Assembly: GCF_022605165.1 (NCBI RefSeq)
Contig: NC_063070.1
Location: 1,488,001-1,552,000 of the forward strand
From: Purpureocillium takamizusanense
Lineage: Eukaryota; Ascomycota; Sordariomycetes; Hypocreales; Ophiocordycipitaceae
Direction of reading: 5' to 3'
Length of the DNA: 64,000 nucleotides
Positions 1 through 64,000 of the stretch are shown piece after piece. The notes under the pieces are model-generated. The model was given only the letters and a program-made list of their open reading frames with translations, had not been told where the DNA came from and searched no databases. The position numbers and the translations under genes were made by a program. Every line of letters starts with the position of its first letter. Position 1 is the stretch's first letter.

Positions 1-3000
1 CAAACAGCCACGGACGGTCCCCAAACACCTTGTTGACGCAGAACTTGTCCCACCCGGGGAGTGTGCGTCCAAAGTTGACGTAGCCGCCGGGGGCGTCCTG
101 AAGGGTTGCGATCGCGAGCGCGCGGGGTGGTCAGCCTTGATGCGCCAACTGCGCGGGGGGTGACAGGGACTAAGTAGGGTGAAGGAGGAAGGGAGGGATA
201 GCTTACAACGGGGTCGCAGGAGAAGAAGCACCCGCCAATGCCGAGACCACCGGCAGGAGAAAACGTGCGAGAGGGATTAAACTTGGGCACGACGAGACGG
301 GCCCGTGGGTCGAGCGGGATGCCAATGGGTGTGCCGCTCCAGAAGCCGACGCCGACGACGAGGATGCGCGTGCTGAGGAGCTTGTCCAGGATGTCCTGCT
401 TGGACGCCAGCCCGTTGGATCGCGCGATGAACTCGACCGGGTCGGGCAGGTATGTCGCGTACGGCCGCTGAGTGGCCATGTACCGCTCTATGGCGTCTTT
501 GTTGACCTTGTCATCGAAGACCATCGGGAGGCGGATGTGCCGGCTGGAGAGCTTCGTCGACGGGCGGTCGGAGCCTAGCTCAGCAGCGAGGACAGCCTTG
601 ACGGCATCGACGAGGCCACGCTGCGGTATCTCGCAGCAGTCATACTCGACCAGGATGCCTGAGAGACGTTAGCAGCAGGGCCCCCTTTTTCAAAGCGCAA
701 GGGACAGATACGGGGGACTTTACTGCAACCGATGGGTGTGGTGAGGCGCACGCCGTTGATCGCGGCGCGGTTAAGGGCCGCTGTCACGGCCTGGACTCGG
801 CATCGGACGTCGAGCTGAAGGGACTGAAGGAGCTCCAACAATATGTACGAGTCTCCGGCCTGTCTGATCGTGGCCTCCTTGTACGTGCCAATGATGGCGG
901 TTGAGTGGCGTGCTATCTCGTCGCGGCACGGGATCGACAGGTCCAGGGGGGTAACGTCGCCTGAGCCGCTCGACACGAGGGCAGATACCCTGTCTATGAA
1001 TACAGCCTGCCTTTTTCGAAGATCCGTGGCGGATTCCATGCGTATCGGAGTGAATCGAAACTTATCTCCCGGTTTCATCTGGCCTACCTTGAACAGCTCC
1101 GCGCGCGGGACCACGTGGGACGTGATAAACCCCCCGAGCGAGGGAGCGTCGGCGGGGAAGATGACGGCCGAGTCGCCGGTCCAGTTCAGAGCCCCCATGG
1201 AGTATGGGTAGTCGAGGTAGTTGCTGGGATGTGAGCCACCCTCTCCACCTGTCTCCCTCGCCCATCGAGGTTGCGGCCCATGGAGGCGCACGCCGATGCG
1301 CGAAGCTTGGTGCGAGACGGTCCAGTCGCTCGTGTAAATGGCGTCGACATCGGCGGGCGTCATGATGTCTGGGGAGTCGTGAGGGCCGGAGAGACAGTAG
1401 ACCACTGACGGGTCCCAAACGGGGATGAGGGAGGTAGAAAGCTGAAAGGGTTCAAAGACTCCCGGGTCGGCAATGTCGAGCATGTCGCCCGCGACGAGTT
1501 GGCGACCCTGAAGCCCGCCAATCTCAACGACGGGGCTTGTCGCCTTTGAGCCGAGATACAAGGGCACCCCAGGAAACCCGCCCTTGATAGCAAGATAGGT
1601 GCGGCACCCCCCCGAAATTGTACCAATGTCCAGCATTGAACCCGCAGAGGCCTCGACGCGCGTGTACATTGGAACCGCGACCCCGTCCAGCTGAGGGTCG
1701 ACCGTCGCCCCGGCCAGTGCGAAGATGGCTCGTTGATGAAACCTGACTTTCGGTCCGGTGAAGGTGGCCTCGAGGAGCTCACAGCCACGGTCGTTGCCGA
1801 CAATGCAGCTGGCTAGCTGGGCATGCAAGGGATCCATAGGACCCGACTCTGGAATACCGAAACCAATGCCAACTCGACCAGGCATGTCCTGGATCGTGGT
1901 GTAGCTTCCTGGGGAGATGACCTCCATCACCCGGAGGGTATACCGGAAGGTGTTGAGAAAGTTTGTCGTCGTCTGCCCCTGTTCAAACGACTGCGAGCTG
2001 AGAATCTTGACCAGAAAGTCGGCGTTGGTCACTATGCCCTGCAGCTTGCTGTCTTGGAGGGCCTGCAGCAGCGCGTCTATCGCCGTCTCTCGACTCTCGC
2101 CATGCCCCATCATCTTGGCTACCAAGGGGTCGTAGGCGAGCGTCACGTTCGTTCCGGTCCGCACCCAGCTGTCGATCCGGATGGACGGCGCGCAGGCGAA
2201 CTCGACGTGCTGTAGTTGCCCTGGGCTGGGCATGTACTCCCGAAGAGGGTTCTCTGCATACACGCGCGCCTCGATGGCGTGTCCAGAGGGAGCCATGCAC
2301 CGTAACTCGTCCAGATCTAGCGGCGCCTCGGCCTGCCTGAGCATCAGCTCGACGAGGTCTATGCCGAAACGCAGCTCGGTGATGCCATGCTCGACTTGGA
2401 GGCGCGTGTTCATCTCCAGAAAGAAGAACTCTGCCGTCTCATCATCGACAAGGTACTCGATGGTCCCCGCAGATCGGTAGCTGATGGTCCGCCCTAGCAG
2501 CTGCGAGACCTCGAGGAGGCGCTTCCGCAGGTGCGGCCGCGACTCAACAAAGGGGCTGGGAGACTCCTCGATGACCTTTTGGTGTCGCCGCTGGATGGAG
2601 CACTCGCGCTCTCCAAGAGCCACGCAATCGCCGCGCCCGTCGCCAAAGATCTGGATTTCGATGTGACGGGACACGGGGTAGTATCGCTCCAAAAAGACGC
2701 CAGGGTTAGAGAAGAGCGCCTTGCCTCGACTCACAACGCTGGTAAAAGAGGAACGGAGTTGCTCCTCATCGTGACATATTAGTAGACCCTGCGTACATCA
2801 GCGCAGCTCTCGACGAGTCTTAAGTATGCTGGTAAAGACTCACCATGCCACCGCCGCCGGCTGTTGCCTTGAGCATAACCTGACACCATCTCAGTCAGTA
2901 AGGGGGCGCGAAAACTCGAAGCATCTCAGCTCACGGGATAGCCGATGCTCGCGGCAGCCAGTGCAGCATCATCCGCTGACTCCAGTATCCCTGAACCGGG

Positions 3001-3387
3001 GCACGTCGGAACACCGACGCTCGCAGCCAGGTCCCTCGCACGGTCCTTGATACCAAAGGTCGCAATGTGCCGCGGCTCGGGTCCGACAAAAGCCGCCCCG
3101 GCATCCTCGACAGCGGTCGCGAACTGCTCGTTCTCGGAAAGGAAGCCGTAGCCGGGGATCACGAAGCGAACGCGGTGCTGTCGTACCAGGGACACGATCT
3201 CGTCGATGCTGGTGTAGGATGAGACGGGGAGTGCGAGATCCGCGCCGGTGACGTGCGGGCTGGAGACATCGTGGGGCGTGTATATCGAGATGGAGTAGTA
3301 GCCCAACCGCTTGGAAGTTTGCAGGATGCGGTTTGCAATCTCGCCGCGGTTGGCGATGAGGAGGCGCCAGCCGGTCTCCTTGGCCAT
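1..3387 (-). CDS. Biotin-dependent carboxylase with KipA and KipI domains (LamA-like / urea carboxylase-like), 3' end beyond window
   Basis: Five exons are visible: 3387-2935, 2879-2844, 2788-724, 658-207 and 97-1, all with GT-AG introns of 55, 55, 65 and 109 bp. The start is the ATG before KETGWRLLIANRGEIANRI, the usual N-terminus of biotin carboxylases. Domains in order: biotin carboxylase (about residues 7-450; YGFLSEN, KATAGGGGM split by introns, EMNTRLQVEH at about 288-297), KipA/AHS2 (from about 453, VISPGSYTTIQDMPG), then KipI/AHS1 (from about 796, FGRTLPGWDKF near the left edge). A C-terminal biotinyl domain is expected outside the window. Urea carboxylase has this architecture, but fungal urea amidolyase also carries an N-terminal allophanate hydrolase, which is absent here. 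With a LamB/YcsF gene 3.8 kb away, the better comparison is the LamA side of the Aspergillus lam locus. Substrate is inferred: a lactam or urea-like amide, ATP- and bicarbonate-dependent, probably cytosolic. Confidence 0.88.
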
Positions 3388-5172
3388 TTGATGACGCCGC
3401 GCTTTCAGACCTTGAATAAGTGCTCTAGGGTGTGAGAGAATGAAAGAGGCGGAGGCTAAGGGGACCAAGCAGAAGCATCGAATATAAGTGAACCGGTCGC
3501 AATCCTGGGCCAACCGAGTGTTGAGGCCGCCTTTTTAGCGGCGCTCTTCCCGCCATGAATTGGCCATCTAGTCCCCCGCGGACGTAAGAGGCAGGTCGTG
3601 GAAACGCTATTCGTGAGCCCGAGATGGGAATGGCCGCCGCCAGGCATCGTGGCGATGCGTCCTCACGGAGTTTGAACACGGTCAGTCAAGCCGGTGGGGG
3701 AACAAGTGCCCAATGATTTCGCCACGATGAGTATGCACATGGCGCACGCAGGGTATGTTAAAAGGGTGCAATGCTGAGAAGCGGCCCGAAGAGGGCATCT
3801 CCACGACGTTGGTGGAGAAGCCCAATGATGCCCTCTCACGATTACCGGCGCAGCAGCCTTCGTTTGCTAGGCCTATGTCGTGTGCATATATGATTACAAG
3901 GCGAGCAAGACCCTTGCACTGTATGGTACTCGCAACGCAGCCCGAGTGCCGCTGACCTCAGGATGGATGTCGTGGAGATGGCCTTGGTCGGGAAGTGTCT
4001 ACGACGAGCCTCAATGGCCATCATTCGTCATCACCTTGGGAGGCTCAAGCAGCCGCACAGCCGCCGCAAGCCTTCACAAACGCGCCGTCGCAGGCTCTTT
4101 TGCACGTTTACATTTCATAGACAGGGCGTCTTGAAGTTGGGCGACGGTGACACCCACCTGTGACAGGGGCTAGGTAAGTAGGCTCCGCAATCGTTTTCGT
4201 GTCACTGTTACACAGCGCAGACATCCTTTTGCCTTAGACTCCTTCGATGCGTTGCCTCGTTATTACCCCGCCGTCGGAGAGGGCGGGGGAGGTGGTTCAA
4301 TCCTCGGCAGCGTCCAGCAGCGTCTTCTTCCACTGCACTGCACGTGCCCATCAATGGCCGCGCTAGGGGTTCTCGAGACCGCACCAACAACCTAGGTACT
4401 GGATGTTCAAGCTTATTTCAATCGCTAGGGTACGAAACGAGGCCCGTGCTTCACCCGACGTGGGCTCACGCGTGGCCTCGCGCCATTCATCCGTCCGTTC
4501 GTCCGTCCGAGGCGCTATACATCGCGCTTCCAATGTTGCGTAACAGAAAGACATTCAACAGCAGGCAGGGCCCCTCCCGGCAAACCACGCCACCCCTCAA
4601 CATGAATCGTCGGAGTTCCCCGCAATTGCGCCAAAACGTCCCGGGCTTGGCGAGCGTGAGGAGACGAGAGGGAGGGCAAGGAGGGCTGGCTGATGCAGAA
4701 CTGGATGCATCGAAATGACCCAACCGCCGCCGCCGCCGCCGCTCCACCACCGGAATGGAGTCAATGGCAGTGGAAGCCACGCGAAACGTGGTGCCTTTTA
4801 TTCAGCGAGGTGACTCCACTGGCTGCGGAGCGAGAGACTCCCGTCATGACGTCTTGTTGTGGGTGCCCTGTGCAACTCGCTTTCAAGCTCTTTCGTCTCG
4901 GCAGTGGGCAGGACGTGCCGTGCCGTGTAACGTGTCGAGACATTGATCTTTGGCAGCGGACTGAACGGAATCCACGCAATCTCAACTTTGCGGCGCAGTG
5001 AGCCCGACGCACTCTGTGTCTCCAGTGAGCGTATTGTGACTCTTGTCTCTCCCTTAACTGCCCTGCCTCCCGTCCCTTGTGTGCTGTGTCGGCCACATCA
5101 GACCGTTGGCTGTATACCTTCAACGACTAGCGGACATTGAGGTTCAAGGCAGGACACGGTTGGGCCACCACC
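3388..5172. other. Divergent promoter region between the LamA-like and amidase genes
   Basis: This 1.8 kb stretch separates two divergently transcribed start codons, so it must contain both promoters. I see no ORF with a recognisable product. An ATTGG (CCAAT on the minus strand) lies at 3559-3563, about 170 bp upstream of the carboxylase start. A GCC-type trinucleotide run sits near 4727-4742 and degenerate CCGT units near 4490-4512. TAGGTA occurs at 4171-4176 and CCTAGGTA near 4391. No specific pathway-regulator site can be assigned by eye. Confidence 0.5.
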
Positions 5173-7074
5173 ATGGAGGTATCGTGGCAGTCTGTGGCAG
5201 AGGTTGGTCACTGTCTTCTCTCTCTCTCACGTTGCTGAAGTCGTGATGGCTTACGAAAAAGAATCCAGCGCTTCCAAAAGCACCGCGCTGCCGCCATACC
5301 GCCTCGCTGGGTGATCCCGCCCAAGAAGCTCGAGGAGACGCAGCGCTCAACCACCAGGCCGCTCGACCTTCTCCCACGCCTGCTCTCCCACCATGAGCTG
5401 CAAATCACCTCTCTGGGGGCGGGCGCCCTCGCGCAAGCCATACGCACCGGCGCCTTTTCCTGCCTGCAGGTCACCGAGGCCTTTTGTCACCAGGCCGCCG
5501 TCGCCCAGCAGCTGACCAACTGTCTCACCGAGATCTTCTTCACCGAGGCCATGGATCGCGCGCGCCAGCTTGACGACCTGCTCATCGCCAACAAGGGAAA
5601 GCCCATCGGGCCGCTTCACGGCGTGCCCGTCTCCATCAAGGATCACATCAATGTCAAAGGCCAGCACACCACGTCGGGGTACGTCGCCTATGCGGAGAAG
5701 AGCACCCCCAAGGACGAGGACGCGCCGCTCGTCGCGTCGCTGCGGGAGGCCGGCGCCGTTCTCTACTGCAAGACAAACAACCCGCAGTGCATGATGGTCC
5801 TCGAGACGGTCAACAACATCTACGGCCGCACGCTGAACCCCTGGAACACCAATCTTGGCGCCGGCGGCTCCAGCGGTGGCGAGGGCGCTTTGCTGGCCCA
5901 GCACGGGTCGCCTTTGGGCGTCGGAACGGACATTGGCGGCTCCATCCGCATCCCGGCCGCGTTCAATGGTCTCTACAGCTTTAAGCCGTCGGCCAAGCGC
6001 GTCTCCTCGGGCGGCTGGGAGTTGACGCTCACCGGACAGGAGTCCATCCACGCGGTCGCCGGCCCTCTCGGACACAACGTCGAAGACCTCGATCTCTTCC
6101 TGCAGGTCGTCACGGATGCCAAGCCGTGGTTGAGGGAGCCGCTTCTCAAGATGCCCTGGCAGTCGCAGATTGCGGCTATGCAAGGACACAAGCTAACGGT
6201 CGGTGTCATGCTGTGGGACGAAGTCGTGATGCCGCACCCCTACATCACGAGAGTCATCAAGGATGTGGCCACAAAGCTGGATGCAGCTGGGCATGAAGGC
6301 AGGGCCCGCATTCCTATTCTGAGGCGTCCCCGTCCCTCGTGCTGACTGACGGTGTTGCAGTGATCCCTTTTAAGCCGTTTGACCACAAGCGCGCCTGGGA
6401 GGAAATCCTGCTGCCCCTCTATTTCACGGACGGCGGCTTGGATATCAAGCAGACGCTTTTTGCAGGCAACGAGCCCATCTTCCCCGCGGCAAAGCGGCTG
6501 CTGGACGACCCCATCGTGCAGCGGCGCATGGTCCAGGAGGTTTGGCAGGTAAGCAAGCCGCCAGCTCTCCGGTTCGGCATCGTGGCTAGACCTGGTTTGC
6601 TGACCCAGGCTCACCCAGTTCAACAAAGCTCGGGATGCTTACCGGGTGGCGTACCTCCGCAAGTGGGCCGAAACATCCAAGCAGACGGCATCGGGCAGGC
6701 CCATTGACGTGCTCATCTGCCCCGTGGCCGGCCTGAACGGCGCGCCGCACGACAAGATGCCGTGGTGGGGATACGCCGCGCAGTGGAACCTCCTCGACTA
6801 TCCATGCGGCGTGCTGCCCGCCGGCACCGTGCTACAGAGTGATGAGTATCCCAAGGGATACGAGCCCGTCAATGATCTGGACAGGGAGAATATGGATCTT
6901 TGTGAGTTGAGGCCGCACGGTCGCCCCTCTACTCACCCATCACTGACTTTGTGCGCAGATGACAACAAGGTGTACCGTGATATGCCCGTTGCAATTCAGG
7001 TTGTTGGGCCGACACACGAGGACGAAAAGGTTCTTGGCGCAATGAGCGTCATTAACACGGTCGTGAAGGGGTAG
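5173..7074 (+). CDS. Acetamidase-type amidase (amidase signature family, amdS-like)
   Basis: Hydrolyses a carboxamide to acid plus ammonia; cytosolic nitrogen scavenging. Exons: 5173-5202, 5269-6298, 6361-6548, 6619-6901, 6959-7074, giving 548 aa, the same length as classical fungal acetamidases. The 10-codon first exon (MEVSWQSVAE) is joined to RFQKHRAAAIPPRW, which restores the usual N-terminus and is why I prefer the ATG at 5173 to the GTG at 5311. The Ser-cisSer-Lys triad is visible: Lys in VSIKDH, Ser in GAGGSSGGEGAL, Ser in GVGTDIGGSIRIP. The second intron (6299-6360) starts with GC rather than GT. It is divergent from the carboxylase gene and convergent with the LamB/YcsF gene (93 bp between stop codons). 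The family is certain; the exact amide used is not. Confidence 0.93.
6299..6360 (+). other. Non-canonical GC-AG intron in the amidase gene
   Basis: The exon ends ...CATGAAG, the intron begins GCAGGG, contains a TGCTGAC branch-like site and ends GTTGCAG. Splicing here gives GHEVIPFKPF in frame. No GT donor near this point restores the frame. AAG|GC is the common GC-AG donor context. Confidence 0.75.
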
Positions 7075-7166
7075 GGTAGGTGCTGATGTCTCCAGCTATG
7101 TCTCAGCGTCTAGAGCAAAGTCTAGCCATGGAAGCCAAAGAAGAATGAAACGGCGAGCCCATCATC

Positions 7167-8143
7167 TCAAGATCCTGGGAAACACTCCTTGTTGAAGTCA
7201 TCCACTGCCTGCCGCGTTGTGGCCGCCACCCCCGTTGCCCCAGGCGTGTCGCTGTGGATGCACAGACTCAGCGGTGCGGCGCCTAATTTGAGATCCACCA
7301 TCTCCTTCTTCTCCTTGCTCTCAATCGTGCCCGTCCGTAGTACTCCCCGGAGCCGTAGCCGTAGTGCCGACAGGTCGACTGCCTCGTGCGTCCTCGATAT
7401 TATACAGTCGCCGCTCTCGTCGTACTCGAGATCCGCAATAATCTCCTGCACGAACGGGATGCCCATCTCGGCGCACACCGACTCCATGAACGTGCCCGAG
7501 GCGCCAATCATGGGCACCGGGGTGCCGTCCGGAGTGGTGAAGTGTCGCGCGGCCCGGCAGACGGCCTCGCAGATTGACTTGTCCTTGCACATGACGCCAT
7601 AAAGCGCGCCGTGCGGCTGAACGTGAACATGTCAGATTGAGACGACCACCATCATCTTATGAAATGAACTGGAAAGGCAGCGATGGATAAATGGGGTGGG
7701 AAAACGTACACTGACGTGGGACAGTGGAATGCCCTCGATATCGAGAAATGCTTTGAGGGCACCGATTTGGTAAATGACCATCTTCTCGCACTCGAGCGGA
7801 TCCATCTTCATCTCGCGGCGCCCGAAGCCCTGCAGGTCCAGGAACGAGGGATGCGCACCGACGCGCACACCGTGGCGCCGCGCCGCCCGGACCGTCTTGT
7901 ACATGACCAAGGGGTCGCCAGCGTGGAAGCCGCAGGCGATGGAGCAGGATGTGATGTGCGGCATGATGGCTTCGTCGTCTCCCTGTTATTTCACAGCCGT
8001 GTTAGCGCCTCGTATGCCGGCCCCAAACAACAAGACCTGCGACGGGGTGCTGCCACCATTGTCCAGTTGCCAAACGCCTCGCCCATGTCGCAGTGAATCT
8101 CCACGGGTTTGGACGCCCACTTGAGCGCTGCTGTGTCGGCCAT
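7167..8143 (-). CDS. LamB/YcsF family protein (5-oxoprolinase subunit A / PxpA-like)
   Basis: Exons 8143-8057, 7982-7710 and 7616-7167 encode 269 aa, normal for LamB/YcsF (about 250). Conserved blocks are clear: EIHCDMGEAFGNWTMGDDEA with MPHITSCSIACGFHAGDP, then VRVGAHPSFLDLQGFGRREM and HVSPHGALYG across the second intron. Bacterial PxpA works with PxpB (KipI) and PxpC (KipA) as ATP-dependent 5-oxoprolinase. The fungal founder, lamB of Aspergillus nidulans, is needed for 2-pyrrolidinone use. Here the KipA and KipI partners are fused behind a biotin carboxylase in the gene at 1-3387. I infer that the two proteins act together on a lactam, probably cytosolically. The C-terminal part (CIHSDTPGA) is intact and nothing suggests decay. 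Confidence 0.9.
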
Positions 8144-9478
8144 GGTATATCTGACTGAGCTTTCTTCTTTCCTTGGCTGTCGGGAAAGTATCGAGACGAC
8201 GTTGCAACGCGTGCTCAGGCAAGGTTGAGCGCGATGTCAAGTTTGGGCTTCTTGGAGAAAGCACAGAGCACAGATAACTGGGAAGGGGAAGGCCTCATAT
8301 CGTGTCGCTCGTGGAGGACGCAGGGATGCGGCTCGTTCCACGAGGCGACTAACCGCGAGGCCGTTGAAGCGAGGCGTGGATATCCGACATGACGGGCCAA
8401 CCCTTGGTAAATCGAGGTCGCAGGTCGTCTTCGAGTATTTGATACCCAGGTTGTCGTCGTCGTGGAAATATACCGAATCAGGAAATCGGGGAGCCACTTC
8501 CCCAGAATCCCCAAGGCCCCAGCCGCCACCTCCAGAGATCCAGTCCAGGACTCCAGAATCCACGTGCAGTCCCGCTGCCGGGCCAGACTGCCGGAGACAA
8601 GCAGCCGCAGCGCTTGTTGTGTTGGTCTCGTGTCATTGCGTGGCCGTCCCTGGTCCCACCTCGTGCCCCCGTGGTATGCCAATCTTGGCACCATGGCTGA
8701 CACCAGACAGCACATGGTCCGGAAGAGAGTGTGTGGCACAAGGCGGCCATGCGCACGCCTGGGATATCTTTGGCTCTTGCACAGTTGGCCCCAATGTGTA
8801 CTTGATAATCCCTTGTCGGCAGTCGTCTGCAGGTCCCAAAGGCAGGCAGCCGACGTTGGTGTCGCACACACGTCGGGCCGCCGCTGGTGAAGTCCGATAT
8901 AGCCTCTCCTACGACCATCTCTCTATGAGTCTAGAGGTATCCTTCGATACAACAATCAATGCGGGGTGGCGAGCATCAGGTCGGACTGGGCTGTGCCGGA
9001 CGCGCGAGGGCGTCGCGGGTGAGGCTTCTATTTTTCGTGGCATCCTTCTCGAGCTCAGCATCTCGATCTGCGGTCGATCTCAAGCTTTACTCAACCGATG
9101 TATGCTACAGAAGCAGGAAAGGGTAATTAAATTGCTGTATAGTATTATATCAATCAGAGGGGCAGCGTCGTGGGCTCCGTGATCGCGTCCAACATCAATA
9201 ATAATACAAGGCACGTCCACATCAATCAGACGGCATTCTGAGGAGGGCCTACATCACTTTCATCATTCTCATGTGCGTTGCTCTTTTTATTCACGATTTT
9301 CAGTCTTTGTCAGGCCCAAAGGTGCCCGGCACTGTGATCTCCTGTTCAAGTTCAATTGATGAAAAACTCAACAGCGGACTGACGCCTTTAGCCCCACGGA
9401 GCCCGCCAACCTCCGGCCACACCAGCCAAGCTTGGTGATCAGAGATCGACGTCACATCTACCGATGGGCGACTGGGTG

Positions 9479-9501
9479 ACGTATCAAATGGTGTGATACG
9501 T
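9479..9501. promoter_or_regulatory. Perfect 8-bp inverted repeat upstream of the 96-aa gene
   Basis: ACGTATCA, a 7-nt spacer AATGGTG, then TGATACGT. It lies about 40 bp upstream of a TATA box and 209 bp upstream of the start codon at 9710. The symmetry suggests a site for a dimeric regulator; no factor is assigned. Confidence 0.45.
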
Positions 9502-9538
9502 GCAAGAGCGCCACGAAGTAGATTTCGCTATCGTTCTC

Positions 9539-9548
9539 ATATATATAC
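9539..9548 (+). promoter_or_regulatory. TATA box of the 96-aa gene
   Basis: TATATATA-type sequence within a TATATATACC context, about 165 bp upstream of the ATG at 9710, in a region much more AT-rich than its surroundings. Confidence 0.45.
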
Positions 9549-9709
9549 CATATTACTAACTCTCTACATTGACGCTACCCTTGTGTTCCCCCCAGATCCC
9601 AAGTTTCAGTACTCGGTACACCAGACGTTACAAAAATTCCTACGAGTCGCATATTCACGTCTGCGATTCACAACATTCATTGACATCGCTCATACACACT
9701 CATCAGGCC

Positions 9710-10105
9710 ATGGCGACCAACAGCGCGCGGGGAAATCCCAGTATGAATGAATATCTTGCCCCCAACATGAGACCGGACGGCATCACTGACACGGTAGTGG
9801 CCAGTCGGCGCCAGCGAGGGCCTCGCGGAGAACACAAGCAAGCCCTCGCTGCCTGCCGACACGATACCGACCGAGACGAAGCGCGATGTCGTGAACGCCC
9901 CGCGGTCTAGCACCTCAGCCACGCATGTGCCCGGGCCTGACGGCGACGTGCCGACCGAAGACTTGCCCCCGAAACGGTCGGTGAGGATGGAACAACAACG
10001 TAAGCGTACTTCAAGGCACCCAGGTTCTCTCCCCTAACAGACACCTCGCCAGTGGGGACGGATCGCGATCAAATCCAAAAAGCCGCCGAGCTTGGGTCCA
10101 AGTAG
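9710..10105 (+). CDS. Small disordered protein, 96 aa, function unknown
   Basis: Three exons, 9710-9740, 9805-9999 and 10041-10105, with introns of 64 and 41 bp. The first intron has a GTATGA donor and a CTGAC branch site; the second has GTAAGC and CTAACAG. Joining them gives one open frame: MATNSARGNP, GASEGLAENTSKPSLPADT, then DLPPKRSVRMEQQ and finally TDRDQIQKAAELGSK before TAG. It is hydrophilic, Ser/Thr/Pro-rich, without Cys, signal peptide or membrane segment. No single unspliced ORF covers it, so a gene finder without intron evidence would miss it. It converges on the GNAT gene (136 bp between stops). The frame consistency and splice signals support a real gene; I do not recognise the family. 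Confidence 0.6.
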
Positions 10106-10240
10106 TCAAGGCGAGCGCTTGGTGAGATGGATTGGTTCATTGTCACGCTTTGGACGCCGCCCCCGTCCATCTGGCGACAGCCGTGCGCACGCATCATCCT
10201 GTGTAAAGCAACAAAAAAAAACGTCTCTCCGCAGCGGCAT

Positions 10241-10977
10241 CTATTGGTGACCAAACCGCCTGATCATGGAGTAATGAGGAGCGTCGAAAATATTCAGCTG
10301 CCCCAGCTCCTCGAACCCAGCGGCCTGGTACAGCGGCCGGCCCGCCGGCGTAGCGATGAGATAGATGCTCCGCTGCTGCTGCTCCGCCCTCTTCAATCCC
10401 CAGTCAAGTAGCATCCTCCCAATCCCTCGTCGCTGCTGCTGCGGATCGACGCCAATGTAGTCGAGATCTCAAGGTCCATGTATTAGTCCATGTGCTATCC
10501 TACAATGACCGACTATACCTTCATGTTGATGACCCGGGCGGGGCACGACTCACGAAACACGTCCTTGATGCCGCCCTGGCCAAAATGCTTCTGCACATCT
10601 TGGTCAAGTGCATGGTGCATCTCCGCGAATGCCGCCTCATCGAGCGCGGGAGACGGCGCCTGGGACGACACGGCGCTGCGAGGCTCGTCGCCGTCGGTGG
10701 GCGTGTCCCACAGGGAGAACCCGACAACCTTGCCGCCCAGCGCGTCGTCCACGGCGACCATCAGGACGGTGTTTTCCGCGCGCAGCTTCATGCCCTTGCG
10801 TATGAGGCGCCAGCTCCTCGCCGGGTCCTCCTCGTCTCCCAACGCACCTTGCGGTCGCAGATGAGGCGGGAAGAGGTGTCGTGAGATGGCGTCCGTGTCA
10901 GGGTGGAACGCGGCGGCGGCGATGTCGGCGATTTGGGCCAAATCAGCCTCTGTGGCGGGGCGAGCGTGCAGTGTCAT
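10241..10977 (-). CDS. GNAT-family N-acetyltransferase
   Basis: Exons 10977-10554 and 10467-10241 (intron 86 bp, GTGAGT donor) encode 216 aa. The N-terminus MTLHARPATEADLAQIADI is a typical GNAT opening. The acetyl-CoA loop appears in exon 2 as VDPQQQRRGIGRMLLDWGL (Q/R-x-x-G-x-G/A type), preceded by HLDYIGV, which is only in frame after splicing. The C-terminus IYLIATPAGRPLYQAAGFEE matches motif B. It transfers an acetyl group from acetyl-CoA to an amine; many fungal relatives of this form are uncharacterised and the substrate cannot be read from sequence. Probably soluble. It lies tail to tail with the small gene at 9710. Confidence 0.85.
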
Positions 10978-11575
10978 TTTATAAGGGTAGTACTGTGCAT
11001 CGTTGGCAGTGCACGTCCGTCAAGTATTAAAATGGTTTGCGGTGACGGGAGGTGAGTCTGTTGGCTCGTGACATGCACAAGTCGGCGTTCACCATCAAGG
11101 TCCGATCAGGGTGCGACTCGTGTCTCATGCGCCCTCCCAGTGGGACTGGTTCTCGGAGGCGAACATACGATACGTCACGGGAGGACATGGGTGCAATTAC
11201 GTACGGCATTAACGGTGGACTTCGCCAAGAGCGATCGTGGATGGTGAACGCCCAGCGCCACCGACCGTTCTTCGTGGGCGCCTCTTGGCATCTCATGGCA
11301 TCTCATGGCATCGCGTGGCGCCCCGTGGCTGCTGGTTCATGGCGTCTTGTGGCGTCGCTTGGCAGGTTCACGTCTCTCAACATCATCCCATGGCGTTGCA
11401 CTGACAACGTGGCACGTTGCGTCTCTGCATGTGCCGCGGCACGATACACCTTATAATATTAAAATTGGTATAGGCTTATCAACAACATCCCATTCTGACC
11501 AGAGACCCTTCTCCCCAGCATCGCGTCCGGCGCTTCTCACCACGCGCAGAACTCGGGCAAAATTCATACGCAGAC
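10978..11575. other. Intergenic region with a degenerate tandem repeat
   Basis: No gene is apparent. The decamer TCTCATGGCA is repeated at 11291-11310, preceded by a related unit at 11284-11290 and followed by diverged TGGCG(T/C) units to about 11365. It includes the GNAT promoter. Confidence 0.4.
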
Positions 11576-13339
11576 TCAAGCAATCGCCTTCTCAGGGTGG
11601 CCCTGTGGCAGCACATCCGCCACAGTCTCATCGGTACCCTTGAGATCGTCCTCGACGTCGACGTGGTCGCGGATCTTGAGGAAGATGACGGGCGCCGCGA
11701 CCACGAGCGACGATCCCAGCAGGGCCCAGTTGCTGATGAACTCGGCCTTGAAGGACAGCTTGCGAGCGTCCAGATTGTTCACCACAGCGGCACCGACACT
11801 CTGAATACCCTTGTAGAAACCGACGTAGTTGGCGGAACGACGACCGGAATTGGAAAGGGCGCCCATGAACCTGCGGATGCGAGTGAGCCAGTGTTCGAAC
11901 ACGAGTTAGGCTGGGGGGGAAACTTAGAAGTGGTACGTACCAGTAAACGCTGGCCTGCCAGGCGGCATCGTAGAAGCCATAGAAGATGTAGAGGAACATA
12001 GGTCCAACGTAGCCAGGGGTCGTCCAGTCCATGGGCTCAAAGTCCGGGTTGAGCTTGGGGTCGACACTCTCGCGGGTGTAGCCCTTCTCAAAGGCATAGC
12101 CGCCGCCCCAAATGGCAAAGGTGAGGACGAGAAGGACGATCCAGGTGACCTTGGCGCGGAGAGAGCGGCTGACGTTTTGCACGTCGAGGAGGTAGCCCCA
12201 GATAGCGGCGGCGACGATCTGGGCGAGCCAGTAGAGCAGGCCGTTGAGAGCTTTGGTGCGCGTGGAGAACCAGGCGCCGTTGACGGCGTTTTGCTGATAG
12301 ACGTAGAACCAGTTGGAAACGAAGAACATAGGGAAGAGGAGGACGACAAAGGGCTCGAAGCGCAGCGTCTCCCACAGACCCACCAGCTCGGTCTGCCAGG
12401 TAGGCTGCTTCATGAGAATGACGCGCGTGCCGTCGGGGCGGATGATATCGCTGGCGTTGCAGAGCATGAGGGCAAGGACGGCGCCGCAGAACATGAGCAC
12501 GATGAAGCCAATGTAAGTGCCGTCGGTGACGGTGACGTTACCCTTGGCGTTTATGTTCTCACCGAGGGGGATCTGTCGGAAGGGGGGGCAGGAGTCAGCA
12601 AGATGCATGCATGCGGCCGCGGCCTGGGATCAACGCCGCCAACTCACCAAGCTGCCGAGCACGGCACCGCAGTTGAAGATGCCCCAGAACCAGGCAAAGT
12701 AGCGGCCCTTTTGCTCCTCATTGGGGTACGAGATCATGATGGTGCCCTGCGCCGTCCATAGCAGACCGGCACAGATACCCAGGAAGACACCGGCGAAGAG
12801 GTTGAAGCCACTCACGCTGGCGTGGACGGAGACGAGCAGGCTGATGGCATAGAGGCAGTAGCCGACACCGCCAAAAGCAAGAGTCCACTTGACGCCAAGC
12901 TTGTTGATGAAGGTGCCGCCAAAGAAACCGAAGACGGCAAAGGCGCTGTACAGAGCCGTGTTCTGAAAGTTTCCCATCGTTAGCCCGTGGCCCGACTCTC
13001 TATCGTCCCGATGGGAATTTGAGGGCGCTCCAAACTCACCATGTTGTCGGCAAGGGTAGCGTCGGTCTTGCCACCACCTCCCAGACCACCCAGTGCGTTG
13101 AACATGCCCGGGCACATGAAGCACACAAAAGACACCAAGCCCAGCTGGACCATGGGCGAGGCGTACCACGTCTCCTTGCCGAAGAAGCGGATACGCTTGT
13201 ACTTCCAGCCGCGCGGAAGGTCTACCCGTCCATCCTCGTGGACATGGAGCTCGTCGACGGGCGTCGACCCGCGAGGCTCATAGTGCGCCTCGGCCGGCGC
13301 CGGGTCTGTCGCGCCCACGGGGCCCTTTTCGTCAGCCAT
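11576..13339 (-). CDS. UNC93-like / DUF895 major-facilitator membrane protein
   Basis: Exons 13339-13040, 12962-12648, 12572-11941 and 11870-11576 encode 513 aa. The start MADEKGPVG is chosen over an in-frame ATG 27 codons upstream because the extra N-terminus is low-complexity. After a hydrophilic head comes WYASPMVQLGLVSFVCFMCP with NALGGLGGGG, then helices such as ALYSAFAVFGFFGGTFINKL, GICAGLLWTAQGTIMISYP and the block YFAWFWGIFNCGAVLGSL. Later segments include PMFFVSNWFYVYQQNAVNGA and the C-terminal FMGALSNSGRRSANYVGFYK. These are hallmark blocks of fungal UNC93-like (DUF895) proteins, which have an MFS fold of about 10-12 helices. Substrate unknown; plasma or internal membrane. All three introns have good GT-AG ends and preserve the frame. 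Confidence 0.9.
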
Positions 13340-15608
13340 GGTCGCGCTGTTGCTGTTGCTGCTGCTTTGTCGTCGCGCCGCGGTGTGCCGGGAAAGGTCG
13401 AAGGCTTGCTTGTTAGTCAAGGCGGTCGCCGTCGGGGAAGAGGCTCGACCAGAAAAGCAGAACAGGCGGCCGACAACGATGGAGAGCGGGGGGGGGGGAC
13501 GAGGCTAGTTTTAATGGCACGTCGGAAGCAGCTCTCGCTCACACACTCTCTTTTTCGTACAGTAGTGGTAGCAGCAGCAGTAGCCCACGGTCGCACGGCA
13601 GAAGCTCGACGCCAGACACGAGACGAGCTCCCTGGGCTGGCATTGTCACGTCGGGTCTTGAGACAACGTTCCCTAAGACCCTGCATGCGCCGGCGCAGGG
13701 CGGCTTCGGACGCCAGAGGGGCCCAGAGGTCTGGCTGTCAGGGCCGCGGAAGCGCGCCTCCAGCGCCCTCGTTGGTCGAGCGACCGACCATGGATGGTTA
13801 CATCCCCATGGTGTGTGTGTCGGCGTGTGAGTGTGTGTCGGTCCTTTTGGCCTGTGGGGGAGGAGGAGAGTAACCAGTCATGGGCCTCCCGTACCGTGGC
13901 GCGTCGTGTGTACCTCGTACCTTTTTGTGGTGGCAGGATGCGTCAAGTAAGCTTGTAGGTAACTTACGGGGGGGCCTCGCTTCGCTGCTGCGGCGTCGAC
14001 AGGACCCGAACTCGCGCCGTCTTGCCCCTAATTACCTACGGCCCATTCATGCCTGCCCATTGTGACTGACCGTACCCGCTCATCAGCTCCTTTCCTTGCT
14101 TGCGGCAAAAGCGCAAACCACAGCGGCCAACGCCCTCGCCCTCGTATACCCACCTGGCAGTTATTACACACGGTGCGGACTGCAGGCGCGTGCGACCCGG
14201 CATGGTACAAAACGGCCGAGTGCCTGCCTACCTCTTGAATGAACGACACCAAAACCAGGCTCCCCCTCTGGCCACATCGGGTCGTCGAGGCAAGCCTGGA
14301 ATCTCTCACGCATCCCGCAGGCTTTTTCTGTCCGACACACCTCCACACCCACCTCCCCGCCCGCGGCGCCCCATCAATCCATCCATCCAGCACACACCGC
14401 GCCGGTCAGGGGATCACGGTGGCCCCGCCCATCCAGGGCCTTACCCCGGGCCATGGCCGCACTAGTGGCGTGTCAGCGGCATGGCAGGGTAGCGACGAGC
14501 GAATCCTGGTGCCGCTCAGGAGCGAAGCTGGCCGGAGACTGGACTCCAGCAGGGCTGTCGTGCACGTTGGGCGGCGTCGAGGCGTCGACCCGGAACTTGA
14601 GAAGCTAGGGACCGATGCCCGTCGCCTGGCCTGGGCCAGACTCCTCCATCCTGTGGCGTTACATGCATGGCGTTCGAGTTGCTTCCGATTGCCAGCCGTC
14701 CCGCCTTGGCCATTGATGGTGGATGCCACTGGGGATCGCGGGGGTGGGTCGTCCTCACGTTCATGTTTGTTTGCCATGGCTTCCACCCAGGATCCATCAA
14801 ATCGCCAGGAGCTACCTCTATAGGTGGAGCCCGCGAGGCGGACCCCGGGCTCGCAATGATACTCATGCATTGAAGGGCCCCCTCGCCCCATCGGTCCCAT
14901 GCCATCCCAACGACTTGGCTGGACGGTGGCAGTGGCTTCCTTCACTGGCTTGGCTTGGTTTGAGTGGCTGCGGCGTTCCCGCCAGTTCCCCCCCGTCCCT
15001 CGCTCCCCCATGCCACCCCAGTTCTTTGTCAATTGTCACAGGCTCATGGCTCACCATTCACTCAATCGGCTGGTGCGCCGGCCCGGGGCCGGTCCCGCCT
15101 GGGCACGTCGACCAGGTTCACAAAGTTAGGTTCAGGTGTCGAGGCTGCTGCACCAGCAGAGCGCACAAATGGTCACGTTTCCTCCGCCATTCCGGTCCAA
15201 CGGCTCGTGCTATCGATCCCGAAAGGTGAAGACGGGCCCCCGATGTAACTTCGGCCCTCCGCAGATACGTAAAGTCGGCGGCTTGAGGCGCTTTCGGATG
15301 CCACCCGGCGAACGACCTGTGGATTTTGTGGAGCGAGTCCATGCCTTCATGATTGTCCCTGTTGGCCCTGTGGTGTGCTGCAAGCTGCATCGGCGGACGG
15401 ACGGTCGGACAGACGGATGAGATACAGTACATTGTGCATGCTGTGTGTACTGTGACTTGGCAACGTGTTGTTGACTCGTTCAGGCACCACCTTTATCGCG
15501 TATCTTTCGAGGTGGAGCCAACGTATCTCGACCCAGCGTGAGCTCCGACGGGTGTCTTCATCTATCGAGGGCGCTACTCCAAAGCACCAGAATATTTCCC
15601 CGTCATGG
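13340..15608. other. Intergenic region upstream of the UNC93-like gene
   Basis: 2.3 kb with no supported gene. It has an 11-G homopolymer near 13488-13498 and an imperfect GT-rich microsatellite around 13808-13840. ORFs here on both strands are compositionally biased and carry no motif. Confidence 0.4.
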
Positions 15609-16420
15609 CTAGTACGTAATCGCCCCCGATGCCGCCTCGGCGGTGCCCTGTTTGTCGACTCCCTTCTTGTCCTTGAGGAAACAGTTGCCTCCCTTTGCGC
15701 GCACCTCGATGCTCAGCGCCAGGTTGGCGTTCTACGTGATGGCCTCGCACTTGGGATCCGCCGCCGCCGACGCGTTATTGTACTTGAGGCACGCCTCCAT
15801 ACACTCCTCGAACGTGTACGCCGTCGTGTGGCTCACATCTGTCACGTTGCCGCGCCCGTTAGCCGTCGCCGTGTTCTTAGGCCAGTCGGTGAATCAGTAC
15901 TGCGTGACGACGGTCGTGCCGTCCCTGGCATCATATGGTTTTGGCGTCTTGAAGTTGCAGCTGTTGGCTGCGATGCCATGGGTGCGGGACGTCGCCAGGG
16001 CCGAGGCGGCTCCGCTCGTCGACAATAACGTAGAGGACGCCGTTATTATCAGCACGGACGAACTCACCAGCGAAATATCCAACGTTTAAACCGACCAGAT
16101 GGTGTTTGACGCCCAGCCCTATGCCCAGACCCACGCCGAGTCCGACAACGGCCAGCATCAGAAGTGTCGCGATAAGCCAAAACATGGTCTTCGGCACCCC
16201 GCAAATGCGCCTGCGTGGTGGGTAATGATGAACTACCGCTCTCTATCTGTTCTTTGCCTGGGCTGATCGTGTTTGGCGAGATCCCTGGCGACTTCTCCAG
16301 CCCGCCCTCGTATCGTGGCGGCCCATCGTAGGACTCATGAGGCGGTTGAGGTAACGTCTGATACGGCCTTCCCTCTGGGCCGTAGCTGTTCTGTGGCGCC
16401 GCATTTTGCGTCATCATCAT
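15609..16420 (-). pseudogene. Decayed gene for a type II membrane protein with a Cys-containing ectodomain
   Basis: Reading from 16420: a Pro/Tyr-rich cytoplasmic head (MMMTQNAAPQNSYGPEG), a probable 82-bp intron (16292-16211, weak GTCGCC donor), then RICGVPKTMFWLIATLLML and a Gly/Val-rich helix ending GLGVKHH. The frame must then shift by one base between about 16110 and 16080 to continue into a Ser/Thr stalk and an ectodomain (SRTHGIAANSCNFKTPKPYD). That ectodomain is broken by TGA at 15896-15894 (before FTDWPKNTATANG) and TAG at 15734-15732 (before NANLAL). The frame continues cleanly to CFLKDKKGVDKQGTA and its natural TAG at 15611-15609. The organisation (cytoplasmic head, one helix, Ser-rich stalk, Cys-bearing domain) is common among fungal surface proteins. 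The long collinear frame around the stops argues for recent decay or sequence error rather than chance. Confidence 0.7.
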
Positions 16421-17278
16421 CGCCGACGCAATTGTTCAATCGTAAAGGACATTTGATGTAATGGAGAGCAAACAAGCCCAAGGTCTGTCAAGGCCCGGAA
16501 TGAAGGACGCGGCGACATATGCTTTGCCAAACCATCCCATGGGTTTCTGCCTCGTCAGCCCAGGCCAAGATTTCTTCCAATGCAGACGCAACGCCATCGC
16601 CTCTGTGTGTCAGACGTCACAAGCTGAGCCTTGCTTTGTGTCTACATACATACAGACTTATGATCATGTCCCTGGTTGGTTGACGCCCCGAGTGGGATGA
16701 CTGCAATTTGATCCTAGGGGCGCGGCTCCACCGTCGTTGCAAGTTGTGCGGATGAATTAGGCAATGGCCGGCCAAGGACGCGACTGTTGCTGGAAAACCA
16801 CCAAGAGCAAGCACGGCCCTCTAGGGCCGGGTCATGTGCAGGAGGGAAGAAGCGGACTGTGGTCGTACTTATGGTCGTGTCGCGGTGAGGTGGCAAGGGC
16901 AACGGTGCAGTCGTCATGAGCCCCCAGCCTGTGCTCGTGGAAGACTCACGAAATTGAAGTTGTGAAGAGAGAATAGAGAACAGTGCCAACCATTGCCAGG
17001 ACTGAGCTGATATCTGACTACAAGACTATACTGTACATGGCATCACAACGCAGAAAACACTTGACGTGAGGGCATCCTGTTCCCGGCACCTACATGTCAA
17101 GGCCCGAGTATATATATGCGACCCTGTGCCGATGTAACACTAATAAGTTGTAACATTCCGCTTTTGCATAATTCCCTCCCAAACGCCAGTCATGCGGTCA
17201 AACATCCGGGTATCATGCCTTCGTAAGCACTCTTGTCAGTCCCATGTGCCCATGCGGCCCAAGGAGGAACCGCGCTCC
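16421..17278. other. Intergenic region between the pseudogene and the membrane-protein gene
   Basis: I see no gene. A TATATATA stretch lies near 17110-17117. Other ORFs here are short and motif-free. Confidence 0.4.
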
Positions 17279-18548
17279 CTACCCCCTCCGCCATTTCGGC
17301 TCCGAAATGTCAACCTCCTGCGGCACCGCCGGTCCGTCCACCTCTCCGCGGTCGGGGCTCCTCCGGCCATGGTCGCTGTCCCGGCGGCCCCGCCCGAGCA
17401 GTGCCGCCCGGTCCGTCTCGTGGTGCTCCGCCTCGGCCTCCTCCTCCGGCACCGCGACGAGGACGTGGTCGCTGCTGTAGCTGGTCGCGCGCCCGATGCT
17501 CTGCCCCCGCAAGCGCGTCTTGACGACGCCCGATCCCATCACGATGGCGTCGGGCGAGCCGCTTCCGCGGTCCAGCTCCGAGCTCAGCGCCCGCTCCACC
17601 TCGGCCTTCAGGGTGCTGTTCCCCAGCGAGCTGCGCCGCGCCACGTACTCGTCGAACTGTGTGTCCCGCTCGTGGCTGTACGAACTCGGCGTCCGTTGCA
17701 TCGTCTGCATGTGCACTGCCTCGTCTTCGCTTCCGCTGGCCGCGCAGTAGTGGCTCACGTTGAAGCCGCCGCCGATAGAGCCAATGCTCAGGCGGGAAGG
17801 GGTGGTTGACCCACGCCTCGTGTTGTTGTCGACGCTCAGCCGGCTCGAGTACGAAAAGTCGCGGTCGATTCCGTCGCTGAAGCCGTACCCTTTCACGTTG
17901 ACGGGTCGCGCGTAGTCGTCGTACGCGGAAAGCCGGCGATAGGTCAACACTGCGTAGAGCACGAGCGCAATGGCCGTGACGCTGCCCGCTGTCAGTCCCG
18001 AAACAACAAGGGAAGAATCAGTGCCAATGCGTTCATCTGTCTTACATTAAGGCCGCGTCCAGGCCGATGCCCACGAGCGAGTAGTGTGCGTCGCTCCGCT
18101 GGATATACACCACCACGTCGAGCGCAAGGATGGCCGCCGCGCACGTCAACTTGATGACGTGCGTGAAGAGCATTGTCCACGGCGTCAAGGACTCGCTCAC
18201 GAACTTGACAATCTCGAAAAAGGTGCACAGGACGACGATGAAGGACATGGTGATATTTGTGGCCTCCCAGCTGCGAGAGTCAGTTCTCGGTCTTTCATCT
18301 CATGTTTGACACTCAAAAGCGGCCTGTGATGTACGCCGCTAGGTAGGGATAACTTACGCAAACTCAATCGTCGGCGTTTCCCCCTTTTTTTCCCGCTCAT
18401 CGTAATGCTTAATCGTATCCCCCAAACGCCAGGAGAAGAGTCCCATCATGGATGCCGCCAGCAGTGTCTGCAGCGCCCAGGCCGGGAGCAGTACCATGAG
18501 CCTCCACCGCGCCCGGTCAAACTGAGCCTGTGCCCTGTGGTTCGCCAT
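17279..18548 (-). CDS. Fungal multi-pass membrane protein with long cytoplasmic tail, function unknown
   Basis: Exons 18548-18358, 18270-18046 and 17981-17279 encode 372 aa. The start MANHRAQAQFDRARWRL leads directly into the first helix (MVLLPAWALQTLLAASMMG). Further helices are MSFIVVLCTFFEIVKFV, MLFTHVIKLTCAAAILALDV and IVTAIALVLYAVLTY, so about four membrane segments. The last 200 residues are hydrophilic, Ser/Arg-rich and probably phosphorylated, with short patches such as YDDYARPVNVKGYGF and SVDNNTRRGSTTPSRLS. All introns keep the frame, and the second acceptor (GGGCAG) was chosen because it alone continues the helix. The topology and tail resemble uncharacterised fungal plasma-membrane proteins; I infer no activity. 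Confidence 0.78.
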
Positions 18549-20498
18549 CCTCCTTGCTGTTGTTTGTTGTTGTTGCTGTTGTTCACTCGTGTGGGCCAAG
18601 GCAACGTGGTCAAGATGCCAATCGAATGTTTTGCACCACGCGTTGACAGTTCGCTCGTGTGCTGGTGCGTAGTTGGCGAGTTCAAGCCCGTGATGGCCTC
18701 GGTTCCGTGACTCCCGTCGAGAATATTGGCCGTGCGGGTGCAGAACGAGCTCCACGGAACCAACAGAGTTCGTCCCATGCTTCCAGCTGCGGACATTTAA
18801 TACAGACTGACGGACCCCCAGTTGAGCCTCCACGGCTGCAGGTCCCCGTCATGACACAGACACAGTCGGATCCCCGCCAACATGGGCGCCTTCAGCATCG
18901 CCCAGGCCGTGGTAGGCCCAAAGCCCGCAAGGCGGACAGGGATTTCGTGGACGGCAGGCAACCGGACGACGACGACACCGCCTCGCGCCCCCGCCAGTCC
19001 CCATCGCATCACCAACACCCCTTTCCTGGCGCTGGTCCCTGATGAGGCGCCGCCGCCCGGGGCTTGCGGCTGAGTGGGAGCTGACATGTCGTCCCGCATG
19101 GGGGGGTCCCTTGTGGCTTTCTTCAGTGGGCGCCGCATCCCGGAGCAGGGCAGCCTGGGCACAGCTGGCGAGCTATTGGCGCTGCAGGAGCTTCCATGCG
19201 TGGGAACGGTGCCGCGGGACGGCCGGTGCCCCATCGTCGAAACAGGCGATGCGTTGTTGATGGTGAGAACTTGCACCTGCACGACGCCCAACCGAGCTGT
19301 TCCCCTGCCTGCCGCCTGCGAGCGGCTTCCCTCCCCACAGCGCTCCCTGATCCTGTTGCCTCCACAAACAGTCTGTGCTTGCTGTGTAGTGTGTGTCCGA
19401 AGTTATCGAAAGAATCCAGTTCAGCCCAGCTTCGTCAGATTTTGAGTCTCACATCATCCCTTGTCCGTCTCCATGTCCGCGCCGCACCATGACGGGCACT
19501 TCAAAATGCTGCATCCGCTAAAACCGCGCGCTTCCTCGCACCAGCGACCGGGATTGTCCGGTGGGACACTCGACGATTAGCACGAAATACCACGACCGGT
19601 GTCGACTCTGCTCGGCTCGCTGGTCGCGCAAGATGGGGCTTAAAGGATGAACGTCGTCGCTTAGGCTTATTTTGGGCAAGCACGCCAAGAGCTCCGCACG
19701 CTCAGCCCTGGTCATGGAGGATTCCATCCACGGCTTCACCATCTGGGAAATGAAAGACGGGGCGAGCTGGTTGGCCGCTCTAGCCCACGTCGCGCCAGAT
19801 CAGGCAGTCAATCGAGGCAGTGTCCGAAGCCTGCGCAATTATTCCCACAGATCCCGCGTAGCATTCCGATGTTTCCACTGCGTACTAAACTAATAAGATA
19901 CCTTGAATAGAAACAGACTCAGGCGAGATTCTTTGACTCGCGCGCCTCGCGCTTAGTGCACGACATTGCGCTCATGTAGCCACGGTGAGGTCCCCGCTGG
20001 GTATTGGCTTTGGTGATGGTTCGATTATGTGTAGTCTGGCTCGTAGCTGGTGTTGCGGGATCTTGCTTCACCCGGTCGATCGTTCTATTCATAGAATCAG
20101 TCCGTTGACTGTCGGCAGACGCCATGGGACATGTTGCAATCCGGATGCTCCCTTCGCTGGGTCCTTTGGTCGGCTGACTACCTACGACTCGTCCAGCCAA
20201 CCAGCCAACTTGACACCGCGAGTTTCCCTCATCAGCACCAGAGCGACAGATGCAAGCTGTAGCATTGGTGAAGGCAGTGAATCGTGGCTCAACCACTCTT
20301 TGTTTTTCTTAAGGCACGCAGATATCCGCTGCGTCTATGAGTATCCTCCCCCAGTCATTAAGCGTATCATGTAGGCTGTCAAGCAGGTGATGCACCCAGT
20401 CATCCAGTACATTGGCTCCACCAACATTATGCACTGTACTTGGCAGTCGTCTGCCAACATAGGCTTACTCCAACTCGGCCCTCGTCCCCGGCAATTCC
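18549..20498. other. Intergenic region, no supported gene
   Basis: About 2 kb. Small ORFs at 18882-19073, 19672-19893 and 19919-20296 were inspected; none shows a domain, signal peptide or plausible splice extension. It contains the promoter of the membrane-protein gene at its left side. Confidence 0.35.
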
Positions 20499-20750
20499 TC
20501 ACAGACCAGCTTCGGTGTTGGCTTGATAGACGTTGGAGGCATCGAATGCAATCACATTGCCCTGCTTGTCCGTCATGGCTGCCGCCTGCACATCCACCAC
20601 AGCCTCCTGGCGCTTGACAAGGCCGTCTAAACATATTCATGTCAGGTCATGACGCCAGATGCAGCACCGTGAATGAATCGTCGACTTACCATCAGAGCTG
20701 GCCATGGCAGCCGCGGCAAAAGCAAACAATGTGACGAATGAGAAGTGCAT
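20499..20750 (-). CDS. Small secreted peptide precursor, 62 aa, with Kex2 site
   Basis: Two exons, 20750-20690 and 20626-20499, with a 63-bp intron (GTAAGT..TTTAG). The N-terminus MHFSFVTLFAFAAAAMA is a clear signal peptide with an Ala-rich cleavage region. It is followed by a short pro-segment SSDDGLVKR whose Lys-Arg is a Kex2-type processing site. The mature part would start QEAVVDVQAAAMTDKQGN and end QANTEAGL: 36 residues, acidic, no cysteine. The N-terminal Gln could cyclise after Kex2 cleavage. It is too short for standard ORF calling and has an intron, so it is easily missed. The role could be a secreted effector-like or cell-surface peptide; that is inference. Not a mating pheromone precursor of the usual repeat type. 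Confidence 0.75.
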
Positions 20751-22147
20751 CTTGTGGCTTGTTGGTTGTGCGACTTATCAACTACTGTGTTCTGCAGGGT
20801 GCAAATAGGAACTCGTTTGTGTGTACGAAGTAGGCTGTGGCAAGACTGAATCGTGGGTTGCTGGGACAGAGTGAAAGCACACAAACCACTGGTTCCAGAG
20901 GGGGCTCTCCGTATATGTAACCCCGCCCATGGTACAAATCACATCATCCTATCCATGGCCATGCTAACAAAGGCGGCCGCTTGTGTCCAGCTCCGGCTGG
21001 AGATCAGACAAGTCGTCTTGTCTTGACCCTTCCGAGCGCCACCCGGAGCGATGTGCAGCCGCAGCATGATTTCCAGGTTGAGACCGGGTCAAAAGCACCC
21101 CTTGCAGAGATGCAAAGGCAAGTCCGGCACGGGATACCGTAGGTACTTGCAAGCGCACACATACCGTAAGGAGCTACAAAGTACTTCGTACAGTAGGAAC
21201 AGTCAAGGGGACGGGAAGCCCGGCAGCTTGGCAGCACAGTTTAATCCGAAGAAGCTTTCCATCGTTTCGCCGCATCCAGTACGGGGCGACAGGCAGATAC
21301 GACCAGTGGCTGGGCGCTGAGCGCATGAATCCGGCAACAACGCTGAAACGGGGGCGTGTATCAAGTCCCCAGATTCCGGTGCCTGTTCGTGGGAAGATCA
21401 GACCGCTTGGCCCACGTTCCGGTCGCAGCTTTTGCTAGCTTTGCTGAACATGGCCGACAGCGTGGCGACCGTCCATCGTGGAAAGCTCCACGGCTCGAAT
21501 CTTGAGACGGGACGACGCAGCTCCATCATCTGAACCCGAGGCATCGCCAGCAACGCGAAGAGTTGTTGAAAGGTGAGACAGGTACGAGCTGCTGGTTGGT
21601 GGAGAGTCGAGAACCTGGAACCGGGGGGGGGCGGCTCAAGCCTGCGTCGCTGTCGCGGGCTGGGAAGAATGAAAATGCGGCCCGCCCGCAGAGCTGGCAC
21701 ACCATTTGCCCGAATTAGCACGAGGGCTGCACACAAATCGGCACAACTACTTGTGCAAAGGGTTCGAATTGGGCGGCTGCACAACCTCAGCTCCGCTCTC
21801 ATGCATCGCTCCTGATTTCGCCGCGTCGTGCATCCACCCACTCCACCTCATCGACGCCCATCCGCCAGGACCACCACCGCGGGGTATCGATGCCAGGTGG
21901 GGTGACGCACGCGAAGGGATGCGCCTCAGACCAAGCCAGCTGACGGCCAGGCTTCCTCCCCGCCCTCGACACTCAACTCGTCCTCGACTTCCGCGTTTCC
22001 CTCCCAGTCGTACCTTTGTCGTCGCCAGCACAACCATCTCGGTCCTGCGTCGCCGTGTCCTTGGGTGCTGTTCGCTGCCAGCCCCGCCTCGGTGAACAAG
22101 AAGATCTCCCGGACCCCCACCCCCTCCATGACCCCCCGTGTCCCGTC
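20751..22147. other. Intergenic region between the secreted peptide and AMMECR1 genes
   Basis: 1.4 kb holding two divergent promoters. A 10-G run lies near 21624. GTAGGTACTT occurs near 21139. No ORF here has a recognisable product. Confidence 0.4.
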
Positions 22148-22951
22148 ATGGCTTCCTCGGAACACTGCCTCATGTGCTTCGAGGCGCTCGACGCCCACCT
22201 GACTGACCGCAAGCCCCTGTCCCTCGACCGCGTGCAAACGTCGTGGGTCAGCTATGTGAGCTCCGGCGCCAGCTCGTCGGCGACACCAGCAGCGGCTCCG
22301 CTCAAGGACCCCAACCTCCGCCGCGTCGCCGCCGACACCGACTCCTTCTCGTCTTCGTCGTCTTCCTCCTCCGGCTCCTTGGCCTCCGCATCTACGCCGG
22401 CTACGTCGACCTCGTCCCTTCCCCTCGGCGGCGCCCCAGCATCGACGCCCCTCTTCGTCACTTGGAACACGGTCGAGGACGATGGCGACACCTCGCTGCG
22501 CGGCTGCATCGGCACCTTTGAAGCCCAGCCGCTGGCCATTGGTATTCCCGAGTATGCCGTAATTTCTGCGGTCCACGACTCGCGCTTCCCGCCCGTTACC
22601 CGTGCCGAGCTGCCCGAGCTGCAGGCTGCCGTGACTCTCCTTACAGACTTCGAGGAGGTCGACGACCCGTACGACTGGGAGATTGGTACCCACGGCATCC
22701 GCCTCTCGTTCTACGACCGGGGCCGCCGCTACGGCGCGACGTACCTCCCCGATGTCGCAGCCGAGCAAGGCTGGACCAAAGACGAGACCCTCTTCAGCCT
22801 CATTCGCAAGGCCGGCTGGATGGGCAGCCGCAACAAGTGGAAGGACCTGGACCTCAAGGTGACGCGCTACCAGGGCAAAAAGCATAGCATGAACCACGCC
22901 GAGTACAAGAAATGGAAGGCTTGGGCCGCTTCCAACAAGCAGCAATGTTGA
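22148..22951 (+). CDS. AMMECR1-domain protein
   Basis: Single exon, 267 aa. The ATG at 22148 (MASSEHCLMCFEALDAHL) is chosen because the AMMECR1 fold begins close after it; upstream in-frame codons look like leader. The defining motif LRGCIGTF is at residues 117-124, followed by IPEYAVISAVHDSRFPPV, and then the C-terminal half with GTHGIRLSFYDRGRRYGATYLPDVAAEQGW and SLIRKAGW. A Ser-rich insert (about residues 60-93) sits between the first helix and the central sheet and is not part of the core. The family is conserved from archaea to humans; AMMECR1/AMMECR1L are linked to human developmental disease, but the biochemical role in fungi is unsettled. Probably cytosolic or nuclear. Confidence 0.93.
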   Translation: MASSEHCLMCFEALDAHLTDRKPLSLDRVQTSWVSYVSSGASSSATPAAAPLKDPNLRRVAADTDSFSSSSSSSSGSLASASTPATSTSSLPLGGAPASTPLFVTWNTVEDDGDTSLRGCIGTFEAQPLAIGIPEYAVISAVHDSRFPPVTRAELPELQAAVTLLTDFEEVDDPYDWEIGTHGIRLSFYDRGRRYGATYLPDVAAEQGWTKDETLFSLIRKAGWMGSRNKWKDLDLKVTRYQGKKHSMNHAEYKKWKAWAASNKQQC

Positions 22952-23548
22952 TAGACATGTCGGCGTGGCGGCGTTTGCATCTGATTTCCTACTCTACACT
23001 GGCTACGGCGCATGGTAAACGGAAGGGACGGGACGGGATCTCCGCCAGATGATGGCATTCGAGCTAGCTCATCTAATAAATACACGCAATGGACTGACTC
23101 CTTATCTTTACGTGCTACACTGCAAGTCATATTTTGTTGTTACTCCAAACCTAGTTAAGCATCGCTGCCGCTATTGGTAAGGAAAATATAGGCCATCGAG
23201 AAACTGTCCTCGAGAACACGTTCCACTTATCATTGCGTGATCGTCATCCTCGCCATGCCCGCGTACAATGCATTGTCTGCCCCTCGCTACAAGGCCTTCG
23301 TCACCCAACGGCATCCGATATCCCCAAAGCCCGTCGGCAAATGTCCTGCTCCCCAGCGCCAGAGCCGTTTCCATGGTGAATGTCAGAGACCTCAAGGTTA
23401 TACATCCGTACCCTAAACCCGCTGCCCTGCCCCAGCCAGGCCTAAACCACGGCTTCGCAGTTTCCGACAGCATAGACGGAAACAAAAAAAAATTATTGAC
23501 GGGAAGAAAGTTCGTAAATACATAGCTCGTACAGCCTGGCACAGGATG
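22952..23548. other. Convergent 3' flanks of the AMMECR1 and Ras-family genes
   Basis: About 600 bp. AATAAA at 23076-23081 could be the poly(A) signal of the AMMECR1 gene. A run of nine A's lies near 23483-23492. No ORF of interest. Confidence 0.4.
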
Positions 23549-24478
23549 TCACCAGCACCGCAGCGTTCTCCAGAAACCACCAGGCCCACGGCTCAGGCGG
23601 TGTCCGGGCAGCCTTGGCCCGCGCAGGCGAGGCACACGCTTCTCGCCGACTCCGTCGCCGCCGATCCCGCCGCTCCCGTCGTCGTCGTCGTCGTGGCCCG
23701 GAGGCAGCGGCGTCAGCGGCTTGGTCATGCCGCGGGCATTCATCTCTGTGTTGTCGAATATGCCCATGGCGGCGAGGCGGCGGCGCTCAATCACCCGGCG
23801 GACAATGAGCGCGAAAGTCTCTTCGATATTGACCTCGAGGCGGGCGCTCGTCTCCATGAAGCCGCAGCCCCGGCGGCGGGCCCACTCGAGCCCCTGCGCC
23901 GCGGGCACCTGCCTGCTCTCCTGAAGGTCGCACTTGTTACCGGCAACAATCTTGACGGGCGGGACCGTCTTGGCGCCGCCCTCGCCGCCGGCGTCCAGGC
24001 CGGCCGCGGTCACTATGTTGGACGGAGGCATGCCGGCGCGGCGCGCGCGCTCGGCGTTATCGAGCCGCGTCTCAGACTCCATGTCGATGAGATCGTCAAA
24101 GTACTGCAGGGCGTCGAGGGAGTCGCGCGACGTGATGTCGTAGACAAGGAGGAACGCGTCCGCGCCCAGGTTTGAGGAGGCCCACATGCCGCGATATTCC
24201 TCCTGGCCGGCCGTGTCGGTCAAGGAGAGGTGATATGTGGCACCGTCGATGCGGCGCGTGACGCTGTACGAGTCCTCGATGGTGGGGTCATACTCGGAGG
24301 TCCACTGCGAGCGCACAAGGCGCAGCGTGATGGACGACTTGCCGCAGCCGCCGTCGCCGCATATGGTGATGGAGATGGGCACGGCAGGCCGCTGCTGCTG
24401 CTGTGCTTGCTGGTGTTGTTGTTGGTTGTAATGACTGTCGCCATGGTTGTGGTGGTGATACTGCCCGAGGTGAGCCAT
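23549..24478 (-). CDS. Ras-family small GTPase with Gln/His-rich N-terminus and no CAAX box
   Basis: Single exon, 309 aa, longer than canonical Ras (about 190). After a His/Gln-rich leader (residues 1-30) come the G motifs: P-loop GDGGCGKSS (41-49), effector loop EYDPTIEDSY (62-71), DTAGQEEYRG (88-97), NKCD (181-184) and ETSAR. The Gln of DTAGQ is present, so GTP hydrolysis should be normal. A Gly/Ala-rich insert (about 150-172) lies before the VKIVAGNKCD strand. The C-terminal tail is Asp- and Gly-rich, then basic, ending FWRTLRCW. It therefore lacks a CAAX prenylation box; the Cys-Trp end is unusual for Ras. Membrane binding could use the basic tail or palmitoylation, or a missed 3' exon could supply CAAX. 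Role inferred: morphogenesis or nutrient signalling. A RasGAP gene lies at 61362 in the same window. Confidence 0.88.
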   Translation of the reverse strand: MAHLGQYHHHNHGDSHYNQQQHQQAQQQQRPAVPISITICGDGGCGKSSITLRLVRSQWTSEYDPTIEDSYSVTRRIDGATYHLSLTDTAGQEEYRGMWASSNLGADAFLLVYDITSRDSLDALQYFDDLIDMESETRLDNAERARRAGMPPSNIVTAAGLDAGGEGGAKTVPPVKIVAGNKCDLQESRQVPAAQGLEWARRRGCGFMETSARLEVNIEETFALIVRRVIERRRLAAMGIFDNTEMNARGMTKPLTPLPPGHDDDDDGSGGIGGDGVGEKRVPRLRGPRLPGHRLSRGPGGFWRTLRCW

Positions 24479-27400
24479 GGCTGCTGCTTCTAGAGAAGAG
24501 CCTTGCCGGCCTTTGACACTGGACGGGGACAGACGCCGCTAAAGAGGACGGGTGCGCGCACAATCAGACGAGTCCGCGCCGTCGACGTGATTCGAGTCGT
24601 TGCGTCCCGGTTGGTTTCAGCCTCAGCACGGCCCCAACTGGTGAGGCCCGCGCCGCCGTGTGATCCTACCCGATGAACCGACGACGAGCCCGCAGCCAGA
24701 TCAAGACCAGGCCTCTGTCTGGCACGCTCGCGCTGTCCGGGTCGTGTTGTCCCTGAGCACGCGCGCCGCCAGAGTCCCACGTTAGGAGCGTTGTCGACGA
24801 CTGGCTGACGGAGAGGATCGTCAATGCAAGCGGCGAAAGCCGGGGGAGGGGCTCGCTCGCTGATGATGGTCCTAGCCGACGCAGGGTCGAGGGTCGAGAA
24901 CACCCAACCCTGCAGCTTCAGGAAGAACAAAAAGCTCTTGCTTTGCGCAGGTGCCTCGGAACGACGACGTCAGCAGCGGCAGTGCTGAAGTCTCAGCAAG
25001 GAGGATAAGAAGTCGCACGGGCCCTCTCCCGCGGGCGCCAGGTGAGTGATAATGGGCTGCTGGTGGAGGCGACGTTGCGCGACTGCGACAGAGGCTCCGC
25101 TAAACCACCTTGGCTAGGTAAGTAAATTGACGTCAAGACCAGACGACGTGCAGTCGGCCGATGGCAGCGGCTGGACGTCGGATCAGTCGCAGGTTTCAAT
25201 GGTGCGAACAGGCAGGCAATCAGTCAGTCAGTCGGCCAGCCAGCTGGGGCCACCACAATCAAATAGGTAGTGGCCGCCTTCAGGTCAGGCTGGCGAATAA
25301 TATAAGTGTCAAAGCACACCTGAACTCTCGATCCGCAGTCAGTCGTGGCGGCGTAGCGGGGCCCTTGGGTGGCAGTAGTTGGTGCCTGGTGCGTCCACTT
25401 CAGGAACTCAGGAGTCAGGGGTTGCTGGTAGGTAGTTCTCGGCGTGTAGGTAGTACCTCGTACGTAGTGCTACTACCTAACAAGACGCAGGGCTGGGCTG
25501 GACAATGGACAGGGGGGGCAGCCCTCCTAATATAATCATGAGCTGCTGCTTCGTACGAAAGGTCGGTCCCCGCAGATATATTGGCGCCGACGGCAAAAGC
25601 GGCGACGCTGGGCATCAACCAGGCAGAGCACAACGGCGGGACGAGACGCTGCGATGCCACCGGTCAGCCTCGGGCCGCGCGCGCCAAGCAGTGCCCGTAC
25701 CGTACCGTACCGTACCGCACTCGTATGTGTGTGATTGCGACCTCGATGTAGGTATGGCACGACGGGGTGCGGCGCAGGAAAGGAGCGGGGAGAGCGCGCG
25801 TCGTGCATGTCAGCGACCCGGTGTCGATGTGATGAAGCGGCGCGTGCCGAGTATAAATGCGACCGAAGACAACACGCGGGCTTCGGGCGAGGGCAGCCGC
25901 GGTGCGCGCGCGCTCGCGCAAGGGGGGGAGGAGTGTGAACGGGGGAGACTCTGCTCTCAGAGGCAGCTCGTTGGCGTGTCCCGCCCTGCGTCGCGAGAGA
26001 TCGCGTGAGGAGGAAGCAGAGAGAAGTTCCTTTTTTCTGAGGCTGCGCACCTCTGCCTCGTATATGACAGACGCGCGGTGGTGAGACCCGGCTAGGAGGC
26101 CTTGTTCGCCCTGCCCCCAGCAGACGAACAGCAGCAAGAAAACGAGACCTCTCTGAGGCACGAAGCCGAGTACCTGACTTTGTTGCTCCTGCGACGGTCG
26201 CACAGTTACCTGCTTTGTCTTGGGCGGGCCCTTTTGCGACATCGGTCGGGGGGGGGCTCTCTCGGGAGGAAGGGATGGAGGCTTGCGGGGCCGTTTAAGA
26301 CAACCGATCAAGATGCCGCACCCGAGAGCCGTTGCGAAAAGGCAACGAACGAAAGTGAGCCTCCCACCTGATACGCGGACAACGTGCACGACGCCCCACA
26401 GAAAGGATAGATGACGGGCAGCCTCTCACCTCTGTCCTCGCACGCGGATGCGCCATGGCGGCTCGCACCAATGATGTGGCTGAGCGACGTCGCTCCACGG
26501 GCGGTGCTGCTCACTTACACGCCTCCAGTCCGTGGTGATGGGGAATAGGGAGGGGCCTGAAAGACGGAACCCGGCGAAGGAGGGGCTTACGGGGGCATCC
26601 ATTGAGCCACGGCTGTTTCAACCAGCCTCGTTGTATACACGGGCGATGGATGGCTGGCGCACCTGCTCTGCTTTCCTCTTTCTGCTTCAGAGGAGGACAT
26701 GACAACGATGCGCCCGCACTCTGCCAGCAACAACGTCACGCCATGATCCAGGGTCCCTCATTTTGCAGCTCAAGGTGTATTAGATGAACTATAGCGCATG
26801 CATAATAAAAAGCCCGCAGCATCTTTTCAGAGATGCCAACCGACCCGCACCTCGTTGACATACATGCTAGTTATGTACGTGCCTACTTCGCACGTACTAC
26901 CTTCAGACTCTCCCCGCATTTCCTAGTCGGGCGTTCGTTCGCCCCAGCGTGATGCAACCCGGGCACGGAGCACGCAGCGGCTCGACGAGCCCTGGCAGAC
27001 GGTTGCGTTGCAGAAGGACTGTCACCGCAAAGGGGTACGTACGAAGTAGTAGCGATGGGTATCCTCCTCCTGTGCCCTGCCCGGCGCGGGTGGTGGGATC
27101 ATCATGTCGGCACCTGCAGGCGCACCACCGGCGCATCTCCTCGGGTTTTTGCCAGGCTTGAATGCTCGGGCACGTATTTACGCATGGCACTTGGCGTACC
27201 AGACAGTGCGGGAAAAGGAAAGCGAAAGGGAAAAAAAAAAAAAAGAGCGCGCGGTATGCCCTCTGATGGGTGTCATCTCCGAGCGCATGCAGGTGACTTG
27301 CTTGGCGGGCGCCACGATCGGGTCGTCGCCGTGTCTCTCGCGCCACGCACGCACTTGGAGTCTCACCTACTGATGCCATGTTCATGATTTTTTACCAGAG

Positions 27401-28760
27401 CTGCTGCTCTCCATAACAGGATGGTGGCTTCCATATTAGTAACGTGCTCAACGCGGACACAAGGACCGCGCGCGCACGGGCGCCTGTGCGCCGCGAGCGG
27501 CAGGCATTGGTGGTTGTGCTTGGGGGAGTCGTCGGAGCCGCTGTCGAAGCACGCACAGACCGACAGACCGACCGGGCTGCCGGTCCATCACTTGCAGCAG
27601 TGGGCTGCGGTCGGACGAGCCACAGCCCCAGGAGAAGGTCATTTGTTGTCGTCATAGTCCCCCGCTGCGTGCTTGCTTCTGAGCCGTCGTTAGCATGATT
27701 ACTTGGTGCTGGTCTCGTCACAGTCACGCCGCTGCACCGCAGGCATAGGTTACGGGGTAGACGGAGATGCCATGGTAGTTACCTATGAATCAGCGAGTTT
27801 GGGGCAGCATGTGCAAGTGACGAGGGACGTGTGGCCGGTTGCTGCCCGCGCCCGTCTTATCCCCACCCATCGCATGCTTCCGTGCCGAATGACAACCCCC
27901 CAAATCTTAGGTTATAAGACGGCATCTGCCGCGCCTGCAGCATGCCATCCGTGGGTTCAATGGTGACAGACGACCGCCAATCTGGTGCTGCGAGCCACCA
28001 TGCCGTCGGCTGCAGGGCACGTCGCCCGGCTGGGGGCCAAGCACCGCGTCGACTTCCCCTTTGCAGCAGGAAGGGCTCTTCGCTGCGACGGTGATTGCGG
28101 TGCTGGTGCCGCGCTTGTCTGGAGCGTTGCGACCCCAATATTCTGTGGGCGCCGTTGGAGCGCGCCGATGACTCTATGCATCCATCCCTACGAGGTACGA
28201 GGGTATACCTACTATCAAAATGGGTTGCCAAATGAGGAGGGCGGCGAAGGCGCCGTGCCGAACTTGCCACTACATTGCTTCAGCACGTAAAACGCCAATT
28301 CCCCCCGCTCATCAGGCTGCCAGAAGTCGAAACCGGCCCTTAGCAGTGCATCCCGCCCCAGCCCCTATGCGGCCTTTTCTTCGTGCGCCGCTGGGGCGCA
28401 AAAAAAAAATTGCAAAGTCTACCTACTACGCTCGTCCAATCCGGCAAAGACTCGGATGACGGCGGATACGCCCGCCGAGGCCCAGCCAGCCAAATGCTAA
28501 CTCCGGCTCTTGTCATGCTCCTCGGTACGCATGTTCTTTCCATACCAAGGCTTCTCGTCCGGGGCAGGTCCCCCTCTAGTAGCCATGGACCCTTTTCCGC
28601 CGCTACTCCTCGAACCTCGACTCTTTTTCCCGCTCCATGTCGATGAGGGGCACATTTCCACCACCCCACCATCTCGCATACTACCAGATACTTCGTCCTT
28701 GACGACGCACGTTTCGTTACACTGCGGCAACCAAGGCACCGCCCTACCCTGCCCCGCGAG
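24479..28760. other. Large divergent intergenic region
   Basis: 4.3 kb between the Ras-family and decarboxylase genes. ORFs up to 241 codons (25664-26389, minus) have no domain and biased composition. The stretch holds four tandem CGTAC units (25696-25715), dense GTAGGTA/TACCTA motifs (25430-25490) and a 14-15 nt poly-A run (27230-27244). It may contain long 5' leaders or non-coding transcripts, which I cannot show. Confidence 0.4.
25696..25715. repeat. Tandem pentamer (CGTAC)4
   Basis: Four uninterrupted copies, followed by a diverged CGCAC. Located about 1.2 kb upstream of the Ras-family gene start. Confidence 0.85.
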
Positions 28761-30509
28761 ATGACCCCCTCGGCAATCAACGGGCACGCGACCAACGGGG
28801 CCAATGGTGCCAATGGGTCTGGTCCTCACCTGCGCAGGGCTGAAGAGCTCGACGATGTACGTTAAGCTGCGCTCCCTACCCCGTGGCTACCAGGAGTCGT
28901 TGCCCATCTGGCTAAACACAAATCTCACCATCTGCAGCTCATTGGCTCAGTGAGACAACTACTTGTTCCTTTTGTTCAAGCCGCCGACGATGCCGCCGTC
29001 GACCGTGCGTCGGGTGACCTCCCCGTTGACGCCACTGGCCGGCCCCAGAATGTCCTCGTAGACACGCACGAGCCCGCCGAGCTGGCAGCCAAACTCAAGT
29101 TTATCCTGCCAGAGGAGGGACAGGGCAAGGACGGCCTGCTCGCCGGCATTGAAAAAGTGCTCCGGTACAGCGTCAACACCTGGGACCAGGGCTTTCTGGA
29201 CAAGCTGTACGCCAGCAACACACCTGTAATCACCATCGCGCCCAAGCCCCATACCCCGTCTCGGACACAGCGTGCTCACTACCACAGGTGGGCGTAATTT
29301 CAGACCTCGTACTGTCCATCTTGAACACCAACGTGAGTCGAGTCCAATCGGGTCCATTCCGTGTCTCGCCCGCTGTCTGACCTGTCCCAGCTGCACGTCT
29401 ACCAAGTCTCACCAGCTTTAACCGTGATCGAGAAGACGACGGGCCGCGCCCTTGCCAACCGCTTCGGATTTACGGGTCCCCTTGCCGGCGGCATCACCTG
29501 TCAGGGCGGCAGCTCCTCCAACCTCACCTCCCTAGTCGTCGCACGCAACGCCCTGTACCCGCACACCAAAGCCGCTGGGACTCGTGGACATGATTTTGTC
29601 GTCTTTACTAGCGCCCATGGCCACTACTCGGTCGAGAAGAGCGCCATGATCTGCGGCCTCGGCGAGTCGAGCGTGTGCAAGGTGCCCGTCGACGACACGG
29701 GTGCCATGCGCGCCGACAAGCTGCGCGAGTTGGTTGCACTCGCCAAAGAGCAGGGCAAGACGCCACTCTATGTCAATGCAACCGCAGGCTCCACGGTGAG
29801 AGGCTCGTATGACCCGTTCGAGGACATCTCCAGAATCTGCAAGGAGTTTGGCATGTGGATGCACATCGATGCTAGTTGGGGTGGACCGGTCGTCTTTTCC
29901 ACGCAGCAGAGGTGGAAGCTCAGAGGCTCTCACCTAGCCGACTCCCTTACTGTCAACCCGCATAAGATGATGAACGCACCCACAACGTGTTCCTTTCTCC
30001 TCGGTCCAGACATGACCGTTTTCAACAAGGCCAACAGCACTACCGCCGGCTACCTCTTCCATGGGGGCGGCGACGAGGAGATATGGGACCTGGCGGACCT
30101 GACGCTCCAGTGCGGCCGGCGGGGCGATAGTCTCAAGGTTGCGCTCGCTTGGCTGTACTATGGTGCGAGTGGGTTTGAGCGGCACATCGACCATGCTTTC
30201 GATATGGCGTCGTACCTCTACGAGCTGCTCCAGCAGACGGGCGACTTCGTCATGCTGTCGAGCAACCCGCCACCATGCTTGCAAGTCTGCTTCTACCACG
30301 CCTCCGGTGGAAAGCTGGCAAACGACGCCACCACCAACACGCAGCGGACGCAGACGATTGTCGAAAGACTGATCCAGCGCGGGTTCATGGTGGACTACGC
30401 TCCCGGAGACAAGGGCAGCTTTCTGCGAGTAGTGGTCAATGTGCAGACGCTCCCGACGACTGTTAAGGGGCTGGCCAAGGCCATACATGAAGTTGCAAAG
30501 CAAGTGTAA
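28761..30509 (+). CDS. PLP-dependent group II amino-acid decarboxylase
   Basis: Exons 28761-28856, 28938-29225, 29288-29332 and 29391-30509 encode 515 aa, normal for this family. The PLP-binding lysine is in VNPHKMMNAPTTCS (Lys about 335), preceded by HIDASWGGPVVFS, where Asp would contact the pyridine nitrogen and WGG is typical. Upstream, GGITCQGGSSSNLTSLVVAR and VFTSAHGHYSVEKSAMICG match the cofactor phosphate-binding and stacking regions. The short third exon (45 nt, GVISDLVLSILNTN) fits the conserved helix before the PLP domain. Relatives include glutamate, cysteine-sulfinate and aspartate decarboxylases; the substrate cannot be read from these motifs. It is cytosolic. It is transcribed towards NOP9 with 308 bp between. 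Confidence 0.9.
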
Positions 30510-30817
30510 ACATAGATATAGATCACAGTAGAGCCACGAACCGTCAGGATACGCATAGATGATATCAATTAGATGTTAAAGACATTTGCCACAACCTGAT
30601 AAATGCTCCTGCAGTGTCTGAGTCTCGAAGACGAGCCGTGTCCGCGTTCCTGTGGAGGTGGGCGGTCTGGCCTTTTTTGGGGGCAAAGGGGGGGGCCGAT
30701 AAGGATTCTTATCGGGTTGAAAAAAAAATTGGGAAACGTCCATTTCAACACCGCCATTGAACAGCACCCCACTGAGACAGCAGCCTCAGCTTCGGTGCAC
30801 CACAGAATTGCAGCAAC
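30510..30817. other. Short intergenic region, decarboxylase 3' flank and NOP9 promoter
   Basis: 308 bp. It contains a GATA palindrome (listed separately), G- and A-homopolymers at about 30684-30695 and 30720-30729, and no ORF. Confidence 0.5.
30696..30715. promoter_or_regulatory. Palindromic double GATA motif upstream of NOP9
   Basis: CCGATAAG, loop GATT, CTTATCGG: a perfect 8-bp inverted repeat holding two opposed GATAAG sites, 103 bp upstream of the NOP9 start codon. Fungal GATA factors (AreA/Nit2 class and others) bind GATA pairs; which one, if any, acts here is inference. Confidence 0.5.
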
Positions 30818-33112
30818 ATGCCCAAGCCGCGAACAAAACGAAGCGCCGTCCGCGAGGAGCGCAAGCGCAAGCGACAAGATCAAGACGACTCGAACTACGA
30901 GACGAAGCGTCCGCGGCGGAGCGAGGACGATGCTGCTGACGACGAGACCGCGGGCTACGCAATTGATGGCGCGGGCCCGGGCGAGGCACAGCACGATGGC
31001 ATCCTGGAGAAGGAGTTCTTCGGCATGCTCGCAGATGAGGAGCAGGAATACTTTCGACGTGCCGACGAAATGCTTGAATTGAACCAGTTCCCGACCGCCG
31101 ACGACCGCGGCCTCTTCCTCGAGAGTGTCTATACTGAGGCCAAAGGCAAGGAACTCAAGCTCGCCAGCAGCCAGTCCTGCTCGCGTCTTATGGAGCGCCT
31201 TATCCAACTGTCGACCACGGCGCAGAAGAAGAGCCTCTTTGAGGCCTTTGGAGGCCACTTCCTCTCCCTCGTCCGTCATCGCTTTGCTAGCCACTGCTGC
31301 GAGGCACTATTCCTGCGCTCCGCGGGCGTGGTGACGCAGGAGTTGGCTGGCTACGTGGTGGACACCAAGAGAAAAGGTGCCGACCAGCAGGAGCCCGAGG
31401 CCTCCATGGAAAGCTTGTTTTTGGCCACGTTGGACGAGCTCGAGGGCAGCTTGAGCTTCCTCATCACCGACCGCTTCGCATCGCACACCCTCCGCGTCCT
31501 GCTCCTCGTACTGTCCGGCCGACCCCTCGACGACGTGTCAGCGAAGACGCTCATGAAGAGCAAGAAGAAGGAAAACATTTCAGTGGCGGGGTCCGCGGCC
31601 GCGGATGAGCAGAATCAGGGTTTGCGAGCCGTCCCGGTGTCTTTCAACATGGCCATCCGAAAAATTGTCAGCGACTCGACCGCTGGCACGGACGCCACGG
31701 GTCTGCGCGTGCTGGCGAAGCACCCCATCGGAAACCCCACGCTGCAGCTTTTGCTCGAGCTCGATCTGTCGCTGAGCAAGTCTGAACAGAAATCGGACGA
31801 CCAACATGTCTCGCTCCTGCAGCAGCTTCTGCCAGGCGCTCCGAAGTCGCTCGCGGACGGCTCTTCTGAAGCGTCTGAGTTCATCAATGGCATGATCTAC
31901 GATCAGATCGGCTCGCGGCTCATTGAAACGCTGGTTGTCCAGTCTCCCGGCATCATCTTCAAGGCTCTCAATCACAGCATCTTTCTCCCCCGTATTCAAG
32001 GGTATGTCCGTAACGACATTGCTTCATACCCCGCTATCAAGTTTCTGGGCCGCCTGGGCAGGGATGATCTCGTCACAGCCGTCGAGCAGATCCTCCCGAC
32101 GGTTCCTCAGCTCGTGTCCAAGTCCCGGTTCAACGTCCTCAATACTTTGTTCGAGCGCTGCGCAGCAAGAGGCGTGAACGACGAGGTCAAGAAACTCATG
32201 AAGGGCCTCAAGGAGGGTTGTGGAAGCCAGCCCGTCGACCTGGTCACCAGTCTGTGCTGTCTGAGGGACGAGAAGGAAAAGATCAAGGACGTCGAGCAGC
32301 TCACGCGCAACCAGTATGCCATTCAGTCGCACGGCGCGAAGCTGCTCACTACCCTGTTATCCATCCCTGGTCCCTCCAAGGGCGTCCACGAGTCCCTCCT
32401 CGCCCTCCCGCCCGAACACCTCATTCGCCTCGCCACCACTTCCATGCCCACGGTGACGCTCCTCACAACTGCCTTGTCAACGCCCGCCGCCAACTCGCTA
32501 TTCCAGAAGTCCCTCGTTAGCGCCTTAACGCCGCATACGTCCGACCTAGCCACCTCACAGTTCGGCCACAACCTCATCAATGCCATCGCGGGGGTGCCCA
32601 GCAAAGGCAAGGACCTGAGCGTGCCGTACCACCTCAAGGAGGCGGTCATGAATCAGCTCGGGGCCCACGAGGCCGAGCTGCGGGAGTCTTGGATGGGCCG
32701 CAGCGTCTGGAGGAGCTGGAAGGGCGACATGTGGAAGACGCGTAGGGGAGACTGGAAGGGGTGGATAAAGGGAGCTGACCTGCCGCAACAAGCTCAGCAG
32801 CCTGTCGCCGCAACAAGAGGACTGCACAGAATACACACCAGCAGGAAGGATGTAGCAGAGGACGACGAACAGGTGGAAATGACCGAACTTCAAGATGAGG
32901 CACCGAGTGCGATGGAAGTTGACGCACCCGAGGATATGGCTCCGACCCAAGACGAGACTGAAGAGCAAAAGCCGAGGAAGGAGAAGAAAGAAAGAAAAGA
33001 AAAGCGGGACAAGAAGGACAAGACGGAGAAAGCGAATAAGGAGAAAAAGGACAAGCGAGGCAACAAGGACAAAGAAGGCAAGGAGAAGAAGGCCAAAAAG
33101 AGCGAGAAGTGA
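30818..33112 (+). CDS. NOP9: Nucleolar protein 9, Pumilio-repeat pre-rRNA-binding protein
   Basis: Single exon, 764 aa. NOP9 is a U-shaped Pumilio-like protein that binds the ITS1/18S region of pre-rRNA in the nucleolus and is needed for small-subunit maturation. The N-terminus is basic (MPKPRTKRSAVREERKRKRQ), followed by FFGMLADEEQEYFRRADEML, a block typical of NOP9. Repeat-like helical units carry signatures such as SQSCSRLMERLIQ, HRFASHCCEALFL, DRFASHTLRVLLL, YDQIGSRLIETLVVQ and SQFGHNLINAIAG. The tail (about residues 720-764) is almost entirely Lys/Glu/Asp/Arg and probably a nucleolar targeting segment. No intron is needed. The promoter has a palindromic GATA pair. Confidence 0.93.
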   Translation: MPKPRTKRSAVREERKRKRQDQDDSNYETKRPRRSEDDAADDETAGYAIDGAGPGEAQHDGILEKEFFGMLADEEQEYFRRADEMLELNQFPTADDRGLFLESVYTEAKGKELKLASSQSCSRLMERLIQLSTTAQKKSLFEAFGGHFLSLVRHRFASHCCEALFLRSAGVVTQELAGYVVDTKRKGADQQEPEASMESLFLATLDELEGSLSFLITDRFASHTLRVLLLVLSGRPLDDVSAKTLMKSKKKENISVAGSAAADEQNQGLRAVPVSFNMAIRKIVSDSTAGTDATGLRVLAKHPIGNPTLQLLLELDLSLSKSEQKSDDQHVSLLQQLLPGAPKSLADGSSEASEFINGMIYDQIGSRLIETLVVQSPGIIFKALNHSIFLPRIQGYVRNDIASYPAIKFLGRLGRDDLVTAVEQILPTVPQLVSKSRFNVLNTLFERCAARGVNDEVKKLMKGLKEGCGSQPVDLVTSLCCLRDEKEKIKDVEQLTRNQYAIQSHGAKLLTTLLSIPGPSKGVHESLLALPPEHLIRLATTSMPTVTLLTTALSTPAANSLFQKSLVSALTPHTSDLATSQFGHNLINAIAGVPSKGKDLSVPYHLKEAVMNQLGAHEAELRESWMGRSVWRSWKGDMWKTRRGDWKGWIKGADLPQQAQQPVAATRGLHRIHTSRKDVAEDDEQVEMTELQDEAPSAMEVDAPEDMAPTQDETEEQKPRKEKKERKEKRDKKDKTEKANKEKKDKRGNKDKEGKEKKAKKSEK

Positions 33113-34490
33113 TGCACCGATTGGTGATATTGAGATAGCTTCTAAGAAGTCTAATGATACCCAGCTCGGCGGGACTCTCGCACACTTTGCTGTTGTAGTT
33201 TCTATTGACATACGCATCAGCATCGACGACAGTCGCTTAAGGCCACATATTCACAGCTTGCCGTCCCCTCGCTGCCCGGGCTGCTCACCATCCAACCCAA
33301 GAGTTGCCGGTCAGGATGCCGGCCCATCGATGCGGCGCGAACACAACCGGCCCGCTCGCCCCGAACCTCTGTTCAGCCCGCCAGGCCCTTACGAGGCCTC
33401 GACAACTGGGGCAGCAGGTTCTCAGTCTTCCCTCCCGCACACGCTCTCTTCTTCTCCTGCCGCGCCTTCTGCCTCTCCCTTCTGCTATCGGCTTACGTCC
33501 ATCACGCCGGCCGTTTCATGTTGTTGCAATTTCGTGGCTCACAGATAGGAGCGTTCCTACTGCGACGTGCTCTCCAACGTTTTCTCCGTCACAGCTGAGA
33601 GTGATAACCTCTCGCATCCAGACTCGTGTTGGTTGCGGCATTCGCTCCACTTGACGGCATTCTTCCGAAGACTACCACGGCTTCTGGGTACCCTTGTGCC
33701 CTTCATCAAGAAGACTCGTTTGAGATATCCGAGTCGACCGTACAATTTGGACAGAGCATCGGGCGCCGGCGTATAGCTAATCGCCATCTTCGCCCATTCG
33801 CCAATCTTTTCGCCTCGGCCGGCTTCTTCGACGTTTCTTGAGCGCACTTGACGCTTCCCGAAATACGTTTGGCCATCGTCGCCGGCTCGCCCGTCTTGGA
33901 CTCGACCAGAAAAGACTCAGCATCGATCTGACACCTTTCGAACGCAACGCAATCAAACCACACTCATCAAAATTCCGAGCCTTTCGCCGCGCTTTTCTGA
34001 ATCTCGCGATCCGTTGTGCCCGTTTGGGCTGGGTGTGCTGCTGCTGCCGTTCCGTCGTCGAAAAGCGACGTTCTCGCACCACCAAAACGACAAATTCAGT
34101 GACGAGTTTTCCAATTTCTGGGAATCGTTTCGTCTTGGAATCCTTGTGTCCGTACCTTATTTAGTTCTCCGCCGCCGTCGACATAATTCAACATTTCCGA
34201 CTCCCGGTATCGGCTACCGGCATTCGTTTGAGAGAGGCATCGTTCCCGCTGTCCACTGTCGACACTTCAAGCTTTGTCTTCAATTCAACTGTTATACATT
34301 CCCTCACTATTCCCTCTCTCGACAAAGTGCAGAATCCAGTGTAAGAATACTCACCCCTGGCTGCTCAACAGTCGCCTCGCCAACTCTACTACTACAACCA
34401 CACTGCCTCCACATCGCCATGCCTCACCGCCCATGTGCCGGACATGTACTAACCGCCAGCACCACCACCCTAGAACGACAGGCAGGCACG
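33113..34490. other. Intergenic region, NOP9 3' flank and long leader of the Q/H-rich gene
   Basis: 1.4 kb. Short ORFs in several frames (for example 33557-33847 minus, 34014-34718 plus) lack motifs. The composition (TTTCG-rich, TCGTC) resembles a long fungal 5' leader. Confidence 0.35.
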
Positions 34491-35401
34491 ATGTCCCGTT
34501 CTGGATATGACCTGACGCACGCGCTGCCCGGATCCGCGGCAGCAAATCAGGTGGCACGGGGAAGGGCCAGGCGGACAGGTAGTACCTATATCCCCCACCC
34601 CCCTGCTTGCCCTCTGTCTCCTTCCTCTCCTACCTACCAACCTACCAACCCGGAGATGAGCAACTACCTGGAACGACCTTTCTTTCCTGGCTCAGTGTTT
34701 ACCGGTGTACTAAAATGAGCTACACTACAGGCGATGACCTTAACACTACGCCTCGGGCTTCGCGTATAAACGCCCCCGAGGGAGTCACTACGGCACAAAT
34801 CGCCGGTTCCCCTACCACGCCCACACCTCGGACCATGAGGCGACAGCCGGTACTGCAGACGGCTGCCAGTGCGCAAGCCGCTCCTACATCAGTGGCGACA
34901 AGCAGCAACGCCACCATGATGGCAACTCCTAGACAACTGCAGCATCCACCAGTCATGGGTTCGGGCGGCTTCTAGCAGCAGCCCCCGCCCCGTGCGCCCG
35001 TGGACAGCTCCCGTACGTCCAGCGTCTCGGGAGGTGAGGGTCTGGGACGTGGTCAGAATCTCGTCCCAGACCAGTTCAACCTGTTTGTCGCAGGAAACGT
35101 TGCCAACACGATGGCACCCCCTGGCTTTGCTGTGACCGGAACACACCAGCAACAGCATCAGCATCAGCATCAGTACCAACATCATTATCAGCATCATCAG
35201 TATCAGCATCAATATCAGCCGTGGCAACAGCAGCAATCGGGCGGCGGCCAAGATGTCGAGATGGACGACGACGCCCACCCGTACGGCGGTCAGCCGTTCC
35301 ATCACTACTACCAGCAACAGCAACAGCTCAGCCGCCAGCGCCGCCGGAGACAGCAGCGGGACCAGCACGGCCGACACGGCCATCAACAGCGAAGGCCGTG
35401 A
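34491..35401 (+). CDS. Low-complexity Gln/His-rich protein, reading frame interrupted by one TAG
   Basis: Exon 1 34491-34578 (MSRSGYDLTHALPGSAAANQ) joins exon 2 at 34731 through a 152-bp intron with a TACTAA-like branch and CTACAG end, giving RRTGDDLNTTPRASR. The frame then runs through Thr/Pro-rich sequence to GSGGF, where TAG occurs at 34973-34975, and continues in the same frame for 142 codons (QQPPPRAPVDSSRTSSVSGG, then NLFVAGNVANTMAPPGF and a long Gln/His tract) to TGA. Without the TAG it would be 252 codons. Either a CAG-to-TAG nonsense change or sequence error broke the gene, or a 126-bp intron (34850-34975, ending TTCTAG) removes it in frame. The prion-like Gln/His tract and basic tail (SRQRRRRQQRD) suggest a nuclear or RNA-associated protein; I recognise no domain. 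Confidence 0.5.
35145..35235 (+). repeat. CAG/CAT codon repeat (Gln/His tract)
   Basis: Imperfect array of CAG, CAT, CAA and TAC codons inside the low-complexity gene at 34491-35401, encoding alternating Gln, His and Tyr. Likely prone to length variation. Confidence 0.8.
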
Positions 35402-36666
35402 CGCGCGGCGTCTTGTCCACACAAGGCATGCATATTTTCCGTCTTCCCCTGATAAAAGAGCCATCGTGCACTCTAAGCACAGTATACGGGCTAACCTACA
35501 TACTGATATAACAGGGCCTAAAGGGGGGATGTCGAGCGCGTCTCGCTGTGCATATGGAGGGCTTGGTTGCTTTTGAGCTACGGAAGTTTGCCGACTGGAT
35601 TCGTACGGCCGTCGTGGTGGATTGACACTGTTCATTACAGGCAAATACAACAGTCACGAATGGGGAGCTAGCGCCACACGACAGCGGGGGACAGATGGAA
35701 GCCGGATGCCCTTGGAGCCGCGATGCAGGGGAGGCGCCCTCATATATGAGTGGCTTGACGCTATAAGAATATCCAGATCTACAATAGAGGCGATCTGAAT
35801 TATCTGTGAAGGTCCTGGAAGAGCGCTTAGTTTCTCGTGCCAGCAAAGCGCCATCCATATTCATGAGATAGCTCAAGGCACGGATGATTCCCGCACGAGA
35901 GCAATATACTCTCACCAGGAATCCCGCCTTTCTTCCTGATGCTCACGCACAGTTGGTTCGAATAGGGTCTCCCTTTGGCATTCGTGCTGTTGCCGTTTCG
36001 CCTGCCCAACACTGGTCAAGTTGTCGCGTCGCAACACCACATGACATCAAGTTGCCTCATGGCCTGACCAATCTCCCACAAAGGTTTTGCTTGGTACTCT
36101 CTTTTCTGGTCCCTAAAAGGCCCTTCGTATTAATCGTGTACAGTGTCTATCTGTGTGCAAACTACTGTACCAATGGGTTTTTGAAAAATTGGCGTCGTAT
36201 ACCCATCTACCCGTCCAACGCTCCCCTAATCCAAAGCACGGGCGAGCTGTCTTCGATGAGCAGGCTCTATTCCCTGGGATATCATGCGTGAATTTGCGCA
36301 GCCCCAAACGCACAGCGAGCGCCGTACAAAATCAAACCGTGCCCACGTCACCACATTTCGTCCGCTTCGTTTTCAAGTCGACCGCTCAGTGATTGATAAT
36401 CCGATCAAGCCACAAACGCCTTGCTCACCCCTCCTTCGAGTCGCTATTCAAAGCCATGTTGCCCAATTCGCCCTCAGGTCTAAAATCCTATGCAGGTGCT
36501 TCCCGTGCCACATATGCTGTACTCAAAGGCAACCCGGGCCTAAGCTCAGAATGTAGCGTCGTATAGTTCGTGAGTCGACGCATTAAATCATTAAGACGGT
36601 GAGAAGAAAACATCATGAAGAGTAGAGAAGGCCGGGCGGGTCAGCCAAACGAGCCTGTCGTCGCTT
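35402..36666. other. Intergenic region, convergent 3' flanks
   Basis: 1.3 kb, more AT-rich than the flanking genes. Short ORFs only; none with a domain or a splice extension I trust. Confidence 0.35.
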
Positions 36667-37942
36667 TTACTGGTCATTGGACCAGGCGCCGGCGTGAATG
36701 AAATGGTCCCAGGTGATATCCAAGCCACCGTCTTCATACGGCAGCTGCGTCAATGGGTCCGCCATAGTGTCGCCCTTGACAGGCGTGTACATGGAGCTCT
36801 GGTCTTGGAACTGCATAGGCGCCATCGCCCACTCCTGACCGTACGTTGTCTGCCCGTAGCTGTTTGCGATGTCCGCCGGATTAACGCTGGGGCTCATCAG
36901 CATCTTAACGTCGTTCGGCAAATCAGCCGTGAAGATAGAGGTAGCGGTGTCGTAGCCGGCAGGCGTCTCGGGCTCCATGGCGCTGTCGAAACTGCTAGTC
37001 ATCCTGGTGCTCGGAGTGTCTGGCTGAGAGCCGGGATTGGGGAGGGCCTCGACGGCATTTGCGGGCGAAGGAGCCGCGGGCGGCGCGCGGGCGCGAGAGG
37101 CAGACCGTGAGCGGGACCGCGAGCGGGCACGGCGCTTCGATCTAGGAATGTATGCCACGCCCCCGAGGATGGCGGACCGTTCCCTAGGGCTCAGTGAAGG
37201 TGAAGGTACCCCGAAGCCCGGGGGTGACTGGGTAGCGAAGGGTGATGGCGCGCTGTACTGGCCAAAAGGAGATTGATTGTGGTGATTCTCATACGCCGGT
37301 GGAGAAGCGACGTATGGAGCCTGGGAGGTCTGTGAGGGAGACGGAACGTAGGGAGGTTGCGAAGCCTGCGTCGCTTGACCTTGCGGCATCGACTGGTTCT
37401 GAAACATGTTGCGGGACATGCTCTGGGTCAAATGCTCTGCCTGCTGATTGGCGTGCGGAAAAGATGCAGCGAACATCTTGTTGATCTCATTCTCCTTGCG
37501 CCATTGCTCGTTAGTCCTGGCGAGGAGGCTCGACATATGGCACCGGTTGTCCACAAAGTCCTGGAGACGGTGGTTGACGTCGGGCGACTCGGTCAGCAGG
37601 TGAGGCGCCAGCAGCCTAAACGATCGAGGCATGTTGTCTTCCTCCTCCTCGTACATTTCCTCCTTCATGACAATCTGCTCGGTGATGCGGAAGCCCTTGC
37701 CGGTGCGCTTCTTGTGGATGTCGCTTGCCATGCGCGCCGACTGCACCCGAGCCTCGAGACTTCGGTCAGTGCGGCGCGAGGCGGCAATGTATGCCCGCTC
37801 CTGGTTCTCCTCATGAGACCTCTCCGTCTGTAGCTCGGGTCAGGTCGGGTTCCTGTGCTTAAGAGTGGGACGGCTACCTCAAGGATGGCTGGGGTGAGGC
37901 TCAAGGGAATGTTACCTTTCTAGTGGTGATGGTCTTCTCCAT
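36667..37942 (-). CDS. Conserved fungal protein with RS-like tract, function unknown
   Basis: Exon 1 37942-37916 (MEKTITTRK) and exon 2 37827-36667 (intron 88 bp) encode 395 aa. The joined N-terminus continues TERSHEENQERAYIAASRR and DRSLEARVQSARMASDIHKK, a charged helical region that looks well conserved, followed by an acidic patch (MKEEMYEEEEDNMPRSF) and HLLTESPDVNHRLQDFVDN. The middle is Gln/Pro/Ser/Tyr-rich and disordered. A short Arg/Ser tract (RSKRRARSRSRSRSASRARA) sits near the centre and could act as a nuclear localisation or RNA-binding element. The C-terminus is acidic and aromatic (YEDGGLDITWDHFIH), reminiscent of an activation domain. No catalytic motif. Best guess is a nuclear regulator; that is inference only. 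Confidence 0.75.
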
Positions 37943-40900
37943 TGCTACTCCCCTACCACTCTTGTCGTCTACTACCTAGCAATAGTAGTGTTCAAGCTGG
38001 AGAGATGAAGATGGAGCGGGGTTCAAGCCGTCTTTAAATAATCGGCAGTCGAACCGGTGATCAAGCACAGATGCCTGGCGCCTCTGGCGGGTGTATGTGC
38101 CGGACCGGCGCACTGGGGAGTTGGGGCAGGGTGATGCTAATTTGCGAGTTCGGACCAAACTGTGATGGAGGAAAGTTTGATGCAAAACACTGGATAGAGT
38201 GTGCCTTGGCAGCGCATGAGCGAGCAAAACCAGCCGGCGAAGGGCGCGCGGATGCAGCAGAGGCGGGGGGGAGGCGTCGGAAAGGCGAGATGGGACGGCC
38301 TTGGGTGGACTTGAGGCGCAGGCGGCGTACACGGCGAGGCAATGCTGCGGGTTGATATACTGCCTGTCGACAGGGGCGAGGTCGGATTGCTTGCAGGTCT
38401 GTGGGTTTGAACTCTAGACGGGCCGGGAAGGAAGAAGCGAGGCGTCAAGAGGTCACAGGCAAGCGGGTTGGAACGCGGCCGCTGCACGCCGTGTGTTTTA
38501 TACGAAGCTCCAGCATGCGGCGGCCATGGCTGATAGCCTGTTGCCGGAATGGGCGGCGGCGGCCCGGAGCTTGCTAGCGGTAGAGCGACATTGTGTCTTT
38601 CGATCCGTGGGCGATGGCACAGCAAGTGATCGAGTGTGCGTGAAGGGATCGATCTCGATGCCAGAGGAGCTGTTAGCGCAGGCTGGCGGCCTAAGTATCG
38701 CCGACGTATCGGCACGCCATACCGGGGCAGCACCGCCTGCTCACATTGGGTACCTACTTAGGTCGTGCAGGAGGAGCCGCCCGACTACTAGGTAAATCAG
38801 TTAGCAGCTAACCGCCTCAGTACCTAGCAGGCAGCCCGCCTCCCGTCGCCGTGGCCCAAAACATTGAAGCTCTCCCAGCCCACAGACCGGACGACGCAGT
38901 CGCAGCTGCATGCACCACCAGTATTTGGCGGTGACTGATCAGGTGCATTTTGCTTTCCCCTCACAAGGGCGACCGACAGCCACCTAGTACGATGCCAGGT
39001 AAGGTTGTGCCTAGCACGCCGCCCTTGGGACGAGAGCAGCTCCCCAACCTCGGGCGACACATCCATACCCAGGTACCTGTGTCTACAAACTTTACCTAGT
39101 ACTAAGCTCTAGAACACTGCGTCTGCCTCTATCCTGCCTTCCACAGGTACCTACAAAGCGCACCGAGGCACGCACGCTTCCGCTAGCCGCTCCTGCCCTT
39201 TCTCTTTTGGAGGTTTCGGTTTCTGCGCAATGCAAGGATATCTTATGCATGGCATGTGCTCGCTGCTGTGCTCGCTTTAACCAGCTATGAACGCTGTTTC
39301 CCACATTTACCTTTCTGGAAGTACGAAAAATTGGCTGCCCCTCTGGCCTGCAGCACCAACCCCAACCCTAGCCCCGGCAACCAGAACTTGAATAGGGCCG
39401 CAACTCCACTGCATCCCTCCCGCTCCTCCGCGAGCGCATCGTCCCAGATGTACATGACACACGCGGCACGATGCAGGCGTCCCACGCATCCGCCTAAGCC
39501 AATTTACGAATACATGAGACGCAAATTTGGCTCAGGCACTAGAGCGGGAACCCGCGGAGCCGGCTGCGGACTGCCTGGCGAGGACTCGACCCGACCCAAA
39601 AATACTAATCACGCTCGCGTAGGCAGGCTTGGTGTTTTTGGCCTCTGATATTGGCTCCGCATCTACCGTACGGTGATCACCAAGCACGGACCTGACTGCT
39701 TCCAACAAAACGCCGCAGCCTGCGGGCTCTAGAATTACCGACCCCCGAACCGGGCGGACCCCAGTTTTGTCGCCCGCTGACTGATTGCCAGAATTTACTT
39801 TGCGCGAGCTTGAGCATGCCGTCGAATGGCCTCATTTCGTCGGGCATTCCCGCAGTGGCGGAAGGGGCGAAGTTGGCTCGGCACACGAAATGCTTGGGAA
39901 AGCAAGCTGCCATGTCGCCTTGCGGCGCCTCGGCACCTACTTCGTAGGCAGAACCGGAATGGGCCTCCAGCGTGGAGATGGGGCCCCGCCGGGGCGGAGG
40001 GCCAGGCCTTGCGCTGCTGGCGGGCTCGCTGTGGGGAGAACGGTGAAGGCCGAGGGCAAGCAAGCTAGTTGGAGATCGAACAATATGATCGAGGATCTGG
40101 CAACAGGTGCCGACGCCCCGATCCTGCGACTGCGCGGTGTCTTGTCTGACCCAAGGTGCCAGTATATCTATCGGTGTAACAGCTGAGCGACTCCAGGGAC
40201 ACCCCCAAAGCGGAGGGCCCTGGGCGCGTCGCGAGTTCGTAGCTTAGTATGTTTGGAGATTGAAGGTCGTCAGCAGGAGGCTCTACACACTGCAGCAATT
40301 GAAGACGAAAGTCTGTTGTGCTGCTGGAGACGTTCCGACTGGCCCCCCGAACTCTGAGGCGGAGGAGAGGCTCCGGCCCGCAGTACCAAGATGCAAGACA
40401 CTGATCAACCCCCTGCTGGCGCGCCGCAGAGCATCCAAGGGCAGAGGTACATGGTCGCGACAAGGGCGGCCTAACAGATGCCCAACAGCGTTTGCACGCA
40501 GGCTGGCGACCTGCAGCCATGCTCAAGACTCTGGCCAATATGTGCGGCGGTAGCTCTGGTACAGTTGGCGCTAGCCTCATCTGACGGCCGCCATCCCGCT
40601 CTGAGTGCAAGTCGCAAGCGGGCTGGCTTGCTTGGCTACGAGAGCCTTTCCCCCCGCACGCTTTGGCGTGGTGGAAATCCCATTGCCCAGCCAAGAATCG
40701 CATCCCCCTCGGTGCCGCCTCGCAGTCGGGGCGCGGGCAAACCATACCTCCACGATGCCCCTGGGGATCGTGGCGCTCGCCATTGCCCGACATGCATCGG
40801 ACCAAAGCAGCCGCCACAGAGTTTGGCCCGCCTTTGGCGATTTTCCAAATACCCAGAGCCAACCAGAGGGGGTCACATCTCCGCCTGGCCCGGTGGCGAA

Positions 40901-40974
40901 TGGCCGCGACGCGAGGGCTCTGTTCCCCCCGTGCTCTCGTCGTCCCTCGGTGTTCGTCCCGGACGAGACGGCAC

Positions 40975-40998
40975 CATGGCATGGCATGGCATGGCATG
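40975..40998. repeat. Tandem pentamer (CATGG)4 plus CATG
   Basis: Four perfect CATGG units followed by a partial unit, in the gene-poor stretch. Confidence 0.85.
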
Positions 40999-42430
40999 CT
41001 TCAAGGGGTTGTCGACTGCTAGCAGCGCCAGCGCCAGCGCCCGTGCAATCGGGACTCGCCAGCCGTCTCCAGGCCTGTGCTGGGTTAGTACTGGCTGCCA
41101 ATGGCGATGTGCTGGTACACTGCCACCCGCGCACATCGAAACCTGTCAAGCTCGTTGCAAACTCGTGCTCTTTTGGCATCGGGGACCTCCTAATGGCGCG
41201 CGTTGGGTGACTATAGCATGCTCGTTTGCACGGTGAGCCGCTCGTCTCGCCAGATCGTAGCTCCTCCATTGTGCAACAACCCAGCGTCAGCTTGTGTTAG
41301 GATGCTTGGACGACGCTGCCATCTTACTCGGCCGCGGTCGACATGGGCCAAAGGCTGCTATTATTACCATTGCCTGCCGTGGGTGCACAAGCCGCTCGCC
41401 GCGCCGCGGCCATGACATCACAGCCTGCCCAGCTGTGTAAGTGAAGATGCCCACGGGTTGCGCAGATCGCGACGTTTAGGCTTCTCAACTGCCGTTCCGG
41501 TGGCGCTGAGGCTGTTGAATTTCCACCGAGCCACCGATGGCAGGTGCTGGGCCTCGCCGAACCAGGCCTCCCAACTGGCCGGGGGGTAATAATAAATCGT
41601 GTTCAGGTGAGATCGGGACCCTACTCTCCGACTGCGTACCACCGATGTAATTGATTCGCGACCCCGCCACACTTTCGCATGGGGTAATAGTATATCCATG
41701 TCGACCTTTGGGTATATGTTATCATGACGTGTGTCGCATGTGGCAGCACGGATCGGAATTTGGATGACCAGACTGCTGGGTCGATGGACGAGCACAACAG
41801 CCTGCTATGGGGTATCGCCACACTACGACCCCCCCCTCTGGGGTCGGCACTGCAGGTCCAGCAGCATCAGACGAGATCCATGTGTAACCAGTCCCTGACA
41901 TGCACCTTCCTCTCTGCGGGGCTTGGATTGGTGGGTGTCGGTCGTTGAGACCAATTTTTTTGCAACTCGGCGTTTGAGTCTCTCAAATCCAGTCTCGCGA
42001 TACCTACCCTGAAGCTTGAGTGATGAGACACGTGAGTGACAACGACGAAAGCATGTGATGCTGTCCAACGGTCCCTGTTCTCTGGCATAGCAGTTGGCCT
42101 TTCGGTTGGTCGGCCCCGTTCGAATCATGTCTTGCTGCAGGTACGCTGACCCCGACATTCCTCTTGCGAAGAGAGCGACGCAGTCTGGATGCATGGTAGC
42201 CACATGGCTCAAGTGCAAACACCTTGTGTGACACCAAGCCTCCAGCGCTGCGCAGTGAGGGAACTCCATGCTGATAAAGTGTTGCTCCCTTTGTCTCGCG
42301 AACGGGCTGCGGGCCACACGTGAATTGAATTGTCTTCCTCCGCTCCATGGCGGTCAGGACTCAAGTCACCAGTCACCAGCACACGGGCAGATGGCGTCGC
42401 GCCATTGTCGAGACATTGTGCACGTACGGT

Positions 42431-42459
42431 GCTGTACTGTGCTGTACTGTACTGTACTG
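42431..42459. repeat. GCTGTACTGT / ACTGT tandem repeat
   Basis: GCTGTACTGT twice in tandem followed by ACTGTACTG, about 1.1 kb upstream of the OSBP-related gene. Confidence 0.8.
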
Positions 42460-43515
42460 AAAATGGATGCAAGGCTGGACGAAACAGAGGCCAGAGCGCG
42501 TGCCGCGTGAACCAAGAGTTGGGGCACGATGCCGAGGAGGAGATGCACGACATGCGGCGAGGGCCAAGGCCTGGGCCATGTGGGAGGATGATTGGCCCGT
42601 TCTGTGCCTGGAGGCTGGCGGCGATGCTCATGTCTGGCTCGCTCATCCTGCCCGATGTTGCTATATCCAAGAAAGCCCATTCAGTTATGAAAGGGAAGGA
42701 AGAAGCAGCAAGGCCTGCCGCTTCGGAATCTTCCGTCCGTCTCTTCGCACATGTCTCTTCCAGACTCGTCTCCTTTCTTGATGTCGAATCGTGCGTCTGC
42801 CACGCAGCAGGCAGAGTAGGCACCTGTAGCTTGGCATCCAACGCTGGTGCCGACAGGGTCAAATGGCTGCACAGCGTGATCATTCCCGCAAATGTACTGG
42901 TACTTGGTCGGCGCAGCGCGTTGTGGCTCTGGTCCGGCGCTGGTTGCTGGCCCGCCCACTCATTTGACACGTCGCAACCCCCACCCGATGCACACTGCCT
43001 CCCGGCGGCAACCCCACCCTCAACCATCTTGCGGTATCAATACCTCGACGGGCCCTGGCACACCGCAGACGTCACACAATCCCGCCGCTGAGCCTGCACC
43101 TTTTGTCAGGCAGGGCCAGTTCCAACAGTGAGGCCGATCAACCTTGTACTGCTTCGCTTCCTTCCCTCTTCCGTCCATCCCACAGCATTCTCACCACCTC
43201 CTTTGCCTTGCCACTCGTCGGCCCCGTCGTCTGGCAAGCCTATTTACCTACCTTAGGCGAGCCTGCGGCGTTCTGTGCACCCTCGACGGAGGTGCCTCCA
43301 GGTACAGTGCCAGTTGCTGGACGACGCCACCAACCACGCACCAAGCGGCGAGAGATACTGTGCCTCCAGCAGATGCGAGACTCGACGACAATCTTGCCCC
43401 TGGCTGCCATCGTCTCCTCTCCCGGCTGCCCCCCGCTCTCCGGCCCATCTGTTGCATCGCATACACGTATCGCATACAGGTAGTATATCGAATACACCAT
43501 CGCGTCGCTCCCACC

Positions 43516-45237
43516 ATGGCGACGTCCGCTACACCGCCGACCGTCGATGCGCCGGACGAACCGCAGAGCGAGGGCTCCAAGCTGCGGACGTTTCTAGGCA
43601 TTTTGAAAAAGTACGTGGACCCGTGTCGCGGCACCTTGCGTCTAAGACAGTCCGACTTGACGCTGGCACAAGGCGCTACCCCCTTGACGACCAAAAAAGG
43701 GACATGGCTGACGTCTGGCTTCGCCGGGCCTGCAGGTTCATCGGCGTCACCGACCTCGCCGCCGTGCGCTTTTCGCTCCCCTCACAGCTGCTCGAGCCAA
43801 CCCCCAACCTCGAGTACTGGACCTATCTCGACGCCCCTAACGCCTTCGTTGCCATCGGCACCTCGGACGAGCCGCTCGACCGCATGCTGGAAGTGGTGCG
43901 CTTCTGGCTCACAAAGGACCTCAAGTATGCCAAGGGCAAGCCGTGCAAGCCCTACAACTCGTGCTTGGGCGAGTTTTTCAGGGTGCGTCGACCCCTTGTT
44001 CCTCCCGCGAGGGGGCGGTGTGCTGGCATGTGTGGGGGCATACCACCGCGGGGCAACCAGAATGTGGTCTTTTTTTGGGCTTTGGCTGACTTAGGTGCAG
44101 TGTAATTGGGAAACCGAGGACAATGCGCCGAGGATCGATACTAAAGAGCTGCAGGGCGACAAGAGCAACGGCAATGCCAGTGCCGCATCCAGTTTGAAGA
44201 GCGACGTGTCCGGCCTAAAGACTACCGTCAAGGACGACAAGAATGGGTCGTCTGTCTCCCTGTCGGTTCCCCAACACGGGAAATCTGCCGACGCCCACCT
44301 CGTTCGCGTCTCGTACCTCACTGAGCAGACGTCTCATCACCCTCCTGTTAGCGCCTTCCACGTTACATGCCCGGAGAAGGGCATCACGGCCCGCGGCTTT
44401 GACCAAATCTCGGCCAAGTTTACCGGCACGTCGGTCAAGGTGTTGCCGGGCGAGCACAACATGGGCATCTTCATCACGCTTGACAAGCGCGACGGCGAGA
44501 CGTACCAACTGACGCATCCGGCGGCGCACCTGGGTGGCATTCTAAGGGGCAGCCTGAGCGTGTCAGTCAGCGAGATGGCCTACTTTACGTGCCCTCAAAC
44601 CAAAATTAAGGCCATCCTGCATTACGTGGAGGAGGGCTGGCTCGGCCGCACGACCAACAAGATTGACGGCGTCATCTTTCGCTACGACCCGGAGAATGAC
44701 AATAAGTCGAGGGTTCAGGACGTGCCTGAAGAGGATGTCCTGGCCCGCCTGAGCGGCCCCTGGAGGGAGAGAGTGGTCTTCACCATCGGCTCGCGGCCCG
44801 TGGTACGTCTACGCAAATTGCAGGTCGTGCTCTATTCGGTTTGCTGACCCGTCGTCAAGAAAACCGTCCCTTCTGAAGAACAATACACCATCATCAACAT
44901 TGGGCCGCTCAGCGTTGCACCCAAGATCGTGCCTCCCGAGGACCAGCAGCAGCCCAACGAGTCGCTGACGCTCTGGGGTGGCGTCACGCGGGCCATCCAT
45001 GCCAAGCAGTTCTCCAAAGCAACGGAGCTCAAGGTCGAGCTCGAGGAGAAGCAGCGAGAAAAGGCCCGCGAGCGCGAAAAGTCGGGCGAGGAGTGGAAGC
45101 CCGTCTTCTTCGAGCACGTCGTCGGCAACGGCGGCAAGCCCGGCCTGACTGACCAGGGCCGGCGGGTCCTCGAGCTCGCGCAAAAGGGCGAGTGGTCCCT
45201 GGACGGCATCACCGGACAGAACGGCACCACAGAGTAA
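43516..45237 (+). CDS. Oxysterol-binding-protein-related protein (Osh/Kes1 type, ORD only)
   Basis: Exons 43516-43610, 43736-43982, 44095-44802 and 44860-45237 encode 475 aa. It is a lipid transfer protein exchanging sterol or phosphatidylserine for PI4P at membrane contacts. The family signature EQTSHHPPVSAF is present; the lid region LRTFLGILKKFIGVTDLAAV spans the first intron, and FSLPSQLLEPTPNLEYW, CKPYNSCLGEFFR and VRFWLTKDLKYAKGKP follow. No PH or ankyrin domain precedes the ORD, so this is the short class (yeast Osh4-Osh7). A Ser/Lys-rich insert (about residues 130-180, GNASAASSLKSDVSG) sits before the signature and lengthens the protein. The C-terminus has a charged helix (KVELEEKQREKAREREKSGE) and the expected FFEHVVGN block. 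Splice sites are canonical; each junction restores the domain. Confidence 0.92.
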
Positions 45238-45951
45238 TGCGAGACGAAGAACCGAACTGCTAGACGATATCCTGCTATAGACGGCGACGAGGGAGTGGAG
45301 GCGGGGAGCGGGGTCTAAGAAGCGCAGATAGAGACGTCCGATGTTAGTTTGCGCCATGTCCAGCTAATAGTGCCGCCCGAACTGAAGCTCGACATGTATA
45401 CCTATATGAACAATGTAGCGCTGTGTCGGATAGGGCTTGGGTCTGCGGAAGAGGAGGGAACAAAGGCCATCATCCATCTGCGTGCGTGCATTCGACTTCT
45501 CGGGCAGTGCCGGGCTTGTTGAGAAAGGGCGGCGTTGGTAGGCGTTTTCGCTGCGCGGGGGCATAATGGTCGAGTCGCCAAGACCTGAATGGATTGCCGA
45601 GCCAGTCTCGTTACGGTCATCTCCTGCGACACAGCAGCTTACGTTCGCAGAAGTACACACATGGCGGGCATTCAATACAAAGAGCATCAGTTTGCGTTTG
45701 ATTTGAAAATAGCTTATCATACAATGTGCGTTACTGAAGACGTCTTCCCGATAAAACTCCCATGATCCCTCGTACAGCGCAGGCGGAGCCGCAGATTATT
45801 TTACAACATGAGTGAGGTTCGCATTTGCCCACTGACAGGGCATGGTTCGGAACGAGCCCCGTCGATTCCCTGCCCTGGCTACTGCAGCCAGTAGTTCACT
45901 GGCAAATTCTGTGAGCGGCGGCGGCGGCGGCGGCGATGGTGATTGTCCCGC
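45238..45951. other. Convergent 3' flanks of the OSBP-related and MAM33 genes
   Basis: 714 bp, no gene seen. A GCC/GGC trinucleotide run at about 45912-45932 lies just beyond the MAM33 stop codon. Confidence 0.4.
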
Positions 45952-46932
45952 TTAGGCGTCGACAAAGGCCTTGACGTTGCTGAGCCAGCGGAGATACTCG
46001 CGCTGCTCCTTGACATCGACGTAGTCGGGCACAAACACGGCCATGGCCTGAGTGATGCCGCGCTCCTCGAGGAAGCGCTCCATGAGCACCTGAAGGTCCT
46101 CGTCGAGGGAGCCGAACGGAGGGCCGGGGTAGACGTCGGCACGGCGCTGGGCAGCCTCAGGGGACTCCACCTTGGCCACCTTGGCGTCCTCGTAGTAGAA
46201 CATGTTCTCGACGACAATGTTGCCGTCCTGGGCGGTGGCGTCGATGTTGAGCGCGCCAGCCGTCTTGCCAGGCTTCTCGATGACGATGGACAGGTTGATG
46301 GGCGCGGCCGTCTCCTCGTCGAGGTCGTCCTCGAGATCTTCCTCCAGCTCCTCCTCAGGGCGCGCCGACGCCTTGTTGCCCTGCTTGCTGGAGCTCTGCA
46401 GCGCGGCATCGTCGTCGTCGGCGACGTCCTCATCCTCGAGCGCGGGATCCTCGGAGAAGGGGTCGTAGTTGGTGATGTCGGCAATGGAAAAGCTCACCGT
46501 GATCCTGTGAAAGCGTCAGCCCTGAAGTTCCAGCCCGGTAACCGGCGCAGGGATCCGAAGGGGGGCTCACTTTTCCTCACCAAAAGAGCGCGTCAGCTTG
46601 ACAACCTCCTGGCCGGCCGTGTCGATCAGCTCAAAGGGGCTGTTGTCCAGAAAGTCCTTGACGCTCGCAGGCTGCTGCTCATTGGCCTTCATCTCCTCTT
46701 CAATCTGAATCTCGCTCTCGAGCTTCGCAGACAACTCGTCGTCAGTCTCACCGTCGGCGGCCCTCCGGCCGGCGGTCGAGGAGAAGGCTGCTCGCGAGGT
46801 TCGCATGGCGCCAAGGAAGGCAGGCGAGGCTCTGGAGAACGCAACGGGGCGGGCTGAGGCACGCAACGTGGAGGCGCTCATGCGACTAATGGCCCGCGTG
46901 GCCGACCGCGCGAATGTCCTGGCGGAAAGCAT
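45952..46932 (-). CDS. MAM33: Mitochondrial acidic matrix protein, MAM33/p32 family
   Basis: Exons 46932-46571 and 46504-45952 (66-bp intron) encode 304 aa. The first 45-50 residues are rich in Arg, Ser and Ala without acidic residues (MLSARTFARSATRAISRMS), a mitochondrial presequence. The body has LESEIQIEEEMKANEQ and DFLDNSPFELIDTAGQEVVKLTR, then after the intron ITVSFSIADITNYD, a very acidic stretch (EEELEEDLEDDLDEE), PINLSIVIEKPGKTAGALNI and the C-terminal FLEERGI and DYVDVKEQREYLRWLSNVKAF, typical of this trimeric doughnut-shaped family. In yeast MAM33 supports mitochondrial translation and cytochrome oxidase biogenesis. The exon boundary (AA|G ATC) is confirmed by frame. Confidence 0.92.
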
Positions 46933-47574
46933 CTTGGCTGTGTGGATTGGTGATGGCTCAGAGGCAGAGAGAGAGATGGACAGACGAAGGATGCGATGAT
47001 GTCGGCTTGAGATGGCAGAGCTCTGGAAATTTTTGGGAGCCGGCGCTAACTAAACAGGGAGCTTCATCAGCCAGGGTCCACCACATTCACGTGATGGCTG
47101 GACGTGAAGCACAGAATCGAATCTACGAAGTGACGAACGTCGCGGTCAAGAAAACGTATGGACTGGACTTTGGCATTTCAAAGTAACAGGTTTGGTTCAT
47201 TCATTTCTGTCGTAAAATTGCGCCTGAGTCATGATGCCACCTCAGCTAGCCGGTGCGCTCCGCTTTGCCGTCCTCCCGCCCCTGCCCGAGCCTCAGCGCT
47301 CCGCTCAGCGTGTGCCAGCTCGCTCTATCGTCATCTAAGGTAACGCCATGACAGAGGCCAGCGTGAACGCATGAAGGGCTAGAGAGGTGGTAATGTTGTG
47401 CCTTTCTCTAGCCTGCGTGGTTTCGGTAAAGTCACCTCGCTAAAGTGTGTGATGAGGTGACCTAGTCGCCCATGAGTGTTTCGAGATCTCGCATGTACTG
47501 CGGCGACTGGATCGTATTATCCGCAGAAACAATTGTGGTTTATGGAGCCATTTCTTTGCTTTGCAGTATCCGCC
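46933..47574. other. Intergenic region between MAM33 and TMA16
   Basis: 642 bp containing the MAM33 promoter. No ORF of interest. Confidence 0.4.
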
Positions 47575-48271
47575 CTAGTTGATGCCCTTGTTCGGAAAGT
47601 CAGCTTGCCGCACGCTGCCCGCGCTCGACATCTTGATCCATGGAAGTGTTGTCAGTCTCGCCCACGAGCCCTCCCACTGGACTAGTAGCTTCGCATTTTC
47701 CTCTTTGATGATATCCGGAATAACTTTGCGTGTCAGTGCCGACTAGGTATTGACTAAACTGCGAGAATGTCCTTACCGAAACCGTTTTTGAACTCTGTTC
47801 TTAGGGCAGCAATCTTCATCTTGAGCAAGTCCTCCCTAGCGCTGCCAGGCCGCCCTGGCCTTCGCGTCTTTTTCAAGGAGTCGTACTCCTCATCATACTG
47901 GCGGATGAATCTGACCGAGATGAGTTTGAGTCTGAGAGCGGCCGACGGCAAACTTACTCTTCCACAAACTGCTGTGCCGTAGCGACGTCGACAGGGCTGT
48001 CGTCCCTTCCTTTGAGCCTCTCCTGGAAGAATGCCACGCGGTCAACTGTCAGAGCGTCAGTGTTAGTGACTGACTGGCCTTGAGATGGGCCAAACACACC
48101 GATGGGCTGTTCCTTTTTACTCCTCGCCTCGGCCAGCTTCTGCAGCCTCAAGTCCCTCACACCAGCCTTGTGCAGGCGCAGTGAGTCTCGCGACTTTTCA
48201 TGCAGAGCGTTGACCTCACCGTTGCGCTTCTTAGCGATCTGCTTCCGGGTCTTTGAGAGCGATGAAGGCAT
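47575..48271 (-). CDS. TMA16: Translation machinery-associated protein 16
   Basis: Four exons, 48271-48100, 48045-47958, 47910-47777 and 47723-47575, encode 180 aa, close to yeast TMA16 (178). TMA16 binds pre-60S particles in the nucleolus/nucleus. Exon 1 gives MPSSLSKTRKQIAKKRNGEV and HEKSRDSLRLHKAGVRD. The first intron (54 bp) is a multiple of three and open, so an unspliced reading adds 18 false residues; removing it gives EQPIVDRVAFFQERL. The second intron (47 bp) leads to VEEFIRQYDEEYDSLKK. The third (53 bp, GTAAGG) must be removed to reach FVIPDIIKEENAKLLVQWEG and WARLTTLPWIKM, the conserved C-terminus; otherwise translation stops at 47754. All junctions are frame-consistent. Confidence 0.9.
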
Positions 48272-49405
48272 GACGGCAGTTGATGTGATGCGATGACGAG
48301 ATTCAAGAATCGAGGATCGATCTTCTTCAATAATGGCCGACGCAGTGGATCTTTCGGGGAGCGGCCGTCAACTTTTTCTTGGTTTCAGGGCCCCACCAGC
48401 AATGGACCCTGAGGCGGCGGAGCCGCCAGCGGTTGAAAGCCGGCCCAGCCCACTTCATCGGCCGGGCTGTCGCCGTTCTGTCTGTGGAGAGAAAGCCTGC
48501 TGCACATGACGGAACAGGCTGGAGCACAAGCGGCGTCACAGCCTCAGAAGCGCCCCGTTAAAGTAAACAGGGAGGCTCTCGTCCGATAGCCAGGGCCGCC
48601 AATGCACATCACGGGTGAAGTGAAGGCAGCACCATGCGCGCGCTATGGAGGCTGGAAATACCTGCAGTTGTGGTGTCCTTGCCTCAAACAAAGGTGATTC
48701 ACCTCCAGGTAGCGAGATTTTGACGTTTCGCGGCCAGATCTGGGTTGGCGGTTGCTGGGGGAATGCAGCGGTCCTGGGCTATCCCGCTTTAGGCTATAAA
48801 CCGCTGGATAGACGCGACAGGCTCCACCGCCGGGCCGCCCATCAACGCGCCCTGCCCACTGCAGGTCGCACTCCTCTCAGTGAGAGTACCTTACACCCTG
48901 GTACGCGTCGGTTGGTGGTCCTTGCCGCCAGACCCTCTCCGCGCACTTACCGGGATCTGGCGTGTCTGCTTGCTCTGATTCCTTCAACTACTAACCTCGG
49001 CCGCTGCCTCCTCCATCTTCAGCTTCAACCACATACTCTCCTGGTTTGCATCTATCGTTTCACCGCCAGTCCGACGCGCATCGCTGCACCGTCCCCTGTC
49101 CCGCCGCGGCCAATCTGCTTACGCTCCGTGCGCCTCTTCGACTGATGCTGCTCGGCGTTCCGTCGCGTGCTTCGACCATCGACCGCGTCTTGTGATCCCG
49201 GACACGTCTTCGGGCCACACGACGTCATTATACTAGCTGACGATTCCACGTCTGCACCCCGGAGTGCCGCGACATTTGATTGCTGGGCTTAGCGCAGCCT
49301 TGGCTAGGAGGAGCCTCGACGGCTGTTAGGGTAGTTGGTTAAGGAGTGAGCCATTGGCTCCAAACACTCGCTTGGTCTGGCAAGTGCCAGCCTCCAGTTT
49401 GGACG
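48272..49405. other. Divergent promoters of TMA16 and EXO1
   Basis: 1.1 kb between two start codons. No gene. A sequence resembling a tRNA A-box near 49325-49345 has no matching T-arm. Confidence 0.45.
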
Positions 49406-51719
49406 ATGGGCGTCTCTGGTGCGTTGTGCATAGTCTACAGCACGTCATCACGCTGCTAACACGACTAAGGACTGCTGCCGCTCCTCAAGTCCATCCAGCA
49501 TCCGCTGGAGCTGACAAAATGCAAGGGTGAAACACTCGGCGTTGACGCGTATGGCTGGCTTCACCGTGCTGCATACTGCTGTGCTGCTGAACTGGGCCAG
49601 GGCAAACCTACCAAGAAGTGAGCGTGACCCTGCTGGTTCATAGAACGAGTTCCGTGTTGACTGTGGCGTTAGGTATATAAACGCGGCCATGCACCGCGTC
49701 CGGATGCTCCGTCACTTTGGCATCACTCCGTACATGGTCTTCGACGGCGACTACCTCCCGAGCAAGGCAGCCACTGAGGAATCCCGAGCACACAAACGAG
49801 ACGAAAGAATGAAGCTGGCTCGGGAGCTCCTCAAGGCAGGAAAGCCCACTCAGGCAACCCAGGAGTTCCAAAGATGCATCGACATCACCCCTGAGATGGC
49901 TTCTGCCGTGATCCAACTGCTAAAGGAAATGGACATTCCGTACGTCGTGGCTCCGTACGAGGCGGACGCGCAACTAGTCTACCTCGAGCGCCAAGGCCTC
50001 ATCAGCGGCATCATCTCGGACGACTCTGATCTTCTCGTCTTTGGAGCCAAGAGGCTCCTCACTAAGCTCGACCAGTACGGCAACTGCATAGAAATTAAAC
50101 GGCGTGACTTTTGCGCGTGCCGCGAGGTCTCGCTGACTGGCTGGACGGATACCGACTTCCGACGCATGGCCATCATGAGCGGCTGCGACTATCTTGATGG
50201 ACTACCGGGAGTTGGCCTGAAGACTGCATACCGTATGCTGCGAAAGTGCAAGACACCTGAGCGGGTCATTCGAATGCTGCAGTTCGAGGGGAAGCGCGTC
50301 TCGGAGAACTATTTGACGCAGTTTTACCAGGCGGAGCTGACATTTCTGCACCAATGGGTGTTCTGCCCGACCAAGAAGGAGCTCGTGCACCTAACAGAAC
50401 TGGGAGAGTCAAGGACGGCCGGGGAGATGCCATATATTGGTTCATACGTCGAGCCGTCACTTGCAAACGCCATCGCGGCAGGCGACGTCAATCCCATCAC
50501 GAAGGAACCGCTTCGGCCCCCAACGACTCCTTCTAAGCGGAGGCACTCTCAGACCTTGGCGACGCTGCCCGGGAAACTGCCTGCAAAGCCTATAGGCTCG
50601 TACTTCAAGGGGCACTCCCGAGTCCCAATGGGCGAAATGGACCCAAATTGCTTCTCTGTTGACCCTCAACGAGTCGCACAGATCACGGACGGAGGGATGG
50701 TGCCCCGTGTCTTTCCACTGCCCAGGCCGTATCTGGACGAGGCGAATACTCTTACAAGCACCGTCTCCTCGAGGACAGCTCCGGCCCCGCGAACCTCGCC
50801 TCGTCTTCAACGGCGGCGAACAGAGCCCATCGCCAACGTGCTTGCTTCGCTCTCCAGCAGCCCTGCACCGACCCGATCTCTGCGTGATGTGGACGTATCC
50901 GCCGGACCCCTGCTCACGGCTGAGGCGGCGAATAGACCAAAGAAGAAGGCGCGACTTTGTCATGAAGTTGACGACGGCTCGCCCAAGAATAGCAAATTCT
51001 TTTCTGTTCCGCAGCGCAAGAGCCCCCGACGGGCCAAGAGCGATGCTTACCTTCTGTCAGATGATTCTATTGAGGAAGCCCTCCGTGGTCTTCCTGACAT
51101 TGATGGATGGAAGCTCACCTCAAAACCCGTCAAGTCTATTTCAATTTTCAACGACAACAGTCAAAAGACTGTCCAGGACACGCAGACCACCGTCGCTGGA
51201 TCACAAACAGATGCTCCGGGCAATGAGACACCAGCCTCGTCGATCGAGATGGCCATGCCTTCCCGAGTTCCGGCCAAGCCGCTCCCTGAGCACTCTCGGA
51301 CAACCCGGACGCCTAACGGCCTGAGCCGCTTTTCCTTCTCCTCCCAATCCTCGGACACGCCTGGCTCTTCCGCGTCGCAGCAATCGTCCATATTCAGCGC
51401 AGCATCCACTGCCTCCACGGCGCCCTCCACCAGCCGATCGAGGCTCACGCCTCTTCAGCGGTTGGGTGCCAGAGCTACAAGTTCTTCTGCGTCCCCGCAT
51501 ATGATCAAGTCGAAGCCGATGGGACAGGTCGCCCGCAAGGGTCCGCCTGTGAACCCGTCATTTGTTCCCCTGCCCAGAGTGGATCTCGACGAGGTGGAGG
51601 CTCTCAACAGGCCATGCGGGAGCGAGGATCAGCTCGTGCCTGACAGCGACGGCGAGGCTGAGGACGAGGTCGAGCTGCCCCCGAAGAAGCTCAATCTCTC
51701 TCGGTTCGCATATTCCTAA
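49406..51719 (+). CDS. EXO1: Exonuclease 1 (Rad2/FEN family, mismatch repair and end resection)
   Basis: Exons 49406-49418, 49470-49617 and 49673-51719 encode 735 aa. The first exon codes only MGVS plus one base, and MGVSGLLPLLKSIQHP appears after splicing. It is a 5'-3' exonuclease and flap endonuclease, nuclear, acting in mismatch repair, resection and meiosis. Metal-binding acidic residues are visible: Asp in GVDAYGWLHRA, Asp in MVFDGDYLP, two Glu-Ala-Asp acids in APYEADAQ, Asp-Asp and Asp in SDDSDLLVFG, and Asp in MSGCDYLDGLPGVGLKTAYR, which leads into the helix-hairpin motif. The C-terminal half is disordered and Ser/Pro-rich. NSKFFSV at about residue 494 resembles the SKFF-type MLH1-interacting (MIP) box. 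The C-terminus is acidic, ending KKLNLSRFAYS. Confidence 0.94.
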
Positions 51720-52728
51720 CCGTGGCAGCCCCCGCCGCGGCCGTTACATCTTGACGTGTCATGATCGTGCATTGCCGGCGTTTGGTAGCCTGCTTTACTG
51801 TATACACTATGCTGCGGAAGTAGTCATGTCCTTAGCGCCTTGGCTGTTGCCAGTGCCTTAGTATAATGGGCCAGTGGCCGGGATTGCATAGCTTTTCGAT
51901 AATGCAAGGAGGATTGCGGCGGACATGCGGGTCCCGTCTCTGGCGAGGACATAGAACGGACCGAGTATCCTATGTGGAACACAACCTGTCAGCTAGGCGT
52001 TATGGATAGGTTCACTGTGCAAATATACTAAGGTGGCCAGGCGTTTTGATGTCACTGGCAGGTTCGTCACGTATTGCCTCAACCATCTGTGACTGTGGAA
52101 TATGTTCTGTCGTGAAGTACGGTACAGTACGTCTACTTGCTGCGCTTGCCTCGCTGGTCACGAGCGCTGGGCGACTCGAGTCACCGCGCAGCGGCACAGA
52201 CAAGAAGTGCTCATGCTGTACATCTTGTATATCAATCACAGGGCCACGCCTCCGCGCTCGTCCCACCCCTATGTTCCGCGGGCAGCTAACATGATGCCCG
52301 TAAGTGAGGCGAAATCCCGCGTTCATCTATATGCGGCGCAAAAGGACGCCTGTGCAATGCTGGGAGAGACCGGTCGTCCGCCATGCCCCATCTGCTGCCC
52401 GGCTCTGCCCGCAGCCCGTGTCTGTAGTCGCAAGGAAGGAAAACGAAGACAAAATGGAGGCGGCCGCTGAGTAAGGCGACAAATTCCAGATAAGTACCGC
52501 TAGACACCCCAAAGAAAATCGCGAGAACAGTGACAATGAAAACCGTTTCCCTCCAACGCCAGGGAAGGCAGCAGCCTACATATCGGCCCAGCCGTTTCGT
52601 GTTTGTGTGAGTCGTCGACAGTTCGTTAGTATGAGACAACAACAAGACTTCCAATCTAATTGTAGGAATATGGCCGATGCGATGCCCCGAGGCGGGTGTC
52701 TTTGCCATGCTATGGGTCGCTGCGTATG
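51720..52728. other. Convergent 3' flanks of EXO1 and the RBR ligase
   Basis: 1 kb, no supported gene. ORFs 52012-52786 on both strands lack motifs; one overlaps the terminal exon of the RBR gene antisense. Confidence 0.4.
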
Positions 52729-54447
52729 TCAACGGCGGGCCGTGGGGGTTGGAGTAGGGTTGGTGAGGTCGGAATTGAATGTCCATTTAGCTGGGTAGTA
52801 TGATCAGCGAAAGTAGAAGCCAGTGAGGTGCATGCGGACGACAAACCTTTGGCGAGATTATCCGCCGTGTCTTCAAGAAGAATCACGCGACGCTTGTTGC
52901 AATATGACGTCTTGTCCATAATATCCACCTTAAGCTTCGAGTCTGAGAGCTCTTGGATGGGCTTTTCAAACATCTCTGACAGGTTCTCCACCGCCATCTC
53001 CAGGTCCTTTTGGTTGTCTTCGAATATCTCAGTCAGGTTGTTCTTGGCGAGGTAGAAGGCGAAGGCGTATGTCCACTTAAGCGTCTGACGGCACGTCTGC
53101 AGCGCCTGGGAGGCGGAATTGAGGTACTGAACCTCGATCCAAGACATACCCGACGTGGTCTGCAGCTGCACCATCTTCTTCTCCGTCTTCTGGGCAATGT
53201 CCTTGTCTAGCTTGGCCGATTGCTCGTGGTTGGCATACCGGTTATAATAGTGCAGGTAGCGCTCCAGCGAAGTGCGGCTCTTGGCCTGTGCGTCGCGGGC
53301 CTCGGATCCACTCTTCTCCTCGTACCGGTTGCAGTTGTACCAACTCGTGCCGTGCTCCGACCACAGACCCATGCACATCCAGCAGAATTCATACTTGCAC
53401 TTCCTGCATGTCATGTGGTTGCATCCACCATTCTTCTCAATGGTTGAGCTGCATTTGGGGCACTCTTTGGTGTTGGCCGAGATCCAGTTCGCTGTCTCCG
53501 AATCGTCCGCACACTTCTTGAGCCACTTCTTAACCAGGCCACAAGGAGCAGGCTGATGATCGGGATTTGGACAGCCAAAGCAGAAGCGATAGCCGCACTG
53601 ACACTCAACCGTCGGCACGATCCTGTCCAGATCCTTCTTCTTGACGCCGCACTCGATGACATTAGGGCAGTCTGGGGCCGGGCACCACTTGAACATGTCC
53701 TTGTCTTCCACGTAGGTGCGGTTGAGCAGGTCATGGTACCTGTCCGTGAGGTCCTCGGTCACGAGCAGGTCCAGCGACCGAGAGTCGAGGACGCGGCCGC
53801 AGCCGTCGGCGGGGCACTGAATTCTAGCCGCTTCGCCTTCGCCACGAATCTTCTGCGTCAGGTACTGCCGATAGCAGTCAACACAGTAGCGGTGACCACA
53901 CTTCATGGCAAACGACTGAAGCCCCTCTTCGTCCTCGCAGCAGATGTCGCAAACGAAGCCGGGGATTGTCTCCAGCTTCGGCAGTGCAGAGGCGTTGTTG
54001 CTCAGGCCAGCAGCCTCGAGCACCTTGTCCGGGCGGTCCATGTAGTCCTCGAGTAAGCGCTCCTTATTCCATCGAAAGTAACGCAGCAATATGGCGGCAT
54101 CCTCTTTGCGCATGTCGAGGATCATATTTACTTCGTTGATCATGTCGTTTTGCTGACGCTGGATATCGGCCGGCTGAAACACCTTGAAGGGGATGACGTG
54201 CGCCTGCCGCTTCGTCTTGTCGATGTCCTTGGCGGACAGGCCGAAATCGGGATCGGGTTCGTCAAAGTCATCTTCATCAAAGTCTGCGGCAGTCAGATAA
54301 GCTATTCCCCCGTCATGGGGTTGCAAATGGGACCATGGAGGCGGTTCTCGCACCATCACCCGCCGAGACGTCCTCGTCGGCGCTGTACTCCTGCATAATC
54401 TCGTCGTCGCTCGACATGTTGGACATGTACTCCTCTTCAGAATCCAT
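52729..54447 (-). CDS. Ariadne-type RBR E3 ubiquitin ligase
   Basis: Exons 54447-54354, 54283-52847 and 52790-52729 encode 530 aa. Domain order is the Ariadne one: acidic N-terminus (MDSEEEYMSNMSSDDE), UBA-like region (MILDMRKEDAAILLRYFRW), RING1 (CDICCEDEEGLQSFAMKCGHRYCVDCYRQ in part), IBR (CQCGYRFCFGCPNPDHQPAPC in part), RING2 (CPKCSSTIEKNGGCNHMTC) with the catalytic Cys in GGCNHM, and the Ariadne domain (YNRYANHEQSAKLDKDI, ASQALQTCRQTLKWTYAFAF). RBR ligases form a thioester on this Cys; Ariadne proteins cooperate with neddylated cullins. The last intron (56 bp) must be removed to give LAKAKWTFNSDLTNPTPTP, the family C-terminus; an unspliced reading gives a longer, wrong tail. The start at MDSEEE is preferred although the frame is open upstream through a Pro/Ala-rich segment. 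Confidence 0.92.
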
Positions 54448-55645
54448 GCCGGTGGTGACGGGCGTGGGTGGAGCGGCGGGCGCGGCTGGCGTGGTGGCAG
54501 CTGAGGCGACGAGACGTTTGGCTGGAGGGTTCTCCCGTGGGTCGGGGCAGATCGTCGCCTCAGCAGCCTTCCGCTTCCTCGTGAGGGGGGGAATTGTGCC
54601 GGCTCGGTGGTGCACGGGCAGGTGCGGGCTCGTCGAGGGTTGGGCGTCGACAAGCTGACACGAGCAGGCCGAAAACACCTTCGAACAGTGAGGGGCAACA
54701 ACGAGCGGGAAGGTATGGCCGAGGAGACGTGGGATGGGGGCAGGCAGTTTTCACGAGCGGGCGTAAAGAACCCGGAAAGGGACAGGCAGAAGATCAGGTT
54801 GAGAGGTGTTGCGGCAATGGGGTAAGGGATGGTGGTGGAGGTTCGAAAAGGTTGAGGTTTTCCACGGCTGGGTTGGTTGCTGTTCCCGGCAGGAGAGAGG
54901 ATGCTGGGTCAGGCGCCCGGGCAGAGGGGACCATGACGAAGGCAGCCGGCCGCGAAGTAAGTTAGTAACTGACTGGGTGGGTGTGGTACTTGGGCACGCT
55001 ACCTACCTTACCTAGTGGTCGGGAGATCCTCGGCCGTGGCTGACTCATGGAGGCGTAGGCGATGCCAGGCGCCCGCTCCAGCCGCGACTGCGAGGGTACT
55101 GGTGGCAAACGACAACAGCCTAGTAGGCTTCAGCTACTAAGGTAGCCTCACCAGCGATCTAGACTGACCCCCCGCCCGCCGAAGGTGGGGCTCTGTGTCC
55201 ACTGGAGCTCAAGGCAGTAGTACGTTAGTACTCCATGGCTTTGGCTTAGTACCCTGGCGTGCCTGGACGCTAGCATGATATTCCATGCTGCTACCCTCTG
55301 ACGGTCCTAGGCTGCAGGCAGCACAAGCTGTTTTGACGATTCTGCTGGCTGCCAGGTCCCTGCCTGGGTTATGCCACCTTGCCTGTCCTTTTATCACGAG
55401 TGATCAACAGGACAACCTGACTCCTTGGTCTCGGGCGAACCAGTCACAGACCAGTATATTTTACACGGCACACCTTATTCTACGTTTCGTACTTGTCAAA
55501 CGACACATATACATATACTGTATATCTATATGCCCGAGTCTGACATTAGTTTTCGGGATGATACTCCGCACGTTATAGAATTCTTCTCCGGGCCCGTAGT
55601 CTCCAAGCGTACGCGCTCCGCGGTTCTCGGCATCGCGTTGCCGCC
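54448..55645. other. Intergenic region upstream of the RBR gene
   Basis: 1.2 kb with the RBR promoter. TACCTACC and TTACCTAG occur near 55000-55013. An AT-rich TATACATATAC-type stretch lies near 55508-55530. No supported gene. Confidence 0.4.
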
Positions 55646-56376
55646 TCAGCCCAGTACCTTTTCGGCCATTGACACTATGAGGCCGATCAGTCAGCAAACT
55701 CGTCAATATCCAGCACGTTCTTTTGAAGCACCCACCATCGGCTCCCGTGCCGTCGGGCTCGATGTGAGTCTCGGTAATCTTGCCGTCTTCGACCTTGAGC
55801 GCGTATCGCTGGCTGCGGACGTTACCAAAGATGGCGGTCCCGTCGAAGCCCACATCCAGGGCCTTGGCCAGCTCAGCGGCTGGGTCAGCGAGGAAGCGGA
55901 TCTGTATTCACACCTATCAGCACGCGATGGCGTCCCCCATCTCATGTCCGAAGGAGCACGTACGCCAGTCTCGCCGGCCGGGTCGAGCTGCTCGCTCCAG
56001 GCCTTCATGCTACACGTAATCAGCGCGTACTCCCTGGTAGCCGACATAATATCGCTGCTCACACAAAAGGGTCGTTGACCGAGACGACAAAGATCTGCCC
56101 TGCCTTTTTGAGGTTGGGGTGGTTGATGTACGAGGGCACATGCTTGCTGGAGCAGGTCCCCGTGAAGGCGCCCGGCACGCCGACAATGTACCCGTTGGCC
56201 GCCTTGAACTCGTCGGCCAGGTTGACTTTGTTGCCGGGTGAGTTCTCCAGGAGCTCAACCGTGGGCACCTCGTCGCCCACCTTGACCCAGGCACGGGATG
56301 TCGCGTGGAAGTTCCGAGCCGCCGCAGCAGCGGGGCGGGAGGAGGCGATGCGTCTGAGTGACACGCGGAAGGCCAT
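55646..56376 (-). CDS. Mitochondrial-type peroxiredoxin (PRX5/Ahp1-like)
   Basis: Four exons, 56376-56063, 56009-55964, 55901-55736 and 55674-55646, encode 184 aa. It reduces peroxides through the peroxidatic Cys75 in VPGAFTGTCSSKHVPSYI; Pro and Thr of the active site are in place. The N-terminus (MAFRVSLRRIASSRPAAAAA) is a typical mitochondrial presequence before VGDEVPTVELLE. Exon 2 is 46 nt (VMKAWSEQLDPAGETG). Exon 4 is only 29 nt, giving VSMAEKVLG and stop; its intron (55735-55675) carries a TGCTGAC branch and CATAG end. Without that splice the frame runs on into sequence unrelated to the family. I see no second Cys in the usual resolving position, so it may be a 1-Cys type working with glutathione or glutaredoxin. 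Confidence 0.9.
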
Positions 56377-57198
56377 TGCGTGAATGCGAAGGCTCGAGGT
56401 CGTCAAGCTAGCAGTGAAATGTGCTGGAGGAAAATGAGGACGACGAGCGTTGGCCGTCAGTAATGCAGTTGCGCCAGGGGGCGAGCAGGCGCCACTGGAG
56501 CTCCAGCCCTTTGAGCTCCCCGCCCAGCCTCGCCACGCCACGCCTTGTCTGCGGAGCCTCCTCTCGTGGTCACTTCGCCTGGGATCGGCTCAACCTGGAA
56601 TGTCTCGGCGGACCCACTGCGTCCCGGCACCACAGGACCGGCAAGGTACTCAACTGCTACTAAGTTTAATGTCTGATTATTGGCACCCACGCCGTCTCGT
56701 CTGAGAGTGAGGGCATTTGCCAATTATACTTCGTACGGTGTAGTTGACTACACCAGTGGTGACCTCGCCGGAAAAGGGATGTTCTCTGGAGGGTATTGCC
56801 GGTCCGAATCTTTCCCGTCTCTTTCATGCCACTACGAGTTGCCGCTACTGCTTAATTCTCGATGAAGTTTGGTATTCCTTGCCATGTCATAGTAAGTACC
56901 TTGGGAAACCACTAGTAATGAATCTGCATCTCTGAGTAAAGGCTAGTCCTACATGACAGGCGCACGAAAGGGCACGACGTTGTGTGAAGAATATCAATGT
57001 TCCCTGCATGCTTTGTTGCCCCCTGAGCCAATTTCACCGAACCTACCCATGAATACCGTCACGCCCCCGACCACCGTTCACAAGACCGACTCGTTCCCCG
57101 TTGAGGCATGCGAGGGTGCCAATACTATGTATCGAACTACGTGTTATATATGCATGAATACCTCCTTGATAGTAAGGCTGGTACTCACCTTCGCGGCG
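56377..57198. other. Intergenic region upstream of the peroxiredoxin gene
   Basis: 822 bp, relatively AT-rich on its right half. It contains the peroxiredoxin promoter; no gene recognised. Confidence 0.4.
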
Positions 57199-57498
57199 TC
57201 AATCAACCGTCCAGACTTCCCGACATTCACAGACATTTCGACAATGCCGCACAGCCCTGTGCTCGCCTCTGGGCGCAATGTACTTCCGTTCCTCGCAGCG
57301 GCCCTCTTTTTCGCAATTATATTGAAAGCCCCTCAAGATCGCCTCGGGCATAATAACGCAGGGGTCGGGACGGTCGCAGAAGGGTTCATAGCTCACAGTA
57401 TAAGGAGCCGTCGGTGTGGGAGTCGTCCAGAGGGGCAGGCCGCGGGCGAGAATGCGAGCGTCGCGGGGGGGCTCCAAGGTTGTCCTCGAAGCTGTCAT
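57199..57498 (-). CDS. Possible Cys-rich small protein, 99 aa
   Basis: Single-exon candidate. It begins MTASRTTLEPPRDARILARG and has cysteines grouped as CDRPDPC, YNCEKEGRCEER and RHCRNVCECREVW, seven in all, over the last 60 residues. A TATAAAA lies on the same strand at 57620-57614, about 115 bp upstream of the ATG. No signal peptide is visible at this start, so either the protein is cytosolic or a first exon with the signal is missing. The frame is open upstream to a stop near 57619, which does not settle the start. The clustered Cys and acidic/basic balance look less random than neighbouring ORFs, but I know no family for it. Confidence 0.4.
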   Translation of the reverse strand: MTASRTTLEPPRDARILARGLPLWTTPTPTAPYTVSYEPFCDRPDPCVIMPEAILRGFQYNCEKEGRCEERKYIAPRGEHRAVRHCRNVCECREVWTVD

Positions 57499-57613
57499 GA
57501 TGGATACACGAAAAGCTGGGGGTTGAGGTAGGTCGATGGGTGTAGCGCCTTTGGTGCCGTATCGTTGCTCAAGTATGAAATAGGCCTCGCAGCGAGCGGC
57601 TCTTGGAGCACCA

Positions 57614-57620
57614 TTTTATA
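57614..57620 (-). promoter_or_regulatory. TATA box upstream of the Cys-rich candidate
   Basis: TATAAAA on the minus strand, about 115 bp upstream of the ATG at 57498; supports transcription of that small ORF. Confidence 0.4.
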
Positions 57621-58786
57621 TCTGTTGGGCACTTAACTTCCTCGCCGTGTAAGCGGCACACCCGTGGCGTGTCTCAAAGCTGGGTCTGTCGGCACGGACG
57701 GCACGACTGCCGAGTGTACTAACAGGGCTTTCAGGAGCCGTGGTAGGGGAAAGGGTGACGCGTCGAGGCGCGCATAGCCTACGTTCGTGGCATTACGTGC
57801 GCGTCATCCGATCCGATTCGCGATGTGACAGAGACAAGGTAATGCTTGGGCAAGGCTTGTTTCTGCACAATGGATAGGGTCAGGCAGCCCGACGGTAGAG
57901 TACGATGTTTGGTGTTGACAAGGCCGCCGAGATGCCAGCCTCAAGCCCACACCTACAAACACCGATAGTGGGGGGCAGGGCTGCCAGACAGCGGGAGGAT
58001 CGCCAGAAGTCCGGGACCCTCCTCGAGGTCTCACTGATGCGAGATGAGCGGGCGCCTCGATCCAGATCGGTTGGACTCTGAGTCCTCGTCTCGTCGGGCC
58101 GGGTGCTTGCTGCGCAGCCAGGATCAAAGGATGGCCTGTTAGTTGAGGCAATAGATGCCCGAGTGTCAGCACCACGTTGTACGTACACACCACGAAGCAG
58201 ACGGGGCAGGTTTGTTTGAGAAAGGCCCTTTCACTGCTCCTAAGGCACACAGAAGCCGCCTGGTCTAGCAGCAGTCAGACCTTGGCGAAAATAGGGCCCA
58301 AGCAACTTCATGTGGCAGGTAGCCCGGGCCAGATAGAGGTCAACAAGAACGGGGCGGGCGGCATCCCACCTTGATTAAGGCGACCGACTGCTTCCTTCCA
58401 ATAGTTGCGGCAGGATGATGCGAGAAGCGGCGACGGTCACATGCGCACCAAGTGATGCTCTGATGCTCGTAAACCAGTATGGGGTTTTGCAGGGGCGGCG
58501 TAGTTCGTAAATCGGTTCGTAGATGTGTGTACTGCTACGGGGTCTCAGATGGCGTGAACGCCGCCTGACGAATAGGGAGGGCGTGCTTCAGCGCTTCCGA
58601 AAACATTGAAAGCCATGCCTCGGAGAGTCTAGATTTAAGAATGACTGTGCGCGCAGGCGGGGAGGAGAATTGACCACGTCGAGCGGTGATTGCCGTTTGT
58701 GAGTGATCAGCGGGTTCCCACCTCGCTGTTGTTGGAAACGTCCGAGTCCTGACCCAGACAGGCGGACGAGCGCTTCCCCTGAGCCC

Positions 58787-58838
58787 ACCATCCATCCCAC
58801 TCTCTCTCACCCACCCATCCATCCATCGCCATCCACCC
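58787..58838. repeat. Imperfect CATC/CACC tandem repeat
   Basis: CCATCCATCC and CCACCCATCC units in two blocks separated by a TCTCTCTCAC tract. Confidence 0.65.
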
Positions 58839-61361
58839 ACCTCGCACCTTCCCCTCGCCCCTCCCGACTCCAGACTGGAGTGAGCGAATGGAGCCTGGAA
58901 GATGAACAGGGTTGCCCGCGCAGGGGTTGCACGCAGCTACGTACAGACGTACAGGAACAGAGTGGGCCCGCGACGACACCACCCGCATGACGCGGGCGTC
59001 GGAGGCGAAGCGGGCGGCGGCGAAGGAGGGCGCGTCGGGGGCGTCGTGTCGGGGGTCCCTCATCTCCATCTACGTTAAACAAGGGCATTGCACGAGTCGT
59101 GAGAAGAGAGGCAGAGCGATCCCGGAACGGAGAATGGAAGCACGGAACGACAAAAGGGAGAAGCAGAAGGAGATGGCGATTGGGTCGGTCATTGGCGATT
59201 CGCAGGACGTCGCACAATGGAGGAGGGCCTGTGCAATAGGACAGGCACAAGGATAGGTTGCCGAGAAAGGGGGGATTGGGGCGCAATGTGACGTGTCGCG
59301 GGCACTGAAGAAGAGATTAAACGGTGGCGGACGACCGAGCGGCCTGCAGAAGAACGAGCGTAGGTATAGTAACGAGGACCGCGCCGCCGCCTTCTTGGCC
59401 GATCCGTACGCCACTTCGTACTCTGTAGAGCAAGGCACACGAGTAAAGGAGGTATGTGCGCGCATGTTTTCACGGGCGGCGTCTGTGGTTTATATGCGTT
59501 CCATCGCGAGACTGCAGCTGGCTCCGCATCATGGCTTGCCCGGGCCGTGCTGCGCCGTGGCGCCGTGTCATCCCTGAGCAGCGCATGTCCAGGAGTCCGC
59601 GTGCGTGTGTCGTCATCGCCCCGTACCTTATTGGTACCTTAGTACTTTTGTAGTACTTAGGGCCGCGCTGGCGATGCGAGGAACGCCTGTCGATGTCGCC
59701 TGGAATAGACTTTGTGTGTCTGCCGTGCGACACATTATGTCGCCGGGGCGCCGAGGCGACTGCTCGCCCCGTGATCCGCACACCGTTGCCTGGCGTGGGC
59801 GTTCCAGAAATGAAGAGCAGACGCTCCCCATAACGAAGAACATGCACGGCCTACCTGGTAGTTACATTATACTGTAGTAACTTGCGCAGTCCTAGGCCAC
59901 CGGTCGCATACTAGACTGCTGCGGTCAGTGCTATTGCCGTTCACGAACCCTTTCCACTACTGCAGCACTGTACTCGATACCGGATACGAAGTTACAGTCT
60001 GCAGCCCTCAATGCAGAATCCACCCTCCACCCATCTTGACTCAGGCTGTGCTCTCGTACCTGACCTGAAGCACCGGGGCGTCTCCGTCCGCGTGTGATTT
60101 GCCCGGGGTGCAGCACTCGCGCCGTGGAGGGCGCCCTGCCTGCATTGGGCGTAGCCCCTTGGCCTGGGGAGGGTGCCTGGCTTAAACCCTTACTGGCCTT
60201 AACCTATCCTGAGTCGCCTTTCCGGCCAGGGCCTGCGCTGCCGGGGTGGGTGCGGTGGAGGCGCCTGAGGTCACCACCTCGCAGGCGGGTGGGGAGAATG
60301 CCCAGACGGGGAGGCCCAGTGCAGCGATGCTGGACAGCCAGCAGCTCTGGATGCGACCTGGATTGGTGCTGGAGCAGGGCTTGAGCCATGCCCGAAAAGC
60401 GCTGCTGCCCCTGTCCATCTGTCCGTCCCTCCGTCCATCTCCGTCCCCTCCTCTCTTCGGGTGCCCCTCTGCCTCCCTTGGTCTGTTCTGGCCCTGATGT
60501 AGGTTAGTACCTCTGTGAGTCCTGACAGCGACCCATCCAGCACCAGCACCTCCCCACCGCCAGGCGCTCCTCCATTCACGCAGCCAGTTCCTCGTCCCCT
60601 CCTGTTGTCTCTTCCCATGTTACAACCCTCCCTCACCCGCACTCCAACTGCCGGCCGCCTGCCCTGCCAGCCAAATTCACCTCCGCCTCGCGCGATTTCC
60701 TTGCATCGCTACCGTTCGCAACACCATTCCTGCGTCGACTCCGAGACCAAACAGCACGCCGCAAGTGCGCGCCGCCGCCGCCGCCCCGATTCACCTTGGG
60801 AGCCCGACACGGACTGCTACCCGAGCCCGGCGCCCCCTTCGAGCCCGCCGCCGACAGCGACCCGCCTCGCCGCGCGCAGACCGAGTCTCTCCCTCGCCGA
60901 GCTGTCGTTAACGGCGAGATCCACGACCTGACGTAAAGTACGCTTCAGTCACGACACCTGCCACCCGGTGGATCTCCTCCATACCTCGACCGCGCTGCTG
61001 CGTCGCGATTGCGCATTTCAGGCCTCGCCGCCGTTGTAGCTGTGGCGTGACCCCCCCCTCAATCTCAGCCCGACTTGTCACCGTTACGCCGACGGGAATT
61101 TCCTGCGGCTCGTTCAAGCCACGGCATCGTCTCGTCAGCCTTCATTGCGCCCGCCAGCACCGCTTCGACACGAATAAATGGTCTCAAGTCGACTCATATC
61201 CGCTCGCTCTGCTGGTTGACCATATCCTAGCGTCAGCGCGGCCGCTTCCACGCGATTGAGCTGTTGCAGGGGCCAGGATCTAACGGTGGCTGTAAATCAG
61301 AGCAACATCAGTTGGGACCCGTCTCCCTTTCCACTGTTCATCAACGCACTGGTCTCACGCC

Positions 61362-63899
61362 ATGCCCGTCATGCTCCAACCATCGCGGGCCTCGACGGCC
61401 TCCTCGTCGTCTTTCCAGCCGCTGACACGCCAGAACACCATGTCATCTTATGATGGCACCCGCTCTGCGCGTCAATCGAAGCGGTATTCCATGTCCGCGC
61501 TCTACATGTCCATGTCGGCGAATGAGGGCGAGATGCAAATTGAGGACGATCTGGCCAAAGGTGCGCCTCACCGGCCTTGACGGCGTCACTCTTGGTTGCT
61601 GACCCGGTGAATGCAGCCCAAAAAGTGCTTCGAGAACTTAAGTCAAAGATATCTTCGCAATCCAAAAAGAATTTTGTCCTCGAAAAGGACGTTCGGTATC
61701 TCGACTCGCGTATCGCGCTGTTAATCCAGAACCGCATGGCTCTCGAAGAGGTATGTGGTCCCCGCCACGTTTTTAGGACCGCTCTGACACGCAGCAGCAA
61801 AATGAAGTCGCGAGCCACCTCGAGGATGCCACCGATATGCAGGAGGGCTTCTTCCCCAACGACGACAAGACGCAAAAGTACGGCAACTTGATGTTCTTGC
61901 TCCAGTCGGAGCCGCGACATATTGCCCACCTTTGCAGGCTCGTGTCGATGGCGGAGATCGACTCTTTGCTGCAAACCGTCATGTTTACCATCTACGGTAA
62001 CCAGTACGAGAGCCGTGAGGAGCACCTCCTGCTCACCATGTTCCAGGTCCGCCATCGCCCCAACCGCTGCCGAATTGCCCTGCTGACCTGCGCAGTCTGT
62101 CCTGACGTTTCAATTCGACCACACGCCTGACTACTCCTCCCTTCTCAGGGCCAACACTCCCGTGTCGAGAATGATGACGACATACACTCGACGAGGCCCT
62201 GGCCAGAGCTTCCTGAAGACGGTTCTGGCTGATAGAATCAACAGCTTGATTGAGCTGAAGGACCTGGACCTCGAGATCAACCCGCTGAAAGTGTACGAGC
62301 GCATGATTGAGCAGATTGAGGAGGATACCGGCACACTGCCACCGCACCTACCCAAGGGCATAACTGCTGAGCAAGCCGCCGAAAACCACCAGGTTCAGGC
62401 CATCATAGAGCCCAGGTTGACAATGCTGACCGAAATCGCCAATGGCTTTCTGACGACCATCATAGATGGTTTGGAGGAGGCGCCTTACGGCATTCGCTGG
62501 ATCTGCAAGCAGATTCGCAGCCTCACCAAGCGCAAATACCCCGATGCGAACGACCAGGTTATCTGTACCCTAATCGGCGGCTTCTTTTTCCTCCGCTTCA
62601 TCAACCCGGCCATTGTGACGCCCAAGTCGTACATGCTGATTGACGGAACGCCTGCCGAGCGGCCACGCCGGACGCTCACACTCATTGCCAAGATGCTTCA
62701 GAATCTCGCCAACAAGCCCTCGTACGCCAAGGAGCCGTACATGGCGAAGCTGCAGCCATTTATTCAACAGAACAAAGACCGCATCAATAAGTTCATGCTT
62801 GACCTGTGCGAGGTCAGCGACTTCTACGAGAGTCTCGAGATGGACAACTATGTCGCGCTGTCGAAGAAGGATCTGGAGCTTGATATCACGCTCAACGAGA
62901 TCTACGCCATGCACTCTTTGATCGACAAGCACCAGCAAGAAATGTGTCGGGACGAGAACTCCCACCTCGCCATCATCATCGCCGAGCTCGGTCCGGCTCC
63001 CTCCCAGGTGCCGCGCAAAGAGAACAGGGTAATCAACTTGCCGCTTTTCAGCAGGTGGGAAACAGCAATCGATGACCTGACGGCCGCGCTGGACATCACG
63101 CAGGAGGAAGTGTTCTTTATGGAAGCCAAATCCATCTTTGTGCAAATAATGCGCTCCATCCCTCAGAGCAGCGCGGTTCTGCGGCGACCTCTGCGTCTCG
63201 AGCGAGTCGCAGACGCCGCAGCGACAAGCCGCAACGATGCCGTCATGGTTCGCAAGGGCATACGGGCGATGGAACTACTCTCGCAGCTTCAGGAATTAGG
63301 CGTCATTGACAAGAGCGACCAGTTCGACCTCCTGCGCGATGAAGTGGAGCAGGAGCTACAGCACCTCGGCTCCCTCAAAGAGGGCGTCATTGCCGAGACG
63401 GCCAAACTGGAGGAGGTGTACAAGACGATCCGTGACCACAACACCTACCTGGTCGGCCAGCTGGAGACGTACAAGAGCTACTTGCACAACGTGCGCTCTC
63501 AGAGCGAGGGAACGAAACGGAAGCAGCAGAAACAGCAGGTGCTCGGCCCGTACAAGTTCACACACCAGCAACTGGAGAAGGAGGGCGTGATCCAGAAGAG
63601 CAATGTCCCAGATAACAGAAGGGCAAACATCTACTTCAACTTTACGAGCCCTCTGCCCGGCACGTTTGTGATCTCGCTTCACTACAAGGGTAAGTCGCCG
63701 CTCTGGCCACCTGGGACTGACGAAGTTAACGATTTCAGGTCGAAACCGGGGCCTCCTGGAGCTGGACCTCAAGCTCGATGACCTTCTTGAGATGCAAAAG
63801 GACAACCAGGATGAACTCGACCTTGAATACGTCCAGTTCAACGTGCCCAAGGTGCTGGCCCTTCTCAACAAGCGATTCGCCCGCAAGAAGGGGTGGTAA
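61362..63899 (+). CDS. Ras GTPase-activating protein of the Gap1/Sar1 (IQGAP-like C-terminus) type
   Basis: Five exons: 61362-61560, 61617-61750, 61795 (or 61798)-62046, 62096-63689 and 63739-63899, about 779 aa, close to fission yeast Gap1. It accelerates GTP hydrolysis by Ras at the plasma membrane. The N-terminus is Ser-rich ([20 protein letters not shown]), then a coiled region ([19 protein letters not shown]). The RasGAP domain follows: [12 protein letters not shown] holds the likely arginine finger, and [16 protein letters not shown] is the FLR-F-x-x-P signature. The RasGAP C-terminal domain ([39 protein letters not shown]) ends [20 protein letters not shown], completed only after the last 49-bp intron, and stops after ARKKGW. 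Introns are 44-56 bp; the start of exon 3 is uncertain by one codon. Confidence 0.92.
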
Positions 63900-64000
63900 G
63901 AACGACTCGACGATGCCACACGCACTTCACGCATGTACCACGACTATCTCCACGAGGCACCCCCGGCGTTATGGACAACATCTTGATACCACGACACGTT

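Follow-up and report, generated by a model that had tools for sequence, protein, structure and literature searches.

What reaction does a fungal protein built like a urea carboxylase carry out when it is encoded beside an amidase and a LamB/YcsF protein? Three such genes open the window, the 64,000-nucleotide stretch of the Purpureocillium takamizusanense genome analysed here. The initial annotation proposed that the first and third products split a lactam ring and the second handles amides, under shared nitrogen control. In Aspergillus nidulans, 2-pyrrolidinone is the substrate of the lam locus, whose lamA and lamB genes are presumably transcribed divergently (Pfam family text), and whose lamA we take to be the 1241-aa "urea carboxylase" of Strope et al. 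In the available text of PMC8016842, these lactam-catabolism genes are controlled by AmdR, as is amdS.

Gene organization and a second copy in the genome

All three genes are present where they had been placed, as borne out by spliced models, Pfam domains and matching database proteins (Table 1). The LamA2 model is 100% identical to database protein P0121 across 1213 aa, and the amidase and LamB2 models are 94% and 92-93% identical, respectively, to matches from P. lilacinum. The first gene had been read as ending at base 1, which is wrong: its final 694 bases, and with them the biotin carrier domain (AMKM), fall beyond the window edge, and the protein first described was therefore truncated. 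Complete LamA2 is BC-KipA(CT_A_B)-KipI(CT_C_D)-BCCP, that is, biotin carboxylase (BC), KipA, KipI and a biotin carrier in one chain (Pfam Biotin_carb_N, CPSase_L_D2, Biotin_carb_C, CT_A_B at 2.6e-74, CT_C_D at 6.7e-27 and Biotin_lipoyl at 1.6e-08), and this is the urea carboxylase domain order BC-CT_A_B-CT_C_D-biotinyl. By its match to LamB_YcsF (PF03746, 2.5e-78), LamB2 is of the family of the PxpA (LamB/YcsF) subunit of PxpABC.

Table 1. Features of the locus in window positions; those below 1 lie before the window start, and position 0 is G000:C3:1488000
Feature	Position	Strand	Description
LamA2	ATG at 3387; 1..3387 in window, gene continues to -693 (G000:C3:1487307)	-	splice model, 1213 aa
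LamA2 exons	3387-2935, 2879-2844, 2788-724, 658-207, 97 to -207, -294 to -370, -440 to -693	-	splice model
LamA2 exon 3	724..2788	-	biotin carboxylase remainder, whole KipA-like CT_A_B, first part of KipI-like CT_C_D
LamA2 exon 4	207..658	-	VVGVG-FWSG, without Asp at the K. lactis Asp1584 position; PKFNPSR, Lys977 = K. lactis Lys1605
LamA2-amidase divergent intergenic region	3388..5172	.	1785 bases
Amidase-signature enzyme	5173..7074	+	548 aa, 5 exons, splice model
Amidase exons	5173-5202, 5269-6298, 6361-6548, 6619-6901, 6959-7074	+	splice model
LamB2 (LamB/YcsF = PxpA family)	7167..8143	-	269 aa, 3 exons, splice model
LamB2 exons	8143-8057, 7982-7710, 7616-7167	-	splice model

A second pair, LamA1/LamB1, lies on contig C4 and has the divergent lamA/lamB layout, which is not found in the window, where the pair is collinear with the amidase in between. 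Judged by sequence, LamA2 and LamB2 are paralogues of the C4 pair, and the window copy has diverged. The genome also encodes a urea amidolyase; its single long open frame, which does not cover the biotin lysine, shows both Asp1584 and Lys1605.

LamA-type proteins lack an aspartate of urea carboxylases

The nearest solved structures to LamA2 are Kluyveromyces lactis urea carboxylase and urea amidolyase. In K. lactis numbering, LamA2 has the general base Lys1605 (Lys977) and the urea-type residue Asn1330 (Asn698), not the Asp that guanidine carboxylases carry at 1330. The Asp1584 position falls in an alignment gap, and VVGVGFWSGTPIG contains no acidic residue. Asp1584 is absent, and Lys1605 kept, in 115/115 LamA-type homologues covering each site, and the fungal LamA set conserves the BC catalytic residues, the biotin Lys and the base of the carboxyltransferase. 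LamA2 and LamA1 (1244.6 and 1211.1 bits) fall below the urea carboxylase equivalog cut-off (TIGR02712, 1303.85), as do all six LamA-type proteins scanned, P0155 by 3 bits, while positive controls scored 1811-1968 bits. Since LamA2 lacks the Asp1584 of known urea and guanidine carboxylases, it probably carboxylates ring-shaped amides for a partner. In databases, fungal LamA-type proteins are frequently labelled urea carboxylase.

Loss of the aspartate coincides with LamB in prokaryotes

LamB, BC and KipI/KipA parts co-occur in bacterial and archaeal gene runs. We picked annotated and diverse, non-random prokaryote regions, comprising 11 transferase regions from the best 40 of 731 records and 14 LamB regions from the best 40 of 601; because PLSDB gene tables are incomplete, LamB and BC were checked by tblastn in 28 regions. 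Among loci found by transferase searches, LamB/PxpA is nearby in five of six transferases lacking Asp1584 and in none of eight bearing it, with three more Asp1584-less rows, retrieved via LamB, left out of the former count. A Rhodococcus Asp1584-less pair has no LamB within 5 kb. Six of the eight Asp1584-bearing loci adjoin allophanate hydrolase and/or urea-amidolyase-associated proteins; neither kind is seen at L022 or at L023, the latter being visible on one side because of a contig end. Searching prokaryotes with the fungal transferase region gave 134 stretches that fit a pattern and three confirmed loci, none of which, under two narrow search patterns, has the fused fungal form.

A rule that absence of Asp1584 means biotin dependence failed, since Asp1584 is also absent in 9/9 aligned short PxpB-type KipI proteins, which have Arg at 1605. 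As biotin-free PxpB lacks it too, loss of Asp1584 is a better sign of a LamB partner than of carboxylation. Even some BC-linked operons, in Rhizobium, Bradyrhizobium, Shinella and P. aeruginosa pCF39S, encode Arg at 1605. LamA2 combines all the features by which we propose to recognize a LamB-partnered biotin carboxyltransferase: no Asp1584, Lys1605, BC plus BCCP, and LamB close by.

LamB2 belongs to a clade with a changed motif

LamB2 reads HVSPHG where the family has H[VI]KPHG. The KPHG lysine is Ser in 18/18 LamB2-clade proteins and Lys in 100/100 other listed matches, and the same change is seen in Rhizobium and Bradyrhizobium LamB from BC operons; ten further conserved acidic/histidine positions that we checked in LamB are unchanged. 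At a likely active-site position, the Lys-to-Ser change suggests that the LamB2 clade acts on a ring substrate other than that of LamB1. LamB1 and LamB2 share only 42% identity, and beyond the 20 LamB2-clade rows the other listed matches are about 46-53% identical, the named ones bacterial, which raised the suspicion of transfer from bacteria. This was dropped because a 42-row tree joins LamB1 and LamB2 at 96/81, despite the long LamB1 branch (2.12).

Linkage in other fungi

The grouping of the three genes as one cluster holds in relatives for LamA2-LamB2 and partly for the amidase, which lies between the pair in three other fungi and, among the matches listed, apart from it in others. Linkage was read from locus tags among the best 120 clusters at 90% identity for each protein, where absence is no proof. 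Among these matches, LamA2 and LamB2 are within four tag numbers in seven assemblies (Purlil1, ACCO45, CDD83, HIM, VTK73DRAFT, V2A60 and FQN57), and three of these series also show an amidase tag; it falls between the pair in Cordyceps sp. RAO-2017, Phialemonium thermophilum and Myotisia sp. PD_48, spanning two fungal classes. The pair occupies consecutive tags in Hirsutella minnesotensis (HIM_03488/HIM_03489) and appears without the amidase among the matches listed for Tolypocladium paradoxum and Drechmeria coniospora, and the amidase appears without the pair among those of Metarhizium, Epichloe and others. In Beauveria mimosiformis (MY10362), LamA2 and LamB2 are on separate short contigs and uninformative on linkage. 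Going by the matches listed, the amidase is separable from the LamA2-LamB2 pair.

The label "amdS-type" is correct for the amidase at the family level (PF01425, 1.1e-102; intact Lys134/Ser211/Ser235 triad). Those of its matches that are named acetamidase or general amidase are 41-44% identical, except for a Beauveria bassiana ortholog named "acetamidase-like protein" that is 64% identical. A genome search gave 44 exon-level amidase matches representing about 24 loci; with so many, chance adjacency is conceivable, so the case for the amidase rests on linkage in other fungi.

A carboxylate-then-hydrolyse model and its alternatives

We lean towards a reading in which LamA2 and LamB2 together open amide rings, as a two-enzyme system that depends on ATP and biotin. 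The BC domain would make carboxybiotin from ATP and bicarbonate, and the biotin carrier would pass this on to the KipA/KipI site, with Lys977 as the general base. Lacking Asp1584, this site would carboxylate a lactam-like amide at its ring nitrogen rather than urea, activating the ring carbonyl much as urea is activated by conversion to allophanate. LamB2, whose fold is that of a metal-dependent amide hydrolase, would then hydrolyse and open the N-carboxylated ring, and the carbamate would lose CO2 to leave an amino acid available for transamination. Least certain of all steps, the amidase may trim a carboxamide of the same compound class before or after ring opening. That the first and third products are lactam-opening partners, as originally proposed, is supported by the C4 locus, the prokaryote gene runs and the available A. 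nidulans lamA/lamB literature. Several observations count against this reading: Asp1584 is also absent in PxpB, Arg at 1605 turns up in BC-linked operons, the Asp1584-less Rhodococcus pair has no LamB within 5 kb, Asn1330 is kept, and P0155 is so close to the urea carboxylase cut-off.

The initial annotation likened the system to bacterial 5-oxoprolinase, and LamB2 is indeed of the PxpA family, but simple PxpABC does not fit a protein with a full biotin carboxylase system. It is rather unlikely that LamA2/LamB2 work as a PxpABC-type 5-oxoprolinase, with KipA/KipI phosphorylating the ring oxygen, LamB2 hydrolysing, and BC and biotin carrier uninvolved. Such a role would suit the PxpA subfamily scores (NF003814, cut-off 226) of the LamB2 ortholog P0007 (241.4) and LamB1 (233.6), the shared absence of Asp1584, the lack of BC within about 4.5 kb in 4/14 LamB regions examined, and the functional biotin-free PxpABC of bacteria (PMC13274462, text available in part). 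However, an idle domain would lose the BC residues, biotin Lys and transferase base that are kept across the fungal set, LamA retains Lys1605 where PxpB has Arg, and LamA-type proteins score 123.6-158.9 bits (LamA2 123.6) against the PxpC equivalog cut-off of 500 (NF045499). Far less probable still is a true urea or guanidine carboxylase with the adjoining amidase as allophanate hydrolase. Domain order, nearest structures, Asn1330, the many homologues named urea carboxylase and an amidase-family neighbour all fit it, but Asp1584 is absent, 1330 is not Asp, TIGR02712 is missed and the genome's own urea amidolyase already has Asp1584 and Lys1605. Moreover, LamA2 does not adjoin an allophanate hydrolase by the scores of amidase orthologs, with P0241 (94% identical to the window amidase), P0250 and P0254 at 101.5, 100.7 and 103.7 against the TIGR02713 cut-off of 511.05.

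Two alternatives concern the substrate and the amidase. The ring may be a cyclic imide, hydantoin or ureide with the amidase in the pathway, which overlaps our preferred reading and would make "lactam" the wrong name for the window copy. We regard this as doubtful, if less so than the 5-oxoprolinase: the Lys-to-Ser change, clade-wide and recurring in Rhizobium and Bradyrhizobium, and an amidase-family gene near LamB-BC-KipIA in the archaeon Haladaptatus point towards it, whereas the ten other LamB positions are unchanged. A stronger possibility, yet one that we would not favour, is that the amidase is an unrelated neighbour and LamA2-LamB2 alone the functional unit, as the separate occurrences and the consecutive Hirsutella tags would have it; its place between the pair in three fungi speaks against this.

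Relation to known systems

As in the A. nidulans lam locus (PMC8016842, PMC3412718, as available), a LamB/YcsF protein and a LamA gene are partnered in the window; there amdS belongs to the AmdR regulon as well, and the C4 pair shares the divergent layout. The window pair differs in being non-divergent and amidase-split, with Ser instead of Lys in LamB2. LamA2 is also like the fungal urea carboxylase group of Strope et al. 2011 in domain order and length, a group without the amidase domain that occurs in Pezizomycotina whether or not they have urea amidolyase. In the accessible parts of that paper (PMC3073912), urea function is assumed, lactam and lamA are absent from the main text, and "urea carboxylase" is listed for urease-bearing fungi without a listed allophanate hydrolase, A. 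nidulans, A. fumigatus and A. terreus among them, its role there unstated. Loss of Asp1584 and the LamB partnership speak against urea function.

Biotin-free PxpABC opens 5-oxoproline with ATP, phosphorylation being assumed in the available text (PMC13274462); LamB2 is of the PxpA family, the KipI/KipA parts are PxpB/PxpC homologues and both systems lack Asp1584, but LamA2 adds BC and a biotin carrier, has Lys1605 where short PxpB has Arg, and is far under the PxpC cut-off. Guanidine and urea carboxylases (TIGR02712; PMC11410670, PMC5770610) share BC-CT-BCCP and the general base Lys1605 with LamA2, which differs in lacking Asp1584, in its gene neighbours and, from the guanidine type, in having Asn at 1330. 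Caprolactamase CapAB and eukaryotic 5-oxoprolinase (PMC8453981) likewise open lactams with ATP, CapAB requiring bicarbonate. Both are hydantoinase-type proteins of families other than LamA/LamB. Neither is known to have a biotin carrier.

More broadly, it seems to us nearly an even question whether fungal "urea carboxylases" without an allophanate hydrolase domain, together with split prokaryote transferases that lack Asp1584 and bear Lys1605, are lactam N-carboxylases opening rings with LamB/PxpA, the window cluster being a paralogous version adapted to a different ring and having an amidase of its own. If so, carboxylate-then-hydrolyse would differ as a route from the phosphorylation that PxpABC or OPLAH uses, and would account chemically for the A. 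nidulans lam genes of 1989-1992. Together with the LamB partnership, the missing Asp would give an assayable answer for fungal "urea carboxylases" without allophanate hydrolase, paralleling the case of guanidine carboxylases, in which many "urea carboxylases" have a different substrate (PMC12186494, partial text). Our literature search, of titles and abstracts with most subscription journals outside it, found a biotin-dependent lactam carboxylase named nowhere, and the texts available held no measured reaction for an enzyme of LamA type.

Nitrogen control and the intergenic region

The proposed shared nitrogen control found no backing in AreA sites, which show no excess in the regions scanned and are weak evidence in either direction: HGATAR occurs 0 times in the LamA2-amidase region (mean 2.1 in 500 shuffles), 0 times in the C4 lam intergenic region, and twice 5' of LamB2 (1.8 expected from shuffles). 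Direct repeats of at least 14 bases were not found in the LamA2-amidase region. A Zn2Cys6 gene neighbours LamA2. The amidase gene is on the strand opposite to both neighbours, LamA2 and LamB2, and its intron 2 has a GC donor in the splice model.

Two LamA/LamB pairs in one genome

In the 35.57-Mb assembly (14 contigs; the window is G000:C3:1488001-1552000), the initial annotation had placed three lactam and amide genes at window positions 1..8143. Spliced models and Pfam domains bear out all three: biotin carboxylase (BC), CT_A_B (KipA), CT_C_D (KipI) and Biotin_lipoyl in LamA2, Amidase in the middle gene, and LamB_YcsF in LamB2. LamA2, however, does not end at base 1 but runs through the flanking contig sequence to -693, where it has a biotinyl domain with an AMKM motif. 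Among the matches listed, the nearest named proteins are from Purpureocillium (against P. lilacinum, LamB2 92-93%, amidase 94%, LamA2 86%), which makes this genus (Ophiocordycipitaceae, Hypocreales) the probable host. The amidase retains Lys134, Ser211 and Ser235; its intron at 6299-6360 has a GC donor, and the spliced product aligns full length with the P. lilacinum ortholog.

Locations of the lam genes and associated genes (negative positions precede window base 1)
Feature	Location	Strand	Remark
LamA2	window, from 3387 leftwards to -693	-	spliced model
Amidase	window, 5173-7074	+	spliced model
LamB2	window, 8143-7167	-	spliced model
Zn2Cys6 + Fungal_trans_2 regulator gene	about -2800 to -981 (region L017)	+	tail to tail with LamA2
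LamA1	7545-3628 in L018 (G000:C4:1040001-1050000)	-	1248 aa
LamB1	8110-8951 in L018	+	257 aa
Own urea amidolyase	contig C3, L021 (G000:C3:1322501-1331500)		

LamA1 and LamB1 on contig C4 (L018 3628-8951) are divergent and 564 bases apart, the arrangement described in Pfam for the Aspergillus nidulans lam locus. Since C4 holds this second pair, the window pair is a paralogue distinct from the lam locus proper. LamB1 and LamB2 are 42% identical to each other and group in a single clade (support 96/81). AmdR is described as regulating amdS, gatA, gabA, lamA and lamB (PMC8016842). HGATAR sites are absent from both the LamA2-amidase and the LamA1-LamB1 intergenic regions, and the Zn2Cys6 gene beside LamA2 is a candidate local regulator.

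LamA2 lacks usual marks of a urea carboxylase

Lys1605 is described as the most likely carboxyltransferase base in Kluyveromyces lactis urea carboxylase, whose numbering we use (PMC5770610). Calling guanidine carboxylases needed Asp1584, with Asp1330 separating them from urea carboxylases (PMC11410670), which have Asn at this position according to a review (PMC12186494). We located these positions by counting along solved-structure alignments. The set aligned held LamA2 and LamA1, the genome's own urea amidolyase, and 119 homologues (the 120 matches listed, leaving out LamA2 itself). Asp1584 is missing from all 115 homologues covering the region, and all 115 have Lys1605; position 1330 is Asn in 114 of the 119, Ile, Ser and Asp in one each, and uncovered in two. 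An acidic residue lies within five to seven positions of the Asp1584 gap in 9 of the 115, and in LamA2 there is none. K. lactis and the genome's own urea amidolyase both have Asp1584, as do 6/6 bacterial 'uca' proteins.

The NCBIfam cut-off for urea carboxylase is 1303.85. All six fungal proteins scanned score below it, at 1183.5 to 1300.6; the lowest is a shortened model (P0144) and the highest is only 3 bits short. Four bacterial proteins score far above it (1811-1968). By these usual sequence marks, LamA2 is no urea carboxylase. The LamA-type carboxylase looks functional, because nearly all homologue rows that cover the BC residues and the biotin lysine conserve them. Earlier evolutionary work named the fungal enzyme urea carboxylase (PMC3073912) and remarked on the split pair as unstudied (PMC3199775). 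The own urea amidolyase has Ser at the Asn1330 site, despite retaining Asp1584 and Lys1605.

Prokaryotic relatives lacking Asp1584 mostly keep company with LamB

Queried with the fungal transferase region, prokaryote genomes yielded three loci. The one in Dethiobacter (region L024) lacks Asp1584 and encodes KipI, KipA, biotin carrier (BCCP), BC and LamB in a single run, with overlapping BC and LamB open frames; these are the fungal parts in unfused form. The other two retain Asp1584, and tblastn found no LamB in the regions checked. Shortly downstream of the Dethiobacter run are two hydantoinase A/B-like open frames (9615-13957, by eye). In region L022 (4833-7919), a split Asp1584-bearing carboxyltransferase, possibly urea- or guanidine-type, adjoins an isochorismatase-like hydrolase (by eye) without LamB.

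Around LamB, tblastn found BC in 10 of 14 plasmid regions read (Methylobacterium, Sulfitobacter, two of Shinella, Rhizobium, Bradyrhizobium, Agrobacterium, Pseudomonas aeruginosa, the archaeon Haladaptatus, and Klebsiella, beyond an insertion element) but not in the stretches read from Thermus, Azospirillum, Leisingera and Pseudoalteromonas. Eleven regions were read around transferases. Both Asp1584 and Lys1605 are retained in the six fused 'uca' genes, which neighbour allophanate hydrolase and/or urea-amidolyase-associated proteins, with LamB in 0/6; the five split transferases have LamB nearby in four and BC in two (tblastn). Among regions found through the transferase, small in number and hand-chosen, LamB is near 5/6 lacking Asp1584 (Dethiobacter, Agrobacterium MA01, Paenarthrobacter, Methylobacterium radiotolerans and Rhizobium NIBRBAC; the exception is Rhodococcus) and 0/8 bearing it.

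Several of these regions have further features. As in LamB2, Ser replaces the KPHG lysine in LamB of BC operons from Rhizobium (L032 4501-5268, HISFHA) and Bradyrhizobium (L033 4501-5292, HMSFHG), so this change may have more than one origin. In Rhizobium sp. NIBRBAC000502774 (L049 6406-9322), two LamB/YcsF genes flank accC in one gene run. A class III aminotransferase and an aldehyde dehydrogenase adjoin LamB and the Asp1584-less transferase on Paenarthrobacter pYJN5-2 (L047 1-3044), as expected of a route from lactam through omega-amino acid to diacid. In Haladaptatus (L037 1452-4338), a class III aminotransferase and an amidase-signature gene adjoin LamB-BC-KipI-KipA, the latter echoing the fungal amidase linkage.

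Proposed carboxylation rather than phosphorylation of the ring

The sequences show the parts, their residues and their gene neighbours, whereas the chemistry, the substrate and the place of the amidase are inferred. BC and BCCP would load CO2, the KipA/KipI site would put it onto a ring nitrogen, and LamB would then open the carboxylated ring. Lactam hydrolysis is uphill. Caprolactamase, of another family than LamA/LamB, is described as requiring ATP and bicarbonate (PMC8453981). Judged from chain names alone, solved entry 9yx5 is a structural precedent: KipI-like and KipA-like proteins are among its chains, as is the alpha3 subunit of a biotin-dependent carboxylase, identified through an identical sequence.

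An alternative is phosphorylation as in bacterial 5-oxoprolinase (PxpABC). Nine short, PxpB-type KipI proteins, some within BC operons and some outside, also lack Asp1584, and because they do so with or without BC, we read this loss as a mark of LamB partnership. These proteins have Arg at 1605. The lysine is kept in LamA and in the long KipI of seven prokaryotes (Methylobacterium, Sulfitobacter, Haladaptatus, Dethiobacter, Agrobacterium MA01, Rhodococcus and Paenarthrobacter), setting them apart from short KipI; BC lies in the stretch read for all but the last two. Carboxylation is favoured over phosphorylation because Lys1605, a complete BC and a biotin carrier occur in one chain. The carboxylate-then-hydrolyse reading is a bold, testable account of a widespread fungal 'urea carboxylase' family that is probably misnamed. 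The genome also has three hydantoinase B-type loci of the eukaryotic 5-oxoprolinase family (G000:C6:739890-741560, C4:2645251-2646938 and C6:1248783-1249927), the last of which is interrupted by four stops in the frame scanned; these may reflect introns or decay.

Conserved but optional amidase linkage

The linkage expected in relatives holds for LamA2 and LamB2, whose tags lie at most four numbers apart in seven assemblies among the matches listed, and only partly for the amidase. Amidase orthologs occur in Metarhizium, Conoideocrella, Epichloe, Ustilaginoidea and others, for which LamA2/LamB2 are not among the matches listed. In Hirsutella minnesotensis, LamA2 and LamB2 tags are consecutive. 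Among the matches listed, three fungi have the amidase tag between those of the pair: Cordyceps sp. RAO-2017 (CDD83_1091-1093), Phialemonium thermophilum (Cephalothecales; VTK73DRAFT_3708-3710) and Myotisia sp. PD_48 (Onygenales; FQN57_004622/004621/004619). In Beauveria gryllotalpidicola the amidase tag adjoins that of LamA2 (MY11210_009338/009339). Thus, the three-gene linkage is conserved yet optional, since, among the matches listed, the amidase accompanies the pair in some fungi and the pair or the amidase stands alone in others.
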